This document shows, one piece after another, positions 1 through 64,000 of a stretch of 64,000 nucleotides of DNA. The translations under genes were made by a program, and so were the position numbers. The notes below the pieces were generated by a model. The model ran no database searches, had not been told where the DNA came from, and worked only from the letters and a program-made list of their open reading frames with translations. This DNA comes from Parietichytrium sp. I65-24A (Eukaryota; Sar; Bigyra; Thraustochytrida; Thraustochytriidae): positions 81,134 to 145,133 of the forward strand of contig BLSF01000085.1 in the NCBI GenBank assembly GCA_012862575.1, in the 5' to 3' direction. Position 1 is the first letter of the stretch; each line of letters opens with the position of its first letter.

Positions 1-1379
1 GTAGCTTGTTGTTGTTATCATCCCAGATCTCGATAGTGACTCCAGGGGCAGGTCTGCGCAAAATAGCAATAAAAATTGTCAGCAAAGAGAGATCAAAACA
101 ATAAAAAGTCAAACATCAGAGGAGCCACAATGTGTCTTATCCCCCAAAGCTTGGAAACTCACCTTCCGCAAGACAGTGGACGCTTGACGTAGTCTGCAGA
201 GGAGTTGATGCAAGAAATTGCATTGGTCTCCGTCATTCCGTACCCCTGCATTGGGGTAGCCTTCTTGAAACGCTTTCCGACATCGCGCACCATAGTTGGT
301 GGAGGTGGTGCGCCACCTCCACCGACAGAGACAAGAGAGGAAGTGTCATACTTGTCAAAGTTTGGGTGCTGCATCATCTCAAGCACCATGGTTGGCACTC
401 CAGTAAAGTGGGTGACGCGCTCCCTCTCAACGAGCCTGAGCGCATTCTCGGTGTCCCATTTCCTCAAGATGACGAGCTTGCGGCCTACAGGAAGCGACAT
501 CAGAAAGATTGCGTGCAAGCCAGTTGCGTGAAAGAGTGGGACCACGAGCATAATTGCACTTTGTTCATTGGCGCCAGGGAGGAAAGAGTCGTCTTTGCCT
601 TCCAACGCGCTCAGATTCTTGCCAATGGCAGCAAGTGCAATCGCGCTGTTCATCGCCTGGGTGATGGACCTGTGCGGCATGACCACACCCTTAGGGAAGC
701 CGGTAGTTCCCGAGGTGTACATGAGGATGGCGTTTTCGTCCTTGTGGCAAGGGAATGGGGGCATCTTTTGCCCGTTGCCCTCCGCGACGAGGTCCTTGAA
801 GAGCATCACCTTCGGGTGAGAGATTTTTGTTGAGTTGCCAAAGACAACGACCTTCTCCAAAGTCTCGATTTTGTCGAGCAGCGGGATGATGCGCTCAAAC
901 CTATCGTGGTCGCAGAATACAACTTTGGACTGGCTGTGCGAGATGCCATACTCCAGTTCGCGGGTCGTCCACCACGAATTCATCGGCACAGATACGCTGC
1001 CGATGGACTCAATTGCCAGGAAAGCAAAGATATATTCAACGCAGTTTTTGGAGGTGATGGTTACGCGGTCACCGCGGCCGACCCCGAGGCTGTGCACGAG
1101 CGCATGCCCAAGGCTCCCGGCGATATCGAAAGCCTCAAGGTAAGTGTATCTGTCATCGTCCTGCACGAGGAAATCGCGGTCGGCGAAGCCGAGCTTGAAC
1201 GGCATGTTGAACATGTCCACCAATGTCTGGCACGTGTCCCCTCCAAACACCACCTGCTTGACGCCTTTATGGTGAGGCGCTCCAGTACCATCGGTGTACT
1301 TGATCACCTCTTCCTTCATCGGCATCGACCCGTTCGGACCTACCACGTCCATGATCGCCTTCTGCACCTTTGGGTCCAT
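1..1379 (-). CDS. Acyl-CoA synthetase / AMP-dependent ligase (3' end outside window)
   Basis: Member of the ANL superfamily, which activates a carboxylic acid with ATP and passes it to CoA. Exon 1 is 163-1379 and exon 2 begins at 53 and runs off the window. The intron 54-162 has donor G|GTGAGT and acceptor GCGCAG; splicing restores the frame and gives RPAPGVTIEIWDD, a normal continuation of the family after the A5 motif. Visible motifs are the phosphate loop YTSGTTGFPKG near residue 221 and QGYGMTETN, which contacts AMP. I start at the ATG at 1379 (MDPKVQKAIMD); the frame stays open a few codons upstream but only with GTG. The N-terminal half resembles medium/long-chain fatty acyl-CoA or 4-coumarate-type ligases; the exact substrate cannot be told. 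The C-terminal catalytic-lysine domain lies outside the window. Confidence 0.9.
54..162 (-). other. GT-AG intron in the acyl-CoA synthetase gene
   Basis: 109-nt intron read on the minus strand: donor GTGAGT after AAG, and a T-rich tract ending GCGCAG. It sits in phase 2 (AG|A encodes Arg). Removing it joins the conserved ...CGR and PAPGV segments. Confidence 0.85.
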
Positions 1380-1394
1380 GTTTCCAATACTCAC

Positions 1395-3935
1395 ACTCCG
1401 ACAAACAATTCGTTCGTGTCACGCGTGGATGGTTGATTCACAATCAAACAAGACTTCTGCTCTTCGTGTCGCGATTGAAAGCTGCACTATCTCCTGCTTC
1501 CAATTTGGGATCTGCCACCGTCCGTCCTTCTTTCCATTGCAATCTCAATCTCCTCACAGCTCTTCTCATTTTCCACTGTAGGACTAAGCAACGCTGCTAC
1601 TCTCTCGGGCTACGAACAATTACGAGATATGCACAATGAATGATAGCAGTATTGATAGGATTAAGACTTGTACGTCCTGTCATATACAAATCGGTGGGGT
1701 TTAGTGTAGGCCGACCATAGCGGTCGCCTCCTCACAACTTTTCGCCTGGCCTCCTTAATGAAAAGTAATAGGAGTGCATCAGGTATGGTTTATGGTAGAC
1801 TTGGCAGGTAGGAGGGGGAGAGGCCTCTAGGAGAAAAGGTTAGCTGTCTGTACGTTCGTGTTACTCCTTCCGACTGAACAGTCTTCCTAACTTTTAGAGA
1901 TAGGCACTCTCTATGTCCTAGTATATTGCTAACCTCATCTGTACCGACGGTGCACTCCATCGGGGCCAGAGTCTTAATACCTACATAGGAGAGCGCATAA
2001 TCCTGTTTTCCCACTGTGCCATGCGAGATTATGGTTTTTGGTAGATGGTCCCACATCGGTGATAAAGATACTGCGTGTCTGATCGTAAGACGAAGGAGTA
2101 GAGCGTGCTAGCGTAGCTGGTGAGAAGGACGGTACTGTTGGTGATTACGCACTTGCATAGAAGTCCGTGTCAGTCCGGCATCGTTAGAAGAATGCCCGAG
2201 ATGGCGAATGATTGTCCAAAACAAAGTTGTTTTGCAAACGGAAGCTAGTTTGGCACAGTGTCATGTCAGAACTTTGTTCATCAATCAAAAATCAAATTGG
2301 AATTGAAATCATACACATTCATTCATTCATTCATTCATTCATTCGCTTGGAGCGAGTTTGGCAGTCAATCGCTTCCGCTTTTGTATCTGCGTCATGCTTG
2401 AATCGACCAAATAATCTTGTGACTGTGACAGAATTCATAAACTCATAAACTCATAATGCAGATGAACGAGGGTTGAAAGGTGTCGTCCGCATCGAAGGAT
2501 TGGCTGCGTGGGAGTCTTCGCCTTTATCAGGTCCATCTTTCATCGTGTACCTGTAACTTACCGGCGCAAGAAAGTCGTCTTGGACATCCTGGACACCCTG
2601 ATCGGAGTAGTTGGGTTGGCTCTCGTACGCCGGCAAAGGGGATCAACCATGATCAACCCAATCAAAAAATACTCAGTTCCGGCGGATCATGTCGTGTCAC
2701 GTGAGTCGCGTGAGAGAGTTTCAAGTCATTGAAGCGGATAGATTCATTGCTCAAGGAGGTTCAAGGAAGTTCAAGGAGGTTGGCGTTACTTTCAATGCCT
2801 GAGTCTCCCAGAGATCACCGTTCGAAGGCGTTTCAAAGCGGGGTCGGGGAAATTAACATTGCGCAAGTACGATTTGCAACGCGCACTGACACGTGAAAGA
2901 TCCTTAGATCCCGAACAGTCGAGAGATTTTAACTCGATTGGATCGAGATGGGGAATACGAAAAGCTCGGACCTCGGGACTCTCGACACCAAAAAGATAGC
3001 CCCAGCCTACGCATTTGGTGACGGACAGATGATAAGGCCCAGCTCGGAGTTTATGATGGTCCAAAATGTCCAAAACCAAAAAAACGACACTGCAGGTCAA
3101 CATCGCCAATCAGGCCCGAGCGAACAAAAAGAGCTTCGACGAATAGGTCATACCAAAAGTATAACCGTCACTAATGATTTGCGACGCGGGACTCACGGAT
3201 AGTCTGTTAATACTCTTTTCGGTAGCGGGGGGGGGGCATGAGGCAGCAGTTCTGCAAAGAACGAAAGAGAACAACTGGGAGAACTGGGAGGGCCCAACAC
3301 CTTGAGTATTGCGCTTTGAGTTTGCGTTGAGGAGTGCATTCACTCATTCACTAAAAGATTCACTTGCCACAATGGTTTGCAGAATGACTCTCAATTGAAA
3401 AAGGGAACAAAGTAAAAGGCAAAGTAGCAAGAGCGCAAGGAGAAACAAAGCATTCTGCATTCTGCACTCTACATTCTGCATTCTGGTTTGCAGAGATTGC
3501 GTTGCTTGAATTGACAGTGAGTACGAGTACTGATTGCGTGCTGTGACTCACTGTGTCTGCCTTTGTGTTTGTCTCTGTGTTTGTCTTTGGCTTTGTGAAG
3601 ATTGTGAAGGTTGGAGGGAGAAGTGAACGTAACAGTACAAAGTACAACGGCGAAAGAAAATTGCGTATGGAAGCGCAATCCTTGCATGCATACTGACTGC
3701 GACGGCCTGCACTCGGCGCTGACCGTGCGGCCTGACAGTGGAATATTGGCAGAAAGCGAGCCATAGCGGCGTGGAGGTGCTTTGAATGCGGCGTTGGTTG
3801 GTCTTTGAATGTCTCTGGCTAACAACCTTGGGCTGGTAGTTTGAACGTTTGCTGGAGCCCTGATTTGAAAGTGGGAAAGCAAGAGCGGCGCGTGATTTGG
3901 TTTGAAGTGCCGGGGTTGTGCGGTTTTGGGCTGAA
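1395..3935. other. Intergenic region, no supported gene
   Basis: About 2.5 kb between the divergent acyl-CoA synthetase and amidase genes. It contains an ATTC microsatellite (2316-2344), a G run near 3228-3237 and several short open frames (for example 1790-2056 minus and 2948-3202 plus, both with ATG) that match no family I know and show no domain pattern. I could not assemble a spliced gene here. The part from 1620 to 2200 differs in look from the rest and is rich in TAG and CTA. Confidence 0.5.
2316..2344. repeat. ATTC microsatellite
   Basis: About seven copies of the tetranucleotide ATTC in a row in intergenic DNA. Confidence 0.9.
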
Positions 3936-5615
3936 ATGGAGCTGTGCTTGGATTGTTATGCATGGGTGGTCACCATCGTGGCTGTGTTGTTGACATTCTT
4001 TCTCTTGCTGCGACGTGACCACAGAGTGCCCAAGGAGCAAAAGCACTTGACGGAATGTATTTCCCGCGCCGACAAGAGGCTCTCCATGGCAAGTACGGAC
4101 TTGGCTGCAGCCTTTCGGAGACGAGAGTTTACGTGCGCCGAGATTTTGGAGTTGTACATTAAGCAGATCGAAGCGTCGAACCCCACTCTCAACGCGCTGG
4201 TGGGAACTCGGTTTGAGGATGCTAGGAAAGAAGCTGCCCGCGCAGACCAGCTTTTGGATCTTGCTGCCAAGGGTCAACAGATCGAAATCCCGCCACTGCT
4301 CGGAGTACCTTGCATCACCAAAGAGGTGCACGAGTTTCCTGGGTTCCCGTTCAGCGCCGGTCTGGTGGGTCGCCGCGATAAAGTCGGTGAGAAGCTCAAC
4401 CCTGCTTTGGCGAGAATCGTTCGAGCGGGTGCCATCGTGGTGGGCTGCGGGAATGTGAGCGAGGGCTGCATGTGGAGCGAGAGTGATAATCACGTCCACG
4501 GTTGCTCCAGCAACCCTTTCGATATTCGCAGGACCCCAGGTGGCAGCAGCGGCGGCAATGCAGCTGCCATCGCCGCCTTGCATGCCTCCTTTAGTATTAC
4601 CAGCGACGTCGGTGGTAGTACGCGAATCCCGGCTCTTTACAATAGCTTGTTTGGCCATAAACCAAGTGGGGGCGCGGTGCCAAACGGGCGAAGTCTTCCA
4701 GTTGTGTACGGCAAAGTGGAAAGGTATTGTCAGCTTGGGCCCTGCTGTCGATCAGCCAAGGATCTCATGCCAGTTTTGCGAATCATCGCCGGACCCCGTC
4801 AGCCACATGAACTGGACGACGCCAGCAATGACGAGATAGCGTATCTTGAGAGGCAGGAGCCATACATGGTCAAGTATTCTTGGCCAGCCCTCGAGAGTGT
4901 CAACCCGCGAAAGCTGAGGTATTTCGTGATATACGAGCAACCTGGGGCCGAGCTTGGAATCATCTCCAAGCGACACCCTGAGATGCTTCTTGCCCAGGAG
5001 AAGGTGGTGAAAGCTATCGAGCAAAACTACGGTGTATCCGTCGAAAGTGTGGAGTTTCCTGCATTCCGGAAGTGTTTTGACATTTGGTCCACGATGCTTC
5101 AAACGGAAAACAAACACCCTTTTGCGCACATCATTTCCGAGGGTAAGAGGAATCCCGTGTCGCCAATCTGGGAAATTATAAAATGGATTTTCTACCGTGC
5201 CAAGGACCCCGAGCACACCTTGCCGGCATTAATGCTTGCAGCGGCAGAGTCCTTTCACAGCTTGACGCCAAAGAAGAATGCTAGAATGATTCAGCTTGGC
5301 CAAGAACTGCGCGATGAACTCAACGCTCTTCTCGGTGACGACGGGGTACTCATCTTCCCGGGTTTACCGAACCCCCCGCCAATGCACGGGCCACTCCCGA
5401 ATCTTATTTACTTTGCTGACTATGCTGCTTGCGGAATCTTTAATACCTTGGAGCTGCCTGCCACTGCTGTGCCGCTGGGTCTGACATCGAAGGAAAAACT
5501 TCCTGTTGGTGTTCAGTTCGTAGGTGCGAGAGGCATGGACCACCTGACCATAGCCCTCGCGGTCGAGATGGAAAAGCACGGAATTGCTGGGTATTCGTTT
5601 CCGCAGCTTAGGTGA
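3936..5615 (+). CDS. Amidase-signature enzyme, fatty-acid amide hydrolase-like
   Basis: 559-residue serine hydrolase of the amidase signature family, which splits amide bonds with a Ser-cisSer-Lys triad. The triad is visible: Lys129 in GVPCITKE, cis-Ser204 in TPGGSSGGN, and nucleophile Ser228 in SDVGGSTRIPA. The 24-residue spacing between the two serines is that of FAAH. A hydrophobic helix at residues 9-25 (YAWVVTIVAVLLTFFLLL) followed by RRD is a membrane anchor, as in FAAH1/FAAH2, where it places the enzyme at the ER or lipid droplets. ATG at 3936 was chosen; the frame also runs seven codons upstream to GTG, which is an unlikely eukaryotic start. Single exon. Lipid amides (N-acylethanolamine-like) are the likely substrates by family analogy; the amide itself is not identifiable. 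Confidence 0.92.
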   Translation: MELCLDCYAWVVTIVAVLLTFFLLLRRDHRVPKEQKHLTECISRADKRLSMASTDLAAAFRRREFTCAEILELYIKQIEASNPTLNALVGTRFEDARKEAARADQLLDLAAKGQQIEIPPLLGVPCITKEVHEFPGFPFSAGLVGRRDKVGEKLNPALARIVRAGAIVVGCGNVSEGCMWSESDNHVHGCSSNPFDIRRTPGGSSGGNAAAIAALHASFSITSDVGGSTRIPALYNSLFGHKPSGGAVPNGRSLPVVYGKVERYCQLGPCCRSAKDLMPVLRIIAGPRQPHELDDASNDEIAYLERQEPYMVKYSWPALESVNPRKLRYFVIYEQPGAELGIISKRHPEMLLAQEKVVKAIEQNYGVSVESVEFPAFRKCFDIWSTMLQTENKHPFAHIISEGKRNPVSPIWEIIKWIFYRAKDPEHTLPALMLAAAESFHSLTPKKNARMIQLGQELRDELNALLGDDGVLIFPGLPNPPPMHGPLPNLIYFADYAACGIFNTLELPATAVPLGLTSKEKLPVGVQFVGARGMDHLTIALAVEMEKHGIAGYSFPQLR

Positions 5616-5770
5616 GGGCTGGAATCGCAAGGTTTTGTTTTGTTACCTCAAAGCTCCCATGTTTGACAACCAAATTTTGGACGCTCGCATCTGGAGCAAA
5701 AGGGGAATATTTTCAAATTACTATTTTATATGTGTCTGAACTTTATTTCCTCAGTTGTGACGATTCGACT

Positions 5771-6477
5771 CTATTCGATGGGCTGCACTTCTTCCTGCGG
5801 CCGGGAAAGTCTTCTTCGCTGCGCTTGGATGCGCGCCTGTCGGCAAATGGATGGCAAATGGATTCACAATTCCGTTCGTCAGCCTGGCAGCGCTCCGCTT
5901 TCCCATTTAATACTAACTCAACTTACGGCTTCCTCCTCCTCCTCGCGCTCTCTCTCCGCGCTGTCGATCACCCACTGATAATAAGAACTATTGAGCCCGA
6001 AAAAATGTGTCAACACCTCCCCAGCAAAGTTCAGCTCTACAACGCAGCAAAACCATATTCAAAAGTCGTTAATATGCACATGCGGCACACCTCATTGTTA
6101 AACCATTCGCAAGACAAGAGCAACTTACTTCGATAAGTCTTGAAGCTTGCAAATTTGACTTGATCCCACACCTTTCTTGGAGCGCTGCTCTCTTGCGCAT
6201 CCTCGCTGCATTCAAACCAGCCAAGCATGTCAGAATCCAGCCCGTCATGACCCCCTGCTTCCCCACGCCGTCGCGCAACTCACCTCCAGTAATAAGGCCC
6301 CCAATTCTCCGGATCGTCAGAGTCGTAGTCACTGTCGAAATCATCGTCGTCCTCATCACTGTCGTCACTGTCCTCAGCTCCCGCGGCGCGCACGAGAGAG
6401 GCGTCTTCACCTAGGTCATCTTCCTCTTCCAAGCTCGCGTTTTCGTCCACGTCGTCCTTCTCTTGGTTGGAGCTCAT
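5771..6477 (-). CDS. FAM177-family protein, four exons
   Basis: Small acidic protein of about 148 residues assembled from four exons: 6284-6477, 6129-6205, 5927-6036 and 5771-5836. Every junction has consensus sites (donors GTGAGT, GTAAGT, GTAAGT; acceptors ATGCAG, TTGTAG, GACAG) and the frame is kept through all three. Exon 1 encodes a Ser/Asp/Glu-rich segment ending NWGPYYWR; exons 2-3 give WDQVKFASFKTYR and then LNFAGEVLTHFFGLNSSYY; exon 4 ends in a basic RIQAQRRRL tail. The WGPY start, the FxGE..xxxFGL core and the YQxxID end are the pattern I recall for FAM177 (human FAM177A1), a conserved eukaryotic family without a settled biochemical function. It is the most intron-dense gene seen here. 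Confidence 0.85.
5837..5926 (-). other. Intron 3 of the FAM177-family gene
   Basis: 90-nt GT-AG intron, donor GCC|GTAAGT, branch-like GCTGAC, acceptor TTGCCGACAG. Phase 0. If retained, an in-frame TGA follows at once, so retention would shorten the protein by its last exon. Confidence 0.8.
6037..6128 (-). other. Intron 2 of the FAM177-family gene
   Basis: 92-nt GT-AG intron, donor GAA|GTAAGT, acceptor TGCGTTGTAG. Phase 1. Confidence 0.85.
6206..6283 (-). other. Intron 1 of the FAM177-family gene
   Basis: 78-nt GT-AG intron, donor GAG|GTGAGT, branch-like CTGAC, acceptor GAATGCAG. Phase 2. Confidence 0.85.
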
Positions 6478-7534
6478 GGTCAACGATCTGCCGTGGAATT
6501 CGTTACAGCCTCACGCCTTTAGCCAACAACACAACACAACACAACTACAACACAGCACAACACTCTCCACTCGGCGAGTCTCGCGCGTCCAATGAACGCA
6601 TGTCTCTCTAACTTGGACTTGGCAAATTGCAAACTATTGGCAATCCAATCTCGGAACGGTCAAAATTTTTGCGCGAAGTAGTGTGTGCTATGCAAATCGC
6701 TAGAGCTAGTTGTAGCTTTAGCTAGATGGCAGAGAGAATGATGTATGGAAGAGGATCGAGATTCTGTGAACGAGTGATGTTGTGCGATTTAGTGAGTGCG
6801 AAGTCAGGATTCGCAGACATGTACAGTCATGTTCCCACTCGACGTTCATCTTTTTTCTGTTCCATTTTGTTTTCTTTGATATCAATGATATCAATGATAT
6901 CAATGATATCAAAGTGCCTGCAGCAATGAAGAACTTTTATGTATGGATTGGAATCTCTATGATCTGTGTCTCTGTGGAGCGAGCTTGCGTGCTTTGGCGT
7001 CCGAGGTGAAGAGGACGGTCACAATGTCAAAAAAAAGAAAGAAAGAAAAGTGTGTCAAGGCGAGGAAGAAGTCGAGTGTCTCTTGTTGAGCAATCCAAGT
7101 TGTGCAGAATGCAAGCAAAGGTGCTAATCACTTGTATGGCGTGTTTTCAAATCGCGAGAGAATGAATGTTGGCGCTCAGGAACTTTGTTTGTGCTCGGGG
7201 GTTTGGCTCAAAGTTTTAAGACGTAGGGGTGGATTGCTAGCTTGGGGCTTTGGAAAGTAACAGCAAAGGGGGATGGGTCTTGAGCAAGAAGTGTTCTGTT
7301 TTCAGTGACAGCATTCACTGTATGAACCTAACATACTTTGCGTCGCAGGCGGCAAGAGAAAATCCAGTACGTAAAAGTGGTTAAATTTAAGGGCAATTCA
7401 CAGTCAGGTTCGCGATTTTTAAGATTCTCAAAAAGCAACAATGAGATGAAGGCGTTCATAGGACAGTTGCCGGAATTCTTCAAGCGGCAAGAAATGTCCC
7501 GTATTGAAGATTTGAAGTAGAGGGTCTAGCAACT
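6478..7534. other. Intergenic region, no supported gene
   Basis: About 1 kb upstream of the FAM177 gene and downstream of the small membrane protein gene. It holds a 9-bp tandem repeat (6878-6911) and an A/G-rich tract near 7029-7050. An open frame at 7338-7520 (plus) has no ATG and no recognised pattern. Confidence 0.5.
6878..6911. repeat. 9-bp tandem repeat GATATCAAT
   Basis: Nearly four copies of GATATCAAT. The unit contains the palindrome GATATC, so the tract could fold on itself. Confidence 0.9.
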
Positions 7535-8065
7535 CTATTCCATCTTGCCCTCTCCTTTGACGGAGCCTAGTTGAGTGCGGCTCTTTTCGATCACTTTAAC
7601 GCTGCCCTGCATGTACCGCAGAGACGCAAACATTGCGATGGAAAACATGATCGTCGAAGGGAAGAACTCATTATGCACCTTGAAGTCCTGCTCCACCAGA
7701 AAGTAAACAAAGAAGCCCGCTTGCCCGAGCATGAGCATCATCGCGCTTCGAAAGACCTTGCTGCTCCAGGGGATGCTCGTAGACACTTCGATTTGGCTCA
7801 CCCAGATGGCAATAAGGACGTAAAACACCATCGAAATCGCATCAAATACCGCGTGGTCAAAGTTCTCGCTGTGCACGTACAAGGCGTACCCAGAATACGC
7901 CACAAGGAACCCCGCGAGCTTGCCCAGGAACTCGCGAAACTGGGCGTTGAACACCTCCGTTTTCACGTGCATCTCATACAGCGGCTTGTCCGCTCTCTCG
8001 TTAATCTGCTTTTCAAAGTCTTCTCGCGCCTCGCGAGCGCCCGGCTTCCGAGATCGCAATCCCAT
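7535..8065 (-). CDS. Small four-helix membrane protein, function unknown
   Basis: 176-residue protein with ATG at 8065. The first 45 residues are charged and helical (EAREDFEKQINERADK), followed by four hydrophobic segments at roughly 50-66, 76-93, 103-124 and 133-153, and a basic C-terminal tail. Aromatic and small residues are spread through the helices, with no transporter signature, heme ligand pattern or catalytic motif that I recognise. It is single-exon, and open-frame length with correct start and stop supports a real gene. Localisation (ER, mitochondria or plasma membrane) cannot be decided; there is no clear cleavable signal peptide. It is transcribed away from the kinase/glycosyltransferase fusion gene, with about 470 bp between the two starts. 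Confidence 0.7.
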   Translation of the reverse strand: MGLRSRKPGAREAREDFEKQINERADKPLYEMHVKTEVFNAQFREFLGKLAGFLVAYSGYALYVHSENFDHAVFDAISMVFYVLIAIWVSQIEVSTSIPWSSKVFRSAMMLMLGQAGFFVYFLVEQDFKVHNEFFPSTIMFSIAMFASLRYMQGSVKVIEKSRTQLGSVKGEGKME

Positions 8066-8534
8066 CTTCCCAGATGCGTCCTACCAAGTGATTCGCCAAG
8101 CCTTTATATATAATTCGCGTCAAACTCCGCCGACTTGAGTTAATTGGACTCTCCACTGTGGCACGTGCCTCCGCCAGCGTCTCCCACACGTTCCAACACT
8201 CACAAACATTACGCAATTACATGCAATTACGCAAACTACGCACCACAAAATCCGGGCAGCACTCATCGCGTCACAAAAGTCACTCTTTTGACGCAGAGTC
8301 GCGACATATTGCGCACGAATCGCGTCACTTGGAGACACATGCCACGCGGCGATCGCAGCGAACATGGAACGGGTCCCTGCGCTTATGGTTCAATTAGTTT
8401 TGAGATAAGGTAATTTTCCATTTGTTGTTCACAGTCAATTGTGTTCACCAGGTGAAAAGTATGAAAGATTTGGAATTTGGAAGATTTGGAAGAGTTGGAA
8501 GCGAAAAGGTGGGCGCATTGGAAGGGTTGCAAGT
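8066..8534. promoter_or_regulatory. Shared intergenic region between divergent genes
   Basis: Contains the upstream regions of the minus-strand membrane protein and the plus-strand fusion gene. The frame of the fusion gene is open back to 8439 but has no ATG before 8535. No TATA-like or other specific motif can be called with confidence. Confidence 0.35.
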
Positions 8535-10511
8535 ATGGAAGCTGTGAGAAGATGGCAACAGCGACTGGAAAGAGCGTCGTGGAAGGCGCTGACCGAAGAT
8601 GATGCGTTGAAAGCTGTGTCGAATTTCGTTTCCATGGAGAAAGTCAGCGTCGCGAAAACCGAGGCGGTCTCGGACGACCTTTTCATTGTGCAGTGGAACG
8701 ACTCTACTGGCGCTCAGAGAACGTTTTGCGTGAAGCAAGCAGCGGCGGGCGAATCGGCTGATTTGGATTGTGAGTATCTGGCGCTTGAACTCTGGCGCGA
8801 ATTTGTGCCCTGCAGCGTGCAGAACGTGCTTGGAATGAGCGAGGGGAGGTCACATATTGTCGTGGAGGAGCCTGAAGAATTCGTAGCATTGCCTGTGCTG
8901 ATCTTCGCTAAAGACAAGGTTGTGGATGTGGTGGGCGCAGAGGTAGGGGCCAAGCTCGCCACGATGGCGTTTCGCACAAGCGTTTTCGGGATGAACTCTG
9001 CCGACCGAAGCATTTTAGTGCAAGCATTCGAGCAGAATCGAAAAAGCGCTGAATCGATAGAGGTGTCGTTGTTTCAGCAAGTTCTTCAAGCCGCCAATGC
9101 AGAGCAAGAGATTGACAAGGATCTTTTGGTTGCGCTGGAAGAGCTGACTTGCAACCCTTCTTTTGTTCGTCGTTCAGCGGAGTTGCGCCACAAGTTCTCG
9201 TCTTGCAAAAATTCATTACTTCATGGCAACCTCTGCACCGACAGTGTGCTGGCAAACTCAGCGGGAGAGGTTTGCATTCGCAATCTAGAAGGCGCTCTCA
9301 TGGGCCCCATCGGCTTTGATCTCGGAATTTTTACGGCGCATTTGATTTTCACAGCCCTACAGCTTGAGGACCCGGAGGATGCCAAGAGACCACTCACGTG
9401 CATGTGCGATCTGTGGCAAGGGTTTCGGACCACCTTTTCGTATTTGTTCGCCCTGGAGAAGCAATCTTTGCAAGACAGAGCAAGCACCACAAGAACCAGC
9501 TTCTTCTTTCAAGAAGGCGAGGCAGAGTCTTGCAGTATTATCTCGGACACAATAGGAGAGGTCTGGAAGGACACAATAGGTTTTGCTGCTTTTGAGCTCA
9601 TCAGAATCGCGCTGAGTTATGCTGAGTCGTTCAAGATAACTAATGGTGCGATAGAGCTACATAAAAGGCTTTTGATGCTGGAAATTGCATCAGAAATGCT
9701 TCTTCGTATGTCAAGGTATTCGACCGATATCTCTGTATCAAATTTGGTGGAGTCCAGGTTAGCCGGCAGCCAGATCCGGCCCAGGGCTCGCCTCTACATG
9801 TTTGCGAAGATGCCAAAACTAGGGAAATCTAAAACGCGACTTGCGGCTAAAATAGGCAATGAGCGCGCTCTCTCGTTTGCAGAAAGCTGCCTCTTGGATC
9901 TCTTGGAGCGTTTCGGGGGAGAGACGGACTGCAGCCTACAGGTCGATGTGGAGCGGGTGATCCTTTTTGTTCCGGATTCAGATCTACAAGAATACAAGTT
10001 GATGCTGGAGGCGAAGCTCCCAGAGGCACTCCGTTGGTGGAAAATGCACGGACTTTCCACAGCCCTGATGGGTTCCAATTTGGGTACGGCCTTGTCGTCA
10101 GCGTATGACATTGCCAGGGAGGAAGGGTGCTCATCAGTCGGCTTTATCGGAATGGACACCCCTGACCTTGAGCCAAGGGAGGTTTTTGAGCAGCTAGCAC
10201 GATGCTCCCACTCAGATGTTCACAGTTGCTTGTTTCCTGCCGAAGACGGTGGCTATGTGTTCTTGGGTTTGCCGTGCCACAAGCGCTTCGGTGCAACACA
10301 ATTTTTTGACAAGGTCCGATGGTCCGAGAGCTGCACCTTTGCAACTCAAGCGCGAGCTCTTTTGAAATGCCAACTGCACCTCGATATCGGGCCAGTGTAC
10401 GCGGACATCGATGATGAGGAGGGCATGCTCAAGTTCCTCTCGAGACTTGAACGAGACTCGGACCTTGCACATGCTCTTCCGCGATTGTACTCATTTTCCT
10501 GTGAGCCGTGA
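8535..10511 (+). CDS. Fusion: methylthioribose-kinase-like (degenerate) domain plus TIGR04282/DUF2064 glycosyltransferase
   Basis: 658-residue single-exon protein. Residues about 1-400 follow 5-methylthioribose kinase (MtnK, APH/kinase fold): CVKQA for the ATP lysine, LLHGNLCTDSV for the catalytic loop, and RNLEGALMGPIGFDLG for the metal-binding stretch. The family normally has HGD and D-P-E there; here both aspartates are asparagine (Asn232, codon AAC; Asn250, codon AAT), so phosphotransfer is doubtful. Residues about 417-655 match the TIGR04282/DUF2064 glycosyltransferase fold: RLYMFAKMPKLGKSKTRLA, GMDTPDL (Asp541 region), PAEDGGYVFLGL (Glu570 region), VRWSES and DIDDEEG, all intact. In bacteria this family is named for arsenosugar biosynthesis. 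A role in making or capping a 5-deoxyribose-type sugar is inference. Start at the first in-frame ATG. Confidence 0.85.
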   Translation: MEAVRRWQQRLERASWKALTEDDALKAVSNFVSMEKVSVAKTEAVSDDLFIVQWNDSTGAQRTFCVKQAAAGESADLDCEYLALELWREFVPCSVQNVLGMSEGRSHIVVEEPEEFVALPVLIFAKDKVVDVVGAEVGAKLATMAFRTSVFGMNSADRSILVQAFEQNRKSAESIEVSLFQQVLQAANAEQEIDKDLLVALEELTCNPSFVRRSAELRHKFSSCKNSLLHGNLCTDSVLANSAGEVCIRNLEGALMGPIGFDLGIFTAHLIFTALQLEDPEDAKRPLTCMCDLWQGFRTTFSYLFALEKQSLQDRASTTRTSFFFQEGEAESCSIISDTIGEVWKDTIGFAAFELIRIALSYAESFKITNGAIELHKRLLMLEIASEMLLRMSRYSTDISVSNLVESRLAGSQIRPRARLYMFAKMPKLGKSKTRLAAKIGNERALSFAESCLLDLLERFGGETDCSLQVDVERVILFVPDSDLQEYKLMLEAKLPEALRWWKMHGLSTALMGSNLGTALSSAYDIAREEGCSSVGFIGMDTPDLEPREVFEQLARCSHSDVHSCLFPAEDGGYVFLGLPCHKRFGATQFFDKVRWSESCTFATQARALLKCQLHLDIGPVYADIDDEEGMLKFLSRLERDSDLAHALPRLYSFSCEP

Positions 10512-10821
10512 GAAGCTCAAATATTTGGAACCCCCCCCCTCCTGGCCGACGCTCGAGCACACAAGCGGGCTTGCTACGACCGAAACCACATTGTTGGTCC
10601 ATTGAAAACAAGCAAGCCTGGCACACATTTGAGCAAACTCTTGTCCCGATGAAAGAATGGCAAGAAGGCTTCTCGAAGAAATGTGTTCGAGAGGTTAGGA
10701 CCCTAGCTAGTGCTCTGATTAGTATACTACACTTGCAACTAAACTACTTCCTTCGTCTGTGAAGAATAAAAAGTGGATGAAGGGATTTGCTGTCACCAAA
10801 TTTTGCTCGTACCATACATGT

Positions 10822-11108
10822 CAAAAAGAAAGAAAGAAAGAAAGAAAGAAAGAAGGAGAGAAGCGTTTGTTCACCTTGGATTGTGCCGTCCCGTGACGTA
10901 AGGGAAGATCCAGAATCATGCGCCGCTGGAGGAGCGAATAGGGTTTGCAATTCAGAATTCAGAACAGATTTTAAAAAGAAAGAAGGAAACAAAGAAAGAA
11001 GCGCTTGTTCGCCTTGGACTGTGGCGTGGAGAAGATTCAGAATGATGCTGTCGGAAGCAGTGAACAGGATTTAGAAATCAGATTGCCAGCTCAGGTTTCA
11101 GAACAGAT
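10822..11108. repeat. Imperfect direct repeat, period about 138 bp
   Basis: Two diverged copies, each made of a GAAA-rich block, then a segment like AAGCGTTTGTTCACCTTGGA (10861) or AAGCGCTTGTTCGCCTTGGA (10999), then CAGAAT.ATGC and a closing TTCAGAACAGAT. The first GAAA block (10822-10853) is a pure microsatellite. Confidence 0.75.
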
Positions 11109-11690
11109 GATCCAATCAACAAAGACGACATGATGTTCAAAACAAAATCTACTAGAATAGAACACCACCACCACTCCACCATTTTTCCACACAAAAAAAG
11201 TCCCATTCAAATCGCCCCTAGTCCTTTACCATTCGCGCTCTCCTAGGGTGCCCGCCCAGCTCAGTACACCCGTCCCAGCGCCGTTGAAACCGGACTACGT
11301 GAACCTAACCACCAATGTTGCGCAACGGACGCCTTCTCTGTGTATTGCCAGCCAACCTCACACGTACACTCTGCCCGAGTTATCGTACCGCAAGGGGTAC
11401 GCGGGGACACCTTTTCAGCACAGATATTGCTTCCGCGGACCCAGAGTCACCGCTCTATGCGACAGTCCTCGGCGGAGAAGGCAGCTCGCTGGTGCGGGCC
11501 TCACTGTCGTGGTTGAAGGGCAACCATCATCGTCATTATCGTCATTATTGTCATTATTGTGGGCACTCTGGGCCAGTACTTTTTGCTGGAAGTGTCTTGA
11601 ATTGCTTGGAAAGTGGCTCTTGAAGAGGAAAGAAAAGAAAAGAGCAGTGGGTTGAGTCTGCTTGATTGGCGTCGGAACGTTTGGACACTG

Positions 11691-11910
11691 CTTGTTCCTT
11701 TCGCAGGAAGCGGAGACTGGGTCCTAGAAGAAGGTTTTCGTTTTGTGGTATAGTTAATTCTTCGTGGGCTGATAGCTTGCTTCGTCGTTCTTGTTGGATA
11801 TTTCTTGTTCCTGTCGCAGGAAGTGGAGACTGGGTCGTGGAAGAAGATTTTCGTTTTGTGGTATAGTTAATTCTTCGTGGGCTGGTAGCTTGCTTCGTCG
11901 TTCTTGTTGG
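11691..11910. repeat. 113-bp tandem duplication upstream of the CHAT gene
   Basis: Two head-to-tail copies beginning CTTGTTCCT.TCGCAGG at 11691 and 11804, differing at only a few positions. Each copy contains a pyrimidine-rich TCGCAGG that looks like a splice acceptor, and the shared block GGTATAGTTAATTCTTCGTG. Confidence 0.9.
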
Positions 11911-12121
11911 AGATAGAAGACCGAGCGGCGTCGCATGCGTGCCAGCGTCGCCGAGGCCAAGCTGCTCGCTGGGAATAGCTGTTGGGAGATCAGCCGGCGA
12001 GGGAGGGCAGAGAGGGTCGCAAGGTCTGCATTTTGACCGAGCTACGAGCTTTGTTCCGGAAGCACGGGAGCTCGGTCAGAGTGCTCAAGCGGCGCGAGAG
12101 ACTGCATCGTAGACAGAAAGG

Positions 12122-14680
12122 ATGACGCGACAGCAGGTGGTAGTGGAGGATGCGGCTTATGATACAGAGGACGAGAAGCGCGGGCGGTCCCGCAGTTCCT
12201 CCATACCCGGAAAAGAGCGAGCCAAGAAGAAAGTGTGGTCCATCTTGATGATCAGCGCGGACCCAACGACCCATCACAAACTCAAGCTTCAGGCGGAAGA
12301 GCGTGCAATCAGAAAGAGCCTAGGGATGGCCCGAGACAGCGTGGAGATCAAACTGGACGTCCTTCCCGCCGCAACGATCGATGACGTAGCTGAGTGCTTG
12401 CTGAGGAAGTCGGCATCAGGCTCGGCGTATGACATTGTCCATTTCTCTGGGCATTGTGATCAGCACCACCACATGGTGCAGCTAATCTTTTCGGAGCTAG
12501 AGAAGCAGCACGGAAAAGATGTTGTCAGTCGCTTCAAAGCCAGCCACGATGCGACACGAGGAATTCATGAGCTTGCCGTCCAGGTGTCAAAGCATCTCGA
12601 GCTTCAGGCCGGGTGCTATATGGACGAATTGTACTACGGCGAGGAGGACGGCGACTTCGAGATGCACGATGGCTGTCAGCAGCCAGAGAAAGAGGAGTTT
12701 CCGGAGCAAAGCGAAGAGGTGCGCAAGGAAGACCAAGAGAGTGAGTCTCCGCAGGATGAGAGCACGAACTGTGCCAGCGAGTCGTCTGTGACAACGGCGG
12801 AGAGGTCAGAGGCTGACAAGGGTCGAAAGGATTCCGACGGAGAGACTATCACGATGGAGGAGACCAAGGAAATCTCGGACGAGGAGGTTGGTGAAACGGA
12901 TTCTGATCAGCGTGCCTTCCGCTGGGACTCCTTTCGCACGCCTCGAAAGCTACAGCGCAGTGCGAGTTTTGACAATATTAGTATCGAAGTGGACGCGAGG
13001 GGAGCATGGGAAGGAGAAGGGCGCAGAGGGCGTTCCTTCTCTCGCGGCACACGCGAACAAGGAGCGTCGCGCTCCTTATCCCCTACATTCCGGGTTCATA
13101 TGAGGAGAAAGGCAGGTACAGCACCGGCAGGCGAAGATCAAAGTCCTAGCGAGCAAACGGAAGATCGCGGTCGGGCGGGAGAGGAGGAGGCCAGGGTTGA
13201 GGAGCAGCAATTATTGGTGTTTACTCACGATGCCGCTTCCTCGGCCGCACACAATGAAGGACCCTTGCACTTTCCAAACGACCAAGACTCTCTCGTCCTT
13301 CGACTGCCAGATGTGATATCTAGAACCTTTCAGCCAGGGCTTGGACTGTTTCCCGACCACTCAGACGACGAAGAAGTGGTTCCGACAAAAGACATTGTGC
13401 TCACGAAGCAGCAGATTCTGGATGCTGGCGTGGGGTCTTTGGCTTTTGAGACCGGGACGGGTTCAGGAATGAATTTTGTCGGGGCCAAAGCGTTCGCTGC
13501 GATGATCTCGCCCTACGCACTCGACACTGGCTGCGTCTTGCTGAATGCGTGCAACTCTCAGCTGACGTGCGAGCAGATTCTCTCGGTTGGAATCCCTTTT
13601 GCAATATGCAGCCGGGGACGTATGAGCGATAAATCTGCACTCCACTTTTCACAAGGATTCTACGAAGCAATTGCATTTGGTCATGGGATCGAGCGTGCGT
13701 TCTTGGAGGGGCAGAGCAGAATCTCCGTGCACAGCCACAAGGTTGCTCGCCACGCCGCCGGACCTACTGCCATTGTACCTGGGACGGGTATTCCGTTTGG
13801 GGTCTCGGGATTGGAGGATGGAGAGAATCAAGTGTGTCTGATGCGCGCAAACGGCCGCATGGTTTTGGAGCCGGTGAGCGTGCGCCAGCACGTTCACATT
13901 TCCAGTGAAAATACTCGTCTCAAGAGCGTCATCCACGAAGGTGTCAAGATATTGTCTGAAAAGGACAAGGAAATCGAAGCCTTAAAAGCCAAAATTGCAA
14001 AGATGGAGGCAGAAGCCAGTACCCAGCCGAAAACGCCAGGTCCGAAACGTGACGGACTTCGCCGCACAAGCAGCTCGAGGCTGAAACCCGGCTCAAGTGA
14101 GAAATCACAGCCCCGCCTCCGCACACAGCGAAAACGCCAAGAAGAACAGCCTGGAAACTCGCAAAGCCGGTCGCGTACCGAAGGAGCGTCCGGCCCAGCG
14201 CAGTTCAGGCGAAGAACGCCGTCCCCATCTGCCTCGCGTGTTCAGAGCGAAACCGATTCGAAGCCTCTGCCTCCATGGATTCCCTCGGGGTCTGGAGGCG
14301 ACTCACACCGCCATTCGCACCTCCAGAGTGCCACTCCGTCCGTTTCACCATCACCGTCTTCAGGGATGTCAGCGCAAGGAGCCGCTTCCTCGAGCCCGAG
14401 CGGAAACAACAAGGAGAACTATGTTCGTGTCACCGTCAATGGTAAACAGCACAAGTCATCAGGCGGTGGGAATAGAAGCAAGTCTACTACTGTATTTACA
14501 ACCTCGGAGTCTTCCTCCGGCCCTCATACGCAATCGACCAACGGTGCACTTCACGAACATCATGGCAACGCGATCCATCCGCAGCCCAAACTAAGTGGGT
14601 TCGGCTCTAGCGTTCCTCGTTTTTCCGCGAGTACACTTGTGAACCCTACACGGTACGAGACGATGTCGCCCCGGAGTTGA
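12122..14680 (+). CDS. CHAT-domain cysteine protease with long internal insertion
   Basis: 852-residue single-exon protein, ATG at 12122. CHAT proteases are clan CD (caspase/separase-like) with a His-Cys dyad. The His motif is at residues 104-113 (DIVHFSGHC, His111) and the Cys motif at about 472-480 (VLLNACNSQ, Cys477), with the expected strand before each; GIPFAICSRG and SDKSALHFSQGFYEAI follow as in the family. Between the two lies an insertion of roughly 300 residues rich in Glu, Ser and Arg, predicted disordered, where bacterial CHAT domains have a short loop. A short coiled coil follows near 600-640 (HISSENTRL...LSEKDKEIEALKAKIAKMEAEA), then a Ser/Pro/Arg-rich tail. A basic RSRS segment precedes the domain. 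There is no TPR in the same protein. Substrate and partner are unknown. Confidence 0.85.
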   Translation: MTRQQVVVEDAAYDTEDEKRGRSRSSSIPGKERAKKKVWSILMISADPTTHHKLKLQAEERAIRKSLGMARDSVEIKLDVLPAATIDDVAECLLRKSASGSAYDIVHFSGHCDQHHHMVQLIFSELEKQHGKDVVSRFKASHDATRGIHELAVQVSKHLELQAGCYMDELYYGEEDGDFEMHDGCQQPEKEEFPEQSEEVRKEDQESESPQDESTNCASESSVTTAERSEADKGRKDSDGETITMEETKEISDEEVGETDSDQRAFRWDSFRTPRKLQRSASFDNISIEVDARGAWEGEGRRGRSFSRGTREQGASRSLSPTFRVHMRRKAGTAPAGEDQSPSEQTEDRGRAGEEEARVEEQQLLVFTHDAASSAAHNEGPLHFPNDQDSLVLRLPDVISRTFQPGLGLFPDHSDDEEVVPTKDIVLTKQQILDAGVGSLAFETGTGSGMNFVGAKAFAAMISPYALDTGCVLLNACNSQLTCEQILSVGIPFAICSRGRMSDKSALHFSQGFYEAIAFGHGIERAFLEGQSRISVHSHKVARHAAGPTAIVPGTGIPFGVSGLEDGENQVCLMRANGRMVLEPVSVRQHVHISSENTRLKSVIHEGVKILSEKDKEIEALKAKIAKMEAEASTQPKTPGPKRDGLRRTSSSRLKPGSSEKSQPRLRTQRKRQEEQPGNSQSRSRTEGASGPAQFRRRTPSPSASRVQSETDSKPLPPWIPSGSGGDSHRHSHLQSATPSVSPSPSSGMSAQGAASSSPSGNNKENYVRVTVNGKQHKSSGGGNRSKSTTVFTTSESSSGPHTQSTNGALHEHHGNAIHPQPKLSGFGSSVPRFSASTLVNPTRYETMSPRS

Positions 14681-15074
14681 GCTTGAAGGTTCATGTTGAC
14701 TTTTTCAAGTTTACAATCGTGTCTTCTTCTTCCAGTCTGCGAATGTCTCATTTCGAAGTGAAAGCTAAAGAAATAAATGTATTAATTAAAATGTGTCAGT
14801 CAAAGTTTCTTGCCCAGTTAGTTTCCCCTGAACACTTGAAGTCCGCTTGAAACGTGAGAAAGTTTGATTGACTCTGTTCATGAAGAATGTAGGATTTGAT
14901 CAGAATTCAGATTTTATGTGAAACTTATAGAAAAAATGGTAAAGAGTAGTAGATAACCTTGAGCTGGAGAGGGTGGGTGCAGAGAAAAGCCGCTTCGGAA
15001 GAGAACGCGAACTCCTTCGATACGGTCTTCGTCTAATTTGTTTCTCGCCATGTTCTGCGCTAAACGGGTGCGAT
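14681..15074. other. Intergenic spacer between convergent genes
   Basis: About 390 bp between the tails of the CHAT gene and the acyltransferase gene. It holds an AT-rich stretch with AATAAA-like AAATAAATG near 14770 that could serve 3' end formation. Nothing else was seen. Confidence 0.4.
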
Positions 15075-16004
15075 CTAGGCGGATTTGTTCATGTAATAGT
15101 ACGCCAGAATGATTAGAATCAAGATTCGCAAAATCCAAGCTCGGCGAGGTATTGGCAGTGGTTCGTACGAAGGGGTCGGAAGACCGAGGGGCGGCACAAA
15201 GGCAGTTGTCTTGGCGTCGTCGGCTCCGTACGCATCGGCCCAAGTGTCTTCAAAGCTCTTTCTCACGGCCTCCACAAAGTTATCGAAAGAGTCATACTTT
15301 TTTGGTTCAAGCGGTTCCGAAATGCTAGTGGTGCAGACCACGTTGCGCTCCACAGTGAAGTCCTTCTCGTTGGCGATGAGCTCCTTATTTGTGGTAATCA
15401 CGCACTGAACAGGGTGGTTGAAATCGTACGCCATCTTGAGCACTCCGGTCTTGAGCTTGAGAGGCTCTTTCTTAAGGTTTCGGGTTCCCTCTGGGTAAAC
15501 GACAAGGCCCTGTGGGAAGTGAGGCGAGAGAGACCAGCGTTGATTAATAAAAAGTTCCACCTTGCCCGCAAGAAGCCAACATCAACTTACTTTATCCGGT
15601 CGGTACTTCCACTGCTCATGGAGAGACTTGCCCAAGACGTCCCTGTCCAGGCCCTTTTTGCGGTTGAAAAACCATGTGCTGTGCGCAATCCAGGCGTAAA
15701 GGCTCGACATTGGGCAGCCTAGGATGACCATGTACCTGGACAGGTACGCGCCGCCGCCGCAGATGGCCTGGTCCATGAAAAAGTCCCCCCAGCTGCGATG
15801 ATTGCACAGATACATGGCACTCTTGTGCAAATTGCTCGACTTCTCCGTGCGCTTGAACTTGACATTCATCAGATCGCAGATGCTCTTCGTTACCTGGTAC
15901 GCGTTCGCGCGCCCTGTCAGCAGCGCGAACAGGGCGTGCACAGGGCACACCATGAACTGTACGTACACATACAGCGCCACGAACGCCGGGATGTTCTTCC
16001 CCAT
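15075..16004 (-). CDS. PlsC-type lysophospholipid/glycerol-3-phosphate acyltransferase, two exons
   Basis: 282-residue membrane acyltransferase that transfers fatty acyl from acyl-CoA to a lysophospholipid, probably lysophosphatidate, in the ER. Exons are 15591-16004 and 15075-15509. Splicing (AAA|GTAAGT ... CCCACAG|GGC) keeps phase 0. Motif I is LCNHRSWGDFFMD (His69-X4-Asp74); motif III is VVYPEGTR (about 142-148), the phosphate-binding block. A hydrophobic N-terminal stretch (FVALYVYVQFMVCPVHALFALL) and a C-terminal helix (AWILRILILIILAYYY) anchor it. Sequence style (NHRSWGDFF, FFNRKKGLDRD) is nearest the AGPAT4/5-LCLAT group. The frame runs upstream to GTG at 16124, but the ATG at 16004 gives the normal family start. 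Confidence 0.9.
15510..15590 (-). other. GT-AG intron in the acyltransferase gene
   Basis: 81-nt intron, donor AAA|GTAAGT, acceptor ACTTCCCACAG, phase 0. It falls just before the PEGTR motif. Confidence 0.9.
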
Positions 16005-17210
16005 TCTCCTGCCTTCTGCTCCTACAAATTGACGCCGCGCACTCGCACTCGCACACTTCGACGCCGTGCGAAACCTCGCAGTTTGCACACTACACCACGG
16101 CCGCTTGGCCGCTATGCGATCCACGCGACACTGGCTCCTGACACCTGGTCAGCGAGAGAAAGAAAGAAAGAGAGAGAGAGTGAGTGAGAGAGTGAGAGAG
16201 AGTGAGAGTAACTGAGAGAGTAACTGGGTGAGTGTGCGCGGACGGCAGAGACGGTAGAGTGGCGAGCGACTCAGAGCGTACTCGGATAACTCGGCTAGCT
16301 GTTGTTGCTGCTCTGACATGCTCTGACACTTCTGACACAGTCACAGTCACGTCTCGCGAGGCGCAAGTGTTACTCAAGTAAAGCGCCACGATGCGATATG
16401 ACTGGAATGACAGCAATGTCAGCAATGACTGTAATGTAATGTATGTAATGTCTGAAATGCCTGCAATGCCTGCGATGGCGAGGACTATCGCGGCGCTTAG
16501 ACAGTTGCCTGCGAAGTGCGCTGTAATTTACTGAGTACTCAGTACTCTACCTCCCGATTGATCGATTGAATGATTGAATTGATGGAATGTGCATGTGCAT
16601 GTGCATGTGCATTTGTGCATATGCTCGTTGCTTGCTTCCTCTTCAAGTTTTCTCGTCGTTTGTCGCCGTTCTCTACTAAGCTTTCGCACTGCACAGCCAA
16701 TAGCAGAATGCATTTCCATTCACTGTCTTTGGCATTTTGGGAAGGAACTGAGATGAGACTCAAGTCTGCGAAAGAAAGAAAGCTAGGAATAAGAGAAGGA
16801 AAGTCAAAGTGTGCGAAATGCGACGACGTAGGATGTATGGTGGAGTGGAAAGAAACTCTGGCGGCCTATGCAATCTACGCATTTCTATGCAATTACAATT
16901 ACTTCGTTCCACATTTGCGTTTCAGTGATCTTGGACTCTTAATCGACAGTTACTCTGCACATGGGTAGGGGATGAGTAGCTCGCAAAGTGGCGAAATGGA
17001 TCGTCACAGAGGGCTGTCCGTGACATGTGTGTGGGGGATTGGAAATGTCGTTGGGAAAGATAGATAAATTTTGATCTTGTAGAACAGAACGGAACACGGT
17101 GCTTTCATTCTTGTTGTGCGAGAGACTGTGATTAAATTAGGACACGAAACGACATCGGTTGGTTGGGAAATAGTTTTGAAGAAGGCAAATGTTAATGTTT
17201 TGCTGTTTTG
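16005..17210. other. Intergenic region, no supported gene
   Basis: 1.2 kb upstream of the acyltransferase and downstream of the dehydrogenase gene. It holds a GA/GAGT-rich tract (about 16150-16230) and a GCATGT repeat (16587-16620). The frame at 16570-16968 mostly translates the repeat and is not credible. Confidence 0.5.
16587..16620. repeat. GTGCAT hexanucleotide repeat
   Basis: About five tandem copies of GTGCAT, alternating purine-pyrimidine. Confidence 0.85.
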
Positions 17211-18281
17211 TTAATAGCCCTGCGATTTGTCGACCGGAGTGGCAAGAGGTTCGCCAGCTTGAAATTTCTCGAGGTTATTTTTGAACACCTGCCAGCCCAG
17301 GGAAATGTAATCTTCAGTCAAATCAGCGTTGTGCGCAGTGATGAGGAGGCGGTCTCCGTCGACCTTCCAAAGCGGACTTTCTGCAGGGAGAGGTTCCACT
17401 TCGAAGACGTCGAGGGCTGCAAAGATGTGCTTGTCATCCGTCAGGGACTTGAGAAGCGCTTTCTCATCCACGACGGACCCCCTTCCACAGGAGATGAGTA
17501 CGGCGTCCTTTTTCATGGCCTTGAACTCTGCTTCAGAGAAAAAGTGCTTGGTGGCTTTTGTGCCCGGCAGCGTGGACACAACAAAGTCGCTCTCGCGCAA
17601 AATAGCCTCTTTCTCAGTATACACCTTGTCCGCACCAGGCGACGGCTTGTTGGAATTGCGAAGCACTCCAATCTTCATGCCGAATGCGCGCGCGAGTGTC
17701 GCAGAGTGAACGGCAATATCTCCGTATCCCACAAAGCCCATCTGTTTTCCCTTCAGCGTATTCATGGTGAAGCGGTCCCACTTGTGCGTTGTGAGATTGT
17801 CCATGCACCGCGGGACCTGCTTGTTGAAGTGCAATGCCGCGAGCATCACGTACTCTGCCAGCGAACTCGAAAAAGCCCCGCGCCCGTTGGACAGGGGAAG
17901 GTCCTTGGGAATCAGTCGGCTCTCGATGAAAGGCGCAATCGCATCCACACCTGCGGAGAACGAGTGCACCCACTTGACCGTGTCATCAAACCCGAGCTCG
18001 TCCCAGATGCCCTGCACCAGCTCCGCCTTTGCTGGCGGGACGACCAGCATGGCATTCGCCGGCCCCCCAGCTTTCTCCAGCTCGCTTTTGAGACTCTCTG
18101 CGGTATTCCCAAAAACCAGCGTTGCGTCGGCCAGGTCCGCCGGTGCGAGTTTGGGAACTGCGGTTGTGGGGTCGCATAGCACCGCCACGCGCACTTGTTT
18201 TCCTCCCTGCATGCTGTGTAGTCCGCGTCTCAGAGCCCCTGGCTTTAGCGTCGCGCGGGAAAAGTGTCTGGCTAAGTCCAT
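17211..18281 (-). CDS. D-isomer-specific 2-hydroxyacid dehydrogenase
   Basis: 356-residue NAD(P)-dependent enzyme that interconverts 2-oxo and D-2-hydroxy acids. The Rossmann motif MGFVGYGDIAVHSATLA is at about 181-197, and the catalytic residues are visible: Arg267 (ISCGRGSVVDE), Glu296 (DVFEVEPLP) and His317 (LLITAHNADLTED). In the family the loop before the Arg usually reads NxxRG; here it is SCGRG, which keeps the Arg. The first 25 residues (MDLARHFSRATLKPGALRRG) are basic, lack acidic residues after Asp2 and could be a mitochondrial or plastid presequence. ATG at 18281 was chosen; the frame is open seven codons further to GTG, and an acceptor-like TTACAG|GTG sits there, so a 5' leader intron is possible. 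Substrate (glyoxylate, hydroxypyruvate or another) cannot be read from the sequence. Confidence 0.92.
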   Translation of the reverse strand: MDLARHFSRATLKPGALRRGLHSMQGGKQVRVAVLCDPTTAVPKLAPADLADATLVFGNTAESLKSELEKAGGPANAMLVVPPAKAELVQGIWDELGFDDTVKWVHSFSAGVDAIAPFIESRLIPKDLPLSNGRGAFSSSLAEYVMLAALHFNKQVPRCMDNLTTHKWDRFTMNTLKGKQMGFVGYGDIAVHSATLARAFGMKIGVLRNSNKPSPGADKVYTEKEAILRESDFVVSTLPGTKATKHFFSEAEFKAMKKDAVLISCGRGSVVDEKALLKSLTDDKHIFAALDVFEVEPLPAESPLWKVDGDRLLITAHNADLTEDYISLGWQVFKNNLEKFQAGEPLATPVDKSQGY

Positions 18282-19967
<1,686 letters not shown>

Positions 19968-20859
19968 GCTCGCTGTATGATCCCTTTCGCCAATAACTCT
20001 GTTCTGTGCTTCTCTCCCTTGACTTGAACTGCTCGGCCTCTCTCCGCCATGGGCAGGCAACAACCCAGCGGGGTGCCGGATTACATAAAAACCATTTTAC
20101 ATACCAACTAAAACACAAAACATTCGCAAAACCATTCATCCTCATTATTATCATCCCCCGAACGCCATACGCGCTTTGACGCCCGACTCGAATCGCTACA
20201 TCGTTCAAGCTCTTCCTTCCTGCGAACGTCTCAGTCGACCAGTCCGAGCCCGAGTATCTCCCAAAGGATCAGCCCTTGTCCAAATCACTCCGGAGAGCAA
20301 AACGATGCGCGGGCCAACGCTCTTCGGACAAGGAGACATCACGCAGCGTCGCAATTCATGCATGCATGCATGTTTCCTTGCTTACTTGCTTTGCTTGCCT
20401 GCTTTCGTTTCCCATCTCGAGAGGCCCAAATCACAAAATCAACCTAGCTCTGTGTACTCGGAGTACACAAAGCCTTAGGCATGTCAACGGTCTTCTCCGG
20501 CGTCCATAGCGTCCATAGCTGAAGCCAAGCCCATGCCTCTTTCGCGTTGCACACTCGGCGGCCAGTGAGTTACAGTCTGTCGCTATATCGCAGAGGCCAT
20601 ATCGAGGCAGTCGAGCAGTGAGTGAGTGATTGAGTGATTGAGTGGGTCGAACAATGATTGCCGCGTAGAGCGGAGGTGCGTAGCTGATCGGGAAGACGTG
20701 AACTTTTCTCTGGCTAGTAGAGATAGAGAGAGAGTCAAGAAGACGAAGCTGTCGTTTCTTGTTCTCCCGGGAACTTCGTGAAGGCGGAGACGTACACGGG
20801 CGATTTTGAGCGTGAAGGGGGACAGGGAAGGGAAACAACGTTGTTTTCTGCGGCTCGTG
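19968..20859. other. Intergenic region between histone H4 and the BIVM-like gene
   Basis: Includes the H4 3' region and the leader of the next gene. GCATGCATGCATG (near 20360-20375) and a GAGTGAGTGATTGAGTGATTGAGTG tract (about 20620-20645) are the only repeats. No gene was found. Confidence 0.45.
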
Positions 20860-22124
20860 ATGGACTTGTCTCAGAGGAAAAAGGCGCCGGAAGGGCAACT
20901 CAGCGGAGAGGCTCAAGCATGCGCCAGGGCGACGTTGGACAAGAATGCAAAGCCTGTCATGGAGCACGTTCTCAGCGAGCTGATTTTGAAACGCGGAGTT
21001 GAAGGCGGCCGCGATGCAGTCGTTCGGTTGGCGATGGAGTTTGAAGACTGCGACTCTAGTTCCGTGGTGGCGTTCGCTACCAACGCAGCTCTCCATGCGA
21101 TGATCGCACAACAGACCTCTCCCGCTTGCGCTGCTGCGGCTGTAGCGACCGCGTTGAACGCGCTCGTAGGAGAGAGGCGTTGGACGCAAGCAGCAGTCGT
21201 GCCTTGGTACGTTGACATTGTAAAATCTAGGGTTTTAAAAGCCAGGCAGCGCATTCAGAGGTGCTTGGGTGCCGGGGCAAACCTAGAACATGTGTGGACT
21301 TTTGGAATTGCCACTCTGTCGCAGTTTAAGCAACACGTGAGAGCGCTCCAGGCTCAGGGGGGGCCTGCAGAGCCAACTGTGGCTCTTTTGGTTGAACTCT
21401 GGGCAAGCGACGGCCCCGACGATAGCGACGCAGGCATAGAAGGGGAGGAGGAAGCAGAAGCAGTTGACGTGGAAGAAGCCGAGGCGCCTTTAAGCGCGTC
21501 CGGGAGATGGAATTCGTCTAAAGACCTCAAGGACTGGATTCGCAAAGAGGTGGGGCTCGAGAAGCTCACGCGAGCAAAGCCAAGCACCGCATGTATTGGA
21601 AATTGGGGCATCAAGGCAAGTTTCACCACTCCACGGAGTTGCTCTTTGGAAAGTCTTTTTGTTTGCGGCAAAAGGATCAAGAAATTGACAGTCTTTATGT
21701 TTTTTTACCTTTATTATGTGTACAGGAGGCGATCGACATGGGAACCTTCTCCCTGGGCGCGGACAGTACGACATCGTTTCATTTCGAACAATTTATGGGC
21801 AAATCCGTGCGCTGCAAAGTCCGTGTGCGGGCCAAAGACGGGGAAGACGCGGTGGATCTGCAGTGGTGTCAACTGTGGCAGCATTTCACCAAGCAGCGCG
21901 CCGGGCAAATGACAAATGTGTTCATCTTCCATCTCAAGAATCACTATGCACCCATATACTCGCTCAAAGTTGACTCCGCGGGCGAGCGGTGGATCCTGAC
22001 AGCCCGTAAAGGGCAAGATCCAAAGCACTGGATCTCTTTCAGTGAAGTGCGGCGAACGCTCTTATCTTGGGCCGGGTACGGCATTATGGGCGTCAGCATC
22101 TCTCGCCTCTCGCCACCCACTTGA
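20860..22124 (+). CDS. BIVM-like protein, two exons joined by a GC-AG intron
   Basis: 384-residue protein from exons 20860-21615 and 21726-22124. The C-terminal half has the pattern I recall for BIVM (basic immunoglobulin-like variable motif-containing protein) and related protist proteins: CIGNWGIKEAID, VRCKVRVRAKDGED, IFHLKNHYAPIYSL, then RWILTARKGQDPKHWISFSEV and LLSWAGYGIMGVSI. The NHYA/ILTARKGQ arrangement resembles a papain-like (C39-type) fold in which the His follows the strand, but I do not see a certain catalytic Cys. The N-terminal half is helical with conserved ALNALVGER and PWYVDIVK, then an acidic linker. ATG at 20860 is the first in frame; the frame extends upstream only with TTG. 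Biochemical function of the family is not established. Confidence 0.7.
21616..21725 (+). other. GC-AG intron in the BIVM-like gene
   Basis: 110-nt intron with donor ATCAAG|GCAAGT and acceptor TTATTATGTGTACAG|GAG, phase 0. The donor is GC, not GT, but otherwise matches the strong consensus seen for GC-AG introns. It is needed to join ...IGNWGIK to EAIDMGTF. Confidence 0.8.
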
Positions 22125-25100
22125 TCCGTCGATGATCGGTAGTACAGGCCAGAGGAAGGTTTCCATTGTCTCAGCGCCCGTCTCGTCTCCTGCGGCAGCA
22201 AATGCTGCTTTGAGCTCAGAATCAGAAACTGTTGTGACCAAGTTGTACTCCGGTCTCGCCGAGTTCGAGTTCATGAAAAGAGAATCGCAATTGCAATCTC
22301 TAGAGCATTCATGATCATATGATATGGAAGACCGTAACGGCTCGCCTGCGAGTACCGGTGTTGAGTGCTGGCCGCTCTTCAGGCCCTGAAACTCTCCTTT
22401 TTACATTTCCTTTTGTTAAAGGGAGAGTTTCGCATTTTCTGAAAGCCGTCAGCGATGACGAGGCGAGATGAGGACGTGAGGAGGTGAGGAGGCATCCATT
22501 CAACACGAGCCTCTCTTGTTACTGCCAGCTAGAAACCAATTTACTGCCCACCAGCAACCAACAACCAATACTTCTCGAGCTTCTCGAGCTCGCAGTTTTC
22601 GCGACTCTCGCACATTCCTTTCGCGATTTCTCGCGTTCCACAAGAACGGTGCGGGCACGCCTCGTCAGCGTTGTCAGCGTTGTCAGCGTTATCGGCGTCC
22701 GTGGAGTTAATTTAACGGCGGAAGTCCACAGCCAACTGCGAGTTCCCGCTTTTGGTTCCAAACATCTCTGCGATTTCCAGCATTGGTGAAAAACACCTGC
22801 GCGCAAGTGCCGCACGAACAGTTGTTCTTTCGCTGTCAAAAAGTACTCTTTTGTTTTTTTCTGTTCTGAGATTTTTTTTTGTTTATAGCGATTGATTTTT
22901 AAAAACCTATTGATTGAAACGATTTACGAGCAAAGCGCGCAGTCAATTCAACGAAGAAAAAGAAGTAAAAACAAAAAAAGAAAACGAAAACGAAAAAGGA
23001 ACAGCTTTCTCCGAAACGTTGCGGACTAGGACCTCCCAGCCCACGCTATAGTAGCCTTTGATAGCACGTCTGGTAAGACCGGTATGACGCACTCTCGCCC
23101 AAGCTCGTCATCCGAAATCGTCCCAGCCGGGTCTGCTGGCAATGGCACGACAGAAGATGCGGTGGGATAGGTGGGAACGTGAAGAAGGCCAGCAAGATGC
23201 GATGGTTTGCGCGCACGAGACTCGGCCAGTCCGAGATGAAATGCCTTTGCATCTTGCGAAAATCTTCTCTCTCTCTCTCTCTCTTACACACTGAGCAGAG
23301 CACTGTGGTAATTTTTGAAGCAAGTCAAAATTTCTTTTTTCGATCGATTCTCACTGACTGCGAGAAAAGAAAAGAGTGGCCCTTGAGAGGTTTGACATGG
23401 TGAAATTTTAAAGTTCAAATTTTAATCACAAATAATTGGTGCGCACTCGTTGCGCCGTCTTGTCTTGTGCCGTCCAGTTCATTTCCAAAAATATATAAAG
23501 CGTATAACCGATGCTCATTGTCAGTACCCGAGCTGCTATCGGTTCCAAAAAGCGCTCCTTCTATTAGCCAAACAGATAAACGAGCGCTGAGCTGAACATT
23601 ACACATCATACATCGGCGAAACGCAGCGGAGCTTGTGCGAAAGAAAGAAAGAAAGAAAGAAAAGCAATGGAAATTGACCTGCCGCGTTGGACCGACCATC
23701 ATTCAGAGCTCTCGCGGTTCTAAATAAAGAGCGTTCAATACAGTAATTTCAGTTCTATGCATCGAAAACTTGCCGACTCGCGGCTAGACGGAGACGGGCT
23801 TACTTCAAGGACAAGTCTAAAATCGAAACATTCATTTGTATGCATTTCAAGTCGAGTGCAACTTGGCGTTGTGAATTACAGTATAGTACGATGATACTCA
23901 GTACTGAGCACGTCAATCATTGTAAGCAGTGTAAACAGAGGGAGCAGTGCCTCATCACAACTCACGGAGCGTCAGGCGAGGTCAGCGAGAAAGAGGAAAA
24001 CAGGAAACGGGAAAAGAGCGAAGCTGCCTGACTCTTTTCCACCTGGAAGAAATGCAATTGTGCTTTGCAGGACTCTCTTTCTCCGAAAAGCAATGGGTTT
24101 CATCATGAAGGTCTGAATAAAATCAGAATTCAGAGTGTTTTGCAAGTATCGTTAATGAACGATGGACGATGGACGATGGACGATGGACGAAGGGAGATAT
24201 CAGTTCAATTTTACGATATTTTACGATTTCCATACGTGAAAGATGGAAGGATGGGAAATGGAAATGTCTTGGCTCGCTTTTCCATTCTCCGGGCCGTCCA
24301 GCCAATCAGTGCTTGGCCCACGAATTCACGTGCCAGGGGTCGCCCCTCCGCCCGCGTTTCGCCTCCGACTTTCCGTAGGTCTTCTATAGATTTGCATGCA
24401 ACAAGCCAACCGGCCGACCGCAGAGCTGCCAATCGTTTATCAAGCGCCGCCCATCGGCGTAGCCAAGCGCTTCGCCATTCTGGAACGCGAAATTTGGTGC
24501 GGAAGATGCGACATCATACGTGGAACCACGCCGTGTCGTGTATCGAATCTTCTTCGCAAAGAGCCATGCAATAAGTGCATCTTGTGAGGTGTGCTTGTTA
24601 GCAGACCCAAAAAACGGCCAAGGAGCCTTCCGTACAAGATTTGAAATGTCAGGCAGGAGGAGGAAGGGGACTTGTGCACCGCAGCTGTGAGGCGCCCCCC
24701 GGAATGCTTCGGTTCCGGCTTTGGCTCAGAGGGAATTCCCTGCCTGAACGCTCAATTCCGGGGCTCTCTCAAGGGCGGCTTCCCTCCACACAGCTACTGT
24801 GAGAGGAAACCAATTTCATCACCGCCGTCATCGCTAACCCTCATCAGCGCAATCGCTAACAGCACTCCAGCTCCTCTCCAGCCCGAACACAATATCGTAC
24901 ATCTCATAGCGAACACTAGGCTTTCGCCTCTCTTCGCGAACCGGCGGCTAGCAGTCCGCTGAGTACCGTGGGAGGCGTACTACCTACCGGCTACAGCGGC
25001 GCTTTTCGTTTCACTGCAGCGCCTAGGCAGCGTGATAGCAGTGTGGTAGCGAGCGGGGAAAGAGGCAGGAGGGAGAGCTCGTTTAGTTTCCGTGAGAGAT

Positions 25101-25668
25101 CGAAACGAGTCATCGACGACCGGGCTGTCTTTCTCTCTGTCAGAGTAAGTTAAAGTAAACTTATGTGCACAACTTAGTTATACTTTTAATAATTTTATTA
25201 AAAATGATTAGTTATACTTTTAATAATTTAATTAAAAATGAATGGAAATGTTCACAAACAATCCCCTTCGCTATCTTTCCTCCCTCTTACCCGCATACAC
25301 CATCTGACCAGTAGCCCTCCCCTTCCTTCTCCCAGAGCTAGAGCCTTCCCTAGCAGTCGAATCTGACCCTACCTGCAACCTCTACTTGCTCTCTAATGAC
25401 CCTTCCCTGGGAGTACTGCACACTGCTAGAGGAGGCAGTAGCCCGCCATCAACCGCATCATCCTCTTGTACAATCCTCCTACCCGTAGCAGTAGTACTTA
25501 GAAGCAAAGGAGGGGAAGAGGAAGAAGCATCGACGAGGCAACAGAGGGAGAAAAGAGATGTAATTTCTAACCTTTATTTGCGCAGAGAGACACCTCACAT
25601 TCTTCACATCCTTCCTCACAATCGAGTCCGAAGCCAAGTTTGGCTGTGAATTCACTGTCAGTGAAATC

Positions 25669-25704
25669 TCATCATTCTCATCATCATCATCATCATCATC
25701 ATCA
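25669..25704. repeat. ATC trinucleotide repeat
   Basis: About eleven copies of ATC, nearly perfect. Confidence 0.9.
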
Positions 25705-25794
25705 ACTAAATTCACACATTGCAAATTTGGGATTGTGAAGGAAGGAAAAACCACACAGCCAGCACTGACTGCACTTTTGAGAGAACCCAACGCC

Positions 25795-25915
25795 CTCTCT
25801 CTCTCCTCCCTCTCATTCCCTCCCTCTCATTCCCTCTCTCCCTCTCTCCTCCTTCCCCACTCTCTCTTCCTCTCTTCCTCTCAGACTCTCTCTCTCTCTC
25901 TCTCTCCCACTCTGT
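25795..25915. repeat. CT-rich polypyrimidine tract
   Basis: About 120 bases almost free of A and G on the plus strand, made of CTCTCTC and CTCATTCCCTCC units. Such mirror-symmetric polypyrimidine tracts can form triplex DNA. Confidence 0.85.
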
Positions 25916-25975
25916 TGTATCTCTGTGTCTCTTGCATCTCTCCCGCGAAGCACAAGAGAAAAGGAAAGACAAAGA

Positions 25976-26031
25976 CAACAACAACAACAGCAACAACAAC
26001 AGCAACAACAACAACAACAACAACAACAACA
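25976..26031. repeat. CAA/CAG trinucleotide repeat
   Basis: About eighteen triplets of CAA with occasional CAG. Confidence 0.9.
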
Positions 26032-26065
26032 AGAGAGGCGAAACGAAAGAAACCAAGAGCGCAAA

Positions 26066-26093
26066 GAAGAAGAAGAAGAAGAAGAAGAAGAGG
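26066..26093. repeat. GAA trinucleotide repeat
   Basis: About nine copies of GAA on the plus strand. Confidence 0.9.
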
Positions 26094-26180
26094 GTGAAAG
26101 AAGAGGGTCCTCGCAACTCGCACTGCAAAAGCCGCTCGCGAACGTTCTCTCAGAGGCTCGGCTGCAGCGTTGTGCCTCGC

Positions 26181-26240
26181 AGTCTCCTTTCCATCTTTCC
26201 TTCTTTCCATCTTTCCAGCTTTCCATCTTTCCTTCTTTGA
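26181..26240. repeat. CTTTCCATCTTTCCTT-type repeat
   Basis: Tandem CTTTCCA/TCTTTCCTT units in a pyrimidine-rich block. Confidence 0.85.
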
Positions 26241-26630
26241 CTCTGTTGCCCGCGCAGACTCTGCGCTGTGCGTCCTCGTTCAACTGGCTCGCAGCATATT
26301 TCGCGCTCACGGCAAAGTATCAGAGTGTCAAAGTGGCAAAGTATCAAAGTGGCAATCAAAGTGGCAAAGCGGGAACGGAAAGTGGCGGAGAAGTGCGTTG
26401 CAGTTCGGGGTTGAAGTAGATATTTGCTCTTGTTCGTTTGTTTGCTTGGTTTGTTGATTGGTTGGGTAGTTGGTTGATTGGTTGGATTCCGCATCTGGCG
26501 ACAGCTGTTTCGAGGGAGGGGGTTGAAGTCTCGAGCGAGTGGTCGTCGAGAGTGGCGCTTCCAAGATCGGCATGCAACCAAGTAAGTCTGAGTCGCGGAG
26601 AAAAAGTCCGGGTTGGTTTGTTTCAAGTGC

Positions 26631-26653
26631 AGTGATTGATTGATTGATTGGTT
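26631..26653. repeat. GATT tetranucleotide repeat in the RRM gene leader
   Basis: About five GATT copies followed by GTCTGACTGACTGACGGAC, 50 to 80 bases before the RRM protein start. Confidence 0.85.
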
Positions 26654-26708
26654 GTCTGACTGACTGACGGACGGACTGGAAATGTGAACGAAATGGAGCG
26701 CAGAACGA

Positions 26709-28217
26709 ATGCAGAACGTGGAAATCATGCCGGAAAGCGATGGGGAGGTCAACGTGGACGACAGTGGGGCAGATTTCGTAGAGAACCCGGGGCAGAATCA
26801 GGTGACAGGGAACGAGTCTGCTCGCGAGCCGGTCGACGATCGTCAAGTGGGTCGAGGGGAAGAAGGGAACGCGGTAGAAGGGGAGGACGAAGAAGAAGAA
26901 AAAGAGGAAAAGGAAACTGAGAAGGGCGCAAAGTTGTTTCTTGGGGGTCTCTCCCTCGAGGCCAACTCGCAAACCGTTACAGACTACTTTGAGGGGTACG
27001 GCGAAATTGTAGAGGTCCGGGTCCCGGCACATAAAACTTTGTCTGGCAAGTCGCGTGGCTTTGGGTTTGTCACCTTTAAAGACCCTCGCATTGCCGAAAT
27101 GATTCTGCATGAGGGCGAACATAAGATATGTGGAAGGCAGGTGGACGTAAAATATGCCGTACAGGTGAAACAGACAGCCCCTGCACCGAGGGACAGTAAG
27201 CCTTCCACCTTTTCGCCTACACATCACAACTCCTCTAGAAAACCTCGCTCTTCGGGTTCGCGGCCCAGTACGGCAAGGCAAACCGACACACATTATGACA
27301 GGTACACCCCACATACTATCCTTGCCACCGCGGCTGCTCTCGCCTCGATGCCCAGCCCTGGCCCTGCGTCGCGGCAGCCGACATGCATTCCCACCAGCCT
27401 GGGGAGCGAATCAGAATCCCCTCTGCTCCGAGCCGAGTCGCGCTCGAGCATACCAACATCGGGGGCAGAAAGCGTGTCGACGAGCCAGTTCGCATCCGCT
27501 ACGCCAAGCACAGTAGGTTCCTTCAGTTGCAGTAGCAGCGTTACGACAGACTCCGAGCCAAATGGAAAAATTTTTGTTGGCGGGCTTGCCGCAGGAGTGA
27601 CTACAGATGTTTTGAAGGATTACTTTTCAGTGTTTGGCCCAGTGCAAAGCGCGACGGTGATGATAGACCGCGACACAAACCGATCGCGCGGCTTCGGCTT
27701 TGTTGTGTTTAAAGACGAAGAATCTTCTCGTAAAGCTCTCGGGGAAGCAGAGCATAAAATTCTTAGCAAGCGTGTCGAGGTGAAGCTAGCCATCCCAAAG
27801 GACATTATTGATCAGCAGCCTGTTCAGCACATGCTGCACCCCCGCAAGCAACGATCGCTCTCACATCATTACTTGGACCCACACTCGCAAAATATGGCAC
27901 AGAGGCACCTTCACCCGGCGCATCAACCAAGTATGTACGGAATTGCCCCAGCTCCTTACCCAGGAGCAATGTACTGCATGTACCCCGTCGTCCCCCAGGT
28001 AAATTACAATTCGCAACAGCCATTCCTTCCTGTGCACTATTACGGGCCAGGGCAGCCGCAGTACATTGACGGTTCGCAGTACGTGCTTGCGCCGTTCCCA
28101 CATCAACACCCATCTCCGTCTCTTGGCCCGCAGGCGTATGTCACGGTGCCGCAGACGCCAAACTCTACACCCAGAAACTCTTCTCTTAACGCTGGCGCCG
28201 AGCAAGGCACAAGTTGA
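26709..28217 (+). CDS. RNA-binding protein with two RRM domains (Musashi/hnRNP A-like)
   Basis: 502-residue single-exon protein. RRM1 spans about 75-152 with RNP2 LFLGGL and RNP1 KSRGFGFVTF; RRM2 spans about 287-365 with RNP2 IFVGGL and RNP1 RSRGFGFVVF. The arrangement, with GEHKI.GRQVDVKYA and AEHKILSKRVEVKLA closing each domain, is typical of the Musashi/DAZAP1/hnRNP A-B group, which binds single-stranded RNA to control splicing, stability or translation. The linker is Ser/Pro-rich (about 130 residues); the N-terminus is acidic with a long Glu run (58-72); the C-terminal 130 residues are rich in Pro, Tyr, Gln and His, a low-complexity tail likely to drive granule assembly. An alternative ATG six codons downstream is possible. 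Nuclear or cytoplasmic; target unknown. Confidence 0.95.
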   Translation: MQNVEIMPESDGEVNVDDSGADFVENPGQNQVTGNESAREPVDDRQVGRGEEGNAVEGEDEEEEKEEKETEKGAKLFLGGLSLEANSQTVTDYFEGYGEIVEVRVPAHKTLSGKSRGFGFVTFKDPRIAEMILHEGEHKICGRQVDVKYAVQVKQTAPAPRDSKPSTFSPTHHNSSRKPRSSGSRPSTARQTDTHYDRYTPHTILATAAALASMPSPGPASRQPTCIPTSLGSESESPLLRAESRSSIPTSGAESVSTSQFASATPSTVGSFSCSSSVTTDSEPNGKIFVGGLAAGVTTDVLKDYFSVFGPVQSATVMIDRDTNRSRGFGFVVFKDEESSRKALGEAEHKILSKRVEVKLAIPKDIIDQQPVQHMLHPRKQRSLSHHYLDPHSQNMAQRHLHPAHQPSMYGIAPAPYPGAMYCMYPVVPQVNYNSQQPFLPVHYYGPGQPQYIDGSQYVLAPFPHQHPSPSLGPQAYVTVPQTPNSTPRNSSLNAGAEQGTS

Positions 28218-28607
28218 ACGCAGCTGTTCGTCTCCATCCATCATCATCGCTTCATGTTGCGATGTAACCCGTCTGTTCATCCGTATGTCCTTCCATCCAC
28301 CGCTTTTTCGAAAGTGAAGCTGTTGTTGTTGATGTTGTTGTCGTTTGGTTCGACCGAATAAGTGAAGAGTAACGATTTTCTATGAAATGTGTTCATCGCA
28401 TCTTCTCCAACCAAAGCATCTCTTCTCCCCCCCCCCCCAACAGTGAGTTCGGTCTTTTGAGATAACCCGCCTGCACTCCCAAACTATGCACAAAGGTACT
28501 AGTGCGCAAAAATCCTGCAATTCACAAATGAACCGGAAAAAAAATCACACCTACAAATAGATTTGAAATCAGTTCTTATGAAACTAAGTGCCATTTACCA
28601 ATCAATA
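28218..28607. other. Spacer between convergent genes
   Basis: 390 bp between the tails of the RRM gene and the TPR gene. It has a GTTGTTGTTGATGTTGTTG stretch near 28320 and a C run at 28428-28438. No gene was seen. Confidence 0.45.
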
Positions 28608-31448
28608 TCAAAGGGAGTTGATTGCTCCACGCCAGCTGCTTCTATTTGCATTCACATCCACTTTCATTCTTAAAGGGTTTTTTGTGGGTGCCGTGTCGCC
28701 AGATTTCTGCTCCTCCTCTTCGTTCAGTTTGCATCCATCTTCGCAGAGAAAAGAATCACCGCCGAAGCCGTGTAGGTCAAAGGGTAGCTTTGCGTCAAGA
28801 TCCAGAGCACCTTCGAGCGCACTAGACTCCGGGCTTGTCACTCCAGTGTCAATTGTTGCATAGTGGACCTCTTTCTCGTCCCTGTGGGCCTCGTCGTACT
28901 CAAAGAAAGCGTTCCTAAGATTTATGAAATCTTCCGCCTCTGAGCTAGTGCCATCGCTACTGCAACTGTTGCTGCTACTTTCCCAACCGAGCCGCTCATC
29001 GCGCTCGAGTCTCTGGAGGAATTTATAAGCTTTGTTGGTGGCAGCGTGATTGGGGCCCAGCTTCAGCTTTCGAATAGAGAAGCAGAGAGCCTCCCTCGCT
29101 CGAGCCGTGTTGAAGTCACCCAGGGCCTCCAAAGCTATCGCCTCGTTTTCAAGGGTGTCGGCGGCTTGCAAGCTCTTACTTCCCAACTTTTCGTGGATCA
29201 CCTCGAGCGCCAGCTTGTAATACTTTAGCGCTTCTTGCATGTGTCCACTCTGCTTCAAAAGGACTCCGAGCCCGTTGAGGCTTATCGCAAGGGAGATCTT
29301 CCGAGGTGTGCTAGTCTGTTGCAGTTCAAGCGCGCGATGAAAGTGTCGGAACGCAAGTGTAGACTCTCCAAACGCATACCAAATGTTGCCAACATCGTTT
29401 AAGGCCTGGATGTCGCGCTCTTCGCATTCATCGAGGTTCTTTGGAAGAACAAGATTCAATTGTTCCAAAGCCGTGTGCAAGTCTCCACGGCACATGCACA
29501 TGGCACTGGAGAGGAGCAGGAGCTCTCTTGTCTTCTGTATTTCCAGGCCACTTTGAACGTACTTTGCCGCCTCCGATTCCCTGCCTAGCGCGTGAAGCGC
29601 GCGGCCTAGCGCCGTCAAAGTGCGCAGGACATGGGCGCGAGTGATTTTAGAGGAGTAACTTCCGTCTTGTTGCTGACGCCAAACAGTTTCCGCTCGCAAA
29701 AAGACCTTTACTGCCAAGGACGCTTCCCCAATTCGATAAAAGAGCATCCCGAGAGAATTATAAGTCTCCCCAACCTCTGTGGAAGCAGGGCCAAATTTTT
29801 CGATCTGTAGCCTGATCATTTCTTCGTAGATCGCAGCTGCGCGCCTCTCTTGACCGTAGTCTTCTGCGAGCAGTGCGTATGTTTTCAGAACCCGGACCTT
29901 GTGCTCGGGAGAGTCGTCTAGACCTTCGTGAACAAGGCGCAAAGCGTGCGAGAGCTCCTTCTTGGCTGCCTCGGATTGCTTCTCACTTGCCAGCAATCTG
30001 GCATGGGCCAAAGCTGCGTCGAGAGCTTCCTGAGGTTCCTGCATTCCGAAGTTTTGGATTGAAAGTTCAAAATGTCTCGATGCGACTTGCACTTCCTCGG
30101 CAGCCATGCAAGCCTTTGCCAGCCCGTAGTGTATGCGGGCTATGCGCACAGACGAGTCGGCATCTCTCATCAGCTCCGCGATTTGAAGCATTCGCTGGAG
30201 GTAGATGCGGCTGGAGGTGTAGTGGTGATCCTTTTCAAGCTCCTCGACTGCCTTTTGAAACACTCCCAAGACGTCGAACAGGGGGTTTTCCTCCTGGTCC
30301 TGCTCGTGGTGCAGGGCTTTGCTGAGTGACCTTCGAGGAGAAATGGCCGCAAAGACGCGTTGTATGGTACTCCTCCGGCGTCGGTGCGTTGGGCTGGCGC
30401 ATTCGTCTGGGGAATGAAGTAAGCTGGCATACTTGTCCAACTCCTCTTGTTTTGGACAGAAGCGGTTCAGGAGCAGTTCGTGCAGATATTTGGTAATGTC
30501 CCTATTGAAATCCGAAACGGACTGATAGCCCTCGAAGGTGCCGTCCGAGCAGGTAAAACCTTCAGTGAGCCACGCCAAGATGGACGCATGCTCGCCTTCT
30601 TTGCCCACTTGCCGAGTAGAGCTGGCCAGGTCAATGGATGCGATCGCTGACGCAAGAGGCTCTATGGTGCTGTACATTCCTTCTTCGTCAACCTCCGTTT
30701 CGAAAATAATGAGGTCAGAACTTCGGGAGCATCTCATCGCCAAAAAGAGCTCCCAGAGCAAGTTGATGTCATTCAATTCTAAGCTCGAAAGAAGGAATGT
30801 GCAGTGTGCACGAAAGCACTTTATCGAGAACGGAAGTCGGCGAGTTAAGAACCGCTCGCGGTCAGGAAGCGCAACAGGGAGATTTGCCTCTACTAGGTTT
30901 GCGTGATTTACACAGAAGGCGTCCATCCAGACATATCTTTGGTCTGGAAACTTTCGGTGCCATATCACTGCAAAAAAGTTGTGAAGACTCGCCAGCGTCG
31001 CTTTTGGAGGACAGCTCATAAACACTGCTTGGCCAGGTTTGCTGGCGAATGCGGGATCAATAGTTTCCACGTAGCCACAAGGGAAGAAACTCTCCTGCGC
31101 TGCGCTAAGATGTGGCACGATGCAAAAATTTCTCAGGTCTTCCAGTGTCCAGTTTGTCCTATTCTTTAGCAATACTTGTTCTGCACCAAACTCCACCCAG
31201 CCATTTGCAGTAAAGCCGCGATACCTGCGCTCGCCGCCGCATGGCTCAATAACTCTGATAGTTTCGCCCGCCCTGGCCTCGTCCCCAACATTTTCCTGGC
31301 AGACCACGAGTCGAACATCCGCAAACTCTTGGCCCCGCAAGACGCGTCTGAATAGTTTTTCAAGGAACGACACGGAGATACCCTTCAAACTCGTACAGCC
31401 CGGCTCTGGCTCCTGACCGACAGGTTCTGGATGCGCAGCGCGCCGCAT
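28608..31448 (-). CDS. TPR-repeat protein with N-terminal HET/TIR-like domain
   Basis: 946-residue single-exon protein. The first 390 residues form a globular domain with FMSCPP (about 143-148), YVWMDAFCVNHANL (172-185) and a later FRAHCTFLLSSLE...NLLWELFLAM segment. This resembles the domain in algal proteins and fungal HET proteins where W-x-D-x-x-C/S-I/V-N-Q marks the core, related to TIR. Here NQ is NH. Residues about 395-830 are TPR units of the kinesin-light-chain type (42-residue spacing: EEVQVASRHFELS, GEASLAVKVFLRA, GESTLAFRHFHRALELQ, GHMQEALKYYKLALEV), which bind partner proteins. The tail is acidic. ATG at 31448 is the first in frame. A sensor or scaffold role is inference; no nucleotide-binding STAND module lies between the two parts. 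Confidence 0.75.
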   Translation of the reverse strand: MRRAAHPEPVGQEPEPGCTSLKGISVSFLEKLFRRVLRGQEFADVRLVVCQENVGDEARAGETIRVIEPCGGERRYRGFTANGWVEFGAEQVLLKNRTNWTLEDLRNFCIVPHLSAAQESFFPCGYVETIDPAFASKPGQAVFMSCPPKATLASLHNFFAVIWHRKFPDQRYVWMDAFCVNHANLVEANLPVALPDRERFLTRRLPFSIKCFRAHCTFLLSSLELNDINLLWELFLAMRCSRSSDLIIFETEVDEEGMYSTIEPLASAIASIDLASSTRQVGKEGEHASILAWLTEGFTCSDGTFEGYQSVSDFNRDITKYLHELLLNRFCPKQEELDKYASLLHSPDECASPTHRRRRSTIQRVFAAISPRRSLSKALHHEQDQEENPLFDVLGVFQKAVEELEKDHHYTSSRIYLQRMLQIAELMRDADSSVRIARIHYGLAKACMAAEEVQVASRHFELSIQNFGMQEPQEALDAALAHARLLASEKQSEAAKKELSHALRLVHEGLDDSPEHKVRVLKTYALLAEDYGQERRAAAIYEEMIRLQIEKFGPASTEVGETYNSLGMLFYRIGEASLAVKVFLRAETVWRQQQDGSYSSKITRAHVLRTLTALGRALHALGRESEAAKYVQSGLEIQKTRELLLLSSAMCMCRGDLHTALEQLNLVLPKNLDECEERDIQALNDVGNIWYAFGESTLAFRHFHRALELQQTSTPRKISLAISLNGLGVLLKQSGHMQEALKYYKLALEVIHEKLGSKSLQAADTLENEAIALEALGDFNTARAREALCFSIRKLKLGPNHAATNKAYKFLQRLERDERLGWESSSNSCSSDGTSSEAEDFINLRNAFFEYDEAHRDEKEVHYATIDTGVTSPESSALEGALDLDAKLPFDLHGFGGDSFLCEDGCKLNEEEEQKSGDTAPTKNPLRMKVDVNANRSSWRGAINSL

Positions 31449-34400
31449 GGCTGCCGCCCGCTTCTCAACCAACTTTGGCGATCAACTCTCCCAGGGTCAA
31501 TCACTGTAAACAATCATGCGGGGATGCTCGGTCGTGCCTCCTCTTCACTTTTTACGCGCAAAACTCTGAATGAAGCGCTTGGGGACCCTCTCGCTGGCAC
31601 GGTCTCGCGTGGGTCTCTATCCCGCGACACTTCGGCTGGACTTGGCCCTGGCGTGGTGCCTATCGCTTGTTGAGGTGTAAATTTTCTAAGGTAAATACTT
31701 CCACAAGCTTGTACAGAGCAATATACAGGAGAACTAAACAAATCGAAGAGCTCTCTGCGCATGAAGCTATGCCCCGCACAACTACGATGTATCATCAAAT
31801 ATATAGTCGAGGAATCTAACGATAGTTGTTGCACACGCCCCACCGCTTGTGCACTCACTCTGGTTGGGCCAAGGCGGAATGGACGGAGTCGTCCGAATCG
31901 GGGAGGCCTTACCTTCGAGTTGACCGATTGATAATCATTCATTCATTCATTCATTCATTCACTGTGCGACACGTGTACAGTGGCGGCCATGGCATTGGTG
32001 GCGTCCGCCTTTTGCTCCATCCTTCATGCACAAGTGCTCAGTATCGCGCGTACGAATGAAACGCAGTGGCTCCGCGCCACAATCCATTTCTTCCCGAACG
32101 GGACTAGAAGCAACATCTATTCCTCCCTACACCCACCACCTTCATAAGAGCGACCAAGCCCTCCACATGTATTCGTGGAACATGGCTGAACGGACACTAT
32201 TGACATTCAGCATAGGTTACCTAAGTTTTATCCTATGGTTAGTGATAGTAATAATTGAATGTCTATAGTCCGAGTTGTCAATTTTGATTTTGTCAACTTT
32301 GATTTTGGCCAGCGATTTCGAGGCGTGGTTGGTGTGTTTCAGGAATATGATTGTTGTTTCAAGCTACTTGCGCAGCTCGCGACCTCTCTTGCAGTGTCAA
32401 TGGAAAGAGGTCTTCGCGTATCTCTTCAGCTCTTCCGCTTAGCTTCTGCAACGTGTCTATCATCGCGAAACTTCTCGTCTGCTCTGAATACTTGCTTCTG
32501 TGCAGAAAGCTCTCTCGACAATTGACGGACAAAAGTGGCCCCTGTACGTTCGCTTTCATTCTTTCTCTATCTACAAACACTTCAGACACTGGGTACTGGG
32601 TCTCGATTCCAAGACCATTTCGAACCCATCGATAACGTCGTTCCTCAATTCTTCAACGAACTTCACATTGCTCCGCGACCCTTCAGCTTCAGCTTCTTCT
32701 CGAGCGAAGAAGCTCATAGTTAAAGCGCAAAAACTTCTTCAAGGACAAGCGAAACAAAACAGGGACAAAATGAACTTTTCTCTTTCGATTACTCGTCCAA
32801 GATAAGATATCGTAGACAAAGGTGCACACCCTCAAAACTTTAGATTTGCTTATCTATATTTGGTAAGGCTCCGATTTACTAGGATCTCTTATTACCCCGT
32901 AAGGAAGGATACCAATATTTGGTAGCCACTTGAGCAACACCGATTGGGGAGAGCAATTAGTGAAAATGCGTATGTAACCTTACGAACATTATGTGGCTGG
33001 ATTTGACTGCATAAGCTTATTCATTTGTTCATTCTCTGTCAACAAAATGTATCAAACAATCCCTCCACGGACTCCACGGGTCACACGGGTCCACGAATCG
33101 TTCAATGGAATGCTTCTTTCTGTCTCTCTGTTCAGTGAATGCTCTGGATGATAACTTGGCACAGTAGTCTCAAGCTGTCTCAAGATTCGCAACATGGAAC
33201 ACCATAAAGGGCGAGGAAAATGGCGGCGAAGAGAGAAAAATGGCCTCGCCATTCTCGCCTAGCAGTCAGTCACCCATTGGCATAACATAGCCCCTACTGC
33301 ACGCATTACCCTAAATATTAATCGCTCAGTTGGTGTAGTTGATACGAAGCATACTAGCTCGATGAGGATGATAGAGCGATGTTAACGACAACTATAGGAC
33401 AGTCAAGGAGCCAATACACTTGGGTATATAGTACTGCTTAATAGTTCGCTTTAAGCTTATCTCCCTCTCGAGAAGGCAAAAGCCGGAACGGCTTATGATA
33501 TGTACTAGCCGATGCTTAGTGCGCATTCCACATCGCCATCTCGCCATGCGAGCTGAGCTTAAGCGACGCTCTAACCAACTCTTACCGTGCCCTTAATCGA
33601 GAATTAAAACGTTCTCCCTATCCCACTGCTAATGGCACGCTACGAACAGAAGCGCACACTCACAGCAGTCAAAGCGCATTCTAGCGCATTCTCTAGCACG
33701 ACAGCTCTCCCTTTCCCTCTCTCTCTCTCTCTCTCTCTGTGTGTCTCGCTCTCTCCCGCCCTCACACACCGGCACGCATCCTCACAGCAAATCACCACCG
33801 CACTCGCTAGCATCAAATCTACTGCTCTCTGAGGCTCGCCCGCCCTCACATCCGCTCTTAGTCCCCTCGCTACTCACCCTTACCCATCCCGACCATACGC
33901 CAACCTCGAAAGCGGCGCACACCACCTAGCGACGTCTACTCTCCGGCTGGGACGTCTTAATGCCTAGCTATCCAATGCCTAGCCCCCTGCTATGAGAGCC
34001 AGAAAACATTCAGAAAACACAGAAAATGAGAGGAAAAAGTGGGAAAAAAATGAAAAAAACATGAGAGAGAAGTTTCCTTTGAACGAAAAGTCTCTCTCTC
34101 TGTCTTCTCTCTCTTTTTTGATTTCAAGAAACGACGGAAAGAGCGCGCACTTAGCTGGCGAGAGAGAGGTGTACGCGGGTACACAGGACATACGCAGACG
34201 TAAGAAGCTCCTAGCGTAAGCTAATAGTCTGCCTAAGCCCCAGCGACTGCGCGCAGCGTGCGAAGGGATCAGTGGATCAGTGGAGCGGCGGAGCTGGCGC
34301 ACAGGGTGGATTCGAGGAGCGAGCGTTGGTACTTGGGCACTTGGGCAGTTGTTCGTGCGTCCCAAGTTGCGCGGGAAGCGTGAAATTATTGTTGGCGATC

Positions 34401-34715
34401 TGTGATCTGTGAGCTGTGAGCTGTGAGGGTGACGAAGATCGAAGCTGGAAAGAGAGCTGTTTATTGAGTGAGAGATTTAGATTTGTCTTGTGTCTGTCTC
34501 TTCGGTGTGTGTTTGTGTGTGTGTTTGCGTGTTTGCGCATGAAGCGTTGAACATTGCGGGTTGGCTGTGGTGGTCAAAAATATACAGATTTATATATATA
34601 TCTGTGTTTCTCTCGCTTGAAGCCGAAGCGTAGAAAGAAGAGAGGGCCGTTTTGTGGATATTGTAGCGGTGCGTTGGCAATTATCGCATAAATCGCATCT
34701 CAGAACTCAGGAAGA
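31449..34715. other. Long intergenic region, no supported gene
   Basis: 3.3 kb between divergent starts. It contains an ATTC repeat (31937-31961), CTAG- and TAG-rich sequence without open frames (32820-33970), a CT run near 33710-33740 and GT-rich sequence near 34500-34530 that belongs to the leader of the next gene. I checked 33290-33600 for tRNA-like arms and found none that pair fully. Confidence 0.5.
31937..31961. repeat. ATTC microsatellite
   Basis: About six copies of ATTC, same unit as the tract at 2316-2344. Confidence 0.9.
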
Positions 34716-35888
34716 ATGATGGAGCGCAAGAGTGTCAAGCCGCGGCTGGAGAAGGAGAACAGCAGCACAATGAACAAGCTGATGATGTCCGCGCACAAGG
34801 CCGCAATGTCTGCTGCAGATAATGTTTGGGCACGAACGAAAGTTGTGCGCAGCAAGTTTCCAACCGGACCGAGAGCGCACATGCGCAAGGCGTCCATGGC
34901 ATTCCCATCGAACCGCCTACTCGAGTCGGTTGCAGAGAACAACGATGTCATCTACTACGACTCGATGAGGGATCTTTGGGAAGACGACGTGTCCAACCTC
35001 CCAGTCGCCAAGGACCTCCCAAGGCTCATCCGTAGGGTCTGCATCGTCAACCAGGAGGACGAGATTCTGTTTTTGCCTGCCGGAGGCACTGCTCCTGCGA
35101 GGCTGTGGCCATCTATGCCGAAGGGCAGCGCGCCGTCGGAAGAGAACTCGAGCGAGGACGACGAAGATGAGCTCGATGAGAATGAAGCTCAGAGTACCGA
35201 CTCGGCAACAGCACCCGACGCAGAGTCTTCCGAGGAAGCCGAGCCCGAGAGACCTCGCAGGAGCTCCAGGCTTGCCCGCTTCTCGCTTCTGCGGAAGCGC
35301 AAGAGCACGCCGAAGGAGGAGGATTTGAGCACCAATGCAGCGGTGGTGAAACTCATTCTTGAATTCGTCGATGTCCTCGCAGAGCGCCTCGAGTCCCCAG
35401 AGGAGCAGGAGAGGATCAAGGAGGAGCTCAAGGAGATCAAGGAGTCCGTGAAGGACTCGTCTGACCTGCAGCTGGTGGTCAAGGAGATTATCAGCGCACT
35501 TGGCGAAGACTCCAAGGTTGTCCGCGTGTTCAAGGCGATACACCAAAACGTTGTGCTGCACAGCACCGTCCAACTAAAAACCAAGCTTACCATGAAGTAC
35601 AACACCAAAGACATCCGAACAGCTGATGGTTGGCGTATTGTGGTCATGCTCGCCAAGGGATACATTCAAGTCGCGCACGTCCGCAAGGAACAGTCTATCG
35701 ACGCCTTCGGAAACGTAAAGGACCATTGGGAGTTCGAGTGGGAGGTGCGCATGACGTTTGACGACCGCATGCTACACATGACTGCTGCTCAAATACGAAT
35801 CACGCGCCTCATTCTGGGCGAGACTATGGACGAGAGTCTTGCCCAAGAGTTAAAGTCTACACTGGTGGACGGCCTCATCGTTATTTAG
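34716..35888 (+). CDS. Conserved-looking protein of unknown function
   Basis: 390 residues, single exon, ATG ATG at 34716. The N-terminal 60 residues are basic (KSVKPRLEKENS, HKAAMSAADNVWARTKVVRSKF). A middle block (75-115) reads YYDSMRDLWEDDVSNLPVAKDL, followed by a Glu/Asp/Ser linker (about 138-185), an RSSRLARFSLLRKRK basic cluster, a helical region with LAERLESPEEQERIKEELKEIKES, and a compact C-terminal domain (about 285-390) with KTKLTMKYNTKDIRTADGW, VAHVRKEQSIDAFG and WEFEWEVRMTFD. The last domain has the alternating pattern of a beta sandwich and resembles uncharacterised protist proteins I cannot name. No catalytic motif is evident. Clean frame and codon use support a real gene; function unknown. 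Confidence 0.75.
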   Translation: MMERKSVKPRLEKENSSTMNKLMMSAHKAAMSAADNVWARTKVVRSKFPTGPRAHMRKASMAFPSNRLLESVAENNDVIYYDSMRDLWEDDVSNLPVAKDLPRLIRRVCIVNQEDEILFLPAGGTAPARLWPSMPKGSAPSEENSSEDDEDELDENEAQSTDSATAPDAESSEEAEPERPRRSSRLARFSLLRKRKSTPKEEDLSTNAAVVKLILEFVDVLAERLESPEEQERIKEELKEIKESVKDSSDLQLVVKEIISALGEDSKVVRVFKAIHQNVVLHSTVQLKTKLTMKYNTKDIRTADGWRIVVMLAKGYIQVAHVRKEQSIDAFGNVKDHWEFEWEVRMTFDDRMLHMTAAQIRITRLILGETMDESLAQELKSTLVDGLIVI

Positions 35889-36679
35889 AGGCACACATTG
35901 ATCACTGGAGTTCCAAATCTCGGGATCTGACATTGGTAGGGAACCAATGAGCGCATACTTTGGTACATATATGCGATGCATTTCTATGCCTGCTTGCTCT
36001 GCCTCGTGGGCTTACGTTTGGCGCGATGCCGCGCAGCACAACAGCTCTATCTTGTTGCTGATTTGCTCCTACTTTTCTCTCTTCTTCTTTCAAGCTGCGT
36101 TGCTTTCTGTTGAATCGGACTGGTGAACTCTCCGCAATGCACCTTGGTGGTGAAGAAGCCTTGCCTTTCTGGTGTTATCGGTTGTCGTCTTCTTTGCGCA
36201 AGAGATTTTCTTCGATTGAACAGTATGATGCAGCTCTTGGTGTAATAATTATTTGAATGATTTGTTTGAGAAAAGATCTGTTGAATTCCTTCTTTGCAGT
36301 GTGCACAATATAGTTTTTCACTAGATTTTGGGATCGCATCCCCATCCAACTCAGACCTGACCCAGACACTCAGCTCGTCGTTCGTTCTCTCCTTTCGCAT
36401 AAAAGAGGCTGCGCCCCCAGGTTTTCGAGCGCGAGGTTTCCGTACATTTGAGCAACTTTTGTTTTTCATGACCTCGACCATTGAGGCTGTGTTCGAAGGG
36501 CGGTGGCAGGAATAGACAGTGGTAGCGGCATGCAGAAACTCGATTTGTCTCTATTCTCTGACAGCCTGGCGTCCTCCCCTTTTCAAGAGTCCTGGCAAAT
36601 GCATACGTGGGCGCGTCTTTCGCAAAACTACATGAGGAATCTTCAAGCAAGTCTGCCCTCTTTCAGCAACGGGAAGAAT
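35889..36679. other. Spacer between convergent genes
   Basis: About 790 bp between the tails of the unknown gene and the kinesin gene. Short frames on both strands have no pattern; nothing else was seen. Confidence 0.45.
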
Positions 36680-38464
36680 TTACTTGAACGGCTGCCCGAG
36701 CTTTGACAACTTTTGAGCTTGCATGAGAACTGCCCATTCCGCCATTGCCAGACGGTCGTCGTGCGACAAACATCCGTTTGGCTCATCGGGCTTGCTGATC
36801 AGGTGGTGATACAGCCAATTCTCGTACATGGCAATAACCTTGTCACTGTCAAGAACTAGCTTGGCGCCGGGATTCCGCTGAGTCCAATTCTCCAGCCTCT
36901 TGACGGCACAGCCGACCTTGGTGTGCAGCTCCATGAGCTCGTCCTCTTCTCTCTCTTGGCTGTCCTCGCTTTGCCTCCGGGATTTTCCCGAGGTTGGGCG
37001 AGAAGAAAAGGACCCGCTCCTTCTGGCGCGGGTCTTTGCATTATTTTGTACAGGGGTCGCAGGCCGACTGCCTGCAAACGAGGATTGCACAACGCTCGAA
37101 GCCCGCGATGGTGGGCGAGATGCCTGTGATGACTCTTGTGGCAGCCCCGCCCTCTCAAGCTCAAGCTCTAGTAGCCGAATTCTTGCTTCAAGCTTCTTGA
37201 TGAGCTGCGAGTCGTTAAGCGACTCGTTGACGGATACCTTTGTCATGACCCTTTTGGCGCGGTCGGCGAATTGAAGTGATGAGATGCTCTCCTCTGTGCA
37301 GGATTGCGCCGGCGACAGCGCGATGAGGACGCTGGTCTTCGAATTTCCTCCTAGCGAATCTTGCAAGAGCCGAGTGAGCTTTGAGTTTCGATACGGCACG
37401 TGCGTGTTAGTTGGCCCGAGCAGCGCGCGGATGCAATTGCCCAGGTTCGAGAGGCTTTGATTGATACTGGTCATCTCTTGAATGCGCTGATTGGAACAAG
37501 CTGCAAACTGGTGAGAGCGCCATTTCTCCGATCCGGCTAGGTCGACAAGGTTCAATTTACTGCGGAGGCAAGTATCCCCACCCCGTGTCACGGAGTGCTG
37601 CTCCAAGCTTACCTGAAATATGGTGTGAGAACGGCTCGAGTATTCATTCATGTCTGTCGCGTCGATGGCACGGTTAAGCGCCCCTCGCCACAGCAAGTCA
37701 TAGACTTCGTGCAGACTCGAGACTTGAGTGCAGATGAGATCGGGTACAAAAACGCCGCCCTGATCATCCTCTAACAGATCGAGACCTCTCTCCCCTTGCT
37801 GGCGCTTGCTGCCCGCATTACAAAGCAAGTCGTAAACCTTTTCGTTGTAAATCTCCATGTAGCTGCACGTGCATTTTACATAAATGCCGTTTCTTGGAGC
37901 CTCTCGCTCTACGTACTCAAAGATCCTTTCCAGAGATCTTGGCAATATTCCTTTAGCTTCCGAACACATCACAGAGGATTCTAGTGGCCTTGCGAGCTCT
38001 TCGTTTGGGTCGTTCTTGCCAGCCGCGATCTGCCACAAGTCCTCGCCCAGCATGGAGTACGTTTTCCCGGACCCGGTCTGCCCATATGCGATGAGCGACC
38101 CATTGAACCCTTGGCATACGGCATTCACGAGCGAAAGTCCACACCTTTGAAACACTTCGTCCTGCTCAGAGCCCTCGTCAAAGGCATGATCGAATTTGTA
38201 CCCCGCATCACCGACCCGCACTTCTCCTTCCACTACACAACAGCCTCCAGGTCTTGAGCGGTTTTCCACCTGCGTTTCCAGAGCCAGCTCCCGCCGGTTT
38301 AAAGGGCGGAGCCTTGTGTAGACTTTGATGCGTTCTTCTGCGCCATTGCGAAAGCTGGCCGATCTTCGCATTTCCTCCTCTCCTCCGCGAGTGCAGTCGA
38401 CGCCCTTCGACCTTTCGCAACTCTGATAGGTAGGTGCTTTTGCGATGACCTGACTTGTGATCAT
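36680..38464 (-). CDS. Kinesin motor protein
   Basis: 594-residue kinesin with an N-terminal motor. Kinesins walk on or reshape microtubules by ATP hydrolysis. The P-loop GQTGSGKTYSM is at 128-138; switch I reads NEYSSRSHTIF, switch II DLAGSEK, and the neck-proximal SLQFADRAKRV closes the domain near residue 415. Inserts relative to conventional kinesin lie after the P-loop (DLWQIAAGKNDPNEELARPLESS). A short helical neck (LIKKLEARIRLLELELERAG) follows, then a Ser/Arg-rich linker and a C-terminal helical domain (about 510-594; LENWTQRNPGAKL, MYENWLYHHLISK). No long coiled-coil stalk is present, so dimerisation may be weak. The neck and switch sequences recall plant/protist ungrouped or ARK-like kinesins; I do not assign a subfamily. 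ATG at 38464 was chosen; upstream codons lack ATG. Confidence 0.95.
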   Translation of the reverse strand: MITSQVIAKAPTYQSCERSKGVDCTRGGEEEMRRSASFRNGAEERIKVYTRLRPLNRRELALETQVENRSRPGGCCVVEGEVRVGDAGYKFDHAFDEGSEQDEVFQRCGLSLVNAVCQGFNGSLIAYGQTGSGKTYSMLGEDLWQIAAGKNDPNEELARPLESSVMCSEAKGILPRSLERIFEYVEREAPRNGIYVKCTCSYMEIYNEKVYDLLCNAGSKRQQGERGLDLLEDDQGGVFVPDLICTQVSSLHEVYDLLWRGALNRAIDATDMNEYSSRSHTIFQVSLEQHSVTRGGDTCLRSKLNLVDLAGSEKWRSHQFAACSNQRIQEMTSINQSLSNLGNCIRALLGPTNTHVPYRNSKLTRLLQDSLGGNSKTSVLIALSPAQSCTEESISSLQFADRAKRVMTKVSVNESLNDSQLIKKLEARIRLLELELERAGLPQESSQASRPPSRASSVVQSSFAGSRPATPVQNNAKTRARRSGSFSSRPTSGKSRRQSEDSQEREEDELMELHTKVGCAVKRLENWTQRNPGAKLVLDSDKVIAMYENWLYHHLISKPDEPNGCLSHDDRLAMAEWAVLMQAQKLSKLGQPFK

Positions 38465-39580
38465 ACGTTCATGTCTGTACTCACTCTCATTCACGGTCAG
38501 TCAGTCAGTCCAATATACTGAGGAGAGGGTTTCGAGGAGTCTCTTTGATGACTCTGCATATTCTCCTATCTCGAGACATGCCATTCACAGTTTCAATTTA
38601 CAGTCGACTCATTTTCGTTACATGTCTCTTTGCCTTTTGTGTGTTGGGTTTGTTTATCTGTGCGCCTTTCAACCGCTTCTTGCAATGCCATGGAAGGCCA
38701 GCTATTTGCGTTTCGGTTTTCAAGGTTCAATGTGTTCGATGGAACATGAACATGTTCAACATGAGAACGCGATTACATCCACAAGAAGACCGTTACGGGA
38801 GGTTCTCCATACGATTCTCTGTTCGCGAACAAAATGAACAACCGTCTTGATCGGCGAACTTCGTCGCGTGGATACACACTGTTACCAGATTCCTTCTTGC
38901 ACAAACAATGTTTTCAATCCTCATGCTCTTGACATCTCTTGACGGTAACTTTCACTTTTTGGGCATTTGACTGAGCAGTTGCTGATCCGGGCGTAAAACT
39001 ATAAATCGCCTGCCATTTTACCTTTATTAAACTCTATAATTTGACTTTACCTAACCTCTCTGTCGAGGTTGTTGCGCTTTTAAATCGGTCAAATGGCATC
39101 ATGCGACTCTCGAGAAAAAAGGCACCATCAGCATCCATCAGCGTTTCATGCAGGTTGTTTTCCTTTTTCTTTTCTTTTTTTCGGTCAATTTCAATCCGCT
39201 TTTCTCATTCATGAACAACATATAAAACAATTCAAATTTGACATTGGCGTTAATAATATAACCACCCGTCTTTCCCCCGCCTGCCTGACTCTTCGATCCA
39301 GAGACAGCACAGTAATATCTGTGTGGGAGAAAAGATCATTCCATTAAATAGTCGACGGCTGTTCCTCCTGCCAAGGTGCCACCGGTTGGCTGTTCAACCT
39401 GTTAGTGTACGAAAATTTGCTTCAACTTCAGCCCCGTCAAATCAGCATAATTCCACCTTCGACGGCCAAGCGTATCGTGTTTCTTTGCAGCGCTGTCACA
39501 ATTCTTAGAATCATTCGTTCGTCGCGTCGCGCCACGGCGCTGCTTTTGGAAAGAAATTGCAAACTTTTATGTCAGGGCAC
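38465..39580. other. Intergenic region, no supported gene
   Basis: 1.1 kb upstream of kinesin and downstream of the nucleoside transporter. Sequence is AT-rich with pyrimidine tracts (TTTTCTTTTCTTTTTTTC near 39165). Short frames have no pattern. Confidence 0.45.
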
Positions 39581-41005
39581 CTAACCCTGAATGATCCACA
39601 CTGAGAAGAAGCTGGAGGCCGACCCAAGTACGAGCCCCAAGGTAAGAGCTGTGACAGATATCGTCGAAGCAGTGTCACGGTGTACGCTCGGGACCATGCG
39701 CGCGGCATGGACCATGCTGGCAGTCCCGACAAACCCGTTGCTGAATCCGCATGCCGAAGACAAAAGCAGGGGGACGATATCAGAGTCCAGCAAGATTGGG
39801 AGGCGAGTGTTATGCACGCGCTGAAACCAAAATAGCGGCCAAAACAAGACCCTCGACGCGGAGGCTATGAAAAGCTGTCGTCCTGAAAACGGCTGCCACC
39901 GCGCCTGGACGAGGCGCCCAACGAAGTCGAAGGTGTTGAATAACAGGAAGAGCACCGGGACGAAGAGATCATTTCGAAATCGAGATGCGCCATGCTTGCA
40001 CCTGTGCGTCGACTCTGTCGCTGCTGTCACAGCGGGGAAAATTGTTAGGGTGATCCAGAAAGTGAGCAGCACGGCTGAGCATGGAAATTTGATGACGCGC
40101 ATCACGCCGACAATTGTGCCGAGGTCCCACGACTCGTAGGGTGGCAGATTTGCCAGGAGCGACCGAGACGACTCCTCCATGATAATGTCAGCGTCGTCTC
40201 CGCCACTCGCAGTGGAGGTTTCCGTAGGGGGGAATGAACTGTCGTCTTCAGCTTCCTGCGCGATTTGCTGCTCGAGGAGAGGATCCTGCATTACCCCTAG
40301 CCCTTCTTCCTGCGGATGGCGCTTCTTCGCAACAGCGTAACAGCCGACGCACAGGAAACAAATTGCGGCAGCGACAATAAAGTAAGAGAACGCCGCCCAG
40401 TCGCCTTTGTATGCTTTGTCGCCTTCCGAAGCCTCGTCCAGCCCTTCGAGTCTCCAATCCGACCCATTTGCATTCTTCTTGCAGAAATCGGATTTCAAAT
40501 CAGCAGAGCTGGTCGTGATAAGGCTTGTGAGGGAAGCGACAGCGCCGCCAAATGCCTGGCCCGAAAAGTAAGCCGACGCGCAGGTCCTGGAAACTCGACT
40601 CGCAAAACCGGTAACCCCTGCGATCATCGGGGCAGCCAGAATCCCCGAAACGAGCACGCACGCCAACGTGACGAAAAAGAGAAAGTTGGCGGAGGAGAGC
40701 TCCACCATGGTCAGCGCTGTCATGACACAGAAGATTGCTCCTGTGGACAGGTACGGCACCGCGATCATCACCCGCTCCGAAAGATACTGCTGCACCATCA
40801 TTAGCACAAACAGCGCCACCAGATTGCTCCCATTGTACGTGATCCCAAACGCGCTCTCGAACGTGTTGGCGTACGAGGTGCCTTCAAATCTCGACGCAAA
40901 GTACGAGCTCTCCGTGATGAACGCATTCCACGGAAACAGCGACCCGAGACCGAGCAAGAAGAACAGTCCCACGTCCACCATCACCTCTACTTTGACGCTT
41001 TGCAT
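39581..41005 (-). CDS. Equilibrative nucleoside transporter (ENT/SLC29 family)
   Basis: 474-residue membrane protein with about eleven hydrophobic helices, the usual ENT number. ENTs move nucleosides or nucleobases across plasma or organelle membranes. Helix 1 carries LGLGSLFPWNAFIT, matching the family's G-x-x-LPWN core; helix 4 carries GVTGFASRV; helix 5 has YFSGQAFGGAVASL, in line with the family's G-x-A-x-x-G pattern; helix 8 has NTFDFVGRLVQ, where Asp-x-x-Gly-Arg is the classic ENT signature. A long cytoplasmic loop between helices 6 and 7 is acidic (about 235-285). ATG at 41005, single exon. ENT from protists are often purine-salvage transporters; substrate and direction cannot be read here. 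Confidence 0.95.
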   Translation of the reverse strand: MQSVKVEVMVDVGLFFLLGLGSLFPWNAFITESSYFASRFEGTSYANTFESAFGITYNGSNLVALFVLMMVQQYLSERVMIAVPYLSTGAIFCVMTALTMVELSSANFLFFVTLACVLVSGILAAPMIAGVTGFASRVSRTCASAYFSGQAFGGAVASLTSLITTSSADLKSDFCKKNANGSDWRLEGLDEASEGDKAYKGDWAAFSYFIVAAAICFLCVGCYAVAKKRHPQEEGLGVMQDPLLEQQIAQEAEDDSSFPPTETSTASGGDDADIIMEESSRSLLANLPPYESWDLGTIVGVMRVIKFPCSAVLLTFWITLTIFPAVTAATESTHRCKHGASRFRNDLFVPVLFLLFNTFDFVGRLVQARWQPFSGRQLFIASASRVLFWPLFWFQRVHNTRLPILLDSDIVPLLLSSACGFSNGFVGTASMVHAARMVPSVHRDTASTISVTALTLGLVLGSASSFFSVWIIQG

Positions 41006-41692
41006 TCTCCTTGCCTGGCGCCAATACTACCGCTACCACCTCCGCGCTACGCCAGTCGCCAGTTGCCAGTCACCCGTCACCTCGAATTCGCAGACCCTTC
41101 AACGCGACGTCGATCTTGGCTCTCCCGTTTCGCTCATGCGAGTGATAGATTCTTCCTTCATCTGAGGCTTTACTTTCCGTGTTTGGATTGTTTGGATCAT
41201 TCTTCACTACTTTCTTCTTAGCCAGCGAGACGGAGAAACATTTGACACATCGTAGGCATAGTGCCATCATGATGCTTTCTATTAGACAGCACCAGTACAG
41301 ATTGTACAGATTGCGAGTTGTGTTTCATTCATGTGTTTTTTATTCACAGTCAATGTTGAAATGATCAATGTTCGAATACAACCACGCAACCAAAGTATCG
41401 ACCACAAGACGTCAACCAGCTCCCGCGTGTCTGCGAAGGAAGACGTGCGTGCCAACTCGCTGCGAGGCTCAAAGACATGACGAACGTGGGCTGTCCTCGA
41501 TTGGCGCCGCGGCGCACTGTGCACTGATGGCGAGCACCGGAAGACGACATGTCTCGGGACACTTGTTCGTTTCAGAGCTCAGAGCCCCATTCTCGCCATC
41601 TAGATTATACAACCTGAGGCAGAAGCCTGCTTGAAGGATCGGGTTCCGGATAATTTGAAAACTGGTGTATCCGAGCCTTCAAAAACCTTCGA

Positions 41693-42139
41693 TCAATAAA
41701 GCACTTCGCGCGTCGAACTGTTCGCGCCAAGAGTGTGCTTTCGCCTGATCGCACTTGAGAGCACGCGGCGTCCGGTCATGATGGAACATCGTCCAACATC
41801 CTCTTCGATATTCTGAGGGCTCTGCGGTGTCGGCATGAGCTGGTCAAGCTGGTCCCCGATAACCATCCAGATTGTCGTCATCGAGGCCTCGTTCTTTTTT
41901 TTGCAAGTGGGAGCACTTCTTTCATTCAAAGCGCCTTGCTGCTGCTCTTCGCCGGGGTTCGCGGATTGTTGACATGATGAGGAGTTGTTCGGACGGTCGA
42001 ACGCATCGCGGGTCCTGGCATTCGTTCGAAGGGTGTTGGAAGGCAGTGCAAAACACTGGCTGTCGGTTCTGACGAGAAGCCAATTGCGAGCTCGTGAGCT
42101 TTCACTCGCACATTCTCGCACAATCACGTGTTTTTTCAT
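41693..42139 (-). CDS. Weak hypothetical ORF of 148 residues
   Basis: ATG-started frame of 148 codons with the stretch MTTIWMVIGDQLDQLMPTPQSP in its middle. No family, signal peptide or membrane helix is recognised, and the first half is Asn/Ser/Gln-rich. It could be an exon of an unseen gene or chance. Reported only because of length and a true ATG. Confidence 0.2.
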   Translation of the reverse strand: MKKHVIVRECASESSRARNWLLVRTDSQCFALPSNTLRTNARTRDAFDRPNNSSSCQQSANPGEEQQQGALNERSAPTCKKKNEASMTTIWMVIGDQLDQLMPTPQSPQNIEEDVGRCSIMTGRRVLSSAIRRKHTLGANSSTREVLY

Positions 42140-43364
42140 GTTTTCACGTCTTCAATAACGAGAACCAACATCCCATCGTCAACTTGGGATCCTTGGCGTC
42201 AACAGCGTCAACATCGCGCTTCCCTCTGCTCCGATCAAGTCTAATTCTTTCTACGTTGGAAGGCCATCCGTCGTCCATCTCCTTTTTAATCATCATCATC
42301 GAGCTGTGATTCAACTCACAGTCAATGAATACATCCAAGTTGTGTGCTGTTTTTTTCTTTTGAGACTTTTTCGAGGATTTTTACCTTCAGAAGTCTAATA
42401 GATAATTGACTATAGGATGAGCTATCTGGGCCTGACATCGAGTAGCTATGGCTACTGCAACTTAACAGCGAGACATAGCGAGACTAATGATCGTGATAGA
42501 GAGAGTCTAACATGTGGCAATAGTCTAACACTATTACTATCAATCAAGTAGAAGCAAATAAGCCTTGTGATAGGACTGGTATAAATCATAGCCAATCCTT
42601 AATATTCCTTACAAAATTGTTAGGAGACTGTGCCGCGCACACCCCTGATTTCAATTGAGAGAATTGAGAGGAGGAGAAGAAGAAGAGAAGTAGAAAGCAA
42701 CTTGAACTAAGCTTACTCCGGATCTTTTTTCTCTCTTTCTTTTCTTTCTTTCCTCTCTTCTGCAGAAGGTAACTTTAGCACCCAACTTAGCCTCCATCAT
42801 GGCTGCATTGCGACTGTCTCCCACTTTTTGATTCCTCCGACCGTGAACTTGGCTAACAGGGACTCTACAAGTGCTTGGTTGGCTTCTTGCTTTAGTTGGA
42901 AGGAGAGCGAGTCCTGCGGAACTCGCTGGCAACCAAAAGAAGAGCTGTTTTTGTCCAGAACACATTTGGAAACGCGAGAAACTACGTTCTACCTTTCCCT
43001 CGTCTACGGTTTGCTACTTCCCAGGCTATGCATCAGCAGTGAGAAGAAAGAGTCGAGTGAAGTTTCCTCATTCTCACTGTCAATGCTCTCTGGCAATGCA
43101 ATAGAAGAGCAACCTACCACATGAACACCAACGTGAGAGACACTTCTACATGCCACACATCAAAACTCTAAAGTCCTAAACTCTACACCTAAAATTAGAA
43201 CCACCATTATCACAAGTCCATCGTTTCGCCTATTCACCTTACATAGACAAGGCCATGATTGGTACTATTATTAGTACCATGTCAGAGACGAATTTAGATG
43301 GAAGACCTACTTGTCTATGCTAAATTTTGCAGAGCTATCTTCCAATCTGTCAAACCCCAAACTA

Positions 43365-43432
43365 TCTAAAACGAAACGAGACGAGACGAAACGAGACGAA
43401 ACGAAACGAGACAAGGCAGGACGAGATAATAG
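43365..43432. repeat. GAAAC/GAGAC short-unit repeat upstream of the ALQGL-repeat gene
   Basis: Repeated pentamers ACGAA/ACGAG (GAAACGAGAC) without interruption, ending about 60 bases before the start codon, hence probably in the 5' untranslated leader. Confidence 0.8.
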
Positions 43433-43491
43433 GACAGGACAAGACCGACGGCAAAAGTTGAAAGGCGATTGTTTGGTAGGAGCAGGATATA

Positions 43492-44055
43492 ATGTCGGCG
43501 GTACCAGAGGAGCCAGCAGCCAAGCGGCAGAAGACGGAGTTCACGCTGCCAGAGCACAAGCAGAACGTGCGGCACGCTCTTGACAAGGACAAGGATGGGC
43601 TGAGCTTGCACGCCATTCTGGACGCCAAAGTGGAGGTGTTCAATGGCCTCGGAGAAGTGGCCGAAGAGATGATGGAGGCGCTCGGCGTCAACACGATTGG
43701 GCAGCTCGCGGAATGGAAGTTTGGCCGCTGGGCGCGCGCCATCAAAGTCCTCGCGGAGCTGGAGGAGCCATGCGAGGAGAGGGCCAAGTCCAGCTTGAAC
43801 ATCGACAAGGCGCTCGACAAGGACTATGAGACCAAGTCGTTCAAGGAGCTCGTCGATGCTCCGGTCTCTGCGCTCCAGGGGCTCACGGACAAGGCCGATG
43901 AACTGCTCAAGCGCCACAATATCACCACCATTGGCAAGCTCGGCTCCTGGAAGTTCCTCGAGTGGGCAAACGCAGTCAAGGACCTCGTCGATGCAGAGGA
44001 AACCAAGAGCCCCGAGGAGCTCAAGCTGGAGCGCGAGCTCCGCCGCCTCAGCTAG
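43492..44055 (+). CDS. Protein with two tandem 'ALQGL'-type helical modules
   Basis: 187 residues, single exon. After a short N-terminus with PAAKRQKTE (a possible nuclear signal) it has two homologous modules of about 60 residues. Module 1: ILDAKVEVFNGLGEVAEEM then ALGVNTIGQLAEWKFGRWARAI. Module 2: LVDAPVSALQGLTDKADEL then RHNITTIGKLGSWKFLEWANAV. Between them NIDKALDKDYETKSFKEL links the repeats. The N-T-I-G-x-L core is reminiscent of helix-hairpin-helix-like modules. I recall proteins with this module in diatoms and other algae, but no function is known to me, and I name no family. It might bind nucleic acid through the helix-hairpin-helix-like core; that is inference. Confidence 0.75.
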   Translation: MSAVPEEPAAKRQKTEFTLPEHKQNVRHALDKDKDGLSLHAILDAKVEVFNGLGEVAEEMMEALGVNTIGQLAEWKFGRWARAIKVLAELEEPCEERAKSSLNIDKALDKDYETKSFKELVDAPVSALQGLTDKADELLKRHNITTIGKLGSWKFLEWANAVKDLVDAEETKSPEELKLERELRRLS

Positions 44056-44868
44056 ACGCAGTCGTGTTTCCGTTTGCACGACTGCATCCAAGTTCTTCAA
44101 GCAATTCAACGCTAGGCCCTTTGTTCGCTTTTCCCCAGCAGGAAAGGCACCATAAACTCCACTCTCTCAAACAAAACAAAACTCAAACAAAACAAACTTT
44201 GGAAATGTATTGACTGTGAAAACAACATCCACATCAACATGAACAAGAATAAGAAAGAGCACCTCCAGACTTTGAACAGGCGCCTAACGTTTGCCAGCAC
44301 TAATCAACCAGTAGCGCAGCATCCCCGTCCGCACGTTTCTCTCGAAAGACCGCACTTTACTCCTCGAGCCCGTGGCTCCTCCATCTCTGCGCTCAAAATC
44401 CAACGTCAAACAATCGAAAACGCCGTAAACCGAACAACTGGAACAGACAGCTCGCGAACAATAACTTTCTTTTCCACAATCACCACCAACCTTTCACGTT
44501 GACTCGAGCCTTTCATTTGAACTTGAGCAAAACACAAGCAACGCACATCTGGGTGTGGATAGGCTGGAATGAGAACTCAACAACATACTCAAAATACTCA
44601 ACATAGATCGCAAAACTTACTACCGGTCCAGATGTCCGTCTGTGACTTAGTGTTTTAATTAACGAGGGCATCAGTACCAACGAAGCCGTTCCTTGTTCAC
44701 CGCATCCTCACAGTAGCAATATATCCACCTCCGCTGAACCAGTGTCCGCGCCCGTGGGTATGCGCGGCGAGTACTCCCCTGCCGTCCCTAGCCACACATA
44801 ATCCTCAATTAGGCCGCCGGTAGCGTAGGGATCATAGGGATCGTAGGGTGCGCGCGAGCGTTGCGAGC
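44056..44868. other. Spacer, no supported gene
   Basis: About 810 bp between two plus-strand genes. It contains the 3' region of the ALQGL-repeat gene and the leader of the GlcNAc transferase. TAGGGATCATAGGGATCGTAGGG near 44826-44848 is a short repeat. No gene was seen. Confidence 0.45.
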
Positions 44869-47800
44869 ATGGTGAACTGGCGCGCCGTGTCCGGAACGGT
44901 CTGCGCAGCGTCTCTGCTATGGCGCATCTACACAACAGAGCCGGTGCCATGCGCACCGGACTGCGTGGACTGGCCGGCGGAGGCGCGCAAGGAGCTGGCG
45001 CGGGAGGCGCTGGAAGAGTGCTGGCCCGGTTCCCGTCCGGAGAACCCGGTTTGCTGGTGGCGCGGACCGGTTCCAGGTCAAGTGAACGCGTCGCCAGACT
45101 GCCAGCTGGAAACCGACAGAAATGACCGCGAAGATGAGCAAACTGGAGTTGGATTTGAAGATCTGCAAGTCGCTCTGGAGCAATGCGAAGCTAACGAATT
45201 ATGTAACGCCGTGCAGCGTCGGAGCATACAACGCAACCGGAAATTTCAGACAGGAAAGGAGAATGTGGGCAAGAATGGCAATGCAGATGAAATCGCAAAC
45301 TTGAATTCAAACACAGATGGGAATGGAGGAGAGATGGGCAAGAAAGGCTTGACCAAGGCCAAGGCGAACGAAGTCGAGTTTGTGATGCTCGCAGCGAAGG
45401 GCCCCATAGCGCCATCCAGCACTGGCGAGGTGGTGTTCATCCGAGAGTGCCGGTCCATTGCGGAGATGGATGATAGCGCCGAGAGAGAGAGGAAAAGTGC
45501 ACAAGAGAAACTGCAATGGACGACTCCATCGCGAAATTGGCGTTTCCAGGGAGAAAACGCGACCACAGTCGGTTATGAAATGGCGGACGGGAAGGCGTCT
45601 ATACTCGTGTCCATTGCCAGCTACCGGGACGCACTATGCAGACAGACCGTGAACGACGCGCTGCGCAGAGCGGCGTATCCGAGCAGAGTGGTCTTTGCAA
45701 TTTACGATCAACGGCTCCCGGGTGATCCCGTCTGTGTTCCGTCAAAGACGACCTGCGAGGCGCTTCGAGCAAAACACAAAGACGGTCATGCTGACGATGA
45801 AAGTGGAAGTGTCGACGAGACCGGGTCGCTGGAGGACTTGGAGTTTATTTGCGAAAATTTGGAGCGGGTGAGGGTCAAAGAGGAGGATGCGCGCCGCTCG
45901 CGAGGTCCGACGACTGCCCGCCATCATGTTGAGTCGCTCTATCATGGTGAAACGTTCGTGCTGCAGATAGACGCGCACATGCTCTTCGTGCAAGACTGGG
46001 ATGTCAAGATGGAGAAGCAGTGGGCTTCTACGAACGATGAGTTTGCTGTGCTTACGAGTTATCCCACAGCTGCGTCCGGAGCGATCGACATGACCACCGG
46101 CCAGTCGCTGGTTCGAACAGCTCCGGTCATGTGCCTGGCGGACGTCATGAAGAACGGCATCATTCGATTTGGTAGCGCTGTCGAAGTCTGGGGTCTGGGC
46201 CAGCGCGAAAAACCTTTGGCTCAGCCTTACTGGGCCGCCGGGATGTCTTTCTCGCGCGGCCACAGGGTCATAAACGTTCCGTACGACTGCTGTACACCGC
46301 AACTCTTCATGGGTGAGGAGGTTCTGATGGCAGCAAGAATGTTCACTCATGGATACAACTTTTATGCATTTCAGGAGAGCCTTGTATTTCACTTTTACCC
46401 CAACGAGCGTCCCAAGAACAGCTTGCCCATGTTTTGGGAAAATTCTGACAAGAGTCGCAGAGTTCATGACCTTGTTTACGACAGCACCCTGCGACTGCAA
46501 AAGATCCTCGGCTACGCTGTTCCGGAAACTCTCTACGCCAAGCCAATTTTTCGAAAATTCGACCTTGGGAGCAAGCGCCCTCTGCAGCAGTATTACGACT
46601 TGATCGGTGTGGCCTTCGACGAAGAGCGAACACACATGGTCTCCATCAATACGGACATGTGCCCCAGTGTCCTGAAAGGAGCGTTCCGGTTTCCGCCCGT
46701 CAACGAACGCGTGGTGGCTGCAGAAGAGGAGTACTTTCCAGATCCTGACACTCAAAAGCTCCATCCGCAGCCTGATGATCCAATCTCTCAGGACGCCGCC
46801 GACTCAATAGGTTCGCTGCCGGAGAAAGACCAAAAACCAATCCATACCATCGATGAGGGAGTGGATCCCTTGCCAGACGTCGACACTCAAATGCGCCCTC
46901 CGCAAACTGACCAGCCAGTATCTCACGACGCCGTCAACTCAACAGGCTCGAAGCCAGGAGAGGCTGACAGACCAGTAGATACCGACCAACAATGCGAGAG
47001 CGAGCCAGGGGAGTCTATCAGCGACGTCAACAAGTCCATCGACCAGACCTCGCAAGACCACGGGGCACATACCACTGCCGAAGAGCTCGGAGACCCCGAC
47101 CTCGCCATCCACTCACCGCCACTCGCCGCCGACTCTTTCACCGAGACCTGTGATCAAGACAGCGCCAACGCTACCACCTCCTCGGACTCTGGCGACTCTC
47201 CCAACAAAACGAGCAGCTCCAATCCTCCCCAACAACAAACCGACGCTGCAGCTGCGACTGATACTGATACTGGGACGGAGATGGCAACGGCAATGGCTGG
47301 TGACGACGAAGAGCTCTTCGACTCTCAAGCTGCGCGGGCGCGGGACGTGGAGGTGTTAGCAGAATTGGAGTCGAGGCTGGCGGAAGAGGGAGCTGAGAGC
47401 GACGAGCCTGCGGACGTAGAAACGGAGCAGGAGGCAGCTGACCGCGGTACGACTGAATTGGAGGATGTCGCTGGGAGCTCTGCTGATGCGGCGGATGATG
47501 AAGGGCACTTTGATTCTCAAGCTGCGCGGGAGCGGGACGCGGAGGTGTTAGCGGAGTTGGAGTCGAGGATGGGGGAACAGAGTGACCCGAAAAGCGAAGC
47601 GCGGGATGTGGAGGAGGCGCCAAGACTGGACGCTGACGAGGAAGAGATTGACCGCGCGACTGGGTCAGCAAATGATGCTATCAACGCTGCTGAGGCCCGT
47701 GAGCGGGACAGGGAAACTCTTGCCGGTTTGGAACGGACAGGAATAAACTCGTCAGAGAAGGGCGAAGAGGAAGCGGCTCCATCTTTCGACACAGGTGTTT

Positions 47801-48246
47801 TCAGCGAACAAGACGGTGCAACTCAGTCTGATGTGAAACCGGAGGGGACCAAGATATCAGACATGGATAATCGCGAACTGCACAGCTCTATGAAGGGCGA
47901 AGTACCAGATAAGGAAGGGCAACACGCAAACCTCGGGGAAGGACTCCCTCTCGATAATAGTGTAGAAGGTGACAAGGCACCCTTGGAAGGTGGCATTGAA
48001 TCAGCGGGATCGGCCATTCCAGAGCTCACAAAAGATCAAATTTATGCGCCTGAAAACCAGAATTTCCACAGAGATGAACCAAGCACTGTTGAAAAGGTAT
48101 CAAGCCTGGACAGCGAAAACGAGGAAGAGTACAGCGCCCCTCTTTCTGAGCCGCGAAACCCCGGTACGGCCGAGCACTCTCCCGCCACAAACTCCAATGA
48201 TGACGGCGAGGGCGAAGACGAGGACGATCTTGAGTTTGACATTTAA
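44869..48246 (+). CDS. GlcNAc transferase (PF11397/Skp1-GnT-like) with long acidic tail
   Basis: 1125 residues, single exon. The N-terminus (MVNWRAVSGTVCAASLLWRIY) may be a signal anchor. The catalytic domain, about 235-600, matches the 'Glycosyltransferase (GlcNAc)' family, whose known member (Dictyostelium Gnt1) adds GlcNAc to Skp1 hydroxyproline. Visible landmarks: ILVSIASYRDALCRQTV, FAIYDQR, the metal-binding DxH motif LQIDAHMLF (Asp368-Ala-His370), YWAAGMSFSRG, FMGEEVLMAARMFTHGYNFY and FHFYPNER. The last 500 residues are Asp/Glu/Ser-rich and disordered, with a repeated unit (FDSQAARxRDxEVLAELESR at about residues 818-840 and 880-902, and a diverged third copy). The region 80-235 is variable with Asn-rich segments. 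If the N-terminus is a signal anchor the enzyme is secretory, unlike cytosolic Gnt1. Frame upstream of this ATG lacks another ATG. Confidence 0.88.
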   Translation: MVNWRAVSGTVCAASLLWRIYTTEPVPCAPDCVDWPAEARKELAREALEECWPGSRPENPVCWWRGPVPGQVNASPDCQLETDRNDREDEQTGVGFEDLQVALEQCEANELCNAVQRRSIQRNRKFQTGKENVGKNGNADEIANLNSNTDGNGGEMGKKGLTKAKANEVEFVMLAAKGPIAPSSTGEVVFIRECRSIAEMDDSAERERKSAQEKLQWTTPSRNWRFQGENATTVGYEMADGKASILVSIASYRDALCRQTVNDALRRAAYPSRVVFAIYDQRLPGDPVCVPSKTTCEALRAKHKDGHADDESGSVDETGSLEDLEFICENLERVRVKEEDARRSRGPTTARHHVESLYHGETFVLQIDAHMLFVQDWDVKMEKQWASTNDEFAVLTSYPTAASGAIDMTTGQSLVRTAPVMCLADVMKNGIIRFGSAVEVWGLGQREKPLAQPYWAAGMSFSRGHRVINVPYDCCTPQLFMGEEVLMAARMFTHGYNFYAFQESLVFHFYPNERPKNSLPMFWENSDKSRRVHDLVYDSTLRLQKILGYAVPETLYAKPIFRKFDLGSKRPLQQYYDLIGVAFDEERTHMVSINTDMCPSVLKGAFRFPPVNERVVAAEEEYFPDPDTQKLHPQPDDPISQDAADSIGSLPEKDQKPIHTIDEGVDPLPDVDTQMRPPQTDQPVSHDAVNSTGSKPGEADRPVDTDQQCESEPGESISDVNKSIDQTSQDHGAHTTAEELGDPDLAIHSPPLAADSFTETCDQDSANATTSSDSGDSPNKTSSSNPPQQQTDAAAATDTDTGTEMATAMAGDDEELFDSQAARARDVEVLAELESRLAEEGAESDEPADVETEQEAADRGTTELEDVAGSSADAADDEGHFDSQAARERDAEVLAELESRMGEQSDPKSEARDVEEAPRLDADEEEIDRATGSANDAINAAEARERDRETLAGLERTGINSSEKGEEEAAPSFDTGVFSEQDGATQSDVKPEGTKISDMDNRELHSSMKGEVPDKEGQHANLGEGLPLDNSVEGDKAPLEGGIESAGSAIPELTKDQIYAPENQNFHRDEPSTVEKVSSLDSENEEEYSAPLSEPRNPGTAEHSPATNSNDDGEGEDEDDLEFDI

Positions 48247-49164
48247 AGACCAACATTCCAGGGTCTCCAAACCACCGAGGAACGAATGCACCATGGCAGC
48301 TCAAACTATCCATTGCTTAGCTTTTCTTTTTTACCTGCCACGAAACGTGACTTAGAGTCATGAAACATCATGTTCACTGAATTGACGAATATCAAACATT
48401 TGCTTCGCATAGAATTGCAATCAATTCCGGAGCCTTTACAGAGATCGACGCTTTTCGCAGCTGAACAACGAGCCAGCAGCCTCTTTCTACATCACTGTTC
48501 AGAACATGAAACCATTGACTGCAATCGACGCTATGAGGATGTAACGCCATACCCACTATTAACCACTGTCAATCAAACCTATCTCTCTTTTCCTTTCCTC
48601 TACTCGAACTGCTAACACACCATCCCTAATATTCTCCTACCCACACTACAGCCATCAACGAACGCTTCCTTCGTTCGCTCCATCTGCTCTCAGCCCCACT
48701 AGTTCCCAGCTACCACATTCCCTAGCAGGAACGTACACCAGGTCTCCAAGTTCTTCCGGAAACTGAGTGTCCGCGCCCGCAGGCTTACCCGTCGGTGTTA
48801 ACGATAACTCTAAGATAAACTCGGACGCACGAGCCCCAGAGGAGCGGCCTGCACACCTTAGTGTTAAACTTAGGGAGTGGCGAGTACAAACACGGTCGGC
48901 GTTTCGTTGGCGGTACTCGGAGGAAGTATAGAAAGTTTATAGAAAGTTGAGAAAGTTGAGAAAGTTGGACAGCACTGCGAGCAAGCAAAGAGAGAGAAGG
49001 ACGAGATAAATTTGGCTTGCACCTGAGCCAAATTGAAAGTTGAAAGTTGAAAGTGGGAAATTGAAAGTGGGAAATTGAAAAGTGAAAAGTGAAAGTGGAA
49101 AGTTGAAAGCTGAAAGTTGAAAGTGGAAAGTGGAAAGTTGCAGAAAAGTGCGTTGAAGAGGAAG
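48247..49164. other. Intergenic region with repeat-rich leader
   Basis: About 920 bp between two plus-strand genes. 48600-48850 is CTAG-rich without coding; 49035-49140 is a short-unit repeat running up to the FAAL start. No gene was seen. Confidence 0.5.
49035..49140. repeat. GAAAGTT-type heptamer repeat directly upstream of FAAL
   Basis: Runs of TTGAAAG and TGGGAAA/GTGGAAA units for about 100 bases, ending 25 bases before the start codon; purine-rich on the coding strand and probably part of the 5' leader. Confidence 0.85.
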
Positions 49165-51746
49165 ATGGCGGAGGCTCAGCAGCTGCTTTCGCGAGTGGCG
49201 GATTTCGCGTCGTCATGTCCGGACAAAACGCTGTTCCGATGGGCCGATGATTCTGGAAAGGAGGTTCGCAGCGTGACGTACGCGGAGTTCTGGGCTCGGA
49301 CAGGGACATTGGCGACCCATCTTCGCGGCAAGAAGGTTGGTCTCAAGGCCGGAGAGATGGTGCTCTTGGTGTTCCCTCCAGGACTGGATTTCATCGAGGC
49401 GTTCGTGGCATGTCTCAGGGCAAAGCTGGTGGCCGTGCCGGTGTACCCGCCGCGACCGGGGCTTTCCAAAGATGTAAACATGTTCGTGAATGTGCAAGCA
49501 GATTGTAAGGCTAAAGTGGCGCTGACGGACACCAGGTACGATCATGCGAAGAGATTGGCCGCAATTAAAACGACAATTTTCTCGGGGGGCAAAAAGTTTC
49601 CAGAGCTCTTGTGGGTGGTGACTGACAAGGTGACAGCCAAGGCAAAGGACAGCGCTGTAAAGTTGCCGCCTGCAGTGGTTGACGGCGAAGAGATTGCGAA
49701 CGATGACCTGGCTTTCCTGCAGTACACATCGGGCTCCACAGCCAAGCCCAAAGGGGTGATGGTGAGCCACGGAAATCTCGGCCACAACCTTGACTCTATC
49801 ATTCGCGCTTTAAACGCTTCGGAAGCTACAGTGGTAGCTTCATGGCTGCCTTGCTATCATGATATGGTAAGTGTTGCTTTGTTTTGTTTGGTATGTAGAA
49901 TTTGTTTTGTCGTCCTTGCTGATGAAAGATAATTACAACACTTGTGGCTTTGGACACTTTGGCACATAGGGATTAATTGGATCTCGTAAGTTGCCCGTGC
50001 TGTGAAACGCTTCCATTATCTTGTATCGTGTCGTCCTCTAACTTCTAAATGGCGGTCCACCTACAAGTTCTCGGAGTGTCATATTGCGGAGGGTCAGGAA
50101 TCTATATGTCTCCGGTCTCATTCATAAAGAACCCAGTCATGTGGTTGGAGCTTGTGACAAGGTATCGTGCCACACACATCCAAGCTCCAAATTTCGCCTA
50201 CAAATTGGTTGTCCGCAAATACCGCGAGAAGGGATCATCGGTCAAGCTGGATCTATCGTCCCTAGAGCACATCTTCAACGCCGCCGAACCCATCGAGGTC
50301 GAGGCTATAGACGACTTCAATGAGACCTTCACACCTTTCAAGCTTTTGAAGAGCGCCATGTCTCCTGGATACGGGCTTGCAGAGCATACCGTGTATGTGT
50401 GCGATCGCGGCGAGCAGCGTCTGCTTGTGGATAAGGTTGCTTTAGAGACTGACCGTGTAGTGAAGGTACTGTCGGAGGACAAGTCGTCGAATGCCAAAAC
50501 GGCGTGGATTGTCGGCTGTGGCAACCCTCACCGACAGAGTAAGTCTAACGGCATACAAGTCCGAATCGTGGACGAAAACACCAGCCAGGCCGTAGAAGAA
50601 GACAATGTGGGCGAGATTTGGGTGTCGTCGCGCTCCAAAGCCCAGGGATACTACGGAATGAAAGAAAAAAGCCGCGACTCATTTCAAGCACAGATCGTGG
50701 GCTCAGATGGCGCCGATGCTGAAGATGGGCGCACGTGGCTTCGGACTGGGGATCTCGGCTTTATGCATGCTGGGGAGCTTTTTGTATGTGGGCGAATCAA
50801 GGACCTCATCATTATTCGCGGCAGAAACCATTTTCCCCAAGATATTGAGCACACTGTCGAGCAATGCGACGGCCAAATTCGACCAGGTTGCGTCGCTGCT
50901 TTCACTACTTCGGATAACACTGGTGCAGGAGAGCATCTGGGCATCGTTGCCGAAATTCGAGACTCGAAAGCTCAAGGATTAGATGACCTCTCCTTGTCCA
51001 TTCGCCGGCAAGTCACCTCGGAGCACGGCGTTGTTCCTTACGTGGTAGTGCTCATTAAAGATCGCACCATTCCGAAAACCACCAGTGGAAAGATCAGCAG
51101 GTTTCGCGCCAAAGCTGCTTTCGAGGAAGGAGGTCTTCAGGAGCTCCATCGCTACGTGGGCGACCTGAAACGCAATTATGCAGAGAGCGAGGATCAGGCC
51201 GCGCTGGACCTTTCCTACACGGGCGGTCTTGAAGACGGAAACATTCCTGGAGATGATGACGTTCAAGAAGGCCGGGAGGATGCCAAGGAGACCAACTTGA
51301 AGGAGATTGGCAATGGTGACCCGAAGGTTGGCTCAATTCCCAAGGGCGAAGCCCTCCTTGACAGTCTGAAAGAGGAAGTGGCGCGCTTGATTGAGACCGA
51401 TCCAGATCAGCTGGATATTAATACTCCTTTGATTCACATCGGGCTCGATTCGATGGCTTTGACACAGTTTAAGGGTATTCTCGAGAATACGTATGATACC
51501 AACATGGAGGAAATTGAGCTCTTTGACGAGGAGACGACATTGGAAACTGTTTATCGGCGAGCTCAGGGCGCTCCGCCAGCAGCCAAATTTACTGGTGGAG
51601 GCGCGGCTGCCCAAGGTGCAGAGAGCGAGACAACAGCCGCAGCTGGCACAGCAGCGCCACGTGCCAACACAGCCGCGAGACCACGGCCAAAGCCAAAAAA
51701 GAAGAAGCAGGAGCTTTTCGGGTGCTTTAAGATCTGCGGATGCTGA
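49165..51746 (+). CDS. Fatty acyl-AMP ligase (FAAL) fused to an acyl carrier domain, three exons
   Basis: 798 residues from exons 49165-49866, 49970-49985 (16 nt) and 50068-51746. The joined frame reads WLPCYHDM|GLIGS|LLGVSYCGGSGIYMSP, which matches the FAAL core without gap. FAALs make acyl-AMP and hand the acyl group to a carrier protein rather than CoA. Seen: YTSGSTAKPKGVM (Tyr187 on), APNFAYKLVVRKY, AAEPIEVEAIDDF, GYGLAEHT, WLRTGDLGF, GRIKDLIIIRGRNHFPQDIE and the Lys loop TTSGKISR. At about 665-730 lies a carrier domain with IGLDSM, Ser701 being the phosphopantetheine site. The final residues, KPKKKKQELFGCFKICGC, form a polybasic stretch with three cysteines and could be acylated to fix the protein to a membrane. 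No KS, AT or NRPS module follows, so the acyl acceptor is unknown. Confidence 0.93.
49867..49969 (+). other. Intron 1 of the FAAL gene
   Basis: 103-nt GT-AG intron, donor ATG|GTAAGT, acceptor TTGGCACATAG. Phase 0. The last base by this count is the G at 49969. Confidence 0.88.
49986..50067 (+). other. Intron 2 of the FAAL gene
   Basis: 82-nt GT-AG intron, donor TCTC|GTAAGT, branch-like CTCTAAC, acceptor CACCTACAAG. Phase 1. The acceptor is AAG, weaker than usual, but the frame and family alignment require it. Confidence 0.8.
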
Positions 51747-52675
51747 GATTGCAACACACGCCGGTCGATTTCTCAAGCAGAAGGCGTCTTGCCCATACCT
51801 TTTCTTGTTCTAAATTATATATAATATCATGAGGCAGCATGCTTGTTACACGGGATAGTTTCCATATCTGATCTCCATTTACTCCAAAGACCTTCATCCA
51901 AAGAACTGCTGGAACACATGAGTCAAAGACGTGGATTAGGGACGGCAGTCCAAGAGTAATTTTCCTGGGTTGTCAGGTTCGAGATAGAAGAGTTCCAGCT
52001 TGCAAATAATTTTGCTGCCAACTGGTCCTCATTCCAACCGGGATGGGCGTGGCGACCACACTGTTGGGCCCCGCTGTGGATGGAATTATTATCCAACAGT
52101 TGCAGAAATTATCGCAAACGAAGATATTGACAAGCAGCATCAGGCGTGGGTGCTGGAGAAGCTGTGTTTGATGCCAAAAAATGCATTCAGGTGCGACATA
52201 CCAACTGAATCTAAGGTCAAGGTTGTCGTTAACAGGTTGATACGATATGGCGCTCAATGCAAAAGAGAACACGAAAACGAAGAACCGCAGTTTGAGTTTA
52301 TCATGGGTGCTGTACGTGGTGGTGGTGGTGGCGGCGGCCCCGTGTCTCAACTGCCCTTTGAGCACAGACTCTAGCGTGCAACAGCCCCAGAGAACCATAA
52401 ATAACAAAAACAAAAGTACGAAAAGAATATTTTTGAATACTTTAGACTCTTGCCTTTCCGCTGGATCTGCGAAAAATGAGAAAAAAAAGTAGATTGCGAT
52501 CTGTGATCTGCGATCTGCATTGCCTGGTATATCTCCTAAACCCTCAACTCTCTCTTAAAGACGCCTTCTTACGCGGGCTGACTCATAAGCAAGTCATACC
52601 GTTCGCATAGCGCAGCTAAAGGAAAACGAGAGTGCAATGAAACAAACATATTTCACCAAAAGGAGAGCAAAGCAG
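51747..52675. other. Spacer with a possible coding remnant
   Basis: About 930 bp between convergent genes. The plus-strand frame 52000-52374 lacks an ATG but reads protein-like (listed separately); nothing else was supported. Confidence 0.4.
52060..52374 (+). pseudogene. Possible gene remnant or unassigned exon
   Basis: Open frame with GWNYYPTVAEIIANEDIDK, then QHQAWVLEKLCLMPKNAFRC and VKVVVNRLIRYGAQCKRE, ending in a Gly run (codons GGT/GGC). There is no in-frame ATG at its start and no acceptor that I can defend, but composition looks more coding than the rest of the spacer. It might be a decayed gene or a 3' exon. No family recognised. Confidence 0.22.
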
Positions 52676-53461
52676 TTAAAGATTGTGAGTCATGTGTGTG
52701 ATTGGCCGGCTATATTTATTCTCAATCTCGGCAATAATTCCCGGGAGAGAGTCTTCGAGGTCTATATTCTCCTTCTTCTTCTCAGCGCACATTTTGCACA
52801 ATTCGAGAGCGATCTTGGCTCCTTGTTTGGCTTCATTTGGGTCGTCCTTGACGTCAAGATTGAGGATGTGAACCGCGGTATAATTCTTGACCTCGCGCGA
52901 CATAACGTCCTTGACAAGAATGTCGTACACGCGCTCCTCAAAGCAAAAGACAATCGCGAACTGATCCACGTCCTCGTAATCCTGGAACCGCTGCGGGTTC
53001 TCCTTGATTCCGATGTTCCTGTCGAGCATGTCCAGCAGCCCCTTCTCGCGGAACCACTGAATGTCCCCGCTGTTCATGATCGTGTTCTTCATCTCCGAGT
53101 AGCTCTGCTCAAAGTCGAACGAGAACTGATTATTCTTGGGCGCCGGCAGCCGCACTTTGTTCCCCACGCCGAACGACGTCACATCCAGGCCGTTATCCAT
53201 GAACTGCTTGTGCGCCTCCATGCTACGGTTCATATTGCTCGAACAAACCACCGCGAACTTGAGCTCCTCCTCCTCCTCGTCGTCGTCGTCGTCGTCACTT
53301 TCCTCCTCGTCTTCCTCCTCAACATCCTTCTCCTTCTCATTCTCATTCCCATCACCATCTTTCCCAACTTCTTCTTCTTTGTCATCTACATCATCATGCT
53401 TGGTCGACTTTCGCACATCTACGTCTTCCGCCGTATCATCTTCCTCTCTGTCGCGCTTCAT
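52676..53461 (-). CDS. SSU72: Ssu72 RNA polymerase II CTD phosphatase
   Basis: 261 residues, single exon, ATG at 53461. Ssu72 removes phosphate from Ser5/Ser7 of the RNA polymerase II C-terminal repeats and works with the cleavage and polyadenylation complex in the nucleus. The phosphatase loop is VCSSNMNRS (Cys73 to Arg79, CX5R), preceded by LKFAV; other matches are GNKVRLPAP, NQFSFDF, YDILVKDV and HILNLDVKDDPNEA, where the aspartate of the acid loop lies, and LELCKMCAE. The family is usually about 195-200 residues; this copy has an added acidic N-terminus of about 66 residues (DDVDD..EEEDEEESDDDDDDEEEEE) encoded by GAC/GAG repeats, which may mediate protein contacts. Core motifs are intact, so activity is expected. 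Confidence 0.96.
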   Translation of the reverse strand: MKRDREEDDTAEDVDVRKSTKHDDVDDKEEEVGKDGDGNENEKEKDVEEEDEEESDDDDDDEEEEELKFAVVCSSNMNRSMEAHKQFMDNGLDVTSFGVGNKVRLPAPKNNQFSFDFEQSYSEMKNTIMNSGDIQWFREKGLLDMLDRNIGIKENPQRFQDYEDVDQFAIVFCFEERVYDILVKDVMSREVKNYTAVHILNLDVKDDPNEAKQGAKIALELCKMCAEKKKENIDLEDSLPGIIAEIENKYSRPITHMTHNL

Positions 53462-53639
53462 TTTCCAATCTCTCTCTCTCTCTATTCTCTATTCTCTATT
53501 CTCTCCAAACTTCCACTGAGACACAGACACAGACACGAGCACTTTCGTCACAGAGACACAAACAAAGAAACAAAGAGACAAAGAGGCAGAGAGAAAGAAC
53601 TGTTCGTCTGTTCCTGGGGGGTGCGCGGACGTGCGCGTG

Positions 53640-53800
53640 CGCGGCGTGCGCGGGTGTTAGGTGTGGTTAGGCGGTGGCGGTAGTGGAGGTGGGGGCGGAG
53701 AGGGTGGAGAGGGTGGATAGGGGCGGATGGGTTCTGGTTCGAGGAGGGCTAGAGTTTGCGGTGGATGGGCGGTAGGGAGGTGGTTGGGAATTCGGGGGGA
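53640..53800. other. G-rich tract upstream of Ssu72
   Basis: Plus-strand runs of GGG, GGTGG and GGCGG through about 160 bases, for example GGTGGGGGCGGAGAGGGTGG. Such spacing of G runs can form G-quadruplexes; the tract lies in the promoter side of SSU72. Confidence 0.5.
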
Positions 53801-53894
53801 AATTTGCCTGAATTTTTGGATTTTTTTGGAGCTTTTTGGTTTGAATTTATTTCACAGTCGGTAGCGTGCACGTGGTAGCGTGTTTGTATCTATT

Positions 53895-53950
53895 GATTTT
53901 GATTGATTGATTGATTGATGTTGTTGATTGATTTTGATTTTTGATTGATT
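53895..53950. repeat. GATT/TTGATT repeat
   Basis: Repeated GATTGATTGATT with TTTTGATT variants. Confidence 0.8.
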
Positions 53951-54372
53951 TCAAGATTGGCAGTGAGAACATTTATAACTTCATCTTTTGGGAGCGCCTT
54001 CAAGAGCCACCACTGCTGCTTGAAAAATGTGCGCACGAGTTTCGCTCTTCGAAGAGCCGAGTCGGTTGGCTTCAAAGATCACAACTATTTTGACAGTTTT
54101 GAGAGAGTATGGCAAAGGCAACGGCGGACAAATATCTGCCTATTCGAGAGCGGCGCAAAGCAACAAGATGCAACAACTGTTGCCCAGATGGAATGGCCAA
54201 AGCTGAAGAATACAGAACTCAGAATCCAAATTGATTGATTAGTTGGTTGCTTGGTTGCTTGGTTGGTGATCCGAGCTGCATCTTGTAAATTGGGTTGTGT
54301 ACATCAGCTGCAAGCAAGGTCGCGTTGTCTCTCTTTGGGACGGATTGCCTGAATACGATTCGCGAGAATGTA

Positions 54373-55230
54373 TCACGCCACGATCCTTTGTTCGGGCCAA
54401 GACAAGATCTCGTACATTGTGGGCTCTGAGCGGCGATCAGGAGTGGGCTTGCCGAAAGTGAAGCCTGCAGGAAGCAGAGCTGCGGTGGCTGGCAGTTGGT
54501 GATAAATTGGGATTCGCGCTGTTGGACTGAGACCTGCAAGCTGAATATGTGTGGTCTCCAGACCCTCCGTCTGCGCTGCGGCATTGGAAACCGGAGATGA
54601 AGGTTGCGCATGTTCTGCGTTGGCCTGAGGGGGCTCTGGCGGATCGGCACGAACTGCCATCTCGTCCAGGCATTCGTCGAGATCAAAAGCATGGGCTTTC
54701 ATCAGGTCCTGGAACTCTTTCGCTCGTAAAGTGGACTCCAACACTTGATTGCGACTCCCCTGTGCAGCTTTCTGGTTGAAGGTCTTCATGTAGTTGACGT
54801 CGTTCACGGGCCTGGTGTTCATCCGTCCGTAGGCGTGGGGCAGAGGCCGCTTAAACACCCTGTTGAACTTTGTATCAGGCATCTCCCTGGTGATGATTTG
54901 ATGCTTGGGTTTTTGTTTTGGCGCCTTTGGCTTTTCCTTTTCGAAAAGGGGTTCTGTTGGAAGAACAAACACGTCCCGCTTCTCGACGGACAGCTGAATA
55001 GGGCGCCCGCTTTTCTCTACGAATACCCACTCATCATCGCTGTCCTTCCGCGGCTTGGGCTGGGCTTTGCGCCTGCGCGGAAACCGCCGACCGAGGGCCT
55101 TTCGCTCAGCCTTTCGTCTCTCGCGCTCTTCGATCAATCTCTGCACCTCAAGCGGGCTCTTGAACGCATTCATGGCTTCGGATTTCCAGGTATCCAGCTC
55201 CACGGGGAGCCGGGCCGCCTTGGTAGCCAT
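54373..55230 (-). CDS. Unknown basic protein
   Basis: 285 residues, single exon, ATG at 55230. The N-terminal 65 residues contain a helical VQRLIEERERRKAERKALG followed by RRFPRRRKAQPKPRK, a strong nuclear-localisation-like cluster. Next come DDEWVFVEK, VFVLPTEPLFEKEK, PKHQIITREMPDTKFNRVFKRPLPH and RPVNDVNYMKTFNQKA, motifs that look conserved but that I cannot match to a family. The tail is Pro/Ala-rich and ends in YEILSWPEQ. It has no enzymatic signature. A chromatin or RNP-associated role is possible from charge but is only a guess. Confidence 0.65.
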   Translation of the reverse strand: MATKAARLPVELDTWKSEAMNAFKSPLEVQRLIEERERRKAERKALGRRFPRRRKAQPKPRKDSDDEWVFVEKSGRPIQLSVEKRDVFVLPTEPLFEKEKPKAPKQKPKHQIITREMPDTKFNRVFKRPLPHAYGRMNTRPVNDVNYMKTFNQKAAQGSRNQVLESTLRAKEFQDLMKAHAFDLDECLDEMAVRADPPEPPQANAEHAQPSSPVSNAAAQTEGLETTHIQLAGLSPTARIPIYHQLPATAALLPAGFTFGKPTPDRRSEPTMYEILSWPEQRIVA

Positions 55231-56847
55231 TCTTTCTGTACCAGAGAAGATATCAGACCTTTATCGAAAGCTCCCCTATCTTCCTCGACGCAAACTCTTT
55301 GACCGTCCGTTTTATGTAGCGCTGTCTCGGTTCGCCAAGAATCAATCACTAAACTGGGCGACTGTGCGTGTCCCCGCAGGCTCTGCCAAACACGCCTCGC
55401 ACACTTGATCGAAAAACAGTTGTATGCAGCACGTGAGAGCCGCCGTGTTTGTCCGCAAATGGAATGAATGACCACGTCCAGAGCAAGATCAAGAGCAAGG
55501 GCGAGACTTTTTTCTTGGCAAAAGAGCTCACTCACAACCTCTCGCTTGCTCGCAAAGTGGCTCACGAACTCACGAACGCAAACTTCCGATCTCAAGGCTC
55601 GGTCAGCTCAGCCTCAGCGTCAGCCTTATTGCGAATGCAACGGACTCTCGAGGCACTGGCCACACTGGTCCACTTTACACGCATGCATGCATGCATTCAC
55701 ACAAATGTGAATGCAAAAAGCAAAAAGAGTGCCCCGAATGTCCAATGTCCTCGAGCCCTTTCTTCTTAAGCACACATGACAGATTGACTATGATTGACTG
55801 CGAATTCACACGTCAATTTGCAATGCTTTTGAGCTGTTTTGCGAAGCGGCGTGGGCAGAGTGGGCAGTGGGGTGGGGCGAGCAACGAGCTGCTCTTGAAC
55901 AGCGAGCTGTTCATTTTGCCCGTTACCGGATAGAGTTGCAACGGGAAGGGTTGTAAGAGGAATTGGCTAATGTGCTCGCACTTTGACGCTCAAACGATGC
56001 GCAGTTACTGATTTCTAGTTTGATTCGCCAGTTTTGTTTACGTACTAATTCGCCGGGGAGCACTGATACTGGAGATGAAACACAGTGCAACAAGAAGCCC
56101 GCGAAGGGCGGTAAACGCAGTAAATGCTGCGTTGGCCACGTAAGAGAAGATGCTGCCGGGCCTCGGTCTTCGTCGGACGACTGATGGATATTGGCAGGTC
56201 AGAGTTCTGGTCTCTCGAAGTCTCTGGCTTTCTAAATTCTAGAAACATTTGGTTGCAATTCTTGGCATGAAATTCATGGTCTGCGGTGCACCCATCACAG
56301 CAATGACAAAAAAGCCGTACTTGTTCCGCGATCTAGTCGCGCTAGTGGCTACTAACTAGTAGACAGAGCCCGATGGGCAAGCACTACTCGCCTTTGCGCC
56401 AGAATGGTGTGTCCAGACACAATAGTTTTCCGGAGTGCCAGTAGTGCCACGTGAAAAGAGCCAGATACGACTTCGTGCAGCCTTAGAGTCTGAGCTCCGG
56501 ATGTTGCAGGAGTGAGCGACTTTTGAAACGAGGTGAAACAGCAAGTAGAGTACTAGAAGACCGCAAATGTCTTTCGGCTGGCCGTCACACACAGACGAAT
56601 TGGATCAAATCTACGGCAAAAGAAGACTCGGCCCACCACACATATAGCTGCTGGTCTATCTACTTATGGCTTCGAGCGTAAGAGCAGCAAGAAAAAGAGC
56701 CGGGGTTGGCGCGAGGAGGCCGAGGACTGAGAAGTGGTCTGTGAGGTGAGGGAACTGTGATCCACAAAAGCGGTAAAGCCAACACAAAAGTCATGGACCA
56801 CCAAACCACAAACGCACGTGCTTGAATCGAGCCTTGGCCCCTGAGAC
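55231..56847. other. Intergenic region, no supported gene
   Basis: 1.6 kb between divergent starts. GCATGCATGCATGCATTC near 55680 is a short repeat. Short frames on both strands show no pattern. Confidence 0.5.
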
Positions 56848-57999
56848 ATGGACCTTGACGGAGACGGAATCGTAGACAAGGAACCCCAAATGATGGAGAT
56901 GCTTGACTTGGCATTTTTGTTCATCTTTATGATGGGAATCTCGACCACTATCGAACTTCGACATTTTTTTGACATTGCGAAGGCTCCCCGACCTGTCTTG
57001 ATTGGAATGTTTGGTCAGTTTGTGGTGCTTCCTCCGATTGCATTTGGCACGTCAATTCTTCTCTCCCTTTCGAGCGTGCAGAGCATCGCGCTGATCTGCA
57101 TCTGCATCAGCCCTGGTGGCGCAGCGTCGAACATCCTATGCCAGATGTTTAGAGCTGATGTGGCGCTCTCTGTGTCCCTGACCACAATGTCCTCTATTGC
57201 TGCCATTGGATTCATCCCGTTCAACATGGTGATGTACTCATCAAGTCGAATGCGCGGGAATGCTTGGACTCTTTCCAAGTTTACCCTCCTCATCGCCTGT
57301 GGCACTATTCTTGGCGTGTGGTTGGGCAAGTTTGCCTCCAATTCCTTTCTCAAATTTGTGCGTTGTCTGGGATCCTTGTCGACCTTGTACCTGTTGACCA
57401 GCGCAATTGTACAGAACGCTTTATCTGAGAGCCCATTCTGGGAGACCTCGCCCAGTTGCGTGGTGGCTGTGATTATACCAATCGTAGTCGGGCATGCGTT
57501 TGGCCTTGGCGCGGGACTTTTAGGTGGTTTGCCTCGATCTTCAGCTGTTGCCATTGCACTTGAAGTATCGATTCAAAACAAACTGCTGGCGTTGGTCCTT
57601 CTGTCAAATCTTTTGCGTGACGAAACAGCCGCCGAAGGCAAGGTCCTACCTCTCCTTTACGGAAGCTTCTCAACCACATTCAATTTGTTTATGCTTGCGG
57701 TGTACTGGAAATTTGAGTGGACCGATATGGACCCTGATGCTCCGTGGTACACGCCTTTAACAGGGATTTTTCTTCGCGGAGAATCTGAAATGTCTGTAGA
57801 ACCATCTACAAAGTGCAACAGGGGTCCAGCTTGTGCATCTCGGCGGTCACCAAAGGTATTTAACGAGATTTTGCGCGCCCCAAGTAAAGACAATTATGTG
57901 AAAGAGGTGTCGGTCGACTCGGAAACCGACCAGCCCGCTCACAACAAAATTGCATGTGACGCCGACGTCACTTCAAACACATCTTCTGAGAAGACTTGA
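56848..57999 (+). CDS. Bile acid:sodium symporter (BASS/SBF family)
   Basis: 383-residue membrane protein with about nine hydrophobic helices, the number typical of SBF transporters. It would import an organic anion (bile-acid, pyruvate or sulfonate-like) with sodium. Recognisable are AFLFIFMMGISTTIELRHF (helix 1), GQFVVLPPIAFG, CISPGGAASNIL, the family's conserved P-G-G-x-x-S-N motif in helix 4b, and later GGLPRSSAVAIALEVSIQNKLLALVL, matching E-x-G-x-Q-N with a change (EVSIQN). The first residues DLDGDGIVDKE look like a calcium-binding loop. The C-terminal 100 residues are hydrophilic (WYTPLTGIF onward). Single exon, ATG at 56848. Substrate unknown; the absence of a transit-like N-terminus argues against plastid BASS proteins. 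Confidence 0.92.
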   Translation: MDLDGDGIVDKEPQMMEMLDLAFLFIFMMGISTTIELRHFFDIAKAPRPVLIGMFGQFVVLPPIAFGTSILLSLSSVQSIALICICISPGGAASNILCQMFRADVALSVSLTTMSSIAAIGFIPFNMVMYSSSRMRGNAWTLSKFTLLIACGTILGVWLGKFASNSFLKFVRCLGSLSTLYLLTSAIVQNALSESPFWETSPSCVVAVIIPIVVGHAFGLGAGLLGGLPRSSAVAIALEVSIQNKLLALVLLSNLLRDETAAEGKVLPLLYGSFSTTFNLFMLAVYWKFEWTDMDPDAPWYTPLTGIFLRGESEMSVEPSTKCNRGPACASRRSPKVFNEILRAPSKDNYVKEVSVDSETDQPAHNKIACDADVTSNTSSEKT

Positions 58000-58150
58000 T
58001 TCAAAAGATCTTGTTTACAAGCTGTGCATAGAATGACAATTACAATAGATATACTTTTTCATTGAATAACTGATTGACACGAAGTGCTAAAAGGTTCAAA
58101 CTTGACAGAGAGTGCACCCTGGGGCAAGCAGCTACGGCACTTTGAGCATG

Positions 58151-59065
58151 TCATTCCTCTTGCGCGTGAGGTGGCACAGGCTTGGCTCGTCTGCGCTTGT
58201 CTAGTTCCAGCAGAAGATCCCGCACAGCGTACGGGACTGCGGTTCCTGCCGCGTAGGCAAAAATTACCAAGGCTAGCACCCGAAGTACCCACTTGCGTAC
58301 CTGCTTCGCCCTTGCCGCAGGGTCGGCCGCCTGGACAGCACTTTTCACGCGACTTGAGATCGCCCGTGTCGAGTCACTAACGCCTTGCTTGGCGCTTCCA
58401 ACTATTTGTTTTGGTTTCTCAGAAATTTTTTGTGTGACCTCCCCAAGCCTTGCTGATGCGTCGCGCTTTGCGCCTTTGGCAGCCTCGATTCCTTGCGCTT
58501 TCAACCGTTCAGCCGCTCCAATCGATTTGGACCTGAAATCGTCCGCAGCTTTCGCACCACTAAATTTTACCTTTTCCATCGCGCCAAAGGAACTTTTCTT
58601 TAGACTTTCGGCTGCGTCCGCTGTCTTGCTCTTCCAGCCATCTGCAACGCCAGTGGTCTTGTTCTTTATGTCCTCCGCTGCACCAATTGATCTGGATTTG
58701 ACGCTCTCAGCAGCACTGAGGGTCTTGTTTCGTAGTCCATCGGCGGCATTCAGCGTCCGATTCTTGATCCCATCCGCTGCGTCGAATGTCTTGCTTTTTA
58801 ATCCATCAGCAGCGCCCATTGTGCTACTCTTGAGCCTCTCAGCGGCGCCGAGAGTTGTGCGTTTTACGCTGTCGCCGACCGCGCCAGCTCTGGCTCCCAC
58901 ATCATTGCGGAGCTTTTCCCACCAACTTGCTTTCTCGCTCGATGAGAATGGTCGAATCGAGTGCGAGCCCCGGTGCATGCAACTGCTCAAGACACCAATG
59001 CGGAAGCGCGGATGCCGCAGAGACTGCGCTCCCAGCGACCATGCCGCCGTTACTACGAGTGACAT
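58151..59065 (-). CDS. Mitochondrial LEA-like protein with 11-residue repeats
   Basis: 304 residues, single exon, ATG at 59065. The N-terminus RHPRFRIGVLSSCMHRGSHSIRPFSSSEK lacks acids, is rich in Arg and Ser and contains an RxFS-like site, so it reads as a mitochondrial presequence. From about residue 72 to 205 the protein is a run of about twelve 11-residue repeats of the form AADGLKSKTFD / AAESVKSRSIG / AAEDIKNKTTG. The A-A-x-x-x-K spacing is that of group 3 LEA proteins and alpha-helical apolipoprotein-like proteins, which form amphipathic helices that protect membranes during drying or stress. Near the C-terminus, WVLRVLALVIFAYAAGTAVPYAV is a transmembrane helix, followed by a basic tail. 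Membrane tethering is unusual for LEA proteins. Exact role is inferred. Confidence 0.82.
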   Translation of the reverse strand: MSLVVTAAWSLGAQSLRHPRFRIGVLSSCMHRGSHSIRPFSSSEKASWWEKLRNDVGARAGAVGDSVKRTTLGAAERLKSSTMGAADGLKSKTFDAADGIKNRTLNAADGLRNKTLSAAESVKSRSIGAAEDIKNKTTGVADGWKSKTADAAESLKKSSFGAMEKVKFSGAKAADDFRSKSIGAAERLKAQGIEAAKGAKRDASARLGEVTQKISEKPKQIVGSAKQGVSDSTRAISSRVKSAVQAADPAARAKQVRKWVLRVLALVIFAYAAGTAVPYAVRDLLLELDKRRRAKPVPPHAQEE

Positions 59066-60366
59066 GCCTGTGTGTTAACAGTGGCCCGTTGCCTGTCGCC
59101 AAGCAAACAGTCTTCCAACTTCTCGCTTCAGTCGACAGTGTCGAGGCACAAGGTCAGATCGAAACAAACAATCAGACCAGCGCCACTAAGCCGGCAAGAC
59201 ACACACACACAGAGAGAGACAGACAGACAGAGAGAGAAGTTAGAGAGAGAGAATCCGCGATCGCTCGAAAGACCCAAGCTCGCAGTGAGGATGTGTTCCA
59301 GACCCCAAAACTGCGTGTTTTGGAGTGTGATCCAGCCTTTTGCTACACGAAATCGAACGCTGAACCCAGAAACGATTCGTGATCCCTCTCAGCGCTTCAA
59401 ATTCGCGGCCCTTCCAGCCGCCGCAATCCGTGCCTCCAACGGTCCTTACTTAAAGAACTGCCACTTGGTCCTCTCTCTCTCTCCCTGCAGTCTCATCATT
59501 TCAATGAACATCATCTTCTGCACAGCTTCGCGACACTTTCGTTTCGGTAGTATGTACTATGCGATACTATAGAAGTAATGTGGGAAACGGAGAATCGAGG
59601 CAAGTGGAAACCTTGTGCTTTATTTCGTGGCTCGCTTCGTTTGGACTGTTTGTGGTTGTCTCAGGTCTTGGACTGCTTGATGGTTTCGTTTCGATGACTG
59701 TTTCTTGTTGGTTGAATGAATGAATGAATGAATGAAGGTTTGGAATTGATCGGTTTCATTCGATGACTATCCGTCAGTTCCCCAGCTCTGTAGACTTACG
59801 CGTCTTATCATGTCTTATCTATTCTTATCTACTCTTATCTCGTCTTCTATCTTCCATCTCTGGGGAACGCATTCAGCGTTTCGGGAAGACGAAGTTGCGT
59901 TCCGCAGCCAGCCATAAAATGCGTTCCGCAAAGCGGCGCGGAGTTTCGCGGAACCCAAACCCGTGACTATCTCAAAAGAAAATAGTATACATTAATACAC
60001 ATTTGACACGGACATGGTCTTGCGGAACGAAATCCAGAGAGCGGCGCGGCGCTTGCTGCCTGACATAGCGTACCGGTAACTCAGCACAGCATAAACAGCA
60101 TAACATATAAATGTAAGATGACATGAACTTGTAAACTTGTAAACTTATGAACTTGGCGTCCAAGCCGAGGGAAGAGCATGTCAAGTGGTCAAGTTCACAA
60201 GTTCACAAGTGGAGACTCCAAGCTCAGATTTCGAAGGACTTGGCGTGTGGGAGAGGCAGCAACTGGGGACTTGGCAATCGTGTGCCTTTCGAACGCGGCA
60301 TAGAGATAGAGATCGGTGAGTGGGGTTTGAGTTTGGCGGGTTTGAGGACTCGCACGCGAAAGGAAT
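59066..60366. other. Intergenic region, no supported gene
   Basis: 1.3 kb between divergent starts. It has an AGACAGACAGAGAGAG tract (59200-59255) on the LEA-like gene side, a TGAA repeat (59716-59738) and TCTTATCTA repeats (about 59805-59845). Nothing coding was seen. Confidence 0.5.
59716..59738. repeat. TGAA tetranucleotide repeat
   Basis: Five to six copies of TGAA, the reverse complement of the ATTC microsatellites elsewhere in the window in a shifted phase. Confidence 0.85.
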
Positions 60367-60987
60367 ATGCACAGCCCCAAAGTGCAGCAGAAGAAGCGCA
60401 AGATCAAGCAGCTGACCCTGCGCTCAAGCCCGAACGATGTTGGGCGCCCGATTTCGGAGATTGGGCTTGGGAAGGAGCAGGTTAAATGCGTCTCGGTACA
60501 AAGTGAAGACAGCGAGACGTGGCTGTTGAAAGATCGGCTTCGCATGTTCGAGCAGTACGTGCCAAAGGCGCCTGCGAGTGCGAGGACCGCGTTTGCAGCG
60601 CAAAAAGGCACCTTTGACGGAAGGGGAAACTATTTGGCTAGTGAGGATTCAACGGGAAATATCACTATAAAGAAACATCGCGAGCTGATTGTGGACGCTG
60701 TCAATCGCCAGACGGGAATTCTGACAAATGAATTTGCAGATCAGCTGAAGAAGATGAAGGCCCACTATGAGCATGAGATCCGCATGCTGAAACGCAAGCA
60801 TGAGAAGGAGTGCAACAAGCTGGCAGAGGAAATCACGCGAAGTATTACGAGAGAGCAGGAGGTCAAAATGAAGCTCGCACACACCCTGAACGACATGTCA
60901 ATCTTGAGCAATGCTTGTAATAACAGGCACAGCCCACGCCAGCCCATGGTAGATGCACCGACGGATATCTCGCAGTTCGCATTTTGA
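60367..60987 (+). CDS. Small coiled-coil protein, function unknown
   Basis: 206 residues, single exon, ATG at 60367. The N-terminus is basic (HSPKVQQKKRKIKQ); a middle block reads WLLKDRLRMFEQYVPKAPASARTAF; a long charged helix follows (about 125-185: NEFADQLKKMKAHYEHEIRMLKR, EKECNKLAEEITRSITREQEVKM), predicted coiled coil. No domain or motif names a family. Its stop codon lies seven bases from the stop codon of the convergent Rieske gene, so the 3' untranslated regions must overlap. A cytoskeletal or scaffold role would fit the coiled coil, but there is no direct evidence. Confidence 0.7.
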   Translation: MHSPKVQQKKRKIKQLTLRSSPNDVGRPISEIGLGKEQVKCVSVQSEDSETWLLKDRLRMFEQYVPKAPASARTAFAAQKGTFDGRGNYLASEDSTGNITIKKHRELIVDAVNRQTGILTNEFADQLKKMKAHYEHEIRMLKRKHEKECNKLAEEITRSITREQEVKMKLAHTLNDMSILSNACNNRHSPRQPMVDAPTDISQFAF

Positions 60988-60994
60988 CCTGAGT

Positions 60995-62311
60995 TTACCA
61001 CTCCAAGGACTTTTTGCCGCCCAAAACATCCTCCCAGGAGTAGCTCTTGTCGGAGTAAAATTGCTGCAGCCATTTGCCGTACTGGGCGAAGGGGCCGTCT
61101 CCGGCAACAAGATTCCTTGGCGCAACATGGACTTTGTGCTCCCACACCTGCAAATCTTGCCCTGCAGTCTCTTGGATGGCCCAGCTCAACATCTTGCCCA
61201 CAAACCAAGGGACGTACGAGTCAGCGTAGAGAACCAAGGTTCCCTTTTGGCGAAAAGGCTCCAACGGGAGGAGCGCGAAATGCCCCCGGAAGCGCGCTAT
61301 TGGAGTGTCCACCTTAAAAATGATGTTTGTTGGGCCTTGCATGAAGACATGGGTGACGATGGAATCCGCAATAAACTGTGGGATCCGAAGAGAGTCCCAA
61401 CCGAAGAGTCGCAGAGAATTCAGTTTTTCTCGGATCATCATGCACTCTTGCGGGATCTCGCCTCCTTCGCGACCGTACGCGGTCGTGATAGTGTGGTCCG
61501 CTTTCACTAGTTTGAGGTTGTATGGCATCGGAAGGTACTGGTGCACGGTTTGGAAGTGAAAGTAATCGGCGCTGTTTTGGCTAGGCTCAAAAATGTGCAT
61601 CAGCATATCTTTCCATCTCGAGTCACACACGCGTCGCATCCTGCCACAGCGAACGTCTTGCTCAATATCCTTCAGCCCCGGATGCATCGGCCAACGCGGC
61701 TCACCATCCTGGGCATCGTACCAGAAAAAGATTGCGCCCAGTTCCTGGCTCTCGTAGGTATGGTAGTTCTTGACGTTGACTCTCTTCGACCCACTCATAT
61801 CCTTTTTGCAATAAGGTATTTTCTTATTTACCCCTTCGGCGTCAAATTCCCACAAATGATATGGACACTGGATGTTGTTGCCCACCACTTGCCCTCCATG
61901 CCCCAGGTGAGTCCCGAGATGCGAGCAAAACGCATCGATCACACCTGCCTTCCCGTCTTCTCCGCGAAACACCACATATTCCCTAGCATGTGCAGCGACA
62001 GTTAACACTTTGCCCACGGGGACCTCGCTGGAATCCGCGATCTTGTACCACCCATCGGGAAACGGTCTCGGAAAGTGCCCAGACTCTGCTCGCAGCCGAT
62101 CAAGCTGCCGTCTCCTGTACGTCTCAGGTTCAAGTCTCCCGCTTTTGAAAGCATCCCTGCCATACACCTCCGGGCAGGTCATGTACCGCTGCACCATAAA
62201 GTAAGCCAGCGCGCCAACCAATGCCGCGACGGCAAAGTCCGCTGCGCTCCATTCCAGCACTCGCCAACACGCGTCCGGAATCATTCGCCCGAGCTCCAAA
62301 CTCCCAACCAT
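60995..62311 (-). CDS. Rieske oxygenase, Neverland/DAF-36-like sterol C7-desaturase
   Basis: 438 residues, single exon. Neverland/DAF-36 enzymes introduce the C7 double bond in sterols; relatives (PAO, Tic55, Ptc52) act on chlorophyll breakdown. The [2Fe-2S] ligands are CSHLGTHLGHGG (Cys129, His131) and CPYHLWEF (Cys149, His152), the usual CxH-x17-CxxH. The mononuclear iron site is NSADYFHFQTVH (Asp249, His252, His257). Spacing and the FPDGWYKIADSSEVPVGKV entry resemble the Neverland group more than PAO. A hydrophobic helix (FAVAALVGALAYFMV, 26-40) anchors it to a membrane. The frame remains open 84 codons upstream of this ATG without another ATG; the extra part is basic and Ser-rich like a transit peptide, so an upstream exon cannot be excluded. 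Substrate by analogy only. Confidence 0.88.
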   Translation of the reverse strand: MVGSLELGRMIPDACWRVLEWSAADFAVAALVGALAYFMVQRYMTCPEVYGRDAFKSGRLEPETYRRRQLDRLRAESGHFPRPFPDGWYKIADSSEVPVGKVLTVAAHAREYVVFRGEDGKAGVIDAFCSHLGTHLGHGGQVVGNNIQCPYHLWEFDAEGVNKKIPYCKKDMSGSKRVNVKNYHTYESQELGAIFFWYDAQDGEPRWPMHPGLKDIEQDVRCGRMRRVCDSRWKDMLMHIFEPSQNSADYFHFQTVHQYLPMPYNLKLVKADHTITTAYGREGGEIPQECMMIREKLNSLRLFGWDSLRIPQFIADSIVTHVFMQGPTNIIFKVDTPIARFRGHFALLPLEPFRQKGTLVLYADSYVPWFVGKMLSWAIQETAGQDLQVWEHKVHVAPRNLVAGDGPFAQYGKWLQQFYSDKSYSWEDVLGGKKSLEW

Positions 62312-63239
62312 TTTAGCGCTTTCCTCCTTTTCGCTCTCCTCGTCCCCACGCTTTGATAGCGAATTGCCGAGCGCTTGCTTTTCAGGATCCCCAGTCGCCA
62401 GACAGAAACAGCAATGTTGACGCAAACTCACTCCTTGCACACGCCGACTTGGACTCTGCAATGCCTGACCTTTTGCTATCAAAGCGCTGGTACCAGCACA
62501 GGATCTCTTCAAGGTATTCACTTTGGCAAGTTTCGAGCGTGCCGGTGAGCTGAGCCTTCGCAATGAACGCAGTGCAACGCCTTGGAGAACAACTTTGTGC
62601 TTTGTTCGCGTCGTCTGCTGACAGCTTTATCTAAGTAGTTTGTATGCTTGCTTGTTTGTTTGTTTCATTTGTCAATTTGTCAACAAACATCTGTCAATCA
62701 AAATCAATTGACAGAAAACTTGAAAACGCAAACAATTTTCTCTGTCCTCTCTTTCCCATTCCTGCCGAAGCGAACTATTAGTGCGCTGGGGTAATCAGAT
62801 GTAGCGTTGTAGCCGCAGGATCTCAGGGTCTATCCTTAGCAGTGCTCAAAGTGCTCAGTAGGTTTTCCTTTTTGTCTTGTGCTTTGTTTATTTTCCTTGT
62901 TTGTTAGGTAGAATAACTAACTCGCAGATCAACATCTTCATTCAAACCTACTCAAACCTCCCCAAAGTTTCCTTTTCATTCTCTGTCAATCGAGATTCGA
63001 GATTCAAAACGCACTTTCTTTGACGACCAAATGACATGCAAGAGTATTCACTCCTCATTGTAAACGAATTCTCAGCCAAGAGAGTCAAGAGGTTCATAGA
63101 ATGTAAAACATGGAAGACAAATGGAATTGTTCTGTTGGTGCCAGAACAAGGGACTGATCATCGTTTCTTTTTACGAATTCAAATGGCATTATGGCAACTC
63201 GTGAATTTTAATTCATGTATCTCACAAAATACTCTACTT
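62312..63239. other. Intergenic region, no supported gene
   Basis: About 930 bp. 62312-62563 is open in the Rieske frame and may be coding if an upstream exon exists. 62650-63200 is AT-rich with GTTTGTTTGTTTG; no gene was seen. Confidence 0.45.
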
Positions 63240-64000
63240 TTAAGGGCAAAAGTTGGCGTAACTGTATGCCACCTGACAGTTGGTCTGATGAGAGGAACTG
63301 TCTCCACAAAATCCGCTGGTTGAGCAATATGGCAGATGTGGTTCGCTGCACCTTGCGTACCCGTTCGCAGGACCACACACGCCGCTTGGGGTCAAGTACA
63401 AGCCGGTCAGATCGAACGTAAAAACAAGTGTGCCCGCCCCGCTCGCCCATATCCAATACGGCCGGGTTCCCAACCATAAACCCGTTCCGCCATATGTTGA
63501 GGTGTCTGACGCAGGAAAGGTCTCGAGAATATCCGCAGGCTCGAGATCCGATTCCTCTCTGATCACAGAAAAGGTGTCGGCCGCCGCGCTCGCCAAGTTC
63601 TCGACAATTTCCATGTTGCTCTTGGTAATGTAAGTTTGTCCGCATTTACGAACGATTCCGATGAACCCTCCTTTGGAGCCAGCAGAGCACACCACGCGTG
63701 CATAGCGATCGTGTTCTCCTAGCTCAACCTCCCGTATTATTGTTGCAGGTTCAGAGCTGCTTCCGGTGCTGAAGTGTTGAGCTGCGAGAGTTCCACCGTG
63801 ATACTCCTCAAACGTCATTGATTCAAAGCATTGCAAGTAGAATCGAGCGGTTGTACACTTCGGGGTGACATCAAACCTGAACACCATCTGGTTGTTCACC
63901 TGCGTGTCCCACACCCACCTGGTGTTCACACCGACAGAAGCGCCATACCCGGTGAACGGGCTCTCACCGTATGCGTGTTGCACCAAGGTGCCGCTGAACA
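63240..64000 (-). CDS. Secreted-looking protein with hevein-like cysteine module (5' end outside window)
   Basis: Partial C-terminal part of a protein, about 250 residues, reading to the window edge. The C-terminal 45 residues, after SGV, run CGPANGYARCSEPHLPYC, then STSGFCGDSSSH and end ANFCP. Seven cysteines in the order C-x8-C-x7-C-x5-C are spaced like a chitin-binding type 1 (hevein) module, where YCSxxGFCG is the core. The segments before it (FSGTLVQHAYGESPFTGYGASVG, then VNNQMVFRFDVTPKC, ETFPASDTSTYGGTGLWLG, LVFTFDLTGLYL) suggest two related beta-rich halves, each with a T-x-F-x-F-D-x-T strand. No catalytic motif seen. It is likely extracellular or wall-associated, but the signal peptide lies outside. 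Confidence 0.6.
   Translation of the reverse strand, partial: FSGTLVQHAYGESPFTGYGASVGVNTRWVWDTQVNNQMVFRFDVTPKCTTARFYLQCFESMTFEEYHGGTLAAQHFSTGSSSEPATIIREVELGEHDRYARVVCSAGSKGGFIGIVRKCGQTYITKSNMEIVENLASAAADTFSVIREESDLEPADILETFPASDTSTYGGTGLWLGTRPYWIWASGAGTLVFTFDLTGLYLTPSGVCGPANGYARCSEPHLPYCSTSGFCGDSSSHQTNCQVAYSYANFCP

Follow-up and report, generated by a model that had tools for sequence, protein, structure and literature searches.

A decayed methylthioribose-kinase-like domain fused to a CofC-like domain in a thraustochytrid: a candidate enzyme for a late step of arsenosugar synthesis

We analyzed a 64,000-nucleotide stretch (the window) of contig BLSF01000085.1 of Parietichytrium sp. I65-24A, in which one open frame joins two domains of different origin (Table 1). 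Its kinase-like half matches the methylthioribose (MTR) kinase model TIGR01767 with E = 1.5e-34 and 119.8 bits (121.1 when the genome was searched), under half of its curated cut-off of 275 bits. Its C-terminal half matches TIGR04282 with E = 7.4e-25 and 87.8 bits in the whole protein (90.9 bits for the domain alone), below the cut-off of 134 bits. We regard both homologies as real yet divergent. The codon-position G+C of both halves falls inside the range of 10 other Pfam-supported open reading frames (ORFs) in the window, as expected for a maintained coding frame. A first-pass annotation, made from the letters and translations alone, had described an MtnK-like half with both catalytic Asp residues changed to Asn and joined to a TIGR04282 domain, and the profiles and alignments bear this out.

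Table 1. Features of the fusion gene, in window coordinates
Feature	Position	Strand	Basis
Whole ORF, 658 codons: MTR-kinase-like domain and TIGR04282 (CofC-like) domain	8535..10511	+	open frame, ATG at 8535 to stop ending at 10511 (658 aa); profile matches
MTR-kinase-like domain, residues 54-403 (TIGR01767 positions 46-398 of 401)	8694..9743	+	profile; 2olc and 2pyw; alignment
Asn232, codon AAC (HGN), site of the HGD catalytic Asp	9228..9230	+	Asp in 25/25 relatives; aligned with 2olc
Asn250, codon AAT (NLE), site of the first metal-binding Asp of DxE	9282..9284	+	Asp in 25/25 relatives; aligned with 2olc
Arg357-Ile358, RR motif site, where only the first Arg remains	9603..9608	+	alignment; role of RR from the available part of PMC2194712
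TIGR04282/DUF2064 domain, residues 420-629 (profile positions 1-187 of 189), relative of CofC-type nucleotidylyltransferases	9792..10421	+	profiles
KTRL motif, K433-L436, resembling AKTRL/AKSRL of CofC-type chains	9831..9842	+	alignment
Asp541, opposite Mg-binding D116 of CofC/FbiD	10155..10157	+	alignment
Asp624-Ile-Asp626, opposite Mg-binding D191/D193 of CofC (D188/D190 of FbiD)	10404..10412	+	alignment

The kinase-like half was compared with all 25 bacterial MTR kinase ORFs that were found, 15 of which were used to build alignment A1. HGD, DxE and RR are kept in 25/25 of these kinases. The HGN and NLE that the first-pass annotation had pointed out in place of HGD and D-P-E stand opposite Asp in 2olc as well as in every bacterial relative. 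The degeneracy it described thus holds for both Asp residues, but its extent had been understated. The GxGNxN G-loop is altered and three residues shorter than in the bacterial kinases, and five residues (LPYVR) ahead of the W-loop are absent. The Trp of the W-loop (25/25 kinases) is Ala, the aromatic residue after DxE (Phe in 24 kinases, Tyr in one) is Gly, and RR, the twin Arg that binds MTR, has become RI. Retained are the beta-3 Lys (K67), the first Arg of RR (R357) and a GPIGFD block. Since several distinct motifs have gone at once, we rejected a sequencing slip as the explanation of the double Asp-to-Asn change. In the available part of the Arabidopsis MTR kinase structure paper (PMC2194712), central roles fall to the nucleotide loop and to the Asp residues of HGD and DxE. 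Of the MTR contacts described there, the fusion keeps the first Arg, has Asn for the HGD Asp and lacks both the Phe and the W-loop. These residues give mixed evidence on whether the dead kinase might bind a sugar, and the loss of the Phe after DxE, the W-loop and the HGD Asp weakens the claim that it does.

The C-terminal domain was aligned with 11 of 14 TIGR04282 matches (alignment A2; the three omitted were second copies of the same loci, and two rows were shortened to domain length). It keeps KTRL, GxD, DGG and DxD, present in 11/11 of the bacterial domains, so the earlier view that its motifs are intact stands. The name glycosyltransferase given to it then does not fare as well. Scanned against Pfam and NCBIfam at E up to 1, the domain matches no glycosyltransferase profile but TIGR04282 itself. 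Among structures, the TIGR04282 profile finds two guanylyltransferases, 6bwg (E = 5.4e-5) and 7p97 (E = 0.03), and also 2i5e (E = 4.6e-6), which is titled hypothetical and which we take to be a CofC. The only glycosyltransferase structure that it reaches, 3cgx, is titled a putative nucleotide-diphospho-sugar transferase. The cofC model TIGR03552 is matched at E up to 1 by 12/12 TIGR04282 members; the window domain alone scores 18.7 bits (E = 0.001) against a cut-off of 105 bits, and phmmer with this domain matched no CofC structure. Three Mg-binding Asp residues of CofC are described in the available part of PMC8764529, and this triad is kept in 12/12 TIGR04282 members, the window domain included. 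D541, D624 and D626 lie opposite D116, D191 and D193 of 7p97 (chain positions 143, 218 and 220, counted by hand) in a weak alignment with E = 0.03. The resemblance to CofC together with the conserved triad makes a nucleotidylyltransferase more likely than a glycosyltransferase.

The genome carrying the fusion was then searched for arsenic and salvage genes; these searches scored just the top candidates from a permissive initial pass, so an only match means the only one found. On this footing no DUF2064 match besides the fusion was found at E up to 0.001. ArsS is clearly present (414.8 bits, cut-off 300). An ArsM-like gene (164.7 bits with NF008823, cut-off 263) and a TIGR04283-like GT2 gene (154.3-155.7 bits, cut-off 182) score below their cut-offs and are strong relatives. 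Between the two same-frame ORFs of the ArsM-like gene lies what seems by eye to be a short intron, with GTAAGT and CAG at its borders; no NCBIfam model matched the second ORF at E up to 0.001. The arsenic-gene set is unclustered and spread over four contigs (C85, C142, C86 and C109), and a Pfam scan found no arsenic gene among the 22 other ORFs of the window. The co-occurrence with ArsM and ArsS that the first-pass annotation had suggested looking for is therefore clear for ArsS and carried by a sub-threshold relative for ArsM, and the genes lie on other contigs than the fusion. It had also named an intact HGD/DPE homologue with no tie to arsenic genes as a finding that would speak against its reading. 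The 42.5-Mb genome yielded no TIGR01767 match besides the fusion, and it has ArsS, the ArsM-like gene and the TIGR04283-like gene, so within this genome that check does not refute the reading. We take the arsenic link to be real but dispersed. Kinesin and RRM proteins identified by Pfam mark the window as carrying eukaryotic genes, which led us to reject a bacterial contaminant as the source of the fusion; the surroundings of ArsS and of the TIGR04283 relative also seem eukaryote-like by eye.

MtnA is present in the genome, and an MTAP-like domain was found in P0003. Since the fusion is the only TIGR01767 match found and MtnA is present, methionine salvage may run through a phosphorylase without the fusion kinase. 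Given a third PNP-family gene, at C62:9585-10232, a hydrolytic nucleosidase might act instead of a phosphorylase.

Among 398 Pseudomonadota genomes, TIGR04282 was found in 107 of the 117 with ArsS and in 63 of the 281 without it, counts that are not corrected for relatedness. ArsS is thus absent from 63 of 170 TIGR04282 genomes, and TIGR04282 is absent from 10 of 117 ArsS genomes. MTR kinase does not accompany ArsS, which was found in two of at least 37 kinase genomes (a lower bound, the query being the divergent window protein). A scan of genomic contigs for ArsS gave five loci. GT2-type proteins occur in 6/8 bacterial ArsS loci, five of these six also with TIGR04282. In two loci (L020 and L021) TIGR04282, TIGR04283 and an MTA-phosphorylase gene adjoin one another no more than 9 kb from ArsS, and L072 carries a fusion of TIGR04283 with TIGR04282. 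Searches out to about 1.5 kb around 30 TIGR04282 loci showed no MTR kinase and no MTA phosphorylase.

The fusion search covered plasmid records, the 398 Pseudomonadota genomes and a handful of genomes of other phyla, with the fusion's own genome representing the eukaryotes. The same fusion elsewhere, for which the first-pass annotation had proposed a search, did not appear in 97 matching plasmid records or in the 398 genomes, where no match spanned substantial parts of both domains and not one genome (0/398) had the two halves matched in a single frame. Orthologues with an intact kinase may exist outside this sample. Scans of viral contigs with the fusion, its kinase half, the kinase alignment and a TIGR04282 subset brought up no relative. 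Predicted structures of the whole fusion and of the C-terminal domain, each from a four-row alignment, reached pLDDT 40.3 and 42.9, respectively, values that most likely reflect the want of a deep alignment.

According to the first-pass annotation, the late steps of arsenosugar synthesis in eukaryotes are poorly known. A literature search in a limited collection found no paper joining arsenosugar with nucleotidyltransferase, nor arsenosugar with glycosyltransferase and ArsS, and the available part of PMC12608789 contains nothing on arsenosugar genes.

Taking the fused domains, the lost kinase motifs, the Asp triad and the ArsS, ArsM-like, phosphorylase-like and GT2 genes together, we tentatively propose, with confidence a little short of even, that the fusion is a eukaryotic enzyme acting late in the arsenosugar pathway, its CofC-like domain activating the sugar and its dead kinase being retained as a holder. 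ArsM, ArsS and an enzyme of the methylthioadenosine-phosphorylase type would yield the 1-phosphate of 5-deoxy-5-dimethylarsinoyl-ribose, the presumed substrate. The CofC-like domain would then, most likely, transfer a nucleotide onto it to give an NDP-arsenoribose, from which a separate GT2 enzyme (the TIGR04283 relative) would pass the arsenoribose to a glycerol acceptor. The N-terminal domain probably derives from a sugar 1-kinase whose own substrate, 5-methylthioribose, is very similar; having lost phosphotransfer, it may have been kept to bind the 5-substituted ribose, or the 1-phosphate of this sugar, or to pass it on.

The same C-terminal role can be combined with a kinase-like half that binds no sugar and is a structural or regulatory appendage (dimerization, partner binding or stability), the remnant of a former bifunctional sugar 1-kinase/nucleotidylyltransferase. 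With the G-loop, the W-loop, the HGD and DxE Asp residues, the following aromatic and the second Arg all gone, and no such domain in the bacterial TIGR04282 proteins seen, this has some appeal; we think it unlikely, as the half is still an open frame of ordinary codon composition in which the GPIGFD block, the beta-3 Lys and the first of the two Arg residues are conserved. A kinase half that is still catalytic by an unusual route, making the fusion a bifunctional 5-substituted-ribose 1-kinase/nucleotidylyltransferase, appears very improbable. A comparable layout exists in fucokinase/GDP-fucose pyrophosphorylase, the order of kinase then nucleotidylyltransferase is chemically sensible, and K67 and R357 are kept. 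However, the nucleotide loop and both Asp residues (of HGD and of DxE), to which the available part of PMC2194712 gives central roles, are missing.

The fusion might also have no arsenic role, its CofC-like domain activating another phosphorylated metabolite in a genome that bears ArsS by chance. The 63 of 170 TIGR04282 genomes without an ArsS match agree with this, as do the lack of linkage to the arsenic genes and the scores of both domains well below family cut-offs. Against it stand the frequency of TIGR04282 in ArsS genomes (107/117) and the fact that no other DUF2064 match (E up to 0.001) was found in a genome that also has ArsS and relatives of ArsM and TIGR04283, and we judge it quite unlikely. 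The first-pass annotation had preferred a true glycosyltransferase that moves a 5-substituted ribose presented by the dead kinase, a reading that now seems decidedly improbable. It draws on the NCBIfam title of TIGR04282 and on that of 3cgx, which are titles and not tested activities, whereas no other glycosyltransferase family matches the domain, its relatives of named activity are guanylyltransferases whose Mg triad it keeps, and a GT2-type protein is already alongside in 6/8 bacterial ArsS loci and in the fusion's own genome.

The fusion offers one concrete eukaryotic candidate for a late arsenosugar step, in a genome with ArsS and ArsM-like genes, and it gives TIGR04282 a definite reaction to test, in which a nucleotide activates a 5-substituted ribose 1-phosphate. 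Its kinase-like half would, besides, be a small-molecule pseudo-kinase retained within a biosynthetic enzyme. The widest form of the proposal, in which a salvage kinase became a dead substrate-holder on a CofC-like nucleotidylyltransferase, arsenosugar is made through a nucleotide-activated arsenoribose, and the bacterial TIGR04282 proteins are misnamed as well, is doubtful on the present sequence comparisons.

Compared with MtnK (TIGR01767; 2olc of B. subtilis and 2pyw of A. thaliana), the fusion shares homology along the profile, the beta-3 Lys, the first Arg and GPIGFD, but differs in HGN, NxE, the lost G-loop and W-loop, RI, the attached second enzyme and a score under half of the cut-off. 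With the TIGR04282 family, annotated as arsenosugar biosynthesis glycosyltransferase and known in Pfam as DUF2064, it shares a full-length domain with KTRL, GxD, DGG and DxD; the window domain is 22-30% identical to the 11 aligned bacterial domains, below the cut-off, and is preceded by a 412-residue N-terminal part absent from the TIGR04282 proteins of the bacteria sampled. The likeness to the CofC/FbiD guanylyltransferases (6bwg and 7p97) lies in profile similarity and the three Mg-binding Asp residues, the window domain being distant (TIGR03552, E = 0.001) and compared by profile and Asp triad, without the substrate pocket. In bacterial arsenosugar sets ArsS, ArsM, MTA phosphorylase, TIGR04283 and TIGR04282 are found; the kinase-like half has no match in the eight bacterial ArsS loci examined and the genes are unlinked in this genome, yet relatives of these parts are present in this eukaryote.

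The assembly containing the window has 172 contigs and 42.5 Mb, and by Pfam the gene content marks the window as eukaryotic. With the E limit set at 1, Pfam finds nothing in the fusion but DUF2064 (E 4.5e-13). Against NCBIfam, residues 54-403 match TIGR01767, S-methyl-5-thioribose (MTR) kinase (E 1.5e-34; 119.8 bits, cut-off 275), and residues 420-629 match TIGR04282 (E 7.4e-25; 87.8 bits, cut-off 134). In a PDB sequence search, the first half matches the B. subtilis MTR kinase 2olc and, more weakly, 2pyw, titled uncharacterized and presumably the Arabidopsis MTR kinase; the second half matches 3cgx. These matches establish homology to both families far beyond chance, with the protein a divergent relative of each. 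A Pfam scan of the 22 other window ORFs found no arsenic gene. Downstream of the fusion, the next long ORF (12122-14680, 852 aa) matches the CHAT (caspase-like protease) domain of Pfam (E 1.4e-6; 28.4 bits, cut-off 24).

Coordinates of the fusion ORF and of two other fused genes
Feature	Location	Strand	Remarks
Fusion ORF	window 8535-10511	+	single open frame, 658 residues
P0003 MTAP-like/amidohydrolase frame	L028 (Parietichytrium stretch) 1-2136; first match G000:C33, 385977-386597	complement	TIGR01694 E 3.1e-44, below cut-off
TIGR04283-TIGR04282 fusion (GT2 + CofC-like)	L072 (bacterial locus) 1465-2835	-	E 1.4e-76 and 2.5e-57, both above cut-off

The first-pass annotation reported that both catalytic Asp residues of the kinase half are changed to Asn, and comparison with 25 MTR-kinase ORFs found in Pseudomonadota confirmed this decay. 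All 25 of these ORFs keep HGD, DxE, RR and the Trp of the W-loop, where the aligned fusion has HGN, NLE, RI and Ala, respectively. Its G-loop is changed and shorter, its W-loop is truncated, and Gly follows the DxE site; the β3 Lys (K67) and the first Arg of RR (R357) are retained. According to a report on the structure of the Arabidopsis MTR kinase (PMC2194712), the HGD Asp polarises and holds sugar O1/O2, DxE takes part in binding the Mg-nucleotide, RR contacts sugar O2/O3 through its first Arg, the Phe after DxE faces the hydrophobic side of the sugar and the W-loop contacts the 5-substituent. By sequence, the kinase half is a pseudo-kinase, and phosphotransfer is unlikely because of the four replacements, the altered G-loop and the cut W-loop. 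Sugar binding, which the annotation had proposed, is possible, with most of the known contacts altered. We hypothesize that the dead kinase domain holds the sugar, a role for which the residue evidence is mixed.

The fusion ORF is the one match found in the Parietichytrium genome to TIGR01767, even at E up to 10, and to DUF2064 at E up to 0.001. MtnA, the step after MTR 1-phosphate in the salvage of methionine, scores 399.6 bits in this genome, which also has three weaker relatives. The predicted protein P0003 has a methylthioadenosine (MTA)-phosphorylase-like domain fused to an MTA/5'-deoxyadenosine-deaminase-like amidohydrolase (read as far as the locus edge), and could couple deamination with phosphorolysis of 5'-substituted adenosines. 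A separate purine nucleoside phosphorylase (PNP) and a third PNP-family gene are also found. The gene set fits a route in which phosphorolysis of 5'-substituted adenosines yields the sugar 1-phosphate, so that salvage would not need MTR kinase and may run without it.

The suggested link to arsenic survives within this genome, where no intact kinase was found and ArsS and ArsM-like genes are present. ArsS lies on contig C142 (TIGR04167 414.8 bits, cut-off 300). A review (PMC12159101) has arsenic adenosylated in oxo-arsenosugar synthesis by a radical SAM enzyme, which the title it cites identifies as ArsS. The Parietichytrium ArsS (L003:1048-2412) is extended at its N-terminus by about 150 residues; inspection by eye shows an acidic region as well as a hydrophobic stretch ahead of its radical SAM domain, and these may serve membrane anchoring or targeting. 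Near ArsS, an ORF resembling a PARP catalytic domain was seen by eye (L011:2219-3484, minus strand). A TIGR04283-like GT2 protein is encoded on C86 (E 2.2e-44; 155.7 bits, cut-off 182), with five far weaker matches elsewhere. The ArsM-like gene on C109 consists of two same-frame ORFs, apparently divided by a short intron; the first scores 164.7 bits (E 3e-48) with NF008823, a model for arsenite methyltransferase whose cut-off is 263, and the second matches no NCBIfam model at E up to 0.001. The set is thus dispersed, with the fusion itself on C85.

We examined 398 Pseudomonadota genomes for ArsS (E at most 1e-40) and TIGR04282 (E at most 0.001). ArsS was found in 117 genomes, TIGR04282 in 170 and both in 107, leaving 63 with TIGR04282 alone and 10 with ArsS alone (n = 398; odds ratio 37, p ~1e-39, ignoring relatedness of genomes). 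The kinase half was matched in 37 genomes, two of them with ArsS and 10 with TIGR04282; MTR kinase and ArsS are 1.46 Mb apart in one genome (G309) and on separate contigs in another (G004). No match in the 398 genomes spans substantial parts of both halves, and 0/97 matching plasmid records reach 80% coverage of the fusion protein. Within ~1.5 kb on each side of the 30 best TIGR04282 loci, TIGR04283 was found in 17, an ArsM match in 5 and ArsS in 3; MTR kinase and MTA phosphorylase were each found in 0/30. One of these 30 loci, L072, carries the TIGR04283-TIGR04282 fusion, which would fit successive steps.

The comparison also took in eight bacterial loci with ArsS (three annotated plasmid stretches and five genome loci). 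Within ~9 kb of ArsS, TIGR04282 occurs in 5/8 (L018, L020, L021, L023, L024), TIGR04283 in these and L022 (6/8), and MTA phosphorylase in L020 and L021; L019 and L025 have neither TIGR04282 nor TIGR04283, and the kinase half has no match in any of the eight. In L021, one strand carries, in this order, ArsS, a gene that by eye looks sterol-desaturase-like, MTA phosphorylase, TIGR04283 and TIGR04282. A sterol-desaturase-family gene adjoins ArsS in L018 (annotated), L021 and L023 (both by eye).

The C-terminal half had been called a glycosyltransferase, a term that derives from the title of the TIGR04282 model, whose short name is glyco_like_cofC. A profile built from 12 TIGR04282 domains matched only 3cgx, 2i5e (4.6e-6), 6bwg (5.4e-5) and 7p97 (0.03) in PDB at E below 0.1. 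Of these, 6bwg and 7p97 bear the name guanylyltransferase; 2i5e, titled hypothetical, we take to be a CofC. Every one of the 12 domains matches TIGR03552, the cofC model, within an E limit of 1; a few of them also give weak matches to MobA or CMP-KDO synthetase models. The domain of the fusion taken alone gives weaker results, with E 0.001 to TIGR03552 and no CofC structure by phmmer in PDB. CofC and FbiD use three aspartates to coordinate two Mg ions at the phosphates (PMC8764529). D116, D191 and D193 of 7p97 (chain 143, 218 and 220, hand-counted) align with the GxD Asp and both DxD Asp in a weak HMMER alignment with which that to 2i5e is concordant. The corresponding D541, D624 and D626 of the fusion are Asp in 12/12 TIGR04282 domains.

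Given these guanylyltransferase relatives and the conserved triad, we replace the glycosyltransferase label by putative nucleotidylyltransferase. The simplest assignment is a candidate sugar-1-phosphate nucleotidylyltransferase, because the domain is CofC-like, a phosphorylase would provide sugar 1-phosphate and a GT2 enzyme would consume the resulting NDP-sugar. In a literature search outside which most subscription journals lay, no paper found treats arsenosugar and nucleotidyltransferase together. CofC attaches a nucleotide to a small molecule that is already phosphorylated, and its Mg-binding Asp triad is, by the weak alignment, common to the TIGR04282 half.
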